Source: Desulfobulbaceae bacterium (GTDB taxonomy: Bacteria; Desulfobacterota; Desulfobulbia; Desulfobulbales; Desulfocapsaceae). Taken from it: a stretch of DNA of 50,742 nt. The stretch is from positions 13,899 through 64,640 of the forward strand of contig JAFLKM010000029.1 of NCBI GenBank assembly GCA_019163335.1, read 5' to 3'. This document shows positions 1 to 50,742 of this stretch, one piece after another. The notes under the pieces are model-generated. The model saw only the letters and a program-made list of their open reading frames with translations, made no database searches and was not told the DNA's origin. Position numbers and translations under genes: made by a program. Every line of letters starts with the position of its first letter. Position 1 is the stretch's first letter.

Positions 1-145
1 GAACATGCTCTTTTCATACTTTTTCCGTATTTGTTTATTTTCCAGACCCTGTATGGTTCTAAAAAATGACAAACATCGTAGCAATCATCCAATCTTTCAT
101 AGAGTTATTATCTCGCTTGAGCAAAAAATACTTAAAGGGGACCAA

Positions 146-838
146 ATGAAGAAAAAACTTTCAACAGGAATACTAGCAGGTCTGCTTTTAATAGGTACGA
201 TCAGTCTTGCAGAAGCTACTACGACGACAACAGAATTAATAAGCCAAGAGAGTTTCTGGAATTATACCACAACCGACAGCGACCTATGGTCGGTGTCGGC
301 GAAAAACTGGGTTGATAATGTCGGATACAACACCTTTGGGTGGGTTACTACAGGAACCTCTGTGTGGGATACTACAGATACTACAAAATGGAAAACAGGC
401 AAGGCAGCATTTGGCAATGCAAATTCTTACAATGGCCTTACACTTAAGCCATACAATACCTCCTGGGGAGCTGGCACAGATCTAGCTCTTCAGCAGACCA
501 TCTCATTTGATCCGAATAATTTTGAGAATTTTAACCTAAAAGTCGCAGTAGATAATGGATTCATCCTCTTTGTCAATGGAACTCAAGTGGCGAAGCAAAA
601 TGCTGAGTTATTTACGTACTATTGGGAATATGACATGGACATTGCCCCGTCATATTTTACCTCGGGAATGAATACAATATCCGTCTTTGCCGAAGATCAT
701 GGTGGTTCAACCTATTTTGACATGAAAATCACCGCTGACCTTAAAGCTCAACCAGTCCCGGTACCAGCAGCCATAGTCCTCCTTGGCTCTGGCCTCGCGG
801 GTCTTGTAGGTGCTGGTCTTAAAAGAAGAAGGAAATAA
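146..838 (+). CDS. PEP-CTERM sorting domain-containing exported protein
   Basis: A 230-residue secreted protein. The chosen ATG has a strong ribosome binding site (AAAGGGG, 134-140) and starts a clear signal peptide (MKKKLSTGILAGLLLIGT, then cleavage near AEA). An in-frame ATG at 5 would add 47 residues with no signal character. The middle is rich in Thr, Trp, Tyr and Asn and matches no enzyme I recognise; the pattern around residues 130-200 suggests a beta-sandwich. The C-terminus is a PEP-CTERM-like tag: VPVPAA, a hydrophobic Gly/Leu segment, then KRRRK. Proteins with this tag are processed by an exosortase in Gram-negative bacteria that make extracellular polysaccharide; no exosortase is in this window. 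It is monocistronic and followed by a hairpin terminator. Confidence 0.85.
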   Translation: MKKKLSTGILAGLLLIGTISLAEATTTTTELISQESFWNYTTTDSDLWSVSAKNWVDNVGYNTFGWVTTGTSVWDTTDTTKWKTGKAAFGNANSYNGLTLKPYNTSWGAGTDLALQQTISFDPNNFENFNLKVAVDNGFILFVNGTQVAKQNAELFTYYWEYDMDIAPSYFTSGMNTISVFAEDHGGSTYFDMKITADLKAQPVPVPAAIVLLGSGLAGLVGAGLKRRRK

Positions 839-843
839 TAAAA

Positions 844-877
844 CAAAGGCAGGGATTCTGAACTATCCCTGCCTTTG
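844..877. terminator. Bidirectional hairpin terminator
   Basis: A perfect 13-bp inverted repeat (CAAAGGCAGGGAT, 844-856, with ATCCCTGCCTTTG, 865-877) and an 8-base loop. It is followed on the plus side by a short T-rich stretch (ACTCTTTT) and on the minus side by TTTATTATTT. It lies between the convergent PEP-CTERM gene and the VWA gene, so it probably ends both transcripts. Confidence 0.75.
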
Positions 878-918
878 CATACTCTTTTAAGTACAGGCAA
901 GGATCAGGCCACTACTGG

Positions 919-3231
919 TCAGCTGGTCAGCACCCGATAGATTTCAGGCATGCGCAACGGCAGCCTGCGCACGTCATTGACAAAGATATAGTTGACCGGT
1001 CCATAGAGATGGTCCATGTAATCATGGGCCTGATGGTCGATGGTGATGCAGAAGGGATGAATTCCAGCCGTCTTGGCCTCCAGAAGGGCGTGCCGTGTAT
1101 CCTCGATGGCGTACTCGCCCTTGTAATCATCATAATCCTCGGGCTTGCCGTCGGTGAGGGTGATGAGCAGGCGAACCCGGGCGTCAGTTTTGCCAAGAAG
1201 CGAAGTGGCATGCCGGATGGCCGGGCCCATGCGGGTATATTCGCGCGGGCCGATGGCCCCGATTCGCTGCCGTACCACATCGCCAGAGGGCTCGTCGATA
1301 TCCTTGATGTGGTAAATTTCACAACGGGTGCGCCGCATCCCGGAAAATCCATAAATTCCGTATCGATCCCCCAACACCTCCAGGGCCTCGGTCATCAACA
1401 CCAGAGACTCCTTGATCGTATTTCCCACCCAACCTGCCGTGGAGTTTGACATATCCACCAGAAAGATCACCGCGATATCCCGTTCATCCCGGAGCAGCTT
1501 GATATAAAGACGATCTGACTGCGCCAGTCCCGCCCGGGCGTCCGCCAACGATTCCACCAGGCCATCCAGATCAATGTCGTCACCGTCCCGCTGTCTGCGG
1601 ACAAAACGATCCGTGGTGCGCATCATCTCAAACTGATGCCGCAACCGGTTAACCACCCCGTGATATTTGCCAAGGGTTTGACGGATAAACCCAGACTTGA
1701 GATCAGGCAGATCTTTGACCGTGACCACACACCAGTTCTTACGAAACCCAAGGCGGCGATAATCCCACTCATCATAACAGATCGCCGCCTGCAACGCCCC
1801 ACCCTGCTCATTCCCGGGCTGAACATCAGGGGCAACCCCTTCACCGGCACGCCCCACGGCGCTGCTGACAAAACGGCCGGGCAGGTGCCCGAATTCCTCA
1901 CGAAATTTCCGCACCTCCTCCGCCATCTCCCCGGAAAGCTCAACTTCTTCATTATTGATGGTGACAAGCAACGGTGCCTGATGTTCATCGACCGTTCCAG
2001 CAAATTCGCTGTCCATGATCATCGACACATCCGACTCCAGACCACTTGCACCGCTTTGTTTCTCCTCCTCGGAGCGGAGCAACTGACTAAGTTTTTCCTG
2101 TGGCAACGCGGCAAGATAGAGGGCCAGGCTGTGCACCAGCTCTTCTCCCTGGCGTAAAAACTGTTGCCGACGTACCGCCTCAATCGCGGTCAGCCGGAGC
2201 TCGCCCTGAAAGATCAGCGGCGATATTCCCGGGTATTCCTCACCACTTCCCCCGTCCTCTTTTCCATCGAAAATAGCTGCCAGGACTTCCCTCACTGCAT
2301 GAACGGTATCCACCGCGCTTGCGCCTTCACAGGTAAGGCGACGCCAATAGTCATTGAAAACTGTAGGACTGGATTGGGACTGGATTTGTAAAAGTGAGCC
2401 ATTAAGAAGTTCAGCCTGCAGCTCAAGGAGCAAGGTGGCCCTGGGATCTGCCTCCTGCACGGGCGGTGCTACAATACGGGGCAAGGCGGACCAGGCCCGC
2501 ATCAGGCCGGGCAGTTCTCGTTCTAAAAAACGAGCGGCCCGCACTGTCTCGAGGAACGAGTAACAGTCACGGGCAAAAATCGGATCGGAGCAGGAGGAAA
2601 AAAAGGAAGTAAGCCACAGCGGGCCCTCGGGATCTGATTTAAAATCTTGTTCAGCAGAATCAAAGACAGTGAAGCTGCCAATTTCCAGAAAGGCCCACTG
2701 GAAGGCAAGGATCAACTTGTACAACAGGATATTGTCGGCAGACTTGGGATAGATGGCCAGTTCGGGAGGAAGAAAGATGGTTTCAGTGTCGGTGAAGACG
2801 GCATTGCCTCCGGCAATCATCAGGTCTCGGCCCGCCACCCCCCGGATGAAGGGAAGAAGACGCCCCTCAACCTCTCCCAGAAGCACCAGTCCCGACCCGT
2901 TGCCACGCTCCTGATACCGGCTTTCCATGCTCCGCATAAACTGCTGAGCCGCACGCAACCCCTGCATTTCATAGCAGTCGAGGATCTCACCCACCCGTGC
3001 CGGCAACTGCGCCAGCGGGACAAATCCAAGGAGCTCGGGAAGGATCTTCAAAAAATCGCGACAAAGGCCATTAGAAATGGGCCAGATGGCGGGAATACAC
3101 CAGAAGATAGTTTGACAGACATCATCACTCTGATCAAGATAGGGTTCCAGCATCTCTTCAACATCCCATTCATTGGGAATATCAGGTGCCACTATTTGAT
3201 TAAAGCGTTTTGTCAGCTCAGGAAGTTTCAT
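919..3231 (-). CDS. VWA-domain protein of the NorD/CbbO type
   Basis: A 770-residue cytosolic protein with a C-terminal von Willebrand factor A domain (about residues 585-770). The MIDAS metal site is complete: DMSNS at 593-597, the Thr of YTRMG near 666 and the Asp of TLTDGKP at 694. The rest is a long helical region with acidic stretches. It is the last gene after a MoxR-type AAA+ ATPase, 58 bases downstream of it. Such Q/O or Q/D pairs (NorQ-NorD, CbbQ-CbbO) use ATP to remodel or insert metal into a partner enzyme, for example nitric oxide reductase or Rubisco. The length fits CbbO better than the shorter NorD proteins. Neither Rubisco nor nor structural genes are in the window, so the client is unknown. 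I chose ATG at 3231 over a TTG two codons upstream; no clear ribosome binding site favours either. Confidence 0.82.
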   Translation of the reverse strand: MKLPELTKRFNQIVAPDIPNEWDVEEMLEPYLDQSDDVCQTIFWCIPAIWPISNGLCRDFLKILPELLGFVPLAQLPARVGEILDCYEMQGLRAAQQFMRSMESRYQERGNGSGLVLLGEVEGRLLPFIRGVAGRDLMIAGGNAVFTDTETIFLPPELAIYPKSADNILLYKLILAFQWAFLEIGSFTVFDSAEQDFKSDPEGPLWLTSFFSSCSDPIFARDCYSFLETVRAARFLERELPGLMRAWSALPRIVAPPVQEADPRATLLLELQAELLNGSLLQIQSQSSPTVFNDYWRRLTCEGASAVDTVHAVREVLAAIFDGKEDGGSGEEYPGISPLIFQGELRLTAIEAVRRQQFLRQGEELVHSLALYLAALPQEKLSQLLRSEEEKQSGASGLESDVSMIMDSEFAGTVDEHQAPLLVTINNEEVELSGEMAEEVRKFREEFGHLPGRFVSSAVGRAGEGVAPDVQPGNEQGGALQAAICYDEWDYRRLGFRKNWCVVTVKDLPDLKSGFIRQTLGKYHGVVNRLRHQFEMMRTTDRFVRRQRDGDDIDLDGLVESLADARAGLAQSDRLYIKLLRDERDIAVIFLVDMSNSTAGWVGNTIKESLVLMTEALEVLGDRYGIYGFSGMRRTRCEIYHIKDIDEPSGDVVRQRIGAIGPREYTRMGPAIRHATSLLGKTDARVRLLITLTDGKPEDYDDYKGEYAIEDTRHALLEAKTAGIHPFCITIDHQAHDYMDHLYGPVNYIFVNDVRRLPLRMPEIYRVLTS

Positions 3232-3289
3232 GGGCAATCGATGAGATTTCTGTCAACGGAGAGCAGAAGTGAATCTGTTTTCAACCTAA

Positions 3290-4102
3290 TCAAAAAAGAG
3301 AGGCTACCATATCCTCGATGGCAGCGAGCATTTCAGGATCATCGCTCAAGGGCTCAACCACGGCAGCCCGACAGGCGGAGGGAATATCAACGCCATCCTC
3401 AATCAGCTTCCCAGCCTGAATCAGGAGGCGGGTGCTGGCCCCCTCGGGCAGACCGGAATCCTTCAGGCTTCTGGTCATGACCGCCAGTTTGACTAGGGTC
3501 AAGGCCAGCTTCCGGTCAACCCTGCTCTCCCGACAGACAATCTCCGCCTCCTGCTCCACGGCCGGATAGGTAAAGCTGAGGGCCACAAAACGCTGCCGGG
3601 TAGAGGGTTTAAGATCCTTAAGCACACTCTGATAGCCCGGGTTATAGGACACTGCAAGCATGAACTCAGGAGGCGCCACCAGCAGTTCACCCCGCTTTTC
3701 AATGGGCAACTCCCGTCGATCATCGGCCAAGGGGTGGATCACCACGGTGGTATCCTTGCGAGCCTCCACCACCTCATCGAGATAGCAGATCCCGCCGGCC
3801 CGTACCGCCAGGGTCAAAGGGCCATCCATCCACACTGCCTCGCCGGCGCGAATCAGATACCGGCCCACAAGATCACTGGTGGAGAGATCGTCATGACAGG
3901 AAACCGTGATCAATGGGCGATCCAGCTTCCAGGCAAGATATTGCATGAACCTGGTCTTGCCGCAACCGGTGGGTCCCTTCAAGAGCAGGGGCAGACCGCG
4001 CCGATGGGCGGCACAGGCAATCTCCACCTCATTTTTCTGCGCCAGATAATAAGGTTCTTCAATAATTCTATGTTCTTCCAGACGTATCTTGGCTCCACTC
4101 AT
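3290..4102 (-). CDS. MoxR-family AAA+ ATPase (NorQ/CbbQ type)
   Basis: A 270-residue ATPase, the usual size for CbbQ/NorQ. Walker A is GPTGCGKT at residues 43-50 and Walker B is the ICYLDEV segment; the arginine-containing sensor region is seen in PSTRQRFVAL. The start ATG at 4102 has a strong ribosome binding site (GGGGAAGAG). The frame stays open 24 codons further upstream, but those residues do not look like part of the family. It is transcribed ahead of the VWA gene and should form the hexameric motor of a Q-O/Q-D chaperone pair, with the VWA protein as substrate adaptor. Client unknown. Confidence 0.87.
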   Translation of the reverse strand: MSGAKIRLEEHRIIEEPYYLAQKNEVEIACAAHRRGLPLLLKGPTGCGKTRFMQYLAWKLDRPLITVSCHDDLSTSDLVGRYLIRAGEAVWMDGPLTLAVRAGGICYLDEVVEARKDTTVVIHPLADDRRELPIEKRGELLVAPPEFMLAVSYNPGYQSVLKDLKPSTRQRFVALSFTYPAVEQEAEIVCRESRVDRKLALTLVKLAVMTRSLKDSGLPEGASTRLLIQAGKLIEDGVDIPSACRAAVVEPLSDDPEMLAAIEDMVASLF

Positions 4103-4266
4103 TCTCTTCCCCACACATGTTAAAATGATTGACAGCACAGCGCACTGAACCGCAAAAAATCCTGCAGACTTCATTCCTTTTGAACTCTTACATTGTTCAC
4201 GGGCGAGGATTCCGTCAAGCCCGGAAAATCCAGCATCAGGCTGGGTTGAACTTGAACAGAAAGAAA

Positions 4267-5073
4267 CTACTGAGGGGTGAGACCATTCCAGTCGGCATCA
4301 TAGAGGCGCTGCATCTCTTGACTGTACGATCCAAGACGCTGTTCGTAGATATAAAAGGGGGGAAGGATCTGCATGCCCTCGCCGCCATTCTTGACGGCCT
4401 CGACCAGCACCAGCCTGGCGTCGGAGGCCATACCTGGGTAGCTGAAAATGATCTGTAAACGTTTGGGGACGAGACGATACTGATGGAGAGCCAGAAGCAG
4501 TGAGTTCAGCCCTGCGGCAGGATAGACAAAGACGGTCTTGCCCCGATTTTTAACAACAAGCGAAGCCGCAGCCACCACGTCCTCCAGGGAGCAGAAAACC
4601 TGGTGCCGGGCAATAAATGATTCTTCATCCTGGCAGGGACGGCCACAATCTTTGCGATAAAACGGAGGATTACAGATGACGGAAGAAAAGGTCTCGGCCG
4701 GAAAAAAATCAAGGATCCGGCGCAGATCCCCTTGCACGACCTTCATCTTTTCCTCAAATCCATTCAAGACGAGATTCCGGGAGGCAAGGGCCGCCAGGGC
4801 CGGCTGCAGTTCAAGACAGGAGAGGGAGACAATGTTATCGTACCAGCGATACAGGCTGATCAGGGAGATGATGCCACAACCGCCGCAAAGATCAAGGACT
4901 GTTGATCCGGGCGGCGGTGGGAAAAAATGAGCGGCAAGGATGGCGTCAACGGAAAAACGGTACCCGGACCGATATTGCAGGCAGGACAATCTCCCCCCAA
5001 AGAGGGAGTCAGATGTAACCTGCTGTTCGCCGGTCTGATCAGCGCCTCGCATGCCAGGCACCCAAGACGCCAC
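4267..5073 (-). CDS. TrmN6-like tRNA/DNA adenine-N6 methyltransferase
   Basis: A 268-residue class I SAM-dependent methyltransferase. The SAM site is VLDLCGGCGIISL (motif I) and the catalytic motif is NPPFY, typical of N6-adenine methyltransferases. The N-terminal phrase with YRFSVDAILAAHF is characteristic of the TrmN6/YfiC group, which methylates A37 of tRNA(Val) in E. coli. Assignment is to the family; the exact substrate is inferred. The GTG start at 5073 lies 14 bases after the DUF1015 stop and has a GAAGAAG sequence nearby; an ATG at 5052 is an alternative. It is co-directional with the genes on either side. Confidence 0.8.
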   Translation of the reverse strand: MASWVPGMRGADQTGEQQVTSDSLFGGRLSCLQYRSGYRFSVDAILAAHFFPPPPGSTVLDLCGGCGIISLISLYRWYDNIVSLSCLELQPALAALASRNLVLNGFEEKMKVVQGDLRRILDFFPAETFSSVICNPPFYRKDCGRPCQDEESFIARHQVFCSLEDVVAAASLVVKNRGKTVFVYPAAGLNSLLLALHQYRLVPKRLQIIFSYPGMASDARLVLVEAVKNGGEGMQILPPFYIYEQRLGSYSQEMQRLYDADWNGLTPQ

Positions 5074-5087
5074 GGATCTTCTTCAAA

Positions 5088-6473
5088 TCAGACAATCCGA
5101 TCGATCTTCTCGTCGTCAACAAGTTGATTGAACAGCAGACCAGTCATGATCTTTGGATAAAAATACGTGGACTTATGGGGCATGATCAAATTCTGGTCGG
5201 CCACATTCCTGACCTGACCAACCCTTGTGGGGTTCATCACAAAAAGCAGAGGGGTGAACTCTTTACAGGTGGCACACTCCCCCACCGCCATCGCCAGCGC
5301 CTCGTCCGCATTGCTGGAATAGGCAATGAGTGACTCCTGTTCGCATCGATGCTCGTCAAGCCCCAATGCCTTCTCCATAATGATATCAGAGAGGACGACC
5401 ACGTCCAACTCCCGCAGGACCTCGGGACGGCCAGCCAGCAGATCCTTCACCTCAGGTTTCAGGCTGAGGAGAAAACAGCGATCCTGGCCCGGATGATAAA
5501 CCCCAAAGGTGGACGAGCTCTTCTCCAGTGACTGACGTTCCAGCTCCTCCATCCGTGCCAGCACTTCTTTGATCAGTGAATGCCGGCTGCCGCCGCTGAT
5601 CTCTTCACAGTGAAAATAGTGCTCAAAACGGCGCAGGAGTTCTTCCGCCTCCATCACGCCGGGCCAGCGAACCAGCCGGTGCGTGGGAAGTACCGAGAGA
5701 CCGGGATCTTCCATGGGGCAGAGGTACATGATGATATGGTTGGCCGGACTCGTGGCAGGCAAGTCACCATTTCTGCCCTGAGCCTCGCGAAGAAGGCGAC
5801 GATAGGCAAGGGCAGTGGTGTAGCGATGATGGCCGTCCGCAATATAGAGCGCCTTATCGAGAAACCAGCGCTGTACATCCCTGATGGTTTTTTCATCACC
5901 CACCCGCCACAGACTGTGCACGCAACCATCGCCATCCGTCACCGAACCGATGGCCTCACGCGGCTGCGCCTCCAATAAGGCCATCACCTCATTTTGCGGG
6001 TCGGAATAGAGTGAAAAAATTTGACTGAACTGGGCCTTGCAGGCTGTCATCAGGCGCAGACGATCGGCAATCACTGTATCAAAGGTCTGCTCATGGGGCT
6101 TGACCACACCTTCAGCGAACTCGGCCAGGCCCACCAGGCTGACAAACCCTTTACGGGTCAGGCGTCGGCCGGATGGATGGGAATATTCGGTATGATAGAG
6201 ATATATGCCAGGTTCAGGATCCCGTACCAGCACCTTTTCTTCCAGCCATTGCCGAAAAAGAGCCGCGGCTTCCTCATAGCGGGCATCACCAGCCGCCCCT
6301 GAACCCTGGCTCTTGACGATATCCAGGCGAATCATATTGTATGGGTTCCGAGAACGATAGGCCTCAACACCACCGGTGTTGATCACATCGTATGGCGGGG
6401 TGACGACCTCATCCAGGCTGCCGACCTTCTGTGGGTTAAAATGCACTCCCCTGAGTGGGGCAATAAAGGCCAT
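5088..6473 (-). CDS. DUF1015 family protein
   Basis: A 461-residue protein of the widespread DUF1015 family, which has no settled function. Hallmarks seen: the N-terminus APLRGVHFNPQKVG, the phrase VVTPPYDVI near residues 25-33, and ADGHHRYTTALAYR in the middle. The family is common in anaerobes and firmicutes. The ATG at 6473 has a good ribosome binding site (AAGGAG, spacing about 10). It is the first gene of a four-gene minus-strand run (DUF1015, TrmN6-like, AAA+, VWA) and is divergent from queD across a 216-base spacer in which I recognised no riboswitch. Confidence 0.88.
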   Translation of the reverse strand: MAFIAPLRGVHFNPQKVGSLDEVVTPPYDVINTGGVEAYRSRNPYNMIRLDIVKSQGSGAAGDARYEEAAALFRQWLEEKVLVRDPEPGIYLYHTEYSHPSGRRLTRKGFVSLVGLAEFAEGVVKPHEQTFDTVIADRLRLMTACKAQFSQIFSLYSDPQNEVMALLEAQPREAIGSVTDGDGCVHSLWRVGDEKTIRDVQRWFLDKALYIADGHHRYTTALAYRRLLREAQGRNGDLPATSPANHIIMYLCPMEDPGLSVLPTHRLVRWPGVMEAEELLRRFEHYFHCEEISGGSRHSLIKEVLARMEELERQSLEKSSSTFGVYHPGQDRCFLLSLKPEVKDLLAGRPEVLRELDVVVLSDIIMEKALGLDEHRCEQESLIAYSSNADEALAMAVGECATCKEFTPLLFVMNPTRVGQVRNVADQNLIMPHKSTYFYPKIMTGLLFNQLVDDEKIDRIV

Positions 6474-6689
6474 GCTCTTTCACTCCTTTTCTGCTACAGT
6501 ATGCGATTAAATAAAATGAATTCTCAAATAAACGTCTCTACAGGACAGCAAACAAAGACAAAACGTACTATCACCCGCCTCCAGCCTCATTTGCTCGGCA
6601 ATCCTACCATTTCAAGAATGAATTATCCAAGCTTTTCAATCATAATCCATTGATTTTAACACACCTTTAATCTGCACGGAGGAACACCC

Positions 6690-7073
6690 ATGTTTGACAT
6701 TTTCATCGAAACCCACTTTGCCGGAGCCCATCACCTACGCGAATATCCCGGTAACTGCGAAAAACCGCACGGTCACAACTGGAAAGTTCAGGTTACGGTC
6801 CGGGCCAGCAAACTGGATGAACTGGGTATGGGCATTGATTTTAAAATCCTCAAACAAAAGGTAAACGCCAAGGTTGACGAGCTTGATCACTGCGACCTCA
6901 ATGAACATCCGGCCTTTCTCAGCCAGAATCCATCCTCTGAAAATATCGCGGTGTATCTTTTCGACCAGCTCAAAACATCCCTCCAGCATGAACATTACCA
7001 CCTCTACAGCATCTCCATACGGGAGACCGAATCCTCTGGACTCACCTATTATGGACCCGATGTAAATGCCTGA
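6690..7073 (+). CDS. queD: 6-carboxy-5,6,7,8-tetrahydropterin synthase
   Basis: A 127-residue QueD, which converts dihydroneopterin triphosphate to 6-carboxytetrahydropterin in queuosine/7-deazaguanine synthesis. Zinc ligands are seen as His14/15, His27 and His29 (HGHNW), with the catalytic Cys23 in NCEKPHGH. LDHCDLN and SSENIA are the other conserved family blocks, and ETESSGLTYYG closes the protein. The ATG has an excellent ribosome binding site (GGAGGA). It overlaps queE by 8 bases, so the two should be translationally coupled. No preQ1 riboswitch was recognised upstream. Confidence 0.95.
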   Translation: MFDIFIETHFAGAHHLREYPGNCEKPHGHNWKVQVTVRASKLDELGMGIDFKILKQKVNAKVDELDHCDLNEHPAFLSQNPSSENIAVYLFDQLKTSLQHEHYHLYSISIRETESSGLTYYGPDVNA

Positions 7074-7740
7074 TAAACCGCTCTTCATCTCTGAGCTTTT
7101 TTATTCGATCCAGGGCGAATCCACCCATGCCGGTTTCCCTTGTGTCTTTATTCGACTGGCGGGATGCAATCTGCGCTGTCGATATTGTGACGCCCGCTAC
7201 ACCTACGAAAGCCCCCATGCCAGCATGACCCTTGAGACCATCCTCTCGTTTGTGGAGGGCTATCCTGAAATCATGGTGGAGATTACCGGCGGCGAACCCT
7301 TGCTCCAGGACAATGTCTATCCTTTGATGGAGATGCTGCTGGCCAAGGGCAGAAAAGTGCTGCTGGAGACCAATGGCTCTCTGTCCATTGACAAGGTTGC
7401 GCCGAAGGTGATCGTCGTTATGGACATCAAGTCTCCGGGGAGCGGTATGGAGAAATCCTTTGCAAAAGAAAACATCGCCCTGGCCCTCCAGCGAAACCAG
7501 AAACTGCCGGGAAGCTGTGAAATAAAATTTGTCCTCACCGACAAAAACGATTACATCTGGGCTCGGGATCTGGTGAACCAGCATCACTTAGCTAAGCACA
7601 CCTCGACCCTTTTTTCTCCAGCCAAGGGTCAGCTCGATCCGGTTGACCTTGCAGCCTGGATGCTGCACGACAAACTTCCGGTTCGTCTTCAATTACAGTT
7701 ACATGCCCTAATCTGGCCGCATCTGTCACGAGGGGTTTAA
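7066..7740 (+). CDS. queE: 7-carboxy-7-deazaguanine synthase
   Basis: A 224-residue radical SAM enzyme that makes 7-carboxy-7-deazaguanine from the QueD product. The cluster-binding motif is C34-x3-C38-x2-C41 (GCNLRCRYCDARY), preceded by the QueE signature FYSIQGES. The GGEPLLQ motif follows near residue 77. It starts inside the end of queD. queC and queF are not in the window, so the later steps are encoded elsewhere. Confidence 0.95.
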   Translation: MPDKPLFISELFYSIQGESTHAGFPCVFIRLAGCNLRCRYCDARYTYESPHASMTLETILSFVEGYPEIMVEITGGEPLLQDNVYPLMEMLLAKGRKVLLETNGSLSIDKVAPKVIVVMDIKSPGSGMEKSFAKENIALALQRNQKLPGSCEIKFVLTDKNDYIWARDLVNQHHLAKHTSTLFSPAKGQLDPVDLAAWMLHDKLPVRLQLQLHALIWPHLSRGV

Positions 7741-7756
7741 AATGAAAACAATAAAT

Positions 7757-7873
7757 CCGAGCCCTGACAGGGGGCTTACCTTCTGTCTCCCCCCTTACTG
7801 CCCTGGGCAGAGATAGGGGTACAGAAATTGGCAGCGATTCGATGAAATGAAGGGACAGAATGCAATGCTGTCC
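7757..7873 (+). promoter_or_regulatory. Structured leader, candidate cis-regulatory RNA
   Basis: The 162-base spacer between queE and the molybdopterin-binding gene holds three predicted helices. Helix 1 is AGCCC (7760-7764) with GGGCT (7772-7776). Helix 2 is CTGT (7783-7786) with ACAG (7821-7824), continued by CCCC/GGGG, enclosing the hairpin CTGCC/GGCAG (7798-7810). Helix 3 is GGACAG (7853-7858) with CTGTCC (7868-7873). No T-tract directly follows any helix, so a simple terminator is less likely. A Moco-type riboswitch would fit the downstream gene, but I cannot match it to the known motif by eye. Confidence 0.35.
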
Positions 7874-7902
7874 TCAACTGACCATATTTTTTAGGATGCA
7901 AT

Positions 7903-8928
7903 ATGAAAAAAACAATCACCGTGGAAGAGGCTGTGGGCATGGTCTTGCCCCATGATATCACTGAGATCGTTCAGGGAGAATTCAAGGGATGCGCCTTCAA
8001 GAAGGGACATATCATCCAGGCGGACGACATTGAACACCTGAAACGTCTGGGAAAGGAACATATCTATGTCCTCGAACTGGGACCGGAAGAGATTCACGAG
8101 AATGAGGCCGCGGACAAGCTCGCCACCGCCCTGATCGGCCAAGGTGCTGCCCGTACGGCTGAGCCGGTGGAGGGAAAGATTACCATAACTGCCGCCGTGG
8201 ATGGCCTTTTGAAGATTAATGAAGAGGCCCTTTACCGCTTCAACATGCTGGGCGAAGTGATGTGCTCCACCCTCCAGACCAATACCCCGGTCAAAAAGGG
8301 CGAAGCCGTTGCCGGTACCCGCCTGATTCCCCTGATCGCTGCCCGGGCTTTGGTGGATGAGGCGGTGGCCATCGCCCTGGAATCAGCGCCGATCATTGCA
8401 GTGAAATCCCTGCGCCAGGCACGGGCGGGATTGGTGATTACCGGCAACGAGATCTTCCATGGGCGAATTAAAGACAAATTTGAGGCGGTTCTGCGCACCA
8501 AACTCACGGCCCTGGGTTCCGAAGTGATCAAGGTCGTCTTCGCCCCCGATGATATCAGCTTGATCAGCAAGGCCATCCACGACTGTCTTGACGCCGGTGC
8601 CGATCTCATTGTCACCAGCGGCGGCATGTCTGTGGATCCCGATGATGTGACCCGCATGGGGATCAAAGAGGCCGGGGCCGTGGATTCGGTGTACGGCTCA
8701 CCGGTACTGCCGGGCGCCATGTTTCTCAGCGGTCATATCGGTGACATTCCAGTTCTTGGCCTGCCTGCATGCGGCATGTTTCACAAGATCACCGTCTTTG
8801 ATCTCATCCTGCCCAGGGTTCTGGCCGGCGAGCATATCGGTCGTGAGGAATTCGCCCGCATGGGACATGGCGGATTCTGCCGGAACTGTAAACAGTGTCA
8901 GTATCCAGTCTGCAATTTCGGTAAATAA
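7903..8928 (+). CDS. Molybdopterin-binding domain protein with Cys-rich tail
   Basis: A 341-residue protein with a MoaB/Mog-like molybdopterin-binding fold in its C-terminal half: VITGNEIFHGRIKDKF near 186-201 and LIVTSGGMSVDPDDVT near 236-251 are the pterin-binding loops. The N-terminal 80 residues resemble the short domain found in stand-alone molybdopterin-binding proteins of Desulfobacterota. It lacks the full MoeA domain set, so it is not simply MoeA. The tail ends with C-x2-C-x2-C-x4-C (FCRNCKQCQYPVCNFGK), which could bind zinc or an iron-sulfur cluster. Role inferred: cofactor handling or regulation for molybdenum/tungsten enzymes. The ATG is preceded by TTAGGATG. Confidence 0.8.
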   Translation: MKKTITVEEAVGMVLPHDITEIVQGEFKGCAFKKGHIIQADDIEHLKRLGKEHIYVLELGPEEIHENEAADKLATALIGQGAARTAEPVEGKITITAAVDGLLKINEEALYRFNMLGEVMCSTLQTNTPVKKGEAVAGTRLIPLIAARALVDEAVAIALESAPIIAVKSLRQARAGLVITGNEIFHGRIKDKFEAVLRTKLTALGSEVIKVVFAPDDISLISKAIHDCLDAGADLIVTSGGMSVDPDDVTRMGIKEAGAVDSVYGSPVLPGAMFLSGHIGDIPVLGLPACGMFHKITVFDLILPRVLAGEHIGREEFARMGHGGFCRNCKQCQYPVCNFGK

Positions 8929-8950
8929 TTCTGAATTGAGCCCGTACGGA

Positions 8951-9002
8951 TGAACGCACAAAGCCGCTGAGAAAGGTTCTTCTCAGCGGCTTTGTGCGTT
9001 CA
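8951..9002. terminator. Perfect 23-bp hairpin between convergent genes
   Basis: An exact inverted repeat, TGAACGCACAAAGCCGCTGA plus GAA (8951-8973), mirrored at 8980-9002 around a 6-base loop (AGGTTC). It sits 22 bases after the molybdopterin-binding gene stop and before the end of the convergent FecR-like gene. There is no clear T-tract on either side, so it may act as a bidirectional terminator or transcript-end stabiliser. The stem is unusually long and perfect. Confidence 0.55.
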
Positions 9003-9078
9003 GGATTCAGGAGGAAACAAGGAGGGTACTTCCGCTATCCTGCAAAGATCAACTGAATAGGTTCTTCATTTCTTTCCA

Positions 9079-11691
9079 TCATGGGGTCAGCGCCTTCTCC
9101 GCTTCCTCTTTCTTTTCCTTGTCTGTCTTCCCCTCTGGCCGTTGACGCTGGCGCCTTCCTGCTTCGGCATCAGGCTGCGGCGCAGGCCGCTGTACCTGAG
9201 CAGGGGCAGGGCTGGCTGGCTGGGGGGCAACCTGCGGCCTTGGAGCTGGAGCAGGAGGCGGCGCAGAAACCTGCGGTCTGGGTGCGGGTGCCGGGGCAGG
9301 CGGTGGCGCAGCAACCTGCGACTGCACCTCAACCGGCTGCCGAACCCTTTCCTGACGAGTTTCCGGAGTTGCTGCCGGCCGCTCCCTGAATGACCTCGGA
9401 CTGTCCCCCTGTTCCGAGCTCTGAGACCGCCCACGAAATCCTGACGGTGCGGTTCTCTCTTCTTCACGAACCCGTTGTTCCGGCACCGATGGCGGCGGCA
9501 CAGCCACCGGCTGGGCCACCTGGGGCTGAACCTGTACAGGCTGACTGGCCGGGGATGTCTGCTGCACAGCAGGGCTTGAGGTCGGCCGCTCCCTGAATGA
9601 CCTTGGCCTGTCCCCTTGCTCCGCGCTCTGCGGACGCCCCCGAAATCCTGAGGGTGCGGATTTCTCTTCTTCACGCAACTGTTGTTCCGGAACCGGCACC
9701 GATGGCGGCGGCACAGCCACCGGCTGGGCTACCTGGGGCTGAACCTGTACCGGCTGACTGGCTGGGGATGTCTGCTGCGCAGCAGGGCTTGAGGTCGGCC
9801 GCTCCCTGAATGACCTTGGCCTGTCCCCTTGTTCCGAATTCTGAGGCCGCCCACGAAATCCCGACGGCGCAGCTTTCTCTTCTTCACGCACCTGTTGTTC
9901 CGAAACCGGCACCGATGGTGCCGGGACAGTCACAGGCTGTGCGACCTGGGGCTGAACCTGTACCGGCTGACTGGCCGGTGCCTGCTGTACAGCTGGGCTT
10001 TCGCTCGGCCGCTCCCTGAATGACCTTGGCCTGTCCCCTTGCTCCGCGCTCTGCGGACGCCCCCGAAATCCCGATGGTGCTCTTTTTTCTTCTACCGGAA
10101 CCGGTGCAACCTGCGGAGCTACCGCTGCCCCCGTCGTCTCCGTCACCGGGGCAGACGGTCTCATCTCCTGCACTCCATCTTTCGTTATCGCCGTTTTTTC
10201 TTCAGGCAATCCCGGTTTGTCACCACGATCCGGCGCATGCCTGCGATCTCGTATCGAGTCGGTTTTATTGGATTCCCCGACTGGTTTTCTGCCAGATTCC
10301 GAGCGCACCCCACTGACCGGAATCGCCAGGGGCTGAGTGCCCGGAGTCGACTGGAATCCAGAACGATCACCCCCTCTCACCGTCGGCCTCGGGCCATCCC
10401 CGGCACGTCCAGGCATCGACCGGATGGACTCGGGCGGCCTTTTATCCCGTGGGATTTCCTTGATGGCAGGCATTCTGGTCATCCGCTGAGGCTCCAGCCC
10501 CGGTTGGCCGATATGAATCTTCTCGCGCAAAAAAGGATTATCCCGCCCCCTTCCGTCCTTATATTTTCCTGACAAAAAGGCATCACGATGAATCACGGTG
10601 ACCGCATTGCGCACCCGCGCATTCCGATAATTCTTTCCGGGGATAACTGTATGAATATTAATGTTAACTATATTGGTACTATGGGGGCCATAGTTGCCAT
10701 GACCGTAGTACATCTCTCCCGGGGCCAGCGGCACCCAGGCGACATCGCTGGAGGTTTGAATCCAACTGACATAGCCAGGGCCCCAGTGAACCTCGTTGCG
10801 CCGGGGTGGAATCCAGCACCAGCCATGGGAGGGGACATGCGACCAACGACCGTAGTGATACGGAGCCCAGCCCCAGGGCTCACTGCCGATCCAGACATAA
10901 TCGTTGCCGATCCAGACCCAGCGGCCTTGACGGTAGGGGGCCCAGTCAGCAGAGATGTGGCTGGTGGGGATCCAGACGTTTCCATAATCCGGAGTTGAAA
11001 CCCAGCGGCCATTGCGGCTCAGGTCCCGTCCATAGGCAGAAAGCTCCGGCGGTAGATACCGGTCAGTATCGCCGCCATCACTCAGCGCCTTATCCCACTC
11101 TTTATTTCGTTGCTCCCAGTTGGTGATGGAATCCAGTTCCATCAAAAAAGGGACCCCTTCATCGATGGTGAGCATTCTGCCGCCCTCAACCCTGACCTCC
11201 CCGCTCTGACTTTCAGCATAGACCTCGCCTTGGAATACGGAAAGATCGACATTGCCCTTATCGTCGAGGGCTACATTCAAGACGGCATCGTCATAACTCC
11301 TGAACGATGAAACCGGGGTATCAATCTGGAGCATGGAGTCGCCCCTTTTTCGATAATTGACATAGCCCTGACCGCTGCCGAGATACAGCTGCAGGGCATT
11401 CTCTTCCACTCCCAGAATCTCCAGCGAGCTCTCGGCGTCAAGCCTGATCACACTGCCATCCCGACCCTCAACCTGCGCCCATGCCCCTTCCGGCACCCAT
11501 AACCGGTCCTTAGACTGCAGCGGAAGGTTGGTGACCGCCGGCAGCCATTCATCCATTCCCACGGACTGAACTTGCACATCACCCTGCATCTGGCCCAGTC
11601 GCAAAGCCCCCAGTTCTTCTGCAGCAGCTGGCACCGGCAAGACAAAAAACATTGAGAGCGCCAACACTTTTAACAGATACCCTATTTTCAT
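9079..11691 (-). CDS. Secreted FecR-domain/DUF6600 protein with Pro-rich tandem repeats
   Basis: An 870-residue exported protein. It starts with a signal peptide (MKIGYLLKVLALSMFFVLP, cleavage near AAAEE). Residues about 30-180 form a FecR-like beta domain (DRLWVPEGAWAQVEG, GSVIRLDAESSLEI). Residues about 235-340 carry the aromatic repeats of the DUF6600 family: GRWVSTPDYGNVW, WAPYRQGRWVW and WGWAPYHYGRW. After about residue 400 the chain is low-complexity, rich in Pro, Arg, Gln and Glu, and holds three full and one partial copies of a unit of about 70 residues that begins APSGFRGR. It ends with a Pro-Ala stretch and a charged tail. It is probably a periplasmic or surface structural protein; its function is not known. 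The start ATG at 11691 fits the signal peptide; 18 codons of open frame upstream do not. Confidence 0.82.
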   Translation of the reverse strand: MKIGYLLKVLALSMFFVLPVPAAAEELGALRLGQMQGDVQVQSVGMDEWLPAVTNLPLQSKDRLWVPEGAWAQVEGRDGSVIRLDAESSLEILGVEENALQLYLGSGQGYVNYRKRGDSMLQIDTPVSSFRSYDDAVLNVALDDKGNVDLSVFQGEVYAESQSGEVRVEGGRMLTIDEGVPFLMELDSITNWEQRNKEWDKALSDGGDTDRYLPPELSAYGRDLSRNGRWVSTPDYGNVWIPTSHISADWAPYRQGRWVWIGNDYVWIGSEPWGWAPYHYGRWSHVPSHGWCWIPPRRNEVHWGPGYVSWIQTSSDVAWVPLAPGEMYYGHGNYGPHSTNIVNINIHTVIPGKNYRNARVRNAVTVIHRDAFLSGKYKDGRGRDNPFLREKIHIGQPGLEPQRMTRMPAIKEIPRDKRPPESIRSMPGRAGDGPRPTVRGGDRSGFQSTPGTQPLAIPVSGVRSESGRKPVGESNKTDSIRDRRHAPDRGDKPGLPEEKTAITKDGVQEMRPSAPVTETTGAAVAPQVAPVPVEEKRAPSGFRGRPQSAEQGDRPRSFRERPSESPAVQQAPASQPVQVQPQVAQPVTVPAPSVPVSEQQVREEEKAAPSGFRGRPQNSEQGDRPRSFRERPTSSPAAQQTSPASQPVQVQPQVAQPVAVPPPSVPVPEQQLREEEKSAPSGFRGRPQSAEQGDRPRSFRERPTSSPAVQQTSPASQPVQVQPQVAQPVAVPPPSVPEQRVREEERTAPSGFRGRSQSSEQGDSPRSFRERPAATPETRQERVRQPVEVQSQVAAPPPAPAPAPRPQVSAPPPAPAPRPQVAPQPASPAPAQVQRPAPQPDAEAGRRQRQRPEGKTDKEKKEEAEKALTP
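9376..10080 (-). repeat. Tandem repeats of 207-213 bp inside the FecR/DUF6600 gene
   Basis: Read on the minus strand, units start at 10080 (210 bp), 9870 (213 bp) and 9657 (207 bp), with a partial fourth from 9450. Each encodes APSGFRGRPQ, then EQGDRPRSFRERP, then QPVQVQPQVAQPV and a REEE spacer. Length differences are whole codons (70, 71 and 69 residues), so the frame is kept. The high identity suggests recent expansion and possible copy-number variation between strains. Confidence 0.9.
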
Positions 11692-11810
11692 GGTTTCACC
11701 GTTTCTCACAAAAAAAATTATTTCCCAGCTCAAATCGTTCCACAACAGAGGACCACACTCGCATTCATACCTCTCCCTACTGGCTGCTATCCTAATTCCC
11801 GCCAGGCCAA

Positions 11811-13043
11811 TCAGTTCTGTCCACCAACTTTTATCCGGTCAAGGAGCTTGCAGGCAAGATCGGCAGCCTGAGCAGAGGCGCCCGGAGTTCCAAGCTTAAC
11901 CCGCACCTCAGTCAAGCCCTGCTTCACTTCACGACTGGCCTTTTGATCAAAAAGCAGACGGACAAGCTCTGCCTCGATGTTTCCCGGAGTTACTTCATCC
12001 TGCAACAGCTCCGGCACCACGCAGCGCCCCGCAATAAGATTCACCAGGGAAAAAAACTGCATGTGCCTGATCAGCAGCCGTCCAATAAAATAAGTATGGG
12101 GAGAGACTCTGTAAACAACCACCATGGGAATTCCAAGGATGGCAAGCTCAAGGGTAACGGTCCCGGAAGCGGCGACAGCGGCGTCACAGGCAGCCATCAT
12201 ATCATAGCGGTCTTCCCGGATCAGATGGATGTCGATCTCGGCACCACAGTTCTCCAGGCCGTTCTTCCAGAGATCCTCTTCCGAGATGGTGGCGGCAACA
12301 GGGAGCAGAAAGACGAACTGCTGCTCATACTTCCCCGGTAGACGCCTGGCTGCGGCAAGAAAATCGGGAAGCAGGGATGCAATCTCCTTGTGCCGACTCC
12401 CCGGCAGAAGCCCAACCAGGGTATTCGAAGGATCAATGTTGTGCCTTTGACAGAATGCCTCGCGGTTACGGGTCACCTTCACCGAATCCAGCAGGGGATG
12501 TCCCACATAATGGGCCTTCACCCCGCGACTGCGATAGAAAGACTCTTCAAAGGGAAGAATCACGGCCATGGTATCGACCAACCGATGGATGGTCTTTACC
12601 CGCCCGGTTCGCCAGGCCCACACCTGCGGACTGATATAATAGAAAATGGGAATCCCGAGTTTTTTAGCCTTGCCGGCAAGCCTCAGATTAAAATCAGGGA
12701 AATCGATGAGAATAAGCAGGTCGGGCGGATCCTCCCGCATCCTCTTACTGAGGATCTGCATGGCGGTGAGAATATCCGAAAAATGGGTCAGCACCTCAAC
12801 CAGGCCCACCACCGCAATCCGGCTTGCATCAAAGAGGACCTCGGCCCCGGCGGCCGTAAGCTCCCTCGATCCCATGCCGCAAAAGATCAGCTCCGGCTGC
12901 CGCTGTCGCATGGCCTGCACCAGACGGGCGCCATGCAGGTCGCCGGAGGCCTCACCGGCAATGATCATCACCTTCTGCGGCTTATACGACAGGCAGGACG
13001 AAACGGGCAATTTGGATGGACCAGGTTCTTGTTCAGGAATCAT
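11811..13043 (-). CDS. lpxB: Lipid-A-disaccharide synthase
   Basis: A 410-residue glycosyltransferase that joins 2,3-diacylglucosamine-1-phosphate to UDP-2,3-diacylglucosamine at the inner membrane. Family signatures: MIIAGEASGDLHGARLV near residues 26-42, IDFPDFNLRLA, YYISPQVWAWR, and GLLPGSRHKEI. The C-terminal half has the nucleotide-binding ASGTVTLELAI. It begins 6 bases after the upstream dehydrogenase stop, so the two are an operon. The start is uncertain within the first 25 residues because no strong ribosome binding site is seen. Confidence 0.95.
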   Translation of the reverse strand: MIPEQEPGPSKLPVSSCLSYKPQKVMIIAGEASGDLHGARLVQAMRQRQPELIFCGMGSRELTAAGAEVLFDASRIAVVGLVEVLTHFSDILTAMQILSKRMREDPPDLLILIDFPDFNLRLAGKAKKLGIPIFYYISPQVWAWRTGRVKTIHRLVDTMAVILPFEESFYRSRGVKAHYVGHPLLDSVKVTRNREAFCQRHNIDPSNTLVGLLPGSRHKEIASLLPDFLAAARRLPGKYEQQFVFLLPVAATISEEDLWKNGLENCGAEIDIHLIREDRYDMMAACDAAVAASGTVTLELAILGIPMVVVYRVSPHTYFIGRLLIRHMQFFSLVNLIAGRCVVPELLQDEVTPGNIEAELVRLLFDQKASREVKQGLTEVRVKLGTPGASAQAADLACKLLDRIKVGGQN

Positions 13044-13049
13044 CGCCGA

Positions 13050-14057
13050 TCAATGCTTTTTCAAGGCAGCGGCAACCTGCTGATAGACTTCCGTCTGCTG
13101 GTTCTGCTGGATCTGGGCAATCACCTGAAGCGCCACATCCAGGGCACGGCGGCCAGCGCGGCCCGAGACCAGTGGTTCTTTTCGCTCCCTGACACAGGTG
13201 ACAAAATGGGCAATTTCATCCTTTAAGGCGTCAACGGCGGGAAAGGAGAAAACCTCCGAGTGGTGACCGGGCGCTCCACTTGCCAGCGTTTCATCGGTGA
13301 GATGGATGGTCATCACCTTTCTCGTGGCAAAATCGACGGTAATGGAAGAACCAGGCTGATAGATTCGCATGGTGCGGACGGTATTGCGCGCGATCCGGCT
13401 TGCCGTCACATTGGCGGTGGCCCCATTTTCAAAGACCAGACGGGCATTGGCAATATCAGTAGTTTCAGTGGCCACTGGGGCCCCGGCCGTCTGGATGGAT
13501 TTCAGCGGTGAATGGACAATACTGAGAATAATATCGATATCATGGATCATCAGGTCAAGCACCACGTCCACATCCACGCCCCTGTTTTTAAAGGTTGAAA
13601 CCCGGGTGCTCTCGATGAAAACAGGAACCGTTAGAAATTTTTCCATGGCCAGTACCGCCGGATTAAAACGCTCAAGATGGCCAACCTGAAAGATAAGCTT
13701 TCCGGCATCGGCCCGCCGGATGAGATCGTCAGCCTCATCAAGGGTTGTGGTGATCGGCTTTTCAAGGAGGATATCAACACCTGCCTCGATGCAGTCCAGC
13801 GCCACCTGATGATGGTAACTCGTAGGCACGACGATGGAAACCGCATCAACCAGAGGCAAGAGTTCCCGATAATCGGTAAAGGCACGGCATCCGCAATCTG
13901 CGGCAATCTTGCCGGCCACGTCCGAATCAACATCAACCACGCCGACCAGCTCAACCCCTTCCATATTTGCATATTTCTGGGCGTGAAATTTCCCCAGATA
14001 GCCGACACCGATCACACCCGTTTTGATTTTTTGCTCTGTCTTCATTGAGTAATCCAT
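13050..14057 (-). CDS. Gfo/Idh/MocA family oxidoreductase next to lpxB
   Basis: A 335-residue NAD(P)-dependent sugar dehydrogenase. The Rossmann motif is GVIGVGYLGKFHAQKY near residues 14-29; the EKP motif (LLEKPITT) and GHLERFNPAV follow, then DLMIHDIDIIL with the catalytic-site Asp/His. GHLERFNP is typical of the members linked to lipid A or surface-sugar genes. Pairing with lpxB is common in deltaproteobacteria. A role like GnnA (oxidation of UDP-GlcNAc at C3 for amide-linked lipid A) is possible, but no GnnB aminotransferase or lpxA is nearby. The alternative ATG is at 14045. Confidence 0.85.
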   Translation of the reverse strand: MDYSMKTEQKIKTGVIGVGYLGKFHAQKYANMEGVELVGVVDVDSDVAGKIAADCGCRAFTDYRELLPLVDAVSIVVPTSYHHQVALDCIEAGVDILLEKPITTTLDEADDLIRRADAGKLIFQVGHLERFNPAVLAMEKFLTVPVFIESTRVSTFKNRGVDVDVVLDLMIHDIDIILSIVHSPLKSIQTAGAPVATETTDIANARLVFENGATANVTASRIARNTVRTMRIYQPGSSITVDFATRKVMTIHLTDETLASGAPGHHSEVFSFPAVDALKDEIAHFVTCVRERKEPLVSGRAGRRALDVALQVIAQIQQNQQTEVYQQVAAALKKH

Positions 14058-14098
14058 TTGAATTTCATAAAATTTTATTTCAATCTCTGCCTTTCCCT

Positions 14099-14806
14099 CT
14101 AAATCCCCAGATACGCGTTCTGCACCTCGGGACTTGCGAGAAGTCTATCGGCCCTGTCGGTCAGGATAATCCGACCATTCTCGATGACATAGCCTCGATC
14201 AGCTATCCGCAGGGCCTGGTGCGCATTCTGCTCCACCAGAAAGATGGTGGTCTTGTGTTCCCGATTGATCTCCTTAATAATCCTGAAGATCTGCCGAATC
14301 ATGAGCGGTGCCAATCCCATGGATGGCTCATCGAGGAGCAGGAGCTGCGGGCGGGCCATAAGTGCCCGGGACATGGCCAGCATCTGTTGCTCGCCGCCGC
14401 TGAGAGTGCCGCCATACTGTTGCCGTCGCTTGGCGAGAATGGGAAACAGGGTAAACACATAGTCCAGATCCTGCCTGATTCCGCCCCTGTCCGTGCGCAG
14501 AAAGGCCCCCAGATCAAGGTTTTCCTGGACACTCAGATCGGCAAAGATCCGCCGTCCTTCCGGCACCTGCGACACCCCCATTGCCACAATCCGATCCGGG
14601 GCAAGACCATGTATCGCTTTTCCTTTTAACAGAATCTGACCGGAACGGCACGGAACAATCCCGGAAATGGTCATCAGTGTGCTGCTTTTTCCAGCTCCGT
14701 TGGCCCCGATCAGGGTAACGATCTCACCCGGGTGAATGGTCAGGCTCACTCCCTGGAGGGCCAGGACATTGCCATACCCGGCCTGGACATCGTTCATCAC
14801 AAGCAT
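14099..14806 (-). CDS. livF: Branched-chain amino acid ABC transporter ATPase LivF
   Basis: A 235-residue ATP-binding subunit. Walker A is GANGAGKSS near residues 34-42, the ABC signature is LSGGEQQML, and Walker B is LLLLDEPSMGLAP. The short length and the C-terminus ending NAYLGI are typical of LivF. It starts 2 bases after livG stops and is the last gene of the liv operon. It pairs with LivG to power leucine/isoleucine/valine (or related substrate) uptake. Confidence 0.93.
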   Translation of the reverse strand: MLVMNDVQAGYGNVLALQGVSLTIHPGEIVTLIGANGAGKSSTLMTISGIVPCRSGQILLKGKAIHGLAPDRIVAMGVSQVPEGRRIFADLSVQENLDLGAFLRTDRGGIRQDLDYVFTLFPILAKRRQQYGGTLSGGEQQMLAMSRALMARPQLLLLDEPSMGLAPLMIRQIFRIIKEINREHKTTIFLVEQNAHQALRIADRGYVIENGRIILTDRADRLLASPEVQNAYLGI

Positions 14807-14808
14807 GG

Positions 14809-15612
14809 CTATGTGCTCTCCTCGTCCAGCATATCTTCCCCGAGATAGGCCTTGATAACAGCGGCATTAACGCCAATTTCCGCCGGTGTCCCCTGGGCGA
14901 TCTTTTCTCCGTAATCCAGGACAAAGACCCGATCGGAAAGGCTCATGACCAGTTTCATATCATGTTCGATGAGCAAAACGGCATGACCATCATCCCGAAT
15001 GCGGCGGATAAGGTCAACCAGATCAGCGGTTTCCTGCGGATTCATTCCTGCTGCCGGCTCATCCAGGAGGAGAAGAAAGGGATCTGTGGCCAGAGCCCGG
15101 GCTATCTCCAGACGTCGTTGTGACCCGTAGGAAAGTTTGCCTGCAAACTCATCAGCCTGAGCAGACAGTCCGACTTTCTCCAGAATCCGGTAACTCCTGT
15201 CCACGGTATCCTGTTCTTCATCCCTGGTCCTGCGGGGACGGAAAATTGCCCCGAAAATTAAGGAGCGGGTTCGGCAATGCCTGCCGATCATCACATTTTC
15301 CAGCACCGTCATCTGCGAAAAGAGGCGAATGTTCTGGAAGGTTCTGGCCATTCCCAGTTCGGTAATTTTATTGGGCTTGAGGCCGGCCAGCAGGGTCTGC
15401 TTGCCGGTCAGAGGAGATGTCAGCCGGATTTCACCTTCAGTGGGCACATATATTCCGGTCAGACAGTTGAAAAAGGTGGTCTTTCCCGCCCCGTTCGGGC
15501 CGATCAGGGCGACGATTTCCCCTGCATGGACGTCCAGATCAAGGTGATCCAGGGCGCGAATGCCGCCAAAATTCATAGTCAGGCCATTTACCTCCAGAAT
15601 CTTACTCATCAT
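14809..15612 (-). CDS. livG: Branched-chain amino acid ABC transporter ATPase LivG
   Basis: A 267-residue ATP-binding subunit. Walker A is GPNGAGKTTFFNCL, the signature is LSYGSQRRLEIARAL, and Walker B is LLLLDEPAAGMNP. Length and the ARTFQNIRLF Q-loop block match LivG. The ATG at 15612 (or 15609) lies inside the end of livM, so translation is coupled. Confidence 0.93.
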   Translation of the reverse strand: MMSKILEVNGLTMNFGGIRALDHLDLDVHAGEIVALIGPNGAGKTTFFNCLTGIYVPTEGEIRLTSPLTGKQTLLAGLKPNKITELGMARTFQNIRLFSQMTVLENVMIGRHCRTRSLIFGAIFRPRRTRDEEQDTVDRSYRILEKVGLSAQADEFAGKLSYGSQRRLEIARALATDPFLLLLDEPAAGMNPQETADLVDLIRRIRDDGHAVLLIEHDMKLVMSLSDRVFVLDYGEKIAQGTPAEIGVNAAVIKAYLGEDMLDEEST

Positions 15613-16846
15613 CTTTCAAAATGGGACTGTTTTTCTGCGCCTGAAACCGATACACCCGGCGACTTCCAGTAATAAACCCCTCAGGCTTGAAGATCATCAT
15701 GGCCACCAGAATGGCGCCAAAGGCCAGCATCCGGTATTCAGAAAGGGGACGAAGATATTCGGGAAGCAGGATCAGGATCAGGGCGCCGAAGATGACCCCG
15801 GTGATAGAGCCCATTCCACCCAGTACCACGATGGAGAGGATAATGGCCGACTCCATAAAGGTAAAGCTGGCCGGATTGACAAAGGTGGTCTTAGCAGCGA
15901 AGATCACCCCGATCAGGCCGGCCCAGAAGGCGCCCAAGGCAAAGGCTATCAACTTGGTTCCCGCCTTATCGATCCCCATGGCCTGACAGGCGGTCTCATC
16001 CTCGCGCAGAGCCACCCAAGCCCGCCCCAGCCGCGAATCCTGCAGCCGATTCACCACAAAGATGGTCGCCGCCAGCAGTCCCAGCATCAGATAATACATA
16101 AAGGTCATGGCCTGATCAAGGGACATCTCCACCCCGAAAAATCCTGGCCGGGGAATATTGCTGATCCCGCTGGGGCCTTTCGAAAAGGCGCTCCAGTTCT
16201 CCAGAATCAGCCGGATAATCTCGCCAAAGCCGAGGGTGACAATGGCCAGATAGTCGCCCCGCAGGCGCAGCACCGGGAATCCGAGCAGCACCCCGAACAG
16301 CGCCGCCAGCAGACCGCCCACCGGCAATGCGGCCCAGAATCCGAGATCAAAGTGAAGATTGAGGAGGGCGTAGCTGTAGGCCCCCACCGCGTAGAAGGCG
16401 ACATAGCCAAGATCAAGGAGACCAGCCAGGCCCACCACGATGTTCAGGCCCAGGCCAAGGACGATATACATTAGGGCGGTGGTCATAATGTTCGCCTGAT
16501 AGGAGGAAAATAACAGGGGAAAGGCCAGAACGATCACAGATCCAGCGATAACAAGGGGATAACGGAATTTCTGCTGTTTAAGCAGATCATGAAATATTGA
16601 AGGTTGGGGAGAGGGTGAAAGCTGCACTTGAACCAGCCGTTTTTCCTGCCTGAACAGCCAGACTCTGACCAGCAAAGAGAGCAGGAAGCTTGCGACAGCC
16701 ACAGTCAACATATTGCTCCAACGCCAGACCACCGTTCTCTCCACGGGATTCACTTGAATCACCATGATCGGAAAGCTCAAAAAAACAAACCAGAGGGAGA
16801 CCAGGAGTGATCTTTTAACATCCTGCCTGCTGATCATGGTCATCAT
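15602..16846 (-). CDS. livM: Branched-chain amino acid ABC transporter permease LivM
   Basis: A 414-residue inner-membrane permease with about ten hydrophobic segments. The family block GLGLNIVVGLAGLLDLGYVAF is seen near residues 151-171, and ALREDETACQAMGID forms the cytoplasmic coupling loop. The N-terminal 100 residues add extra membrane segments, as in longer LivM proteins. A ribosome binding site (GGAG) precedes the ATG, 11 bases after livH. The 3' end overlaps livG. Confidence 0.92.
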   Translation of the reverse strand: MMTMISRQDVKRSLLVSLWFVFLSFPIMVIQVNPVERTVVWRWSNMLTVAVASFLLSLLVRVWLFRQEKRLVQVQLSPSPQPSIFHDLLKQQKFRYPLVIAGSVIVLAFPLLFSSYQANIMTTALMYIVLGLGLNIVVGLAGLLDLGYVAFYAVGAYSYALLNLHFDLGFWAALPVGGLLAALFGVLLGFPVLRLRGDYLAIVTLGFGEIIRLILENWSAFSKGPSGISNIPRPGFFGVEMSLDQAMTFMYYLMLGLLAATIFVVNRLQDSRLGRAWVALREDETACQAMGIDKAGTKLIAFALGAFWAGLIGVIFAAKTTFVNPASFTFMESAIILSIVVLGGMGSITGVIFGALILILLPEYLRPLSEYRMLAFGAILVAMMIFKPEGFITGSRRVYRFQAQKNSPILKDDE

Positions 16847-16857
16847 TGCCGCTCCGC

Positions 16858-17760
16858 TTAAACCTTTCCAATGTTGGCACGGCCAAGCAGACCGGAGGGT
16901 TTGAAAATTAAAATCAGGACCAGCAGAGAAAAGGCAAAGACATCTTCGTAATCACTGGACACATAGCCAGTGGCAAAGCTCTCGGTCAACCCCAGAATCA
17001 GACTGCCCAGCACTGCGCCAGGGATGGAGCCAATCCCCCCCAACACTGCTGCGGTAAAGGCCTTGATTCCGGCGATAAAGCCAATGGCAAAGTTGATCTG
17101 ACCAATATGTGAAGCGATGAGCAGACCACCGATGGCGGCAAGCAGAGAGCCGACAATAAAGGTAGCCGAAATTACCCGATCAACATTGATCCCCACCAGC
17201 AGAGCCATGGTTTTGTCCTGGGCCGTGGCCCGCATGGCCTTGCCGAGGCGGGTGAACTTGATGAACAGGGTCAGCAGGAGCATGGAGATGGCGGTGGTCA
17301 CCAGGATCACCAGATCGGAAGAGCCGATGATATGGGCCACCGGTTCCATAAAGGCAAATTCCGGAATCAGTTCGGGAAAGGGTAGAAAGTCCGAGGTCTG
17401 GGCCAGAAGGACGTAATTCTGAAGCAGGATTGACATGCCGATGGCACTGATCAGCGGGGTGAGGCGCGGCGCATTGCGCAGGGGCTTATAGGCGATTTTT
17501 TCCACCGTGTAGCCATAGGCCGATGACCAGATAGCCGCCGAAATACCGGTCACGACCACAATGGCGGCCAGGGGAAATCCATAGATTGACAGTACCGTTG
17601 CCACAATAAATGCGGTAAAGGCGCCGATCATATAAATCTCACCATGGGCAAAATTAATCAGCCCGATGATGCCATAAACCATGGTGTATCCCAGGGCAAT
17701 AAGGGCGTAGATGGCACCTCTGGTCAAACCGCTGCAAAAAAGCTCAATAAAATAATCCAT
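16858..17760 (-). CDS. livH: Branched-chain amino acid ABC transporter permease LivH
   Basis: A 300-residue inner-membrane permease of the usual LivH length. Conserved blocks: GLTRGAIYALIALGYTMVYGI near residues 12-32, INFAHGEIYMIGAF, and the C-terminal GGIGSIPGAVLGSLILGL. It is the first gene after the repeat-containing spacer that separates it from livK. No strong ribosome binding site precedes the ATG, so it may be expressed at a lower level than livK. Confidence 0.93.
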   Translation of the reverse strand: MDYFIELFCSGLTRGAIYALIALGYTMVYGIIGLINFAHGEIYMIGAFTAFIVATVLSIYGFPLAAIVVVTGISAAIWSSAYGYTVEKIAYKPLRNAPRLTPLISAIGMSILLQNYVLLAQTSDFLPFPELIPEFAFMEPVAHIIGSSDLVILVTTAISMLLLTLFIKFTRLGKAMRATAQDKTMALLVGINVDRVISATFIVGSLLAAIGGLLIASHIGQINFAIGFIAGIKAFTAAVLGGIGSIPGAVLGSLILGLTESFATGYVSSDYEDVFAFSLLVLILIFKPSGLLGRANIGKV

Positions 17761-17798
17761 AAAGGTTCTGCAAAGAGCCGACTGCTCAAGTGGACTAA

Positions 17799-17870
17799 CC
17801 CCGATGAACGGGATAAGTGCCTTACAGATTATTTCCTTATAAAAAACAAGAAAATAATCTGTAAGGCACT
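17799..17870 (+). repeat. Dispersed stem-loop repeat, copy A (livK-livH spacer)
   Basis: A head, CCCCGATGAACGGGAT (17799-17814), followed by a perfect 19-bp stem: AGTGCCTTACAGATTATTT (17816-17834) with its complement at 17852-17870, and an A-rich 17-base loop. Nearly the same unit lies at 50533-50609 in the other orientation, and the head alone at 39113-39139. Here it lies inside the liv operon, directly downstream of livK and upstream of livH. By analogy with REP elements in the malE-malF spacer, it could stabilise livK mRNA or attenuate downstream expression. Confidence 0.8.
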
Positions 17871-17951
17871 AATGGGCTGATCCCCCAAACAAAAAGGGCT
17901 GAAACAGGGAAGAGGGCTCCTGCTTCAGGCACCACGAAACAAAGTAACGCG

Positions 17952-19082
17952 CTATTTTACTTCAACAAACTTCCCCTCTCTGACCTGATACATGGCAAAG
18001 CCGACGCCAACGGCGTCCCCATTTTCATCAAAATGGATTGTGCCCACCGGGGTGTCCACCTTTTCCGTCTGCAGGGCCTTACTCAGGAGAGCCATATCGG
18101 TGGAACCGGCCTTCTCGATACCGTTCACAAGAGCGAGGGCAGCAGAATAGGAACTCTCGTAAAAGGCCCCGGGATCAGCGCTGTAGCTCTTTTTATGGGC
18201 GGCATTTGCCGCTTGCGCGAGGGGATTCTGAGAATTGTCACGCGGGCCGGTGACATACACTCGCTCAGCGTCCTTGCCCGCCACCTTGATAAAGGTGTTG
18301 TCCTTCACCCCGTCATCGGAGACAAAGGCCGTATTCATCCGTTTTTTGCGCATCATCGAAACAATCTTGGAGGCCTCGGGATGATAGCCGCCAAAGATCA
18401 CTGCATCTGCCTGAGACTGTTTGATTTTCTGAACAATGGCAGAGTAATCCACTGCGCCCGGCGTTACTCCTTCAAAGAGGACAACTTCCCCTTTTCCTGA
18501 ATCCTGAATTAATTTCCGGGCTATTTCCGCCAGCCCCTTCCCGTAATCCCCCTTGTCATGAATCACCGCAACCTTTTTGGCGGCAAGCACATTTAAGACA
18601 TACTCAACTTCAGGTTTCGCCTGCCTGTCGTCCGAGGCAATGGTCCTAAAAAAATTAGGGTACTGACCACTCTGGGTCAGCTCCGGACTGGTGGCCGAAG
18701 GAGAAATCAAGATCACGCCCGCCTCTTTATAGATGGGGAGAGCCGCCTTGGTGGCACCAGAACAGATATGGCCTATGACCACATCGACCCCCTGAGAAAC
18801 CAATTTCGTCGCGGTATTGGTGGCAAGCTCCGGCTTGCACATATCATCTTCAATGAGCAGCTCAATTTTTTTGCCATTAATTCCGCCCCGGGCGTTCACC
18901 TCATTTACCACCAACCTTGCGGCATTCACCGTCGGCAGACCGTACGATGCAAGATCGCCGCTATGGGCGCCAGCCACACCAATCCTGATTGTATCCCCGG
19001 CTACAGCAGCTCCGGGAAGAAGCAGGACCAGGATTACTGCGGCGAGAGTCACCAGGTTTCTTGTTCTTGTTGTTAATTCCAC
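17952..19082 (-). CDS. livK: Branched-chain amino acid ABC transporter substrate-binding protein
   Basis: A 376-residue periplasmic binding protein. I chose the GTG at 19082: it has a near-perfect ribosome binding site (GGGAGGAAAAT) and starts a signal peptide (RTRNLVTLAAVILVLLLPGA, cleavage near AVA-GD). The frame is open for 52 more codons upstream, but these look untranslated. The mature part begins TIRIGVAGAHSGDLASYG, the LivK/LivJ ligand fold. It leads the livKHMGF operon. Substrate specificity cannot be read from the sequence; Leu/Ile/Val is the family default. Confidence 0.93.
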   Translation of the reverse strand: MELTTRTRNLVTLAAVILVLLLPGAAVAGDTIRIGVAGAHSGDLASYGLPTVNAARLVVNEVNARGGINGKKIELLIEDDMCKPELATNTATKLVSQGVDVVIGHICSGATKAALPIYKEAGVILISPSATSPELTQSGQYPNFFRTIASDDRQAKPEVEYVLNVLAAKKVAVIHDKGDYGKGLAEIARKLIQDSGKGEVVLFEGVTPGAVDYSAIVQKIKQSQADAVIFGGYHPEASKIVSMMRKKRMNTAFVSDDGVKDNTFIKVAGKDAERVYVTGPRDNSQNPLAQAANAAHKKSYSADPGAFYESSYSAALALVNGIEKAGSTDMALLSKALQTEKVDTPVGTIHFDENGDAVGVGFAMYQVREGKFVEVK

Positions 19083-19196
19083 ATTTTCCTCCCATTCAAG
19101 AATATGAAGCAAACCACAATCGGGAAATCTCAAACACGGCTGCAGACCCGCAGGCCATCGTGAATAACACGGAGAAATCAGTTTGTTCGGCACCAA

Positions 19197-19225
19197 TTTT
19201 TCCGGCTGTAAGTCTTGCGGAAAAA
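19197..19225 (-). promoter_or_regulatory. Inverted repeat in the livK leader
   Basis: An 8-bp perfect inverted repeat, TTTTTCCG (19197-19204) and CGGAAAAA (19218-19225), lies 115 bases upstream of the livK GTG. A smaller hairpin, CCGTC-CAA-GACGG, lies just beyond it at 19263-19275. They could be leader RNA structure or an operator in the livK/lpxK divergent spacer. The function is a guess. Confidence 0.25.
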
Positions 19226-19385
19226 AGGTAGTATTCACTGTAACCGTCGAAATTGTCCAAACCGTCCAAGACGGAGATCCCTGATAATACCATCTGACTT
19301 CTAAAAATCACCCTTTTTCAATGACTCCAAATCCCAAAGCGACGAACTTACATCCCACTCATCAACCCCCATGCAAGAAGGTCCC

Positions 19386-20450
19386 ATGACGGATTCCGCA
19401 AAAAAACTCTATCTCCTTGGCCGCCCCTTCAGTCCGCTGTACAGCTCAATCATGCGGCTTCGCTCATTCCTCTATGCGCGCCACTTCTTTCGACGCTACC
19501 GGCTTGAGGTTCCGATCATCTCGGTGGGCAACCTGACCATGGGGGGAACCGGCAAGACCCCGACGGTCAGCTTTCTTGCAAGCTTTCTCCAGAGCCAGGG
19601 CTATAAACCGGCGATCATCAGTCGCGGCTATGGCGGTGCCGCCGGCAATCGGGTCAACGTAGTATCGGATGGCACCACAATTTTCCTCGATGCCAAAGAA
19701 GCCGGCGATGAGCCGCGCCTGATGGCTGAAACCCTGCCGGGAATCCCGGTGCTCACCGGCATTGTCCGTGTTCTTCCCTGTCGCCATGCCATCCACGCCC
19801 TTGGATGCAATGTTCTGCTCCTCGATGATGGCTTCCAGCATCTGGCCGTGGATCGGGATATCAACATCGTCCTGTTCAGTGCCGACACCCTGGCCGGCAA
19901 CAGCCGCGTCTTTCCCGGTGGTGATCTGCGGGAACCAGTCGCAGCCCTCAACCGCGCCGACGTTTTTCTTCTCACCGGCATCACAACGCTGAACAAGAAA
20001 CGAGCAGAACGCTTTGCCGCCCTGCTCCAGAATCGGTTTCCCGGAAAACCCGTTTTCTACAGCACGTATGTGCCTTCTGCCGCAAAAAATGAGAAAGATC
20101 AGACACTCCATGCCCTCAGCACCCTGCCATCTCCCCTCTATGGCTTTTGCGGCATAGCCCGGCCGGAGGCCTTCCAGCAGAGCCTTGCCAGCCAGCAGAT
20201 TCCCCTCTCCGGATTCACCAGCCTGAAGGATCATCAACGCTACACCCCCCGCATCCTCCATCAGATCGAGAAAAAAGCCCTAAGCAGTGGGGCTCAAGGA
20301 ATTATCACCACCGCCAAGGACATGGTCAAACTGAAGGACTGTCATTTCGATCTGCCTTTTTTCAGTCTGCAGATGGAAACCCGAATCGATGAGGGCCTGA
20401 AATCCTTTATCTTACATAGCCTTGACACACCTGCAGCGCCCACCACTTGA
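19386..20450 (+). CDS. lpxK: Tetraacyldisaccharide 4'-kinase
   Basis: A 354-residue membrane-associated kinase that phosphorylates the 4' position of the lipid A disaccharide. The P-loop is GNLTMGGTGKTP near residues 48-59. Other LpxK blocks are AIISRGYGG, GDEPRLMA and LLDDGFQHL. The ATG at 19386 is preferred because AAGAAGG lies 5 bases upstream; an in-frame ATG at 19371 would add five residues. It is divergent from livK. lpxC follows after a 200-base AT-rich spacer, so the two may be separate transcripts. Confidence 0.94.
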   Translation: MTDSAKKLYLLGRPFSPLYSSIMRLRSFLYARHFFRRYRLEVPIISVGNLTMGGTGKTPTVSFLASFLQSQGYKPAIISRGYGGAAGNRVNVVSDGTTIFLDAKEAGDEPRLMAETLPGIPVLTGIVRVLPCRHAIHALGCNVLLLDDGFQHLAVDRDINIVLFSADTLAGNSRVFPGGDLREPVAALNRADVFLLTGITTLNKKRAERFAALLQNRFPGKPVFYSTYVPSAAKNEKDQTLHALSTLPSPLYGFCGIARPEAFQQSLASQQIPLSGFTSLKDHQRYTPRILHQIEKKALSSGAQGIITTAKDMVKLKDCHFDLPFFSLQMETRIDEGLKSFILHSLDTPAAPTT

Positions 20451-20650
20451 TGTGTTTTTTCCCATACTCTGGTCACTATGTGTCTTTCATCCCACACAGC
20501 CTTCTCCAACGGAGAATCGTCAAACATCTACTAACTATCCTAAATAACTAACATATTCTTTACTATCAGTTTTATTGAAGTAACGGCGTATTTTTTGCAT
20601 TAATATTTCAAAACGTCTGTCCTCTTATTTTTGAACAACAAGGATTTTTC

Positions 20651-21652
20651 ATGCCGCATCAAGCACAAGCATATCAACACACCGTCCGCAAGACCATCCA
20701 TTTTGACGGTGCCGGACTGCACTCAGGTCAACCTGTTCATCTGGCCATCAAGCCAGCCCCTGAAAACAGCGGCATCCGATTCCATCGCAGCGACCTTCCG
20801 GCCAGCCAAGATATTCAAGCCCATATGGACAAGATCGTTGACACCCGTCTGGCCACTACGCTGGGCAGTAACGGCGTCAAGATATCCACCACGGAACACC
20901 TCATGGCTGCCCTCTTCGGCTTTGGCATTGATAATGCAATTATTGACCTCAACGGCTGTGAAGTCCCGATCATGGATGGCAGCGCCGGCCTTTTTATGCA
21001 CCACCTGATGCTGACAGGCAAGAGAAAACAGAAGGCTCTTCGTAAGGCCTTGCGCATCAAAAAAGAGATCGTCTGGCAGGATGGCGCGAGCACCCTCCGT
21101 ATCCTTCCCCACAACGGCTTCAAGGTTAGCAGCAAGATTAGTTTTGATGATGAGATCATTAAAACCCAACAGTACTCCATTAATCTGACCGAAGAGCGCT
21201 TTGCCAACGAAATCGCCTCGGCCCGGACCTTTGGCTATGTTGAACAGGTTGAGGCCCTGTGGGATAATGGATTAGCGCTTGGCGGCAACCTGAACAACGT
21301 CATTGCCATTCACTGGAACAGGAAATCCATCCTCAATGAGGACGGGCTCCGCTTTCACGATGAGTTTGTCCGCCACAAGGTTCTCGACCTGATTGGTGAT
21401 CTTGCCCTGCTTGGCTGTCCCGTTCTTGGCCATGTTATTGCCCATCGTGCCGGACATACCCAGCACTTTGCCTTCATGCGGGCCATCATGAGCGCTCCCG
21501 ACTGCTGGGAGATGATCGAACTGAACCAGAATGGTACCTACTCCACGCTCCAGCAGGTCTTGTCCAACACCAAAGCAGCCGGTGACAGACTCATGCCTAT
21601 TTTCACCCCCATCACCACACCTGCCGCCATCAACTCGGGGGCATCCTGCTGA
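20651..21652 (+). CDS. lpxC: UDP-3-O-acyl-N-acetylglucosamine deacetylase
   Basis: A 333-residue zinc enzyme for the first committed step of lipid A synthesis. Zinc ligands: His in STTEHLMAAL near residue 82, His in RFHDEFVRHKVLDLIGD near 241, and the nearby Asp of that block. The catalytic-region His is in HRAGHTQH. The N-terminus TVRKTIHFDGAGLHSG is the family start, and AAGGA lies upstream of the ATG. The protein runs about 25 residues past the usual C-terminus. A strong terminator follows. Confidence 0.95.
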   Translation: MPHQAQAYQHTVRKTIHFDGAGLHSGQPVHLAIKPAPENSGIRFHRSDLPASQDIQAHMDKIVDTRLATTLGSNGVKISTTEHLMAALFGFGIDNAIIDLNGCEVPIMDGSAGLFMHHLMLTGKRKQKALRKALRIKKEIVWQDGASTLRILPHNGFKVSSKISFDDEIIKTQQYSINLTEERFANEIASARTFGYVEQVEALWDNGLALGGNLNNVIAIHWNRKSILNEDGLRFHDEFVRHKVLDLIGDLALLGCPVLGHVIAHRAGHTQHFAFMRAIMSAPDCWEMIELNQNGTYSTLQQVLSNTKAAGDRLMPIFTPITTPAAINSGASC

Positions 21653-21681
21653 GCTTTTCCGGCAATAGTTGACAAAAAAAA

Positions 21682-21712
21682 GGGGCCTCGCAAGATGATC
21701 TTGCGAGGCCCC
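21682..21712. terminator. Strong bidirectional intrinsic terminator
   Basis: A 14-bp GC-rich stem, GGGGCCTCGCAAGA (21682-21695) with TCTTGCGAGGCCCC (21699-21712), a 3-base loop, an A8 run before it and a T8 run after it. It works in both directions between lpxC and the convergent epimerase gene. Confidence 0.95.
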
Positions 21713-21766
21713 TTTTTTTTATTTTCAGGCAAATTCCTGATACCGAAAACGCACTGACTCTTCTTT

Positions 21767-22774
21767 TTACTGATAATACTCCTTATACCAGGCGACAAAT
21801 TTGCGCACCCCTTCTTCCAGTGTAGTGGCTGGCTTATAACCGAAATCACGAATCAACTCATCCACATTGGCATAGGTCACCTGAACATCCCCAGGCTGCA
21901 TGGGCAGGAAGTTTTTTTCTGCCTTTTTCCCCAGATTCTCTTCCAGGATCTCAATAAAGTGGAGTAGTTTCTCCTTCTGGTTGTTGCCGATATTATATAT
22001 TCGATAGGGGCAGTAGGAGGTCGCCGGATCAGGCGCATTGCCATTCCACAGAGGATCGGGCTCGGGCACCTTGTCAATGACCCGGACCACTCCCTCGACG
22101 ATATCATCGACATAGGTAAAATCCCGTTCCATATTGCCGTTATTAAAGACATTGATCGGCTCACCAGCCAGAATCGCCTTGGCAAACAGGACCGGCGCCA
22201 TGTCCGGCCTGCCCCAGGGTCCATAGACCGTAAAAAACCGCAGTCCGGTGGTGGGCAGGGCAAAGAGATGGCTATAGGTGTGGGCCATCAGCTCGTTAGA
22301 CTTCTTGGAAGCCGCATAAAGCGAAACAGGATGATCCACATTGTCATGGATCGAATAGGGATGTTTGGTGTTGGCCCCGTACACCGAGCTGGACGAGGCA
22401 AAGACAAAATGCTTCACCCCTGAATGACGGCAGCCCTCGAGGAGATTGACAAAACCGACGATATTGGTGTCCACATAAGAGTAGGGATTGATCAGGGAAT
22501 AGCGCACTCCGGGCTGGCCGGCCAGGTTAACCACTGCATCAAACTGGTTGTCCTGAAACAGTTTTTCCATGGCCGGCCGATCGGCGATATTGATATCCAC
22601 ATGACGAAAACGGTCTCCCGCAGCCAGACGGGCCATGCGGTCTTTTTTCAACTGCGGATCGTAATAATCGTTGAGGTTGTCAACGCCCACCACCTCCGCC
22701 CCTTTCGCCGTCAATCTTTGAACCAGATGGGCCCCGATAAAGCCGGCAGCCCCGGTAACCATTATTTTTTTCAT
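21767..22774 (-). CDS. NAD-dependent epimerase, UDP-glucuronate 4-epimerase-like
   Basis: A 335-residue extended short-chain dehydrogenase. The Rossmann motif is TGAAGFIGAHL near residues 7-17, the catalytic Ser block is ASSSSVYG, and Tyr-x3-Lys is in SLYAASKKSNE. VNLAGQPGVRYSLINPYSYVD and RFFTVYGPWGRPDMA mark the CapI/LpsL/GAE group that turns UDP-glucuronate into UDP-galacturonate. The ATG at 22774 fits the usual N-terminus (MKKIMVTG); open frame continues six codons upstream into the aldolase gene. It follows the aldolase by 7 bases. The likely role is surface polysaccharide or LPS precursor supply. Confidence 0.88.
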   Translation of the reverse strand: MKKIMVTGAAGFIGAHLVQRLTAKGAEVVGVDNLNDYYDPQLKKDRMARLAAGDRFRHVDINIADRPAMEKLFQDNQFDAVVNLAGQPGVRYSLINPYSYVDTNIVGFVNLLEGCRHSGVKHFVFASSSSVYGANTKHPYSIHDNVDHPVSLYAASKKSNELMAHTYSHLFALPTTGLRFFTVYGPWGRPDMAPVLFAKAILAGEPINVFNNGNMERDFTYVDDIVEGVVRVIDKVPEPDPLWNGNAPDPATSYCPYRIYNIGNNQKEKLLHFIEILEENLGKKAEKNFLPMQPGDVQVTYANVDELIRDFGYKPATTLEEGVRKFVAWYKEYYQ

Positions 22775-22781
22775 CCTTATC

Positions 22782-24062
22782 TCAATCATCAAAATGGCCT
22801 TCCGGCCCTTTATTTACATCCAGCGTCTTTGCCCGTTCCATTATCATCTCCCGACTCCACTGGGCGGGATCTTCAATGCGGCCCACCTTGGGGCCAAGGT
22901 CATAGGTGCCGGCCTCAAGAATAACCTCATAGGCCAAGGAGGCACTACCGTCGGCTGAAAAAACATCCTTCAGCATGGAATAGACAAATTCCTCCACCCG
23001 CTTTTCCATGCGCTCGCGAATCTCACGGGGCTGACCAAGAAGTCGGGGCTCAAAGGGCAAATTCAGCTTTTTATAGTCTCCGCTCTTCCAGCCTTTAGCG
23101 TCGGCATAGGACACCATCTGCTGCCACATCTCTTCGCTCATGCCTTCGCCTTTGACCTTCTTCAGATTACCGCCCTCATCCAAGATGGCATTGCCGTAAT
23201 CATTCACCTCTACCCCCCAGGAAACCATCTGCAGGGCGGTGGCCACGTTGGCCTTAGTGGTCCGGGTCTGGGCGGCAATGGCGCGGAGACGTTCGGAGCT
23301 GTTGCCGGAGGTTCCGTGCTGGGCTCCAGAGGTACCATATGCAGCAAGATGCTGATGAATCTCTGCTGTCAACTCCACCTGAATCCCCTGACTGCCAGCC
23401 TCCAGACCATGGGTAGTGCCGTTATTCAGGGCAATCCAGTCGGGGCAGATGCCATGGGCGTTCAACCCTTTGATCAGAAAAGAGGCATCGTCAACGGTGG
23501 AGAGTCCCTCCGACCCCTTGATCTCGCCAACCTCGGTCTCAAGCCCGGCCCAGGAAGGAATAAAGGCATTCAGATCTATATTGGCAAGCAGGTTCAAATC
23601 ATCGGGCATATGCGAGGCATCAATGGCAATGGAGGTAATCCCCGCTTCAAAGATGGTTGGAATCTCCACCCGGGCCATGGGCAGGTCGCTTTCCTTTTTG
23701 ATGCCATAATGATCTGCATGGATGGCAACCGGCACGGTGATTCCCATCTCATTGCACATGGCATCCACCAGACGCGCCATATTCCAGTAATTGACCGCAC
23801 AATAGCCAGAGGCCCCGCCTTCAGACCGCGCGATCTCAATGACCAGGGCCGCATCAGCCCTCTGGGCCGCCTGCAGCGCACCCCGGATAACAAAGAGATT
23901 GCGGCCGTTGGCAGCCATGGTCATGGCTCCGCCCTTGGTCATCAGAGCACGATCAATCACCTTGCCGCTGACCAGCAGGGCACGGGAATGGGGAAACAAC
24001 TTCCGGATATTTGGTGGACGTCCTATCTCCAGGGCCTTGTTGAAATTTCCAGGAACACTCAT
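22782..24062 (-). CDS. Class II fructose-bisphosphate aldolase family protein
   Basis: A 426-residue metal-dependent aldolase. Metal ligands appear as the His residues of HADHYG, the Glu of EVGEIKGSEG, the His of NNGTTHG and the His of SGAQHGTSG, all in family order. It is about 70 residues longer than E. coli FbaA, with an extended C-terminal part. The ATG at 24062 has a perfect GGAGGT site; a TTG four codons upstream is unlikely. The role is glycolysis/gluconeogenesis or a related ketose-bisphosphate cleavage. It is the first gene of a pair with the sugar-nucleotide epimerase. Confidence 0.87.
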   Translation of the reverse strand: MSVPGNFNKALEIGRPPNIRKLFPHSRALLVSGKVIDRALMTKGGAMTMAANGRNLFVIRGALQAAQRADAALVIEIARSEGGASGYCAVNYWNMARLVDAMCNEMGITVPVAIHADHYGIKKESDLPMARVEIPTIFEAGITSIAIDASHMPDDLNLLANIDLNAFIPSWAGLETEVGEIKGSEGLSTVDDASFLIKGLNAHGICPDWIALNNGTTHGLEAGSQGIQVELTAEIHQHLAAYGTSGAQHGTSGNSSERLRAIAAQTRTTKANVATALQMVSWGVEVNDYGNAILDEGGNLKKVKGEGMSEEMWQQMVSYADAKGWKSGDYKKLNLPFEPRLLGQPREIRERMEKRVEEFVYSMLKDVFSADGSASLAYEVILEAGTYDLGPKVGRIEDPAQWSREMIMERAKTLDVNKGPEGHFDD

Positions 24063-24172
24063 GGTAACCTCCAATTAATAGAATCAGGGAAAAAATTTCA
24101 ATTTCTCTATATAGCGTACCCCTGAAAAAGAATCCAGCGGCTGCAATATAAAATAATCAAATCCAAATAGAA

Positions 24173-24715
24173 TCATTTGCCCGGAACAGCATCATCTTCC
24201 GAAACCTCCGCTCCCGGCTGAAAGGCAGCAAAACCTTTGCGGCCAAAAAGCCACACGGCAACAATGCTGATCTCATACAAAACCATCAAAGGCACCGCCA
24301 TCATCAACTGATTGACGACATCCGGGGTCGGGGTCAGGATTGCGGCAATAATAAAATTAATCAAAATTGCATACTTGCGATGGCGATTCAGCATTGCCAG
24401 ATTTACGATACCAATCTTGGCAAGAAAGACCATCAGCACCGGCATCTCAAAGATAACCCCGAAGGCAATGAGCAATCGAAGAGCCAGGGAAAAATATTCA
24501 CTAACGGCCGGAAGCGACATCAGAAACTCGTTACTGTAGCCAACGAGAAAACGGAAGGCAGGTGGAAAGACCACATAGTACCCGAAGGCCGCTCCACTCA
24601 GAAAACAGACTGAGGAAAAAAATGAAAAGGGCAACAAAACACGCTTTTCATGTTTATAGAGACCGGGGGCGAGAAAACGCCAGATTTGATAAAAGATCAC
24701 CGGACTGGCCAGCAA
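24173..24715 (-). CDS. tatC: TatC, C-terminal part (separated by a frameshift)
   Basis: These 180 residues are the C-terminal two thirds of TatC, the substrate-recognising subunit of the twin-arginine translocase. It starts LLASPVIFYQIWRFLAPGLY, exactly where the 5' fragment breaks off, and has the remaining membrane segments plus the conserved LTPTPDVVNQ. The nominal TTG start is not a real start: the sequence TYLKLALACG-like continues upstream only if one more T is read in a run of nine Ts (A9 on the plus strand, 24745-24753). It is either an assembly error, a real mutation, or a site of transcriptional slippage. The intact protein would be about 284 residues. Confidence 0.85.
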   Translation of the reverse strand: MLASPVIFYQIWRFLAPGLYKHEKRVLLPFSFFSSVCFLSGAAFGYYVVFPPAFRFLVGYSNEFLMSLPAVSEYFSLALRLLIAFGVIFEMPVLMVFLAKIGIVNLAMLNRHRKYAILINFIIAAILTPTPDVVNQLMMAVPLMVLYEISIVAVWLFGRKGFAAFQPGAEVSEDDAVPGK

Positions 24716-24738
24716 TAGTCCGCAGGCCAGGGCGAGCT

Positions 24739-25026
24739 TCAGATAAAAAAAAACCCTTCCTGGTATGAGGTAAAAATCAACGAGGAACCTTCCGGCAGGA
24801 CGGAGGTCAGGGGCTTGAAGAACCAGGCTCCGATGGGTTCAACAAAGCCATAAGAACCTGCAAAGCCAACGACAACCGCAATGAGAGAAATCACAAGACA
24901 AGAACGCAGCTCGCGCAAATGATCCGTCAGGGACTGGGCATCAAATTGTTCTTCCGCAATTACGTCTGGCTGTGCAGACTGTTCAGCATTATCAGCCGGT
25001 TCAGAATTGTGTATCAGTTCTGCCAT
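24739..25026 (-). CDS. tatC: TatC, N-terminal part (frameshifted at T9 run)
   Basis: These 95 residues are the start of TatC: an acidic, Gln-rich leader of about 30 residues, then LTDHLRELRSCLVISL, the conserved cytoplasmic entrance and first membrane helix, and LIFTSYQEGFFF near the end. TatC proteins normally continue GFFTYIKLALACG; here a one-base deficit in the homopolymer (24745-24753) brings an immediate TGA at 24739-24741. tatA and tatB are not in the window. It is divergent from the LdtD-like gene. Confidence 0.85.
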   Translation of the reverse strand: MAELIHNSEPADNAEQSAQPDVIAEEQFDAQSLTDHLRELRSCLVISLIAVVVGFAGSYGFVEPIGAWFFKPLTSVLPEGSSLIFTSYQEGFFFI

Positions 25027-25144
25027 TGTTGTTCTTGCTCTTTGATTTCTTGAAATGATAGGGTAGAATGGCTAACCCAACCGTATGCTCCATTGCGCAC
25101 ACTCCCTCACGAGATTATAAAAAAAACAATCACGTCCCGATTCA

Positions 25145-26860
25145 ATGCTACGATTTACCAGATTACATACCATCCACAACCACTCTTTGCAACCCATTCA
25201 CAAGGGTTCAACGTTCCAGAAGATGCTCTTATTTCTCTCTTTCCTGCTCTCCAGCATCTCCCTTGCTCCCGAGACAGGCTCTGCTGCCACTGCCGAGAAG
25301 TTGAATCTGGTCCTCTGTGATCGACTTGAACAGGTGAATGCCGAGGTCTCTGACCCCCTGGTCGCCAAGAAATCAACCGACATGCGCCACTGGCTGTCCA
25401 TCATTTATAACAAAATGGGGCTGCATCCCCTTTGGGTAACAAAGGATGGCCCCGGCGGAAAGGCCGGCATTCTGTTTGAAGTTATAAAAAATTCCAACCA
25501 GGACGGCCTTTTCCCCGAAGAGTACCAGAGCAACCGAATCACATCGCTGTGGAAGGGGACGACAGCAGAAGAGCTCATTGAACTGGATACCCTTCTGACC
25601 CTTGCCCTCATCAACTATGCCCATGACGCCCAGAAAGGACGTGCCGAGAGGAGAGCTGACAAACCGCCGCCCCTGCTGGTTCAAGCGGAAGGGATTCAAG
25701 GCTTTGATGCACTGACACTGACGCAGGATGCGCTGCTGTCAAAGGATCTGAACCAGTTCCTTGAAGACTTGCTGCCCCGCCACAAATACTACAAAAATCT
25801 CCGCGCCGTCCTCCCCCGCTACCGACAGTTGGATGCAATCGGCGGCTGGAAGCAGACAGCCTTCGGCAAGTCCCTCCATCCCGGAGAACAGGATGCAAGA
25901 ATCCCAGGCATTCGAAAAAGGCTGCAGGTCGAAGGATATCTCCCGCCGACATCGATTGCTACACCATTTTATGACGAGGCGCTAGAGCAGGCCGTCAACC
26001 GCTTTCAAACACTCCATGGCCTGACAGGGGATGGCGTGATCGGCAAATCCACCATTGCCGCCATGAATATTACTGCCGAGCAAAAGGTCCGGCAGATTAT
26101 CCTCAATCTTGAACGCTGGCGCTGGGAGGCTCATGAACTGGGACAAAAGTATGTGCTGGTTGATATCGCCGGATTCACCCTCGAGGCCATTGAAAACGAC
26201 GCCCTCGTCCTCGAGATGCCGGTTGTGGTTGGCATGCAGCAGCACGAAACACCGGTCTTCAGTGACATCATTCAGTATGTTGAGGTACACCCCTACTGGC
26301 ATGTCCCCGCCAAAATCGCCCGCGATGAAATGCTCGAAGAACTCAGGAAAAATCCCCAATATCTGAACAAGCACCACATCCGCATCTTCAGTGACAGGAC
26401 ATCTGAGGCGGACGAATTAAATCCCCTCTCGATTAACTGGAAGCAGGTAAGCCCCCAGCAAATGGGCCGCTTCAAGTTGCGACAGGATCCCGGCAAATGG
26501 AACGCCCTGGGCTCCATCAAAATCGCTTTTCCCAACAGCCAAAACGTGTATATGCACGACACTCCAGCTCAATCCTATTTTAAACGAACCAGCCGGGCCT
26601 TCAGTCACGGCTGCATCCGCCTCAGCAATCCAAGACAACTGGCACTATTTCTCTTAGGGGGGGGTGAAAAAGGCTGGACCCTCGAACGACTCAACGAGAT
26701 CGTCGCTGCTGACAAACGGAGCATTCTTCGCCTGCCCACCCCCCTGCCGGTGCATATCACCTATCAAACCGTCAAAAGTGATGAAACCGGAAAGGTCTCA
26801 TTCCATACAGATATCTATAATCGAGACCAGCAGCTTGCGGAGATCCTCTTTAACAAATGA
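25145..26860 (+). CDS. L,D-transpeptidase, LdtD (YcbB)-like
   Basis: A 571-residue periplasmic enzyme that makes 3-3 crosslinks in peptidoglycan (or attaches proteins to it). Order: basic N-terminus and hydrophobic signal segment (MLLFLSFLLSSISLAP near 27-42), an N-terminal scaffold domain, a peptidoglycan-binding domain near residues 265-305 (AVNRFQTLHGLTGDGVIG), then the YkuD catalytic domain with SHGCIRLSN near 490, whose Cys is the nucleophile. Size and domain order match E. coli YcbB/LdtD. A start at 25223 is possible but would leave the signal peptide without its basic end. The next gene is a MepK-like peptidase, the same pairing as ycbB-ycbK. Confidence 0.9.
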   Translation: MLRFTRLHTIHNHSLQPIHKGSTFQKMLLFLSFLLSSISLAPETGSAATAEKLNLVLCDRLEQVNAEVSDPLVAKKSTDMRHWLSIIYNKMGLHPLWVTKDGPGGKAGILFEVIKNSNQDGLFPEEYQSNRITSLWKGTTAEELIELDTLLTLALINYAHDAQKGRAERRADKPPPLLVQAEGIQGFDALTLTQDALLSKDLNQFLEDLLPRHKYYKNLRAVLPRYRQLDAIGGWKQTAFGKSLHPGEQDARIPGIRKRLQVEGYLPPTSIATPFYDEALEQAVNRFQTLHGLTGDGVIGKSTIAAMNITAEQKVRQIILNLERWRWEAHELGQKYVLVDIAGFTLEAIENDALVLEMPVVVGMQQHETPVFSDIIQYVEVHPYWHVPAKIARDEMLEELRKNPQYLNKHHIRIFSDRTSEADELNPLSINWKQVSPQQMGRFKLRQDPGKWNALGSIKIAFPNSQNVYMHDTPAQSYFKRTSRAFSHGCIRLSNPRQLALFLLGGGEKGWTLERLNEIVAADKRSILRLPTPLPVHITYQTVKSDETGKVSFHTDIYNRDQQLAEILFNK

Positions 26861-26903
26861 TCCTCTACTAAGCTTGCCTGAAAACAAAAATGGGCCCTTC
26901 AGG

Positions 26904-26933
26904 TTGACACAAAGGGTCTTTTTAGGGTAAAAA
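26904..26933 (+). promoter_or_regulatory. Candidate sigma-70 promoter for the MepK-like gene
   Basis: TTGACA (26904-26909), an 18-base spacer, and TAAAAA (26928-26933) lie 76 bases before the ATG of the MepK-like gene. The -35 box is perfect; the -10 box matches four of six positions. Confidence 0.35.
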
Positions 26934-27008
26934 ATGAACTTAAAGTTTTAAAACATCGCAGTAAACATGAAAATAACCACAAATTAGTAGAACCAGTAGA
27001 GAAACCCC

Positions 27009-27539
27009 ATGAATCGACGAACATTTCTCGGACGGGCAATGGCCCTGGCCCCTCTTCTTGTCCTCTCTTCCCCCTGCACATTGCTGGCTCGCCTCGAAGA
27101 GAGGACGCTTTCATTTTATCACACCCATACCTTCAAGGAACTTTCCCTCGTGTATTTCAGGAATGGTCGCTATATTCCCAAAGCCTTAAATAAAATCAAT
27201 CATTTCCTCAAGGATTTCAGAACCGGAGATATTCATCCCATTGATGTTGCTCTGCTGGATCTCCTCCATGACATTCGTAAAACCACTGGCAGCAAAAACT
27301 TTTTTGAGGTGATTTCCGGATACAGATCTCCTCAGACCAACTCCATGCTCCAGGACAGCAGCAACGGTGTCGCAAGCCACAGCCTGCATATGATGGGCAT
27401 GGCCATTGATATCCGGCTTCCCTCTTTCAATACCGGCCGCCTGCACCAGATTGCCCTTGGATTTCAGCGCGGCGGAGTCGGTTTTTATCCGCAGTCCGAC
27501 TTTATCCATATCGACACCGGCAATGTCCGTTTCTGGTAA
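27009..27539 (+). CDS. MepK/YcbK-like DUF882 peptidase with Tat signal
   Basis: A 176-residue exported zinc peptidase of the M15-like DUF882 family. The N-terminus MNRRTFLGRAMALAPLLVL has a twin-arginine motif (NRRTFLG) and a hydrophobic segment, so it should go through the Tat system, as E. coli YcbK does. Zinc ligands are seen in ASHSLHMMGMAIDIR (His and Asp) and in DFIHIDTG (His), and SGYRSPQTN is the family block. YcbK/MepK cuts 3-3 crosslinks made by L,D-transpeptidases, so it balances the enzyme encoded just upstream. Confidence 0.9.
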   Translation: MNRRTFLGRAMALAPLLVLSSPCTLLARLEERTLSFYHTHTFKELSLVYFRNGRYIPKALNKINHFLKDFRTGDIHPIDVALLDLLHDIRKTTGSKNFFEVISGYRSPQTNSMLQDSSNGVASHSLHMMGMAIDIRLPSFNTGRLHQIALGFQRGGVGFYPQSDFIHIDTGNVRFW

Positions 27540-27560
27540 CAGCGCACGAGATCTCCATTG

Positions 27561-27893
27561 ATGAGTGGCCTTCAGACAGAAGGATCCACTGCCCCATGGG
27601 TTGTCTATATCGTTCGCTGCCGTGACAATTCCCTCTATACCGGCATCACCAAAGATCTATACAAGCGCATCCTTGAGCACAATTCCGGCCCAAAAGGAGC
27701 GCGTTACACCCGATCACGGCGACCGGTGACCCTTGTCTATTCTGAACAGGCTGCATCCAGATCAGTGGCAACCACTCGTGAAAATTATATAAAAAAGCTC
27801 AAAACCACCGGCAAACACGCACTGATCATATCGTTAAACAGCACACCGGCAGATACCGCCAAAGAACAATCAGGCCAGAGAATACTCCTATGA
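27561..27893 (+). CDS. GIY-YIG nuclease-domain protein (YhbQ/UPF0213 type)
   Basis: A 110-residue protein with a GIY-YIG fold: VVYIVRCRDNSLYTGITKDL near residues 14-33, RILEHNSGPKGARYT, and the Glu of TTRENYIKKL. Small stand-alone members are widespread and their substrate is mostly unclear. The ATG at 27561 is preferred over a TTG one codon earlier. The stop overlaps the start of the next gene by 4 bases (ATGA), so the two are coupled. Confidence 0.87.
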   Translation: MSGLQTEGSTAPWVVYIVRCRDNSLYTGITKDLYKRILEHNSGPKGARYTRSRRPVTLVYSEQAASRSVATTRENYIKKLKTTGKHALIISLNSTPADTAKEQSGQRILL

Positions 27894-29269
27894 CATCGAT
27901 TCTGATTGTTGATGATGAACAGAGCATGCGCGATTTCCTCACGATCCTGCTCCACAAAGAAGGCTACGAGGTCACAGCACAAGCCAATGGAGCAGACGCC
28001 CTGAAGTGCCTGGAAGAGCAGCCCTTCGATCTTGTCATCAGTGACATTCGCATGCCCGGTATTGGCGGTCTTGATCTGCTGCACAGTATCAAGGAAAAAT
28101 ATCCCACTCTGCCAGTCATCCTGGTCACCGCCTTTGTCTCCCCAGGTGACGCTATATCCGCCATGAAAGACGGGGCCTTTGACTACATCAGCAAGCCGTT
28201 CAATGTCGCCGAAATAAAAAAAGTAATCCGCTCAGCGACGGCCCGGAAGAGTTCCGACACCGCCACCCCATCATCGGCCGAAGCCTTTCCAGGCATCATC
28301 GGCAAGAGTCCGGAGATGCTCAAAATCTTCGACTTAATCCAGCGCGTCGCCCCAACACCAGCCAATGTCATCATCTATGGTGAGTCAGGCACCGGCAAGG
28401 AACTTGTGGCCCAGGCCATCCATCAGCACAGCAAGGTGACAGATCAACCCTTTGTTCCCATTACCTGCAGCGCGATCCCGGAAGACCTCATGGAAAGTGA
28501 GCTCTTTGGTCACGTCAAGGGCTCGTTCACCGGCGCCATTCAAGACAAAGCCGGGCTTTTCCAACTGGCCAACAACGGCACGGCCTTCCTTGATGAAATC
28601 GGCGAGCTGTCACCCATCATCCAGACCAAACTTCTCAGAGTCCTCCAGGAACGGGAAATTAAACCGGTGGGATCCACCCGTATTGAACGAGTGAATGTCC
28701 GTATTATCGCTGCCACCAACCGCAATCTTGAACAGGAGATCATCGCCGGACGTTTTCGCGAGGATCTTTTCTACCGCCTGGCAGTTGTTCCGATCCGCAT
28801 GCCCCCTTTACGGGAACGGAAAGGAGATGTTCCCTTGCTGGTGCACTATTTCATGCAGAAACATTCACAGTTACTGGGGAAAAAAGTTCAGGAGATTTCC
28901 TCTTACGGCATGCAGGTTCTCATGAACTATGATTTTCCAGGGAATGTCCGTGAGCTGGAAAATATCATTGAACGTGGGGTTGCCCTGGAAAACTCCAATA
29001 TCATCCTGCCGGAAAGCCTGACCCTCTCCACCCATCGGATGGAGAGGAGAAGAAAAACCGATATTGACCCCCTGTTTCAGGCAGTGGCCAGTAAGGAGGA
29101 GCTCTTTGAACGGGGTCTCGAAGAGGTTATCAACGATCTGGAAAAACGAATCATCCGGTTTGCCCTGGAAAAAAGCAACCAGTCCCGAATGCGGGCAGCT
29201 GAACTGCTGCGCATCAGCTTTCGCTCTCTGCGTTACAAAATCAAAAAATATGAAATTGAGGATCTATAA
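27890..29269 (+). CDS. Sigma-54-dependent response regulator, PilR-like
   Basis: A 459-residue NtrC-family regulator. The receiver domain has Asp8/Asp9 and the phospho-acceptor Asp52 (SDIRMPG). The AAA+ domain follows: Walker A GESGTGKE near 164-171, the sigma-54 contact loop as GSFTGA (the Ser variant I recall in Pseudomonas PilR), and Walker B in GTAFLDEIGEL. A Fis-type helix-turn-helix closes it (SRMRAAELLRISFRSLRYKI). It activates promoters used by RpoN. It is coupled to the GIY-YIG gene upstream, and its kinase lies 147 bases downstream. No pilus genes are in the window, so targets are unknown. Confidence 0.88.
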   Translation: MTSILIVDDEQSMRDFLTILLHKEGYEVTAQANGADALKCLEEQPFDLVISDIRMPGIGGLDLLHSIKEKYPTLPVILVTAFVSPGDAISAMKDGAFDYISKPFNVAEIKKVIRSATARKSSDTATPSSAEAFPGIIGKSPEMLKIFDLIQRVAPTPANVIIYGESGTGKELVAQAIHQHSKVTDQPFVPITCSAIPEDLMESELFGHVKGSFTGAIQDKAGLFQLANNGTAFLDEIGELSPIIQTKLLRVLQEREIKPVGSTRIERVNVRIIAATNRNLEQEIIAGRFREDLFYRLAVVPIRMPPLRERKGDVPLLVHYFMQKHSQLLGKKVQEISSYGMQVLMNYDFPGNVRELENIIERGVALENSNIILPESLTLSTHRMERRRKTDIDPLFQAVASKEELFERGLEEVINDLEKRIIRFALEKSNQSRMRAAELLRISFRSLRYKIKKYEIEDL

Positions 29270-29416
29270 TCAACAAAGAATGGGTGCAAACTTAAAGCTG
29301 AACGGTTAACAGAAGCACAACACCGAAACTTTACGACCAAGAAGCCCATTCATTTACTCCTGCTCAGAAATTTCTTTTTATTTTTTCATGGATCATCGAT
29401 CATCTATCTCTTCAAT

Positions 29417-31141
29417 ATGGACTTCAAAGCCCTCATCGCCCAACCTCCCAGCGCCCAATCATCGCTCGACAAAATGCTGCGGGGCCAGCTCCTGTGGATG
29501 CTCCTGCTGCGGGTCATTCTTTATACCATCCTTCTGGGCATCAGTGTTTTTCTTCAAAATGAGCGCCAGGAGATAATCCTCCCGCCTTACTACCTGCTTT
29601 TCTTCTTTATTGTTTGTATCTATGTCTCGACCATCGGCTCTGCCGTTTATCTTCTGACCAGCAAAAAAGAGGTCCATCACTTTGGCATGCTCCAGAATCA
29701 ACTGGACATCCTGCTTGTTACCTTGCTTGTTTATTGTACAGGTTCTTCCCACTCCACATTTTCTCCCCTCTATTTTTTTCCCATCATAGCCGGCGGGCTG
29801 ATCTTGCCCCGTCGCGGCGGCCTGATCGCCGCAGCCGCTGCAAGCCTGCAATACGCCTTTATCCTCGGACTTGAGCAAATACATATCTATCCGGCATTTC
29901 TTAATCACTATATGATTTTCAAAGATCAGACCCTGCTCGCCAGCATCAACCATTTTGCTGTCCTGGGATTGACCTTTTTCCTCGCGGCCATCCTCAGCGC
30001 CATCTTTGCCCGCCGCCTCCTGAAGACCGAGGCAGCCCTTTCCGACACAGTCAGAAGCCTGGACAACCTCTCTCTTCTCTACAAACAGATCTTTGACGAC
30101 ATAGCCACCGGCATTGTCACCATCGATAATAGCAACCGGATTACTTCTGCCAACAATGCCCTTGGCCACATCACCAGTTACAAACCGTCTGATCTTGTCG
30201 GCCAACCATTTTCTGCGATCTTCCCAACCCTCGAGATGCAGCACCCGGGAGCGCAACTTTCTGCCGATTTTATTCGCAAAGATGGCATACCCATTAGAGT
30301 CGGATACTCCTGCGCAAAACTGAAAGCTGCTGATGACACTGCAACTTCGGTCGTTGGTGAACAAAACCCGCAATCCTCCTTGAATTGCAAGATCCTGACC
30401 ATTCAAGATATCAGCGAAGTTGAGCGAATGGAACATCAGATGCGACAGGCAGAAAAAATGGCCGCCATAGGACGAATCAGCGCCGGTATTGCCCATGATT
30501 TCAGAAACCCCTTGGCCGCCATTTCAGGCTCTGCCCAGGTTCTCGCCGATGAATTTTCCCAACAGGATTCAGCAGAACATCGAACAAACCGGGCTCTCAT
30601 TAATATTATCCTTCGCGAATCAAACCGTTTAACCCGTACCATTGCCGATTTTCTCAAATTCGCCCGACCGGATACGGTGGAGCGTGAATGGTTTTCTCTG
30701 AGAAAATGCCTGGAGGAGGTCATTCAGGCCAGTCAGGCCGATCCCCTCTGGCCGACAAGCTGTCACCTTGAGATCGACATCGACCCTGAATTGTCCCTGC
30801 TGGCAGATCAGGACCAGATCTTCACGATTCTCAGTCATCTGATCTACAATGCCCTGCCGTTCTGCCCCCAAGGGGCTGAACGGCTAAGCATCGAGGCGGA
30901 AGAATCTCTGTTTCCGGAGAATCAGGGGGAAATTGTCCTGCGCATAGCCGATAACGGAACAGGCATTGAAGAGGGCTTCGAGGAAAAGATCTTTGAACCA
31001 TTTTTCACGAAACGCATTGATGGGACAGGGCTGGGACTTGCCATCGTCAAACAGATCGTCATCGCCCATCATGGCACCATTGAGGTCGGTCGGTCAGAGC
31101 TTGGCGGTGCTCTGTTTACCATCCATCTCCCGTTACCCTGA
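29417..31141 (+). CDS. Membrane sensor histidine kinase, PilS-like
   Basis: A 574-residue kinase. About six hydrophobic segments fill residues 25-200, as in PilS. A PAS domain follows near 215-330 (DDIATGIVTIDNSNRITSAN), then the H-box GRISAGIAHDFRNPLAAI with the phosphorylated His, and the ATPase domain with DNGTGIEEGFEEKIFEPFF and GTGLGLAIVKQIV. It should phosphorylate the preceding sigma-54 regulator. The start at 29417 has no clear ribosome binding site. The signal is unknown; in PilS it is membrane pilin, but that is not shown here. Confidence 0.88.
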   Translation: MDFKALIAQPPSAQSSLDKMLRGQLLWMLLLRVILYTILLGISVFLQNERQEIILPPYYLLFFFIVCIYVSTIGSAVYLLTSKKEVHHFGMLQNQLDILLVTLLVYCTGSSHSTFSPLYFFPIIAGGLILPRRGGLIAAAAASLQYAFILGLEQIHIYPAFLNHYMIFKDQTLLASINHFAVLGLTFFLAAILSAIFARRLLKTEAALSDTVRSLDNLSLLYKQIFDDIATGIVTIDNSNRITSANNALGHITSYKPSDLVGQPFSAIFPTLEMQHPGAQLSADFIRKDGIPIRVGYSCAKLKAADDTATSVVGEQNPQSSLNCKILTIQDISEVERMEHQMRQAEKMAAIGRISAGIAHDFRNPLAAISGSAQVLADEFSQQDSAEHRTNRALINIILRESNRLTRTIADFLKFARPDTVEREWFSLRKCLEEVIQASQADPLWPTSCHLEIDIDPELSLLADQDQIFTILSHLIYNALPFCPQGAERLSIEAEESLFPENQGEIVLRIADNGTGIEEGFEEKIFEPFFTKRIDGTGLGLAIVKQIVIAHHGTIEVGRSELGGALFTIHLPLP

Positions 31142-31211
31142 GCATGGATCAGAAAATGAAAGACGAGAAGTGGAAGGCAGGAATCAAAAATCAGGAACAG
31201 GAGTGTAAGCA

Positions 31212-31997
31212 ATGCCGCTAATCCTTATAACCAACGATGATGGCGTAGAAAGCCCAGGACTCAAGGTCCTTGCCTGTGCCCTTCGCCCTCTGGGAAATTG
31301 TGTGATCGTTGCCCCTGACCGGGACAATTCGGCGGCTTCGCACTCTCTGACTATGAATCGTCCCCTGAAGGTCACAAAAATTCAGGAAGATTATTACTCT
31401 GTGGACGGAACCCCCACAGACTGCGTCGTCATCGGGCTGAACAAAATCCTTGGTAAACAGCCGGATCTGCTGGTCTCGGGGATCAATCCAGGCCCCAACC
31501 TGGGCGATGATATCGCCTATTCCGGGACGGTATCGGCCGCAGTGGAAGGCACCATGTACGGCATTTCATCCCTGGCGGTTTCCCTGGCCGGCACCCATCC
31601 CTTTGATTTTACCTTGGCCGGGCAGGTCGCCGCCTGGCTTGCCGCCATTATCCTGAAACAGGGCCTGCCCGAGAACACCCTGCTCAACGCCAATATCCCT
31701 GGAATACAACCGGCACAGGGCGTCAAGGTCACCCGGCAGGGACGGAAACTATGGAAAAACGCCCTTCAGGAGACCCTTGACCCATGGGGACGGAAACATT
31801 ACTGGATCGGAGGCGGTACCCCCAATCTGGATCCAGACGAAGATACCGATGTCAGCGCCATCAATGCCGGCTTTATCTCAGTGACGCCCATCCATCTTGA
31901 TCTGACCAATCATGCCGGAATTGATTACCTGAGAAAAAAATGTGCCCTGGAACAAATGCCTATTCCCCTCCTCCCTTCTGTTTGCGGGAAAAATTAG
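31212..31997 (+). CDS. surE: 5'/3'-nucleotidase SurE
   Basis: A 261-residue nucleoside monophosphate phosphatase. Metal-site residues: Asp-Asp in ILITNDDGVESPGL, then the Ser/Asn blocks APDRDNSAASHSLTMNRPL and VSGINPGPNLGDDIAYSGTV. Ribosome binding site AGGAG sits 8 bases before the ATG. Its last 38 bases overlap the 3' end of the convergent thioredoxin-reductase-like gene. Confidence 0.96.
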   Translation: MPLILITNDDGVESPGLKVLACALRPLGNCVIVAPDRDNSAASHSLTMNRPLKVTKIQEDYYSVDGTPTDCVVIGLNKILGKQPDLLVSGINPGPNLGDDIAYSGTVSAAVEGTMYGISSLAVSLAGTHPFDFTLAGQVAAWLAAIILKQGLPENTLLNANIPGIQPAQGVKVTRQGRKLWKNALQETLDPWGRKHYWIGGGTPNLDPDEDTDVSAINAGFISVTPIHLDLTNHAGIDYLRKKCALEQMPIPLLPSVCGKN

Positions 31998-32904
31998 CCG
32001 CCTCCATCCCGGCCACACAGCCCTCACCCACCGCCTTGGCAAACTGATAAGGATGACCGGCAATATCTCCGGCGGCATAAACACCGGGGATATTGGTCTC
32101 TGCCAGTTTATTGGTATCGATATGGGTCATGGTATCAAGATCAAGCTGAACCCCGATATCCAGGGCAAGCTCCATGGCCCCCTTGGCCCCAAGCTCGATA
32201 AAAACCCCATCAACCTTGACCTCTGCCCCTGATTTCAAAAGAATGGACTGCACCGCCTTTTCTCCCTGGATTGCCGTGACCCAGGTTCCGGAGAGGTGTT
32301 CTACCGTGGAGTTTTTCAATTTGTCCAGAAGATCGCTTGAGGCCACCAGATCCTGACTGACCAGATAGACCCTGGCGGCATAACCGGTGAGGGTCAGAGC
32401 GCCGTCAATGGCCGCGCTGGCATTGCCGACCACTGCTACCGTGGCATTGCGGTAAAAATTGGCATCGCAATCCACACAATAGGATACGCCCCGGCCAGCC
32501 AGCTCCGTCTCACCCGGCACTTTCAATTTTTTCCTGGCCGTGCCAGTGGCAAAGATCACCGCGCGACTGCTGATGGAGGCACCACCCTCGAGATCAAGGA
32601 CAAACAGGGCATCATCCTTCTGACGAATCTTCAAGACATCATCCTCCAGCACTTGAGCTCCAAACCTTTTGACTTGAGCCATCCCCGCCTCAAGCAACTC
32701 CTGGCCCGTCTTCACGCCATCCACACAGGCATAATTCTCCACATGGGCAGAATAGAGCGAACTCCGTTCAATTCTACCCAGCATCATTGTTGTCGCCTTT
32801 TTACGAACCGCATGAATAGCTGCCTGAATCCCGGCCGGTCCCGCCCCGATAATCACCACATCATACAGTGAGGTCTTTGTTTCACTCTCCAGTTCAGTTT
32901 TCAT
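31960..32904 (-). CDS. Thioredoxin-reductase-like FAD/NAD(P) oxidoreductase
   Basis: A 314-residue flavoprotein of the TrxB family. The FAD motif is VIIGAGPAGIQAAIHA near residues 16-31, the redox pair is C-V-D-C in YCVDCDANF (TrxB usually has CATC), the second Rossmann is VAVVGNASAAIDGALTL, and the FAD end is GVYAAGDIAGHPYQFAKAVGEG. The nucleotide motif GNASAA departs from the GxGxxA of NADPH-using TrxB, so the electron donor may differ. It is convergent with surE and overlaps it by 38 bases; it is divergent from the lipid cluster. Confidence 0.88.
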   Translation of the reverse strand: MKTELESETKTSLYDVVIIGAGPAGIQAAIHAVRKKATTMMLGRIERSSLYSAHVENYACVDGVKTGQELLEAGMAQVKRFGAQVLEDDVLKIRQKDDALFVLDLEGGASISSRAVIFATGTARKKLKVPGETELAGRGVSYCVDCDANFYRNATVAVVGNASAAIDGALTLTGYAARVYLVSQDLVASSDLLDKLKNSTVEHLSGTWVTAIQGEKAVQSILLKSGAEVKVDGVFIELGAKGAMELALDIGVQLDLDTMTHIDTNKLAETNIPGVYAAGDIAGHPYQFAKAVGEGCVAGMEAANFSRKQKGGGE

Positions 32905-32951
32905 TTATTCCTCATAATAATTTAATTTTATTCGCTATTTCTTTACCTTGG

Positions 32952-32969
32952 CATCATTCGTTAATGATG
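32952..32969. promoter_or_regulatory. Palindrome in the divergent spacer of the lipid cluster
   Basis: CATCATT-CGTT-AATGATG is a perfect 7-bp inverted repeat 48 bases upstream of the flavoprotein gene, in the 231-base spacer it shares with the ketoacyl synthase gene. It could be an operator for a dimeric regulator or a simple hairpin. TCATTCGT recurs at 33117-33124 and 39085-39092. Confidence 0.3.
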
Positions 32970-33135
32970 AATGATCACCATTATTTTTAGATTTTTCCGC
33001 ATTCCTCTTGAATTCTCAAGCAATATATCCTAATGATAAAAAGTTTAAGCCTGATCATGGAAGAAACTGTACAAGAATTGCCCTTCCACCTAACCCATTT
33101 ATAATAAGCTCACTGTCATTCGTCAATTGACCATC

Positions 33136-34377
33136 ATGGATAACAATCAGCAAAGAATCGTCATCACCGGAATCGGCCTGGCCGCACCCGGTGCTGATAA
33201 TCTCAAAGATTTTCGCGCCCAGGTTCTGGCCGGAAACTCCGGAATCAAGGAAATTGAGCTCCGCTACTTCGGGTCTGCCCCTGCCGGCATCTGCACCTTT
33301 GATGAGACCAGATACCGGAAAAAAAGGGAAAATAAGCGCGGCACAAGGGCTGGTTGCCTGGGGGTTTATTGTGCCCACGAGGCCCTGGCGGACGCCGCCC
33401 TGTCCATTGATCACTACGAAAGGTCCCGCATTGGCGTGTATATGGGCCTGACGGAACATGGCACAGTGGAGACAGAAAACGAGATATTCAATATAAGTAA
33501 TTATAATTATGATGTAAAATACTGGTCTCACCACCACAATCCCCGCACTGTTCTCAACAACCCGGCAGGTGAAATCACCATGAGCCTCGGGATCACCGGG
33601 CCCCATTATGCCATCGGCGCCGCCTGTGCAGCCGGCAACGCCTCACTCATTCAAGGAGTGCAGATGCTCCGCCTTGATGAGGTGGACATGGCCCTGGTAG
33701 GTGGTATATCAGAGTCACCCGGTTCTTTTGGCATCTTTGCGAGTTTCAAGGCCCAAGGGGCCCTTGCCGAGGCAGCAGATCCGCGCCAGGCCTGTCGTCC
33801 TTTTGACATGGACAGAAACGGGATCGTGGTTTCGGAAGGGGCCTGTATCTACGTCCTTGAACGTCTGGAGAAGGCCCTTGACCGCGGAGCCAGAATTTAT
33901 GGCGAGATTGCCGGCTACTGCATCAACTCCGATGCCCGCGATTTTGTCCTCCCGTACGACAAGCGTCAGGCTGAATGTATGCAGCAAGCCCTGAAGCGGG
34001 CGGGGATGGAACCTGGCGATATCGATATCATCAACACCCACGCCACCGGCACGAAACAGGGCGACATCGAAGAGTGCAAGGCCATTCGGCAGGTCTTTGG
34101 CGAGGCGCCATCCACTTATATCAACAACACCAAATCAATCATCGGCCATGCCATGGGAGCCGCAGGCGTTCTAGAACTTGCCGGCAATCTCCCCGCCTTC
34201 GAAGATCATCTGGTCCACCCCACCATCAATGTTACCAACCTGGATCCGGAGTGCGCTTTACCCCACATGGTGCTCAACACACCAGTGCAGCTTCCAACCA
34301 TCTCCACCATTCTCAACAACTCTTTTGGCATGGTTGGCATCAATTCCGTCATCATTGTCAAAAAATATGAGAAATAA
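33136..34377 (+). CDS. Beta-ketoacyl-ACP synthase (FabF-like) of lipid cluster
   Basis: A 413-residue condensing enzyme. The FabF-type triad is present: Cys164 in AIGAACAAGNAS, His302 in NTHATGT and His338 in NTKSIIGHAMG, so it should elongate acyl chains rather than act as a chain-length factor. Between residues 55 and 140 it has unusual basic and Tyr/Asn/His-rich stretches (RYRKKRENKRG, ISNYNYDVKYWSHHH) not usual in housekeeping FabF. It opens the cluster of ACP, two CrtI-type oxidoreductases, reductase and dehydratase. The ATG at 33136 is preferred over the TTG at 33127; neither has a clear ribosome binding site. It is not OleA: the sequence is of the FabF, not the FabH/thiolase type. Confidence 0.88.
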   Translation: MDNNQQRIVITGIGLAAPGADNLKDFRAQVLAGNSGIKEIELRYFGSAPAGICTFDETRYRKKRENKRGTRAGCLGVYCAHEALADAALSIDHYERSRIGVYMGLTEHGTVETENEIFNISNYNYDVKYWSHHHNPRTVLNNPAGEITMSLGITGPHYAIGAACAAGNASLIQGVQMLRLDEVDMALVGGISESPGSFGIFASFKAQGALAEAADPRQACRPFDMDRNGIVVSEGACIYVLERLEKALDRGARIYGEIAGYCINSDARDFVLPYDKRQAECMQQALKRAGMEPGDIDIINTHATGTKQGDIEECKAIRQVFGEAPSTYINNTKSIIGHAMGAAGVLELAGNLPAFEDHLVHPTINVTNLDPECALPHMVLNTPVQLPTISTILNNSFGMVGINSVIIVKKYEK

Positions 34378-34397
34378 TTTATATTTTTCCAGAAAGA

Positions 34398-34435
34398 TAT
34401 AAAAAGTATTGGCAGGATATGGTATAAAAAGTATT
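34398..34435 (+). repeat. Two direct repeats TATAAAAAGTATT before the ACP gene
   Basis: TATAAAAAGTATT occurs at 34398-34410 and again at 34423-34435, 25 bases apart, in the 167-base AT-rich spacer between ketoacyl synthase and acyl carrier protein genes. It could be a regulator-binding pair or part of an internal promoter. Confidence 0.5.
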
Positions 34436-34544
34436 TTTTTCATCGAACCATCTTTCACCACAGCTTCCATTTGTAACCATACAGAGACATTACACTAAAA
34501 AATATTAATTTATTTTTGAGAAATAGATTCATTCTGGAGAGACC

Positions 34545-34796
34545 ATGACACGTGACGAAATTAAAGATCTCATTCTCGAGATCATTAAAGATATTGACGA
34601 AGACGCTGATTTTAATACCCTCCAATCCGATCTGCCGCTGCGCGACCAGCTTGATCTCGATTCCATGGATTTTCTCGACATCGTCATGGAGCTGCGAAAA
34701 CGGCATAAACTCCAGATCCCGGAGGAAGACTATCCTCAGCTCGCGTCTTTAAGCAGCTGTGTCAACTACCTCGAGCCACTGCTTAAAAACATCTGA
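34545..34796 (+). CDS. Acyl carrier protein of lipid cluster
   Basis: An 83-residue ACP. Ser40 in DLDSMDFLD is the phosphopantetheine attachment site. Charge and helix pattern are typical, with DSMDF replacing the DSL seen in fatty-acid AcpP; this suggests a dedicated carrier for the cluster. The ribosome binding site is GGAGAGA. The following FAD enzyme starts 25 bases after the stop. Confidence 0.93.
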   Translation: MTRDEIKDLILEIIKDIDEDADFNTLQSDLPLRDQLDLDSMDFLDIVMELRKRHKLQIPEEDYPQLASLSSCVNYLEPLLKNI

Positions 34797-34821
34797 CAGA
34801 GCACCTGACAACCTTCTCGAC

Positions 34822-36210
34822 GTGCACACTTCTTTGCTGATTATCGGCGGCGGTCTTTCTGGACTAGCCGCCGCTATTCGTTTAGCCCGTTTCAATCCCG
34901 ACGTCCTCATCCTGGAAAAACACTCCCGCGTTGGTGGCCTCAACTCCTGGTATTACCGTCACAATTCCCTTTTTGAGACCGGGCTCCATGCCATCACCAA
35001 CTTTGCCCCGCCGGAAGACAAGAACGCACCGCTTAATCGTCTCTTTCGCCAGTTAAAACTGCGGCGTAAGGACTTCGATTTTCACGAACAACTAGCCAGC
35101 GAGATCTGTTTTACCAACCAGGAGACACTCCGTTTTTCCAATGATTTCGACTTACTGCTCCATGAAATTTCCAGCAAATTTCCAGGCTGCACATCTCAAT
35201 TTATCAGGCTGGTGGAGACCATCAAGGAACACGATCCTTTCCAGACAACCCCTTTCCGCTCTGCCAGAAGCTATCTGACAGGCACCCTGAACAACCCACT
35301 TTTAGTGGACATGTTGCTTTGTCCGCTCATGTATTATGGGTCAAGTGTGGAAAACGACATGGATTTCAACCAGTTTGTGATCATGTTTCGGGCGATCTTT
35401 CTAGAAGGGATGTTCCGACCCCATGGGAGCATAAAGGATTTTCTCGATCGCCTGCTCAACCATTATCAAAACTTTGGCGGCAAAATCCGCATGCAGGCCC
35501 AAGTGGCCAAAATCATCCATCAAGGCAACAAGGTCCAGGGCGTGGAGCTGACAGACGGCGAGGTTATCGAATGTGACGCCCTGCTTTCCACCATTGGCCT
35601 GGAAGAGACTTTTGCCTGCCTCGACACCCCGCCTCTTCGTAAGACGCAAGGGGTGCGGCTTGGCTTTGTTGAGTCCATCTTTCGCCTGCCGGCGGACTGC
35701 CGGGAGAGTTTGCCCACGGACAAGACCATTATTTTCTACAATAGCCGCGAACAACTCCTTTACCAGCGACCGCAATCACTGGTTGACCTTGCAAGTGGAG
35801 TCATCTGTTTTCCAGCAAATTTCCAGAGCCTTGCCCCCCAGCCACATTTTGAGATCCGCACCACCCATCTCGCCAATTACAGCAGCTGGAAGTCCCTAGC
35901 CGGTGACAAAACCGCATACAACACTGCCAAAAGCACTATTGCCCGCCAGTCTAAGACGACCGTCGAGAAAATCATTGGTAATTTCACACAACATGTTGTA
36001 TATGAAGATACTTTTACACCCTTGACGATAGAACGCTTTACTGCAAAAAAAGAAGGCGCGATTTATGGTTGTCCCGACAAAATCAAGGATGGCATTATCG
36101 GCTACGACAACCTTTTTCTTGCCGGTACCGACCAAGGCTTTCTCGGTATTGTCGGTTCCATGCTCAGCGGCGTCTCCATTGTCAACCAGCATATCTTGTC
36201 CCGCTTGTAA
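34822..36210 (+). CDS. CrtI-type FAD oxidoreductase (first of two)
   Basis: About 462 residues of the phytoene desaturase/amine oxidase superfamily. The dinucleotide-binding motif is [20 protein letters not shown] at the N-terminus, followed by [13 protein letters not shown], and the C-terminal FAD block is [23 protein letters not shown]. The start is uncertain: the GTG at 34822 puts the FAD motif five residues from the N-terminus; the frame stays open back to a GTG at 34759 inside the ACP gene. Next to ACP, it probably acts on an acyl chain bound to ACP (desaturation, isomerisation or ring formation), not on a carotenoid, because no phytoene synthase is present. This role is inferred. Confidence 0.82.
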
Positions 36211-36233
36211 CAAAAACCAATAAAAACAACTCC

Positions 36234-37640
36234 ATGCCTTTCTCTTTAGATAAAGCGGCAGACCGCTACGATGTCATTGTTATCGGCTCTGGCCTGGGCG
36301 GACTGACCACCGCCAAACGCCTTTCCTATTGCGGCCACAAGGTTCTGCTCCTGGAATTTCATCACCAGTTGGGCGGACTGGCCACCTGGTTTAAACGCAA
36401 AGGCCATATTTTTGATGTTTCCCTGCATGGGTTTCCCTATGGCATGGTCAAGACCTGCAAAAAATACTGGACCAAGGAAATCACTCAGTCCATTGTCCAA
36501 CTCAAAAATATCGTCTTTGACAACCCCCAGTTTTCGCTAAAAACGACCTTTGACCGCCTCGACTTCACGGCCCTGCTTCATCAGAAATTTAAAATTCCCC
36601 AGTTGACCATCGACCGTTTTTTCGCAACGGTTGCGGGAATGAATTTTTATGACGACCAGACCATGACCACCAGGGAGCTGTTTGAGGAATTTTTCCCTGG
36701 CCGCAGCGATGTCCACCGCCTGCTCATGGAGCCCATCACCTATGCCAACGGCTCCACCCTTGATGATCCGGCCATCACGTATGGCATCGTCTTTTCCAAC
36801 TTCATGAATAAAGGGGTCTTCACCTTTGAAGGTGGGACGGATAAGCTTATCGGCTTGATGACCGAGGATCTCGAACGCAACGGCGTAACAATCTGCACCA
36901 GCGCCAGGGTCGACCGAATCATCGTTGAAAAGGGGCAGGTACGGGGCGTTGAGGCAGGCGGACGAACCATCACCGCCCCGGCCGTGGTGTCTAACAGCGG
37001 CATTACCAACACCATTCAGGATCTTGCAGGACGGGATTCATTTTCCTCTGATTTCCTGGCAAAGGCCGATGCAATTCGAGTCAACAACTCCAGCTGTCAG
37101 GTCTATATCGGGTTAAAACCAGAGGCTGTCATCGAGGAAAAAGGTGATCTTCTGTTTACCTCGACGGCCCCTGTCTTTGATTCTTCCGAGCTTCTCGACC
37201 TGCACACCCGTTCCAAGACCTTCTCGATCTACTACCCGAAAACCCGGCCGGGCCATGACCGCCACACCATCGTTGCCTCGATGAACAGTCGTTTTGATGA
37301 CTGGAGCACCCTTACCCAGGAAGCCTACGACACTGAGAAACAAGCCCTAATAGCCCGAACCCTGGTGGATTTGAACCGTTATTTCCCTGACATTGAGAGT
37401 AAAATTGACTGGTTGGAGGCGGCAACGCCTAAGACCTTCAACCGTTACACCCTGCATACCCGGGGCACCTCTTTCGGCACCAAGTTTGAAGGCCTTGCCG
37501 TTTCCCGCGCCCTCTTTAAAGAGGTTGGCGGTCTTTTCCATGTTGGTTCCGTGGGCATCATCATGTCCGGCTGGCTTGGTGCTATCAATTACGGGGTCAT
37601 TGTCGCCAATGATGTCGATGGGTATGTCCGCAGTCTCTAA
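36234..37640 (+). CDS. CrtI-type FAD oxidoreductase (second of two)
   Basis: A 468-residue relative of the preceding enzyme. FAD motif [17 protein letters not shown] at residues 14-30, then [14 protein letters not shown]. The C-terminal end has [20 protein letters not shown], a variant of the usual FAD block. The ATG at 36234 lies 23 bases after the previous stop; the frame is open further upstream but inside the neighbour. Two CrtI-type enzymes next to FAS-II genes is the key oddity of this cluster. Confidence 0.84.
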
Positions 37641-37659
37641 CCAAAATATTCCCAAAAAA

Positions 37660-38400
37660 ATGACCACATTCATCGATCAGAAAGTTGTCGTCACCGGTGC
37701 CAGCCGGGGCATTGGCCGTGCCATCAGCCTGGCCTTTCTCAGACTAGGGGCACAGGTCATTGGTATTTATGGCGGCAACACTGTTGCAGCAGAATCATTC
37801 TTGCAAGAATGCGAGCCTTTTGGTGGCCGGTTGCAGCTCCATCAATGCAATGTTGCCGACAGCCGTCAGGTCGCGGCGTTCTTCCATCAGGTAGAAGAAC
37901 AGTTCAACACCATTGACATCCTGGTCAACAATGCAGGAATTCGCCGTGACGCCCTCCTCGCCCTGATGGATGACGAAAGTTGGCAGCAGGTCATTGATGT
38001 CAACCTCAGCGGCACCTTTTATATGTCCAAGCAGGCGGTGCTGTTGATGATGAAGCAAAAGTACGGACGCATCATCAATATCACCTCGCCGGTGGCCCAT
38101 CTTGGCTTCGCCGGTCAGGCCAACTATGCAGCCTCCAAGGCCGGTCAGATCGGCATGACCAGAACCCTTGCCAAAGAAACAGCACGAAAAAAAATCACCG
38201 TCAACTGTGTATCACCGGGATTTATTGCAACCGAGCTCCTCGACGACCTGAGCACTGAACAGTTGGCTGCCTACAAAAACATGGTGCCCATGCGCCGCTT
38301 CGGCACCGCCGAAGAGGTGGCAGAGGCAGTCCTGTTTCTGGCCGGAGCGCAGGCATCCTATATCACCGGCACCGTACTCGAAGTCAACGGAGGATTATAA
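37660..38400 (+). CDS. FabG-like 3-oxoacyl-ACP reductase (SDR)
   Basis: A 246-residue short-chain dehydrogenase. The cofactor motif is TGASRGIG (12-19), the NNAG motif is at 90-93, and the catalytic residues are Ser143, Tyr156 and Lys160 (NYAASK). CVSPGFIATELL and ITGTVLEVNGGL are FabG hallmarks. It reduces the ketoacyl chain made by the cluster's synthase. The ATG at 37660 lies 19 bases after the FAD gene; an ATG at 37624 would overlap it. Confidence 0.9.
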   Translation: MTTFIDQKVVVTGASRGIGRAISLAFLRLGAQVIGIYGGNTVAAESFLQECEPFGGRLQLHQCNVADSRQVAAFFHQVEEQFNTIDILVNNAGIRRDALLALMDDESWQQVIDVNLSGTFYMSKQAVLLMMKQKYGRIINITSPVAHLGFAGQANYAASKAGQIGMTRTLAKETARKKITVNCVSPGFIATELLDDLSTEQLAAYKNMVPMRRFGTAEEVAEAVLFLAGAQASYITGTVLEVNGGL

Positions 38401-38406
38401 TCAAGT

Positions 38407-38853
38407 ATGAATATTGACCCACGTGTCACGGCCCTGATCCCGCATCGACCCCCTTTTCTCTGGATTGACAGAATTATCAGTTACGAAGAGGGCTCCATGG
38501 TGGCTGAGAAAACCATCCCTGAAGACCTTGACATCTTTAAGGGACACTACCCCGAGCATCCCATTCTCCCCGGTGTCATTCTCTGCGAGGCCCTGTTTCA
38601 GACAGGAGCTCTTCTCATAGCCAGAATGCTTCAGGATGAACAAAATGCTCCCCATGGTGTCCCTGTCCTTACCCGCATTGGCGGCGCACGTTTTAAACGC
38701 CCGGTGGGGCCGGGCAGCATCATCCAGATGCAGGTCAACCTCAAAGAAAAAGTTGCCGGATCATGGTTTTTAAAAGGAATTCTGCGGGTTAAAGAAAAAA
38801 TTGCCGTTCAAATTGACTTTTCCTGCACCATGACATCGATGCTGCAACCATGA
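38407..38853 (+). CDS. FabZ-like 3-hydroxyacyl-ACP dehydratase
   Basis: A 148-residue hotdog-fold dehydratase. Catalytic His47 is in FKGHYPEHPILPGV and Glu61 in LCEALFQTG; PHRPPFLWIDRI at 12-23 is the FabZ/FabA N-terminal block. It is 6 bases after the reductase and its stop overlaps the next start (ATGA). It completes a condense-reduce-dehydrate set with the cluster's own ACP. Confidence 0.92.
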   Translation: MNIDPRVTALIPHRPPFLWIDRIISYEEGSMVAEKTIPEDLDIFKGHYPEHPILPGVILCEALFQTGALLIARMLQDEQNAPHGVPVLTRIGGARFKRPVGPGSIIQMQVNLKEKVAGSWFLKGILRVKEKIAVQIDFSCTMTSMLQP

Positions 38854-39059
38854 GCGCGTCCGACTCATTATCAGCAGAGCTTGCAGATGACCCCATCTTC
38901 ACCTGCCACTGTTGTGATCAACGAAAAGTGCATCTGCAGGGCCGCTGACATAATGCCATGGCCATCTGCACGGGGTGCGGAATGATCCTGTCAGCGAAGG
39001 AATACCGAGAAGAGCTTGATGTTTGGAAAGAGGCATTCTACAAGGAATGCGGTGGTTGA
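38850..39059 (+). CDS. Dual-CxxC small zinc-ribbon protein, candidate selenoprotein
   Basis: A 69-codon reading frame that starts in the fabZ-like stop (ATGA overlap) and is interrupted only by TGA at codon 33 (38946-38948). Read through, it has Cys19-HC-Cys22 and Cys40-TG-Cys43 (ICTGCGM), a zinc-ribbon layout, then an acidic helix with EYREELDVWKEAFY and a last Cys. Coding character continues unchanged after the TGA, which argues against a chance extension. A SECIS-like hairpin sits 17 bases after the TGA. I recall an NCBI family called dual CXXC motif small (seleno)protein with this layout in Desulfobacterota; this is memory, not a search. Alternatives: Arg or Trp codon lost by mutation, or a truncated 32-residue product. 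Function unknown. Confidence 0.6.
38966..38980 (+). promoter_or_regulatory. SECIS-like hairpin after the in-frame UGA
   Basis: CTGCAC (38966-38971), loop GGG, GTGCGG (38975-38980), six pairs including one G-U. The loop begins 23 bases after the UGA and starts with G. That fits the loose rules I recall for bacterial SECIS elements (apical loop 16-37 bases after UGA, G in the first two loop positions). It is short and could be chance. Confidence 0.35.
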
Positions 39060-39112
39060 AATTTTATCCAAATGAAGTATTTTGTCATTCGTTAACAGAA
39101 TTTTTTATCTAG

Positions 39113-39139
39113 CCCCGATAAACGGGATAAGTACCTTAT
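39113..39139 (+). repeat. Dispersed repeat, head fragment (copy C)
   Basis: CCCCGATAAACGGGATAAGT then ACCTTAT matches the head of the repeats at 17799 and 50609 with two changes, but the hairpin right arm is missing. It lies in the spacer between the small zinc-ribbon gene and tolQ and looks like a decayed copy. Confidence 0.65.
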
Positions 39140-39255
39140 TCAATCTATCCACCTGAACAGAAAAAGTCTGCCAGCTTTCCATAACGTACCCTGAGCCTGC
39201 AAAATAAAAACGCGTCCACTCTTACCCTTTAACTCACACACCAAGGAACAAACAC

Positions 39256-39960
39256 GTGCAACTCTCGATTACCAATATGATCCTCCATGCCGGGCCGGTC
39301 GGCCAGCTGGTGATGCTTGTTCTTCTCATCTTTTCCATGATTTCCTGGTCAATTGTCTTTATCAAGATGAGACTTTTCAAAAGGGTTCTAGCCGACACCC
39401 AGGATTTTCTCGAGGCCTTCTGGTCTTCGAGCAAACTCAGCGAGGCCTATGACACTGCCCAGGAGTATGAATTCAGTCCCGAAGCGGCAATCTTTTCGGC
39501 AGGCTTTACCGAACTCCAGAAAATCAACAAGATCCGTAACCGCAAGGAGGGATCAACGCAGACAGAAACCCTCGATATGCAGATGGCCACCATGGATAAT
39601 CTGAAACGGTCCATCCGCAAAACAGAGTCGCAGGAGATTACCGAGCTTGGGAAATACCTCCCATTCCTCGCCACCACCGGCAGCGCAACACCTTTTATCG
39701 GCCTGTTTGGAACAGTCTGGGGTATCATGGCCTCCTTTCACGATATCGGCATGCGCGGCTCAGCCTCGCTGACCGTTGTCGCTCCAGGTATCTCTGAGGC
39801 CCTGGTCGCGACGGCAGCAGGCCTTGCGGTGGCCATTCCAGCAGTTATCTTCTATAATTATTACGCAAGTAAACTTACCTATATCGAAGGTGAGATGCAG
39901 AACTTTTCGACGGATTTCCTCAACCTTGTTGAACGCGATCTTATCAGTCGTTCACAATAA
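39256..39960 (+). CDS. tolQ: TolQ/ExbB-family proton channel subunit
   Basis: A 234-residue inner-membrane protein with three membrane segments: near 10-32 (VGQLVMLVLLIFSMISWSIV), 140-160 and 175-200. The conserved FIGLFGTVWGIMASF and SEALVATAAGLAVAIPAV blocks are complete. With TolR it forms the motor that energises TolA. GTG start with AAGGA upstream. A 155-base gap before tolR is unusual for this operon. Confidence 0.92.
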   Translation: MQLSITNMILHAGPVGQLVMLVLLIFSMISWSIVFIKMRLFKRVLADTQDFLEAFWSSSKLSEAYDTAQEYEFSPEAAIFSAGFTELQKINKIRNRKEGSTQTETLDMQMATMDNLKRSIRKTESQEITELGKYLPFLATTGSATPFIGLFGTVWGIMASFHDIGMRGSASLTVVAPGISEALVATAAGLAVAIPAVIFYNYYASKLTYIEGEMQNFSTDFLNLVERDLISRSQ

Positions 39961-40115
39961 ATCTGCATAACAGAAACATGCTGTCCTGCCGGTCTTGAGC
40001 CAACTTCTTTCAAGCGTTCAGCACATTGACAAATCACATTGCAAGCGATTGGCCTCCTTTCGGCTACAAAAGAAATTCTTCACAAGAACCACACTGACTA
40101 AACGGAACAAATATC

Positions 40116-40541
40116 ATGGGAATGGGATCAAGCAGGGGCAATGGCCCAAGGGGTTTAGTTGCTGATATTAACGTGACCCCACTCGTGGACGTTATGCTGG
40201 TGCTGCTCATCATCTTTATGGTGACCGCACCCATGATGACCCAGGGGCTTAATGTCGATCTGCCGGAGACCACCGCCAACTCCCTTCGACAGAAGGAAGA
40301 ACCTGTCATGGTCAGCATTGACAAAGAAGGCAAGATTATGCTGGGAAAGATCGAATATACCCAGGCCCTCCTCCGGGAACAACTGGCTAAAATCGATGAT
40401 AAGGGCAAGGAAGAACCCATCTTTCTCAAAGCCGACAAGGCAGTTCCCTATGGTCTTGTTGCCTCCATCATGGCCGACATTAAGGCGGCCGGATTCAACA
40501 AGCTGGGAATGATCACCAAGCCCATCGAAGAAAAACAGTAA
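40116..40541 (+). CDS. tolR: TolR/ExbD-family protein
   Basis: A 141-residue protein with one membrane helix (VDVMLVLLIIFMVTAPMM). Asp25 in NVTPLVDVML is the proton-path residue. The periplasmic part has LKADKAVPYGLVASIMADIK. It is followed at 1 base by tolA. Confidence 0.93.
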   Translation: MGMGSSRGNGPRGLVADINVTPLVDVMLVLLIIFMVTAPMMTQGLNVDLPETTANSLRQKEEPVMVSIDKEGKIMLGKIEYTQALLREQLAKIDDKGKEEPIFLKADKAVPYGLVASIMADIKAAGFNKLGMITKPIEEKQ

Positions 40542-40542
40542 C

Positions 40543-41619
40543 GTGTCGCAACGATCACAGAAGCAGATGTTTTTTCACTCCCTGCCCAGCGAATGGAAGC
40601 TGCCATTAAATCTGGCCATCGGCCTCCATATTTTCGTCCTGCTCGCCGCCCTGTTTCTACCTCAACTGTTACAACAGCGTCCGATAATACCGGAGATTAC
40701 CACCATTGATCTGGTCAGCATGGCAGACCCATCTGCCAGTAAGGAACCTGCCGCTCCACCTGCGGCAAAGTCGGCTCCAAAACAGGCTCAAAAACCCGTC
40801 CCCAAAGAAGAAGCCGAGCCGCCTGCTCCCACCCCGCCACCTACGCCGCCGAAACCTGCTGAGATCATCAAACCGGAGGTCGTTAAGCAGATTCCTCCGA
40901 TTGTCGAGAAACCGGTTCCCATTGCGGAACCAGTAATCAAGACCGAACCGGTTGCACCTCCAGTCCCGACTGAGGCCATATCGCTTAAACCATTAAAGCA
41001 AAAAGTTAAAAAAGAAATCAAAGAGATCCCGGACAAAAAAGTTGAAGAGACCAAAGTTCGGAAAGAAGAGTTAAAAAATATTACCCAACAACTTCAGGAA
41101 GAGGCGAAAAAAGAAACTGCCGCCCAAGAGACCATCAAGCAACAACGACAACTTGCTGCCGCCCGAGAACAGGCCAGGCGTGCTGACCTTGAGGCCAGAC
41201 TTGCAAAAGCAGAAGCCGAGAGGGCCGCAGCAGACGCCAGAAGCGCCCTGAGTGACCAACTGCGGGCCACTTCTTCACGAAATGCAGCGGCGGCAGGCGC
41301 AAATACCGGCAGCACGCAGACAATGGGGGTACTGGAACAGCAGTATTATGCAACCATCATGGGACACATAAAACAATACTGGCAACCACCCGATGTCAAG
41401 TCTTGGGATCCTAATCTTCTGGCCATTGTCAGCATCACCGTTGGCGCTAATGGTCAGATCGTCAGCCAATCCTTTGAGAAGGAGTCTGGAGACAAACTCT
41501 TTGACCAGTTTGTTCTCAAGACCCTTGAGGCTGCAAACCCATTACCTGTACCGCCCCCGGCCCTGCAGAAGCAACGTCTGGAAATCGGTCTACGATTCAA
41601 ACCAAGCGGAATACAGTGA
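40543..41619 (+). CDS. tolA: TolA-like energy-transducing protein
   Basis: A 358-residue protein: one membrane helix near 21-43, a Pro-rich stretch (50-150), a Lys/Glu/Ala coiled coil (about 160-235), and a C-terminal TonB/TolA domain with IKQYWQPPDVKSW and LRFKPSGIQ. It links the TolQR motor to the outer membrane during cell division. GTG start directly after tolR. Position between tolR and tolB supports TolA over TonB. Confidence 0.88.
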   Translation: MSQRSQKQMFFHSLPSEWKLPLNLAIGLHIFVLLAALFLPQLLQQRPIIPEITTIDLVSMADPSASKEPAAPPAAKSAPKQAQKPVPKEEAEPPAPTPPPTPPKPAEIIKPEVVKQIPPIVEKPVPIAEPVIKTEPVAPPVPTEAISLKPLKQKVKKEIKEIPDKKVEETKVRKEELKNITQQLQEEAKKETAAQETIKQQRQLAAAREQARRADLEARLAKAEAERAAADARSALSDQLRATSSRNAAAAGANTGSTQTMGVLEQQYYATIMGHIKQYWQPPDVKSWDPNLLAIVSITVGANGQIVSQSFEKESGDKLFDQFVLKTLEAANPLPVPPPALQKQRLEIGLRFKPSGIQ

Positions 41620-41690
41620 TTTTTTCATCCAGCAATGATATATTCTTTTCGTGATAAATTGACTCATGCGAGAATCACCTTGGGGACAAA

Positions 41691-43052
41691 ATGAATCCTG
41701 TCCCAACTGATTTTTCCGCTTCAACGTCCCTTTTACCCCTTCATCACATCATGAATATGATACGTTCTGCCCTTATCTTCTTCTTTGGCGTCTTCTTTTT
41801 GTTCAGCAGTTTAGCCGACTCTGCGTGGGCAGAGGGGAAAGTCTACCTCGATATTACCGCCTCGGGAACCCGCAAAATCAACATGGCCGTCCCCCCATTC
41901 ACCGGCTCTGGCCAGTCCGGTGGCTCTGCGTCCCTTGGTCAGGAGCTCTCCTCAATCTTAGAAAAAGCCCTGGAGTTCCACGGGATCATTTCCATTATTC
42001 CCCATCAAAACTACTCCGGCTCCTCACCGGACTGGAAACAAATCGGCGCTGATTATACCGTTCTTGGCACCTACGCCATGTCTTCAGCCGGACTTAACTT
42101 TGAGACACGTCTCGTCGATGTGGCCAGCGGTACCACCCTTCTCGGGAAAAAATATACCGGCACCCTAGAACAAAAACAGGATATGCTCTTTAAATTCTGT
42201 GATCTGGTTATCAAGGAGCTCACCGGCGAACCGGGCGTTGCCTACAGTCAAATCGCCTTTATCTCCAACGGCTCCGGCGCCAAAGAAGCGTATCTCACCA
42301 ATATCCTGGGCGACAAAATCAGACAGGTCACCCGCCATCGAAACCTGGTCATTTCCCCCCGTTTTACTCCCGATGGCCTGAGTCTCAGTTATTCCTCCTA
42401 CCACAAGGGAAACCAGGATCTGTATATCACAGAGCTTGATCAAAGCACATCCACCCAAGTCCTTTCCCGACGGAAGGGGATGAATCTGGGGCCGGCCTGG
42501 TCCCCGGATGGCAGGAAGATGGTTCTGACCATGAGTAAAGACGGTAATCCCGATCTCTATATGCTTGACCGCCAGGGTGAAATCCTTGAGCAGTTGACCA
42601 GTCGAGCAGGAATCAATGTTTCCCCCGCCTGGTCCCCGGATGGCAGGAGAATCGCCTTTGTCTCCGACCGCAGCGGCAAGCCGCAAGTGTATCTGATGGA
42701 TCTTGGCAGCAAAAGTGTAAAACGAATCACCTTCAAAGGAACAGAAAATGTTGAGCCTGTCTGGTCGCCAAAGGGAGACCTGCTGGCCTACACCAGCCTG
42801 CTCAATGGTTCTTACCAGATCTGCATCACCACTCCTGATGAAAAGGCTACCCCAATTCAAGTTACCAAAGACTCAGGACATCATGAATCTCCAGACTGGT
42901 CGCCGGATGGAAAACAGATTATCTTTACAAAACGGGACGGGGGGTCGCAAAAGATTTATGCCATCCTCAAGAACGGCTCATACCAGCGACAGCTTTTCTC
43001 AATGAAAGGCAACCAGACCTATCCCCGCTGGATTTATAAAAAACAAGAATAG
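41691..43052 (+). CDS. tolB: Tol system beta-propeller protein TolB
   Basis: A 453-residue periplasmic protein. The signal segment is MIRSALIFFFGVFFLFSSLA near residues 23-42. An N-terminal domain precedes a six-bladed WD40-like beta-propeller, visible as repeats of W-S-P-D-G (AWSPDGRKM, AWSPDGRRI, WSPKGDLL, WSPDGKQI). The start at 41691 has GGGGA upstream but gives a long n-region; 41751 is an alternative. Its usual partner Pal is not encoded next to it. Confidence 0.93.
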   Translation: MNPVPTDFSASTSLLPLHHIMNMIRSALIFFFGVFFLFSSLADSAWAEGKVYLDITASGTRKINMAVPPFTGSGQSGGSASLGQELSSILEKALEFHGIISIIPHQNYSGSSPDWKQIGADYTVLGTYAMSSAGLNFETRLVDVASGTTLLGKKYTGTLEQKQDMLFKFCDLVIKELTGEPGVAYSQIAFISNGSGAKEAYLTNILGDKIRQVTRHRNLVISPRFTPDGLSLSYSSYHKGNQDLYITELDQSTSTQVLSRRKGMNLGPAWSPDGRKMVLTMSKDGNPDLYMLDRQGEILEQLTSRAGINVSPAWSPDGRRIAFVSDRSGKPQVYLMDLGSKSVKRITFKGTENVEPVWSPKGDLLAYTSLLNGSYQICITTPDEKATPIQVTKDSGHHESPDWSPDGKQIIFTKRDGGSQKIYAILKNGSYQRQLFSMKGNQTYPRWIYKKQE

Positions 43053-43080
43053 ATAAAAATATCATTTACAGGTGGACTCC

Positions 43081-44181
43081 ATGAAGAAATCGTTCGGTCA
43101 ACTCCTTGTCCTTTTTACCTTGACTCCATTTCTTGTCCAATGTGCCAGCCAGGATGAGGTGAGAACCCTTTCCTATCAGTTACGGGCAGTGAACAAAAAA
43201 CTTGAAGATATGCAGGCCAATACTGTTGGCGATATCCAGAAGAAACAGGCCAACTCTTCCGGTCAGCTCACGGAAATGCAACAGGAAATCCTGGCCTTGA
43301 AGGGTGAACTTGAGGCAACCGCGTTGAGCAATCGTCAACTTCAGGAGCAAAACAAGGAGCTGGAAAGCTCCATTCAGGGAATGGTCAGCAAAAATAGCTC
43401 GGAGACTGACACCAAGATCACCCAGATCAACGAGCAACTCAAGCAACAACAGGACAGTGTGGCATCCCTCCATGAGGCACGGGCAAAGGAAGCAGAACGA
43501 AAGGCCCAAGTCGCCGCCGAAGCCGCCGAGGCGGCAAAATTAAAGGCAAAAACAGCAGCAACGCCCCCAGGTGCTGCTGTGATCCTCGCAGAACAAAAAA
43601 AACTGGTCAAAGGTAAAACCCCACCACCGGTAAAACCTGAAACCGCCGTCACTCAAGCAATACCCGCTGCCCCTCCAGCAAAAGCCAAGCCAACAACAAC
43701 GGCAAGCCATACTCCGCCGGCCCCGGTACCAGCAGCGGCAGCAGTGGTTGAAACAGCCTCGACACCTGCTCCAGCAGCCAAAAAAGAAGCGGAGCCAGCA
43801 GCAGCAAGCGATCCTGGTGATGAGGTTTTCAAGCAGGCACAGAAAAAATATGAGGCAGGAGACTACCGCAATGCCTATGAAAACTACGAGTCCTACCTTG
43901 ATAAGCATGGCACTGGTGCCAATGCCGTCCAGGCACGATATATGATGGGGGAGAGCCTCTACCAGCAGAAGGAATACGATCAGGCCATTCTTCAGTATCA
44001 AAAGATCATTTCCAGTCAGCCAAAGCATGCAAAAACGCCAGCGGCCCTGCTGAAACAGGCCATGGCCTTTGAGCAACTCTCAGACAAGGATACAGCCAAA
44101 ATCATCTACCAAAAAATCATCAGTTCCTATGGCTCCAGTCCCGAGGCCGCCCAGGCCAAGAGCAAGCTCGGTTCTTTATAA
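43081..44181 (+). CDS. cpoB: Tol-Pal system protein CpoB (YbgF)
   Basis: A 366-residue exported protein: hydrophobic signal ending LVQC (Cys21), which may be an atypical lipobox; an N-terminal coiled coil (about 25-140); a Lys/Ala/Pro linker; and three TPR units from about residue 245 (FKQAQKKYEAGDYRNAYENY, AILQYQKIISSQPKHAK). CpoB coordinates peptidoglycan synthesis with Tol-driven outer-membrane constriction. The ATG at 43081 has AGGTGG upstream; a GTG at 43072 is less likely. The lipoprotein signal is unusual for CpoB. Confidence 0.88.
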   Translation: MKKSFGQLLVLFTLTPFLVQCASQDEVRTLSYQLRAVNKKLEDMQANTVGDIQKKQANSSGQLTEMQQEILALKGELEATALSNRQLQEQNKELESSIQGMVSKNSSETDTKITQINEQLKQQQDSVASLHEARAKEAERKAQVAAEAAEAAKLKAKTAATPPGAAVILAEQKKLVKGKTPPPVKPETAVTQAIPAAPPAKAKPTTTASHTPPAPVPAAAAVVETASTPAPAAKKEAEPAAASDPGDEVFKQAQKKYEAGDYRNAYENYESYLDKHGTGANAVQARYMMGESLYQQKEYDQAILQYQKIISSQPKHAKTPAALLKQAMAFEQLSDKDTAKIIYQKIISSYGSSPEAAQAKSKLGSL

Positions 44182-44195
44182 GAGTATAGAGCTGT

Positions 44196-44219
44196 TGTTT
44201 CTCAGTGAAGAGAGAAACA
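44196..44219 (+). other. Hairpin between cpoB and tlyA
   Basis: TGTTTCTC (44196-44203) pairs with GAGAAACA (44212-44219) around an 8-base loop, 14 bases after cpoB. No T-tract follows, so it is more likely a transcript-end or processing structure than a strong terminator. Confidence 0.35.
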
Positions 44220-44328
44220 CGGGGAAGAGGAAGCTGCGCTCACCGCTCCATGGCCCCACGGTGAAGGGCTCCCCGCAAGCTTACTCGATACAGGGAACAT
44301 TTGAAAAAAATGGAGTTGTACGCTTTCC

Positions 44329-45060
44329 GTGAAAAAACGCCTTGACGAGCTTCTGCTTTCCTCCGGCCTTGCTGAAAATCTGATCCAGGCCAGGGCCTTG
44401 ATAGGAGCCGGGCAGGTTCTGGTGAATGAACAACTGATGGATAAGGCTGGTTGTTTAGTCGCCTCTGAGGTCAGACTTCAGGTTAAACTTAGTTGTCCCT
44501 ACGTCTCCCGCGGCGGTTTAAAGCTCAAAGGCGGACTCGATGCCTTCGGGTATGATCCCTCTGGACAGATATGCGCTGACATCGGCGCTTCATCGGGTGG
44601 ATTTACCGACTGTCTGCTCCAGCACGGAGCAAGCAAGGTTTATGCAGTTGATGTTGCCTATGGTCAACTGGACTGGAAACTGCGGCAAGACCCCAGGGTC
44701 ATCGTCATCGAACGTTTTAATGCCCGCAAGATCAGCACATCCCAGATCCCTGAACGTCTCGATCTGATTGTCATTGACTCTTCTTTTATCTCGCTGACCA
44801 AACTCCTCCCCCCCCTGCTTCCGCTTTTTGGCACCAGGGGCCATATTATCGCCCTGATTAAACCTCAATTTGAACTGCCACGCGAAAAAATCCCCAAAGG
44901 TGGTGTAGTCCGCGATCAAACCCTGCACGATGAGGCCATCGCCAAAATCCAGCTTTTCAGCCAGACCATTGGTCTGGAAAACGAAGGTGTGGCTCGCTCT
45001 CCCCTTGTCGGCCCTAAGGGGAACGTAGAATTTCTGATTTTACTGACCCTGAAGCGATAA
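44329..45060 (+). CDS. TlyA family RNA methyltransferase
   Basis: A 243-residue protein: an N-terminal S4 RNA-binding domain (KKRLDELLLSSGLAENLIQA) and a FtsJ-like methyltransferase domain with ADIGASSGGFTDCLLQHGA (SAM motif) and VSRGGLKLKGGLD between them. TlyA methylates 2'-O of rRNA in Mycobacterium; older annotations call it hemolysin A. GTG start; no clear ribosome binding site. It may be read through from the tol operon. Confidence 0.92.
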   Translation: MKKRLDELLLSSGLAENLIQARALIGAGQVLVNEQLMDKAGCLVASEVRLQVKLSCPYVSRGGLKLKGGLDAFGYDPSGQICADIGASSGGFTDCLLQHGASKVYAVDVAYGQLDWKLRQDPRVIVIERFNARKISTSQIPERLDLIVIDSSFISLTKLLPPLLPLFGTRGHIIALIKPQFELPREKIPKGGVVRDQTLHDEAIAKIQLFSQTIGLENEGVARSPLVGPKGNVEFLILLTLKR

Positions 45061-45152
45061 AGGACACCGTCACCCACTGGCCAGCTTGGTGTTCAAGCTA
45101 CTCCAGGACACCGTTCATCATTGATGTCACAAATTTCACCGGGGAAATCCAA

Positions 45153-46691
45153 TCAATACCTACTGTCTCTGGCATCAGGAAGAGAGAGTTGTTTGTATGG
45201 GAATGACCTTCGCCTCCTCATCTCTTCCTCTTCTTCCTTTTTCTGTTTCTCTTCGTCTCTGTCCCTTACAGAACCAGGGCCTTCTTCCAGGCGATAAATG
45301 GTGTCGAGCATTGCCTCTGCGTCTTCTGCAATTTTAAGCGACAGAGAGCGATCCTTGAGCGCCAGTTTAAAATTTTTCCGGGCCAGTTCAATACGTCCCT
45401 CATAGAGATAATATTTCCCCAGGTAGTACGAGGACTGCCCCTTCTGTCCCTGGTTTGACCTGAGCTTCCCAAGCTCATAATAGACCTTGGAGTATTCGGG
45501 GATCTCCCGGGCAACGGTGAAGAAATTAGTCTCTGCCTCTTTCACTTTGCCAAGTTCCACTTGTACCGTGGCAAGTTGAAAAACAGCCCAGAGATCTTCC
45601 GAGTCCAGTCTGGAGGCCTTCTCAAAAAGCTCCAGGGCTTTCGCCTTATTGCCTGTCACCATCTCCTGCCGTCCCAGATCGACGAGCAGAATGGGTCTGT
45701 CCGGCATGGCCGCGACCACTTCCTTGAGCAGGTTTAAACTCCGTTCATGGTTGTTGGCCTCCCGCTCCACCTGAGAAAGACCATACTTGGCCATGGTTCT
45801 CTCCAATTCCGTGACATGGGAATCAGACATTTTGGAAACCAGATAATTACGAAACTGCCCGTCATCTTCAACCTGCGACATAACCCGGTATTTAAAGCGT
45901 AAAAAAGCAAAGTTATCCACCGGCTTATATCTCTCATTCAGGGGTACCTTCTCAATGGCCAGCAGCGACTGGATATAGCCAAGACGTGCCTCGGGGTCAG
46001 GATGGGTGAGCAGGTATGGAGGGATCTGCCCCATACGATAGCGGGTAATCCGTCGCATCGTCTGCATCATCTTCTCCATGGCCGCCGGATCTCTTCCCAG
46101 TTTTTTCATCCAGCCATAGGAGAGAAGATCCGCTTCTTCCTCATCCTGACGGCTGAAATGCAGATTGAGGGCCTGATTGGTCGCCATGGCCCCGGTGATC
46201 ATGGCCTGACTGCCCGTCCCGCCACCCAGGGCTATGCCGGCAATGGCAAGGGCGAGGGCGCCGATCCCGACCTTCATGCCCTTCTCCATGCGCGAGGCAA
46301 TGTGGCGACTGACCACATGGCCGACTTCATGGGCCATGACCGAGAGCAGTTCGTCCTCGCTGCCCATGGTCTCAAGGAGGCCGGAATGAAAAAAGATCAG
46401 CCCGGATGGAGCGGCAAAGGCATTAAACTCCTTATTTTTTATGACAAAAAAATGATAGTCAAAATACTGGGCGCTTGCCACCTGCAGCACCGAAGCCCCC
46501 AACCGGTTAATATATTGAGAGATATCAGGATCATCAAGCAGGGTAAAGGCAAGACGGGTCTGATAGAGCAGGGCCTCTCCTAACTCCCGTTCCTCACCAA
46601 CGGTAAAGGCTTTGGCTGGTCGAACTCCGGAAAAATGGAGCATGGAGACAACAAGGATCATAGCGAGGATTTTGTGAACAGTATTTTTCAT
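45153..46691 (-). CDS. M48 family metalloprotease with TPRs, BepA-like
   Basis: A 512-residue exported protein. Signal peptide MKNTVHKILAMILVVSMLHF, then an M48 peptidase domain with the zinc motif HEVGH (VMAHEVGHVVSRH near 120-132) and the third ligand Glu in EEEADLLSYGWM. TPR repeats fill about residues 310-470. The tail is a very acidic/Arg-rich stretch (EEKQKKEEEEEMRRRR). BepA assists outer-membrane protein and LptD assembly and degrades misfolded ones. The ATG is preceded by GGTTGATG. Gene orientation is opposite to tlyA. Confidence 0.9.
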   Translation of the reverse strand: MKNTVHKILAMILVVSMLHFSGVRPAKAFTVGEERELGEALLYQTRLAFTLLDDPDISQYINRLGASVLQVASAQYFDYHFFVIKNKEFNAFAAPSGLIFFHSGLLETMGSEDELLSVMAHEVGHVVSRHIASRMEKGMKVGIGALALAIAGIALGGGTGSQAMITGAMATNQALNLHFSRQDEEEADLLSYGWMKKLGRDPAAMEKMMQTMRRITRYRMGQIPPYLLTHPDPEARLGYIQSLLAIEKVPLNERYKPVDNFAFLRFKYRVMSQVEDDGQFRNYLVSKMSDSHVTELERTMAKYGLSQVEREANNHERSLNLLKEVVAAMPDRPILLVDLGRQEMVTGNKAKALELFEKASRLDSEDLWAVFQLATVQVELGKVKEAETNFFTVAREIPEYSKVYYELGKLRSNQGQKGQSSYYLGKYYLYEGRIELARKNFKLALKDRSLSLKIAEDAEAMLDTIYRLEEGPGSVRDRDEEKQKKEEEEEMRRRRSFPYKQLSLPDARDSRY

Positions 46692-46726
46692 TTTGTCATC
46701 AACCTGTTACGGCATAGTATTGTCAG

Positions 46727-47716
46727 TCAGATTCTCAATTCGGCAAGGACACGCTCCATCCCCTGTTCGGTTGTGACCAGGGGCCGATAGCCAAGCTCAT
46801 CCATGGCCCGGGCGATCGAAAAGTAGTGCGATTTGGCAAGTTGCTGGGCAAGAAACCGGGTCATCCGCGGCTCCTCCTGCCGACCAGTCAGATGGTACGC
46901 CCCCTCCAGTAACGCCCCTATCCCGTAAGCCATGGGATAAGAAATTTTACCCCGAACCGGGGCAATGTCAAGGCGAGAAAAGAGCTCTCCTATCCACTGC
47001 CACAGGTTGACCGGTTTCCCCTGACTGACAAAATAGGCGCGTCCGGATGCCGTGCCCGGGCCTGCCAGATTATCGGCCGCCAGCAGATGGGCATGGGCCA
47101 CATTGTCAACATAGGAGATATCCACCAGATTATCTCCTGCTCCAACTTGTCGAAGCTGTCCTGCCCGCCCCCGCTCAATCAGCCTCGGGATCAAATGGGG
47201 ATCTCCCGGACCCCATACCAGATGCGGCCGAATGGCACAGGTTCGCAAATGATCCTTTGATGCCGCCAGAACCAACTGCTCGGCCATGACCTTGCTCCTG
47301 GCATAATGACAGAGAAAATGATCGGCATAGGGAAGCTCCTCATTGCCATTCCGGATTGAATGCTGGTTGAAGACAACGGAAGGGGTCGATGTATAGATGA
47401 GCCGGCTGACACCTGCGGCCCGACAACCGGCCAGGACATTCTCAGTGCCAAGGACATTGATGGCAGAATACTCCTGCCACCGGCCCCATATTCCAGCCAG
47501 GGCAGCGACATGAAAAACGGTGTCGACGCCCTGGCAGCATTCCGTGACAAAATCCAGATCGCAGATATTGCCCTGGCGACACATCGCGCCCATGGCCTGC
47601 ACTTCCGGATAGAGATGCCGCCCCAACACCAGACAATCGAGATTACGGGCCCGCAACTGACGAACAATAGCCTTGCCGACAAACCCGCCGCCGCCGGTGA
47701 TGAGCACTTTTTTCAT
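46727..47716 (-). CDS. oleD: OleD-like NAD(P)-dependent 2-alkyl-3-ketoacid reductase
   Basis: A 329-residue extended SDR. NAD(P) motif TGGGGFVGKAI near residues 7-17; the catalytic Ser/Tyr/Lys are seen in YTSTPSVVF and HYARSKVMAE. It belongs to the 3-beta-hydroxysteroid dehydrogenase-like group, which includes OleD. OleD reduces the 2-alkyl-3-ketoacid from OleA in long-chain olefin synthesis. The ATG at 47716 overlaps the oleC stop by 4 bases (ATGA), so the three ole genes form a tight operon. Identity rests strongly on this context. Confidence 0.87.
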   Translation of the reverse strand: MKKVLITGGGGFVGKAIVRQLRARNLDCLVLGRHLYPEVQAMGAMCRQGNICDLDFVTECCQGVDTVFHVAALAGIWGRWQEYSAINVLGTENVLAGCRAAGVSRLIYTSTPSVVFNQHSIRNGNEELPYADHFLCHYARSKVMAEQLVLAASKDHLRTCAIRPHLVWGPGDPHLIPRLIERGRAGQLRQVGAGDNLVDISYVDNVAHAHLLAADNLAGPGTASGRAYFVSQGKPVNLWQWIGELFSRLDIAPVRGKISYPMAYGIGALLEGAYHLTGRQEEPRMTRFLAQQLAKSHYFSIARAMDELGYRPLVTTEQGMERVLAELRI

Positions 47717-49359
47717 GCCGGCCCCTGCAACTGTTTCTGCGCCCAAACGGCCAACTGTTCCCGGAATATTTTAGCGTTATGACGGATATCCACGGGGAAA
47801 TCCGGATGGATCAAAAAAACACGGATGACGGACGTTACAGAACTGGCCGCTGCCAGCGCCTGCACCTCAGCAAGCAGCTGCTCCTTTAGTATCTCCCCGC
47901 TCTTAACCGGCTCTATGATCATCACCGGCTGCTGCCATTGACTGTTTTCAGGATCAGCAATCCCCACCAGCGCCGATCTTGCGACATCAGGATGTTCGTT
48001 GACAATGGCCTCGCAGCAGATTGTAAAAAGGGTTCCCCCCCTGGTCTGTACCCGATGGGCACGACGTCCGCAGAACCAGAGGCGCCCCTGCTCATCCAGA
48101 TAGCCAAGATCCCCCATCCGGTGCCGGAAAGAGTCCCCATCCTTGATCTTGGCCAAACGATTTTCCGGCTCATTGCCCTCATACGCCCGCGTCACCACAT
48201 CCCCGCGCACGATGATCTCGCCGATGGCACCGGTTGGCAGGCACAGGGCCTCATCCCAGACAGGAATCGGCACATCTGCACAGGCAATCACCCGGATCTC
48301 CAGTCCCGGCAAGGATCTGCCCACACAAATCCCCCTTCCTTGACGGCTAAGCGGCCAAGTCTGTTCGGTAATCTCTTTTCCCTCAATGGAGGCAACGGGC
48401 AGGCTTTCGGTGGCACCATAGGGGGTATGAATCATGGCGCCAGGCGGCAGGACGGCCTGCATCCGGGCAACAAGATCGCCGCCAATGGGAGCGCCGGCCA
48501 TGAGAACCTGCTGGAGGTGATCAAGGACTATGCCCTGCTCCCGGCAATAGCGGCTGACCACATTCCAGATGGCCGGCGAACCAAAAGAGTAGGTCACCCG
48601 GTGTTTTTGCAATGACCTAACAAACTTATGCGGATCAACCCTGGCGGGTCTGCTCGGGTCCATATCCGGGATCACCGCCATAGCCCCCAGGGCCGTTGCA
48701 AACAGGGCAAAAAGCGGAAATCCCGGCTGATCAATCTGGCCGGGACCGATCTGATAATAGTCGCGGATCAGCCGCATCTGGGCGTGAAACACCCCATGAT
48801 CATAGCGCACCCCTTTCGGCGGGCCGGTGGAACCAGTGGTAAAGATGATGGCGGCCAGCTCATCGGCCCGCGCCGGATAGGCGGGAAAGGGAGAAGATGC
48901 GTCTCCTGCCTGTCGGCAGAGATTCGGCCCGAAGAGTCCCAGGGAGAGCCCCAGGAAAGAACCACAGCAAAAGGAGCGCCTGACCGTGCGAAACGGCGAG
49001 GGAAAGGCAAGGCGAAACAGATGGGCCGCCGGAATTCCAATCAGCACCTGGGGCCGAACCCCTGCAATGCATCGCCGCAGATTCTTATATCCCATACCGG
49101 GATCAATGAGAATAACCGGAGCCCCCAGCTTGAACAGGGCAAAGCTCAGGCAGATAAAATCGGCGGAAGGCCTGACCATGAGCATGACCCGCTCGCCCGC
49201 CGTCACCCCATGCTTTTGCAGAAACCAGGCCAGAGCGTCGGCCCGGCCATTGAGCTCAGCAAAACTGAGTGTCCTGCCGGTGGCCGCCTCCACAAGGGCT
49301 GTGGTGGTGCCAAGTTCTAATGCCCGTTCGGCCAAAGTCTGTCCGATATTGACGTTCAT
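47713..49359 (-). CDS. oleC: OleC-like AMP-ligase (beta-lactone synthetase)
   Basis: A 548-residue ANL-superfamily enzyme. Motifs: AIIFTTGSTGPPKGV (P-loop), YGATESLPVA, and GDLGYLDEQGRLWFCGRR; the C-terminal Lys is in IRHNAKIFRE. OleC adenylates the 2-alkyl-3-hydroxyacid and closes it to a beta-lactone. Its start overlaps the oleB stop (ATGA) and its stop overlaps oleD. Confidence 0.9.
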   Translation of the reverse strand: MNVNIGQTLAERALELGTTTALVEAATGRTLSFAELNGRADALAWFLQKHGVTAGERVMLMVRPSADFICLSFALFKLGAPVILIDPGMGYKNLRRCIAGVRPQVLIGIPAAHLFRLAFPSPFRTVRRSFCCGSFLGLSLGLFGPNLCRQAGDASSPFPAYPARADELAAIIFTTGSTGPPKGVRYDHGVFHAQMRLIRDYYQIGPGQIDQPGFPLFALFATALGAMAVIPDMDPSRPARVDPHKFVRSLQKHRVTYSFGSPAIWNVVSRYCREQGIVLDHLQQVLMAGAPIGGDLVARMQAVLPPGAMIHTPYGATESLPVASIEGKEITEQTWPLSRQGRGICVGRSLPGLEIRVIACADVPIPVWDEALCLPTGAIGEIIVRGDVVTRAYEGNEPENRLAKIKDGDSFRHRMGDLGYLDEQGRLWFCGRRAHRVQTRGGTLFTICCEAIVNEHPDVARSALVGIADPENSQWQQPVMIIEPVKSGEILKEQLLAEVQALAAASSVTSVIRVFLIHPDFPVDIRHNAKIFREQLAVWAQKQLQGPA

Positions 49360-50261
49360 CGGACGTGCTGGACACTCTTTGTTGAGGGAACAGGTGCTCC
49401 TGCAAAGAAGTCCTCCAGCAGGGGGCGAATCACCGGCAAGGCATCTTCAAGGACATAATGACCGGCTTCTTTAAAATAATGGCACTGGGCCCGAGGAAAC
49501 CGCCTCTGCCACTCGTGATAAAAATGATCATTGAAACAAAAATCCCGCCCTCCCCAGCAGACAAGCACCGGGATGTCTTGGGCAGCGAGGGCCTGCAGCC
49601 CCTCTTCAACCCGAACCAGGGTTTCATAGGAAGGATGGGTGGAATGCAGGGGAATATCGCGAACAAAGGCATCCACTGCCACCCGGTTATCCCAGCAATC
49701 ATAGGGAGCCAGATACGCCTGGGCCACCTCCGGACGAAGACGCCTGGTGACCGCCATAAAGACCGCCGGGCCGGCAAATCCGTTCAACCCGCGCACCAGC
49801 AGCTTCCCGATAAGGGGCCAGCGACAGAGTCGAATCCGCCAGGGAATTCGCTGCGAACGAAAGGCAGCGGTATTTAGAATCACCAGTTTTTCGAGGGCTT
49901 GCGGGGTCTTCCCAGCCACCCCAAGGCCAATGGCACCGCCCCAATCATGAACAATCAACGAATAAGAGTCAATCTCCAGTTGAGCCAGCAGGGCCTGAAG
50001 ATTGTCGATATGATTTTTCAGTTGATAGGGGTAATCCTGCGGCTTATCTGACAGTCCGCAGCCCAGGTGATCAATGGCAATAACCCGGTTTGTGCGGGAA
50101 AGCAGAGTCACAAGATGACGGTAATAATAGGACCAGGTGGGATTGCCATGCACCATGACAATGACCGGTCCCGTCCCCTCATCCAGATAATGAAGACGAT
50201 GCCCATCAATGGTGGCAAAATGCGAAGAAAAAGGATAATCTGGAAACTGTTGTGGATACAA
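49356..50261 (-). CDS. oleB: OleB-like alpha/beta hydrolase (beta-lactone decarboxylase)
   Basis: A 301-residue hydrolase of the haloalkane dehalogenase-like group. Nucleophile Asp106 in VHDWGGAIG, acid Asp240 in CWGGRDF, base His268 in EAGHYVLED, and HGNPTW at 39-44 for the oxyanion side. OleB removes CO2 from the beta-lactone to give the cis-olefin. It is the first of the oleBCD run. The start is a TTG at 50261 with no visible ribosome binding site, so the N-terminus is tentative. oleA, the condensing enzyme, is not in the 480 bases upstream. Confidence 0.88.
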   Translation of the reverse strand: MYPQQFPDYPFSSHFATIDGHRLHYLDEGTGPVIVMVHGNPTWSYYYRHLVTLLSRTNRVIAIDHLGCGLSDKPQDYPYQLKNHIDNLQALLAQLEIDSYSLIVHDWGGAIGLGVAGKTPQALEKLVILNTAAFRSQRIPWRIRLCRWPLIGKLLVRGLNGFAGPAVFMAVTRRLRPEVAQAYLAPYDCWDNRVAVDAFVRDIPLHSTHPSYETLVRVEEGLQALAAQDIPVLVCWGGRDFCFNDHFYHEWQRRFPRAQCHYFKEAGHYVLEDALPVIRPLLEDFFAGAPVPSTKSVQHVR

Positions 50262-50742
50262 GTGAGTCTGTCAAGTCGTAGAATGATTGGGAGAGGCGGT
50301 TTCAGCGAGCTGTTTTTTTGCGTTAATAAAGAAGAATAATCGACTAGCACTCGCTGTCAATCTTTTTCCCGTATCAACCGCCTGGCCGGTCTGCCGGCAG
50401 CGCCGTTTCCAAGGTGTCAGGCTCACTTTTCCGACAGGATGGATGAAAGAGGTCTTAACGATCCGAGGGAACAAAAAGAAACCTGGCAGCTCAGATGCGC
50501 CCTGATTCCAGAAAAAAGGGGCGCTGTTTTTTAGTGCCTTACAGCTCATTTTCTTGTTTTTTTTTACAAGGAAATGAGCTGCGAAAGGCACTTATCCCGT
50601 TCATCGGGGTGGGTTCATCCCGGCATAAAGTTTCTTTCCAAAGTGTTCATCCCGTTCCACCTGACTGAGTGAGATTTCCTGTCGTCAATCCTTCGTTCTT
50701 CAGCCCTTAGCCTCTCTTCCCAGACATCTATGCTCCTCTCCA
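50262..50742. other. Non-coding stretch upstream of oleB
   Basis: No credible gene: the short open frames here lack family similarity, ribosome binding sites and coding character. The stretch should hold the oleB promoter. It contains a full copy of the dispersed stem-loop repeat (50533-50609), and GTTCATCCCG recurs at 50613-50622 and 50646-50655, so the repeat head may be present in several degraded copies. Confidence 0.6.
50533..50609 (-). repeat. Dispersed stem-loop repeat, copy B (upstream of oleB)
   Basis: Read on the minus strand: CCCCGATGAACGGGATAAG, then a long hairpin whose arms are TGCCTTTCGCAGCTCATTTC and the near-complement ending TGTAAGGCACT, with an A-rich loop. The head is identical to copy A at 17799. 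The stem differs at several positions, but changes on one arm are matched on the other (GATTATTT/AAATAATC in A, GCTCATTT/AAATGAGC in B), so the pairing is conserved. Confidence 0.8.

Follow-up and report, generated by a model that had tools for sequence, protein, structure and literature searches.

A predicted dual-CxxC selenoprotein gene behind a lipid gene run in a Desulfobulbaceae bacterium

A frame with one TGA between a fabZ-like gene and tolQ

The window, by which we mean the whole 50,742-nucleotide stretch analysed from a Desulfobulbaceae bacterium (contig JAFLKM010000029.1 of assembly GCA_019163335.1), holds a run of lipid genes followed by a tol-pal run. Between the two lies the candidate gene that concerns us, together with the following features.

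38407–38853, plus strand: fabZ-like dehydratase gene, with a 4-base overlap with the selenoprotein start (TIGR01750, 109.6 bits, below that model's cut-off of 155)
33127–38400, plus strand: rest of the lipid operon, namely a ketoacyl synthase, an acyl carrier protein, two CrtI-like oxidoreductases and a FabG-like reductase (ORF starts not refined)
31960–32904, opposite strand to the lipid genes: thioredoxin-reductase-like gene at the other end of the lipid run
38850–39059, plus strand: predicted selenoprotein gene, 69 codons and a stop (39057–39059), from its frame, TGA conservation and selection
38904–38915, plus strand: first CxxC, codons 19–22, putative zinc ligands
38946–38948, plus strand: UGA predicted as selenocysteine (Sec), codon 33, in the motif Gly-Arg-Sec, from homologue comparison
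38963–38984, plus strand: bacterial SECIS-like hairpin with loop GGG at 38972–38974, from comparison of homologues
38967–38978, plus strand: second CxxC, codons 40–43, putative zinc ligands and also the hairpin core
39256–39960, plus strand: tolQ, which opens the tol-pal run (TIGR02796, 237.7 bits, above the cut-off of 221)

An earlier, sequence-only reading of this DNA had described a 69-codon frame that starts in the stop codon of the fabZ-like gene, is broken by a single TGA and carries a CxxC pair on either side of it. Its coordinates proved right. The ATG shares the bases ATGA with the fabZ-like stop (ORF end at 38853), the only in-frame TGA is codon 33, and the four cysteines of the frame make up the two pairs at codons 19, 22, 40 and 43. 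Translation of 38850–39056 gives MSASDSLSAELADDPIFTCHCCDQRKVHLQGR-Sec-HNAMAICTGCGMILSAKEYREELDVWKEAFYKECGG. As that reading had also noted, an ordinary gene finder passes over the place: the ORF list (table 11, 60 aa minimum) has no entry on this frame at 38850–39059. No tRNA genes were found within the window.

Both parts of the frame had been thought to look coding, and comparison with named relatives agrees. Summed over 11 such comparisons, pN/pS was 0.31 for 16 codons before the TGA and 0.41 for 29 codons after it. Judged by these ratios, both halves evolve under purifying selection.

The lipid run as a whole (31960–38853) recalls gene clusters discussed for ladderane lipids, and a 2009 study of ladderane lipids (PMC2649909) reportedly names Desulfotalea.

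Conservation of the TGA and of the RNA behind it

We searched for homologues at several depths. Among 97 genomes, the window's own included, 31 held a homologue at E<1e-4, with exactly one TGA in 30 of them; the one without was G056. Any match at E<=1 was found in 64 of the 97, much of it noise. Within the genus the gene was present in 13 of 16 congeners, the assemblies of the other three being 76, 55 and 84 per cent complete; in one of these three, G013, the slot was seen empty, so that the gene is absent there. A profile search of the phylum gave matches at E<=0.001 in 55 of 395 genomes. A scan of genome contigs with the window protein by itself found no relative, and alignment A2 was too varied to be suitable for such a scan. 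The tighter alignment A3 led to 12 named loci, all from MAGs and bearing the names Desulfobulbaceae, Desulfocapsa, Desulfocapsaceae, Desulfoarculaceae or Deltaproteobacteria. A supposed Cys paralogue in the window's own genome (L146, on C26) was dropped, having a short matching stretch and an unrelated-looking frame.

The sequence-only reading had proposed looking for homologues with Sec, Cys or Arg at codon 33. When all distinct stretches were pooled, 86 of 95 had TGA at this place and five had a Cys codon (L111, L112, L113, L114 and L143); of the remaining four, L093 is a decayed copy with the Arg codon CGA and three are chance matches or fragments. The TGA-bearing members are spread over many families of the phylum. 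In the 86 rows that were aligned, the column holds Sec 82 times and Cys four times.

A bacterial SECIS element is a hairpin just behind the UGA, with a G early in its loop. A hairpin with a G-starting loop had been pointed out here, and it is indeed present: its CTGCAC core, formed by the second CxxC codons, starts 17 bases after the TGA. It failed as evidence from a single sequence: at 57 nt, 138 of 200 shuffles folded equally well (z +0.47), and at 33 nt 54 of 200 did (z -0.63). The window hairpin alone is thus no better than chance, and it becomes evidence only through comparison with homologues, which does bring out both the hairpin and the early loop G. For 78 members (79 rows of the first filter, less L136 of the sister clade) the mean hairpin energy was -9.51, against -7.91 (sd 0.20) when synonymous codons were shuffled between members with every protein kept, a control that ignores relatedness; none of 200 shuffles was as low. 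Sliding the test over 24 windows, with two of the 78 members lacking full flanks, placed the strongest effect at bases 10–42 behind the TGA (z -7.5). Some windows away from the hairpin also reached z -2.1 to -2.9, and -4.0 at +39, values which may measure what relatedness alone can give.

The commonest stem occurs in 51 of the 78 members, with G as the first loop base in 48 of these. Another 17 were assigned to a second form, with the stem shifted by about six bases towards the TGA; a few of these look wrongly placed and could be of the first form. Neither form fits the other 10. Paired positions covary in places, one pair changing from C-G to T-A in three of the 51 and to G-C in one. The common stem has eight pairs, seven of which are preserved in the window and 4 to 6 in each of the five Cys forms. 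By this comparison of sequences, the constraint on the RNA behind the TGA goes beyond what the protein needs. Rfam gave no SECIS match at the selenoprotein place; RF00031 had no match over the genome and none in any of 14 control genomes either, so this search is uninformative.

Decaying copies were also seen. The copy in G056 (L093, 9792–9917 in its oriented locus) has CGA for TGA, and copies in G016 (L014) and G003 (L004) look frame-shifted, although assembly errors are also possible. CGA or TGG at codon 33 in close relatives had been named beforehand as something that would speak against Sec. CGA does occur in L093, but there the residues before it have changed as well and the reading frame breaks down past the second CxxC, so the decayed copy does not refute the reading. 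Taken with the congener that lacks the gene, these copies indicate that the gene is dispensable. They are also what might be cited for the other explanation offered at the outset, that the window gene was recently inactivated, its TGA being simply a nonsense mutation. Against this stand the recurrence of the TGA in 86 of the 95 stretches, across many families, and the purifying selection and RNA constraint behind the codon. The conserved TGA already refutes inactivation for the family, and for the copy in the window we give it next to no credence.

Selenocysteine machinery and family membership

A search of the genome for selA, selB, selC and selD had been suggested, and most of this machinery was found. 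The genome has selB on C39 (387.5 bits), tRNA-Sec (selC) on C75 (70.6 bits, with ARAGORN agreeing on the anticodon tca) and selD on C53 (373.6 bits). The last has an in-frame TGA of its own in the motif GUAAK, the usual Sec site of SelD. No selA was found in the assembly with TIGR00474 or PF03841, and PF03841 detects it in 15 of 16 congeners. In three congeners we read the gene that follows selA; its homologue in our genome opens contig C33, starting at base 1 with query residue 15. Because C33 starts inside this gene, the contig breaks where selA would be expected, and selA is probably missing owing to an assembly gap.

Further tRNA-Sec matches turned up in relatives. A second tRNA-Sec (ARAGORN tRNA-SeC, anticodon tca) lies at 1888–1980 of L198 (G095, contig C19) and at 1737–1829 of L199 (G067, contig C104), adjoining in each case an additional SelB-like match that is shorter (290 and 289 bits, model positions 2–352 and 2–357). 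These pairs are possibly a second set for Sec decoding. Extra tRNA-Sec-like matches of about 99 bases (58–62 bits) occur in G006, G009, G011, G015 and G016 (L197 and L200 are examples) and not in the window's genome; in G016 such a match is the sole one listed. ARAGORN calls neither of the two such matches that were read.

Between selenocysteine and recent inactivation, the evidence thus favours selenocysteine: the prevalence of TGA with Cys in five stretches, selection on both halves, the constrained RNA, and the presence of selB, tRNA-Sec and selD. On these comparative grounds we consider it nearly certain that this is a genuine selenoprotein gene, in which SelB and tRNA-Sec, at the hairpin that follows directly, would decode the UGA of codon 33 as selenocysteine. 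Translation may be coupled to that of the fabZ-like gene through the ATGA overlap.

The sole NCBIfam match of the window protein is NF041197 (E 7.3e-7), a model named 'dual CXXC motif small (seleno)protein' whose members, like the window protein, have Sec or Cys flanked by two CxxC pairs. All 28 members of alignment A1 match it at E<=0.1. At 29.3 and 28.4 bits the window copy stays below the cut-off of 40, and the model alone would miss the gene; same-clade relatives L096 (41.9) and L108 (41.2) lie above. The Sec members fall into two clades, one with G-x-Sec (78 members, one with C-x-x-Sec) and one with R-x-Sec (eight members, all eight with C-x-x-Sec). The tree covered 86 of the 95 rows, leaving out rows under 48 residues, L146 and L093; with few columns and 43 open forks, it was used for the two-clade split alone. 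Of ten proteins scored, the NF041197 cut-off was passed by four of four in the RxU/RxC clade and two of six in the GxU/GxC clade, which places the centre of the model in the sister clade. One genome, G317, has members of both clades about 4 kb apart on L095 (5843–6034 and 9926–10105), each with TGA.

The family itself is already in print. A 2026 review (PMC13188914) has NF041197 under two names, 'Dual CXXC motif small protein (OS_HP3)' with RxU and 'Hypothetical protein DW' with GxU. OS_HP3, an Olavius symbiont protein for which that review cites Zhang and Gladyshev (2007), is also listed in a 2022 review (PMC9312934); it belongs to the same NCBIfam family as the window protein, and its RxU fits the sister clade (R-R-Sec). 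The deep-Sep paper (PMC12013277) gives DW from Desulfosarcina and describes new families with Cys homologues and SECIS-like structures. By its sequence, the window gene appears to be a member of the NF041197-related family in clade G-[RK]-Sec, matching DW (SMF39960.1), the two being equated by the G-x-Sec motif and the family number. No function for DW or OS_HP3 was found in the available text of the literature searched.

Predicted fold, genomic context and possible role

The window protein folded poorly by itself (pLDDT 51.3). With 12 sequences, the model reached a mean pLDDT of 76 and a pTM of 0.55, with strands at 27–30, 37–40 and 46–48 and a C-terminal helix at 49–68; it places the Sec position in the turn after the first strand, between strands 27–30 and 37–40. 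Foldseek returned no match at E<=0.001 with this model, and of the nine matches that a PDB sequence search gave up to E 1, none was convincing (best E 0.033). In fold, the NrdR ribbon (Z 3.2, 2.1 A over 38) and ribosomal zinc ribbons (best Z 4.1) resembled the model weakly, and Pfam gave weak likenesses to the Elf1 ribbon (12 of 28 members, best 3.7e-4) and Lar (six of 28). Elf1, Lar and the NrdR N-terminal domain share with the window protein, at weak scores, two CxxC knuckles around a pair of strands; unlike it, they are without selenium, and none reaches a convincing level. These likenesses could suggest a ribbon that binds nucleic acid or RNA polymerase, with Sec as a redox switch. They are all weak and typical of any zinc ribbon, and with the empty Foldseek result they leave such a role doubtful. 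Its more specific form, a selenol at the turn of the strand pair and next to Arg that switches a nucleic-acid or polymerase contact and so uses selenium for regulation rather than catalysis, strikes us as a long shot.

The sequence-only reading had set the gene at the end of the lipid cluster, which is true here and specific to the window's lineage. In its genus and a few relatives the gene stands between the fabZ-like gene and tolQ, at the end of the lipid run. Of 30 fabZ-like loci, 24 have tolQ behind, and the slot is filled in 15 of these and empty in nine. The fabZ–tolQ spacing is 307–490 bases with the gene and 168–260 without it, apart from one of 476, and the 4-base overlap recurs in 12 of the 17 loci examined. 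With the window and 40 loci taken together, nine of the 41 contexts have a ketoacyl synthase nearby and eight have tolQ as the very next gene. Elsewhere the neighbours include antiporter subunits, TPR proteins, a histidine kinase, CoaE and Rho, topoisomerase, BON, CobD and FapA. Among the neighbour families annotated for these contexts, a minority of all neighbours, no redox partner kept across them was seen. The differing neighbours make the gene's position a matter of lineage, with no general link to lipids.

A dedicated part in the lipid pathway, for example as reductant of the two CrtI-like enzymes, had been considered for the gene's position and was set back once the wider contexts were seen. 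The filled slots, the recurring overlap and the thioredoxin-reductase-like gene at the other end of the run would fit such a part. The nine empty slots, one of them in a congener, and the unrelated neighbours in most other lineages (antiporter subunits, topoisomerase, the Rho/CoaE region, TPR proteins) count against it, and we now hold it to be very improbable.

Alternatively, Sec could be a ligand for a metal or metalloid, in a metal chaperone or a detoxifying thiol/selenol carrier, rather than a redox catalyst. Four further cysteines in 69 residues bring the sulfur/selenium sites to five, and in one order-level pair (L079, L082) a heavy-metal ATPase lies two or three ORFs from the gene. Metal-transport neighbours were seen in just two of the 41 contexts, counting by the annotated families, which cover a minority of the neighbours, and we regard this role as unlikely.

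The function we propose is redox chemistry by a selenol. The two CxxC pairs would hold zinc in a small ribbon, and the selenol, with a conserved Arg next to it, would occupy the turn that joins two strands. It would act as the reactive nucleophile in thiol/selenol redox chemistry and be reduced again by a partner thiol. Cys is the natural substitute for Sec, and its presence at this place in homologues argues for chemistry by the selenol. We rate the chances of a redox selenol as about even. The whole proposal, a selenoprotein with a redox selenol on a zinc ribbon, we judge likely, with the selenoprotein identity weighing most.

Such a gene is unsurprising in the selenium-using Desulfobacterota. 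Its recovery suggests that a reader of raw sequence can find a selenoprotein gene that is lost by a table-11 ORF list and falls below the cut-off of its family model. The 86 TGA and five Cys stretches may lead to better models for automatic annotation, and they name residues that can be tested in this family.
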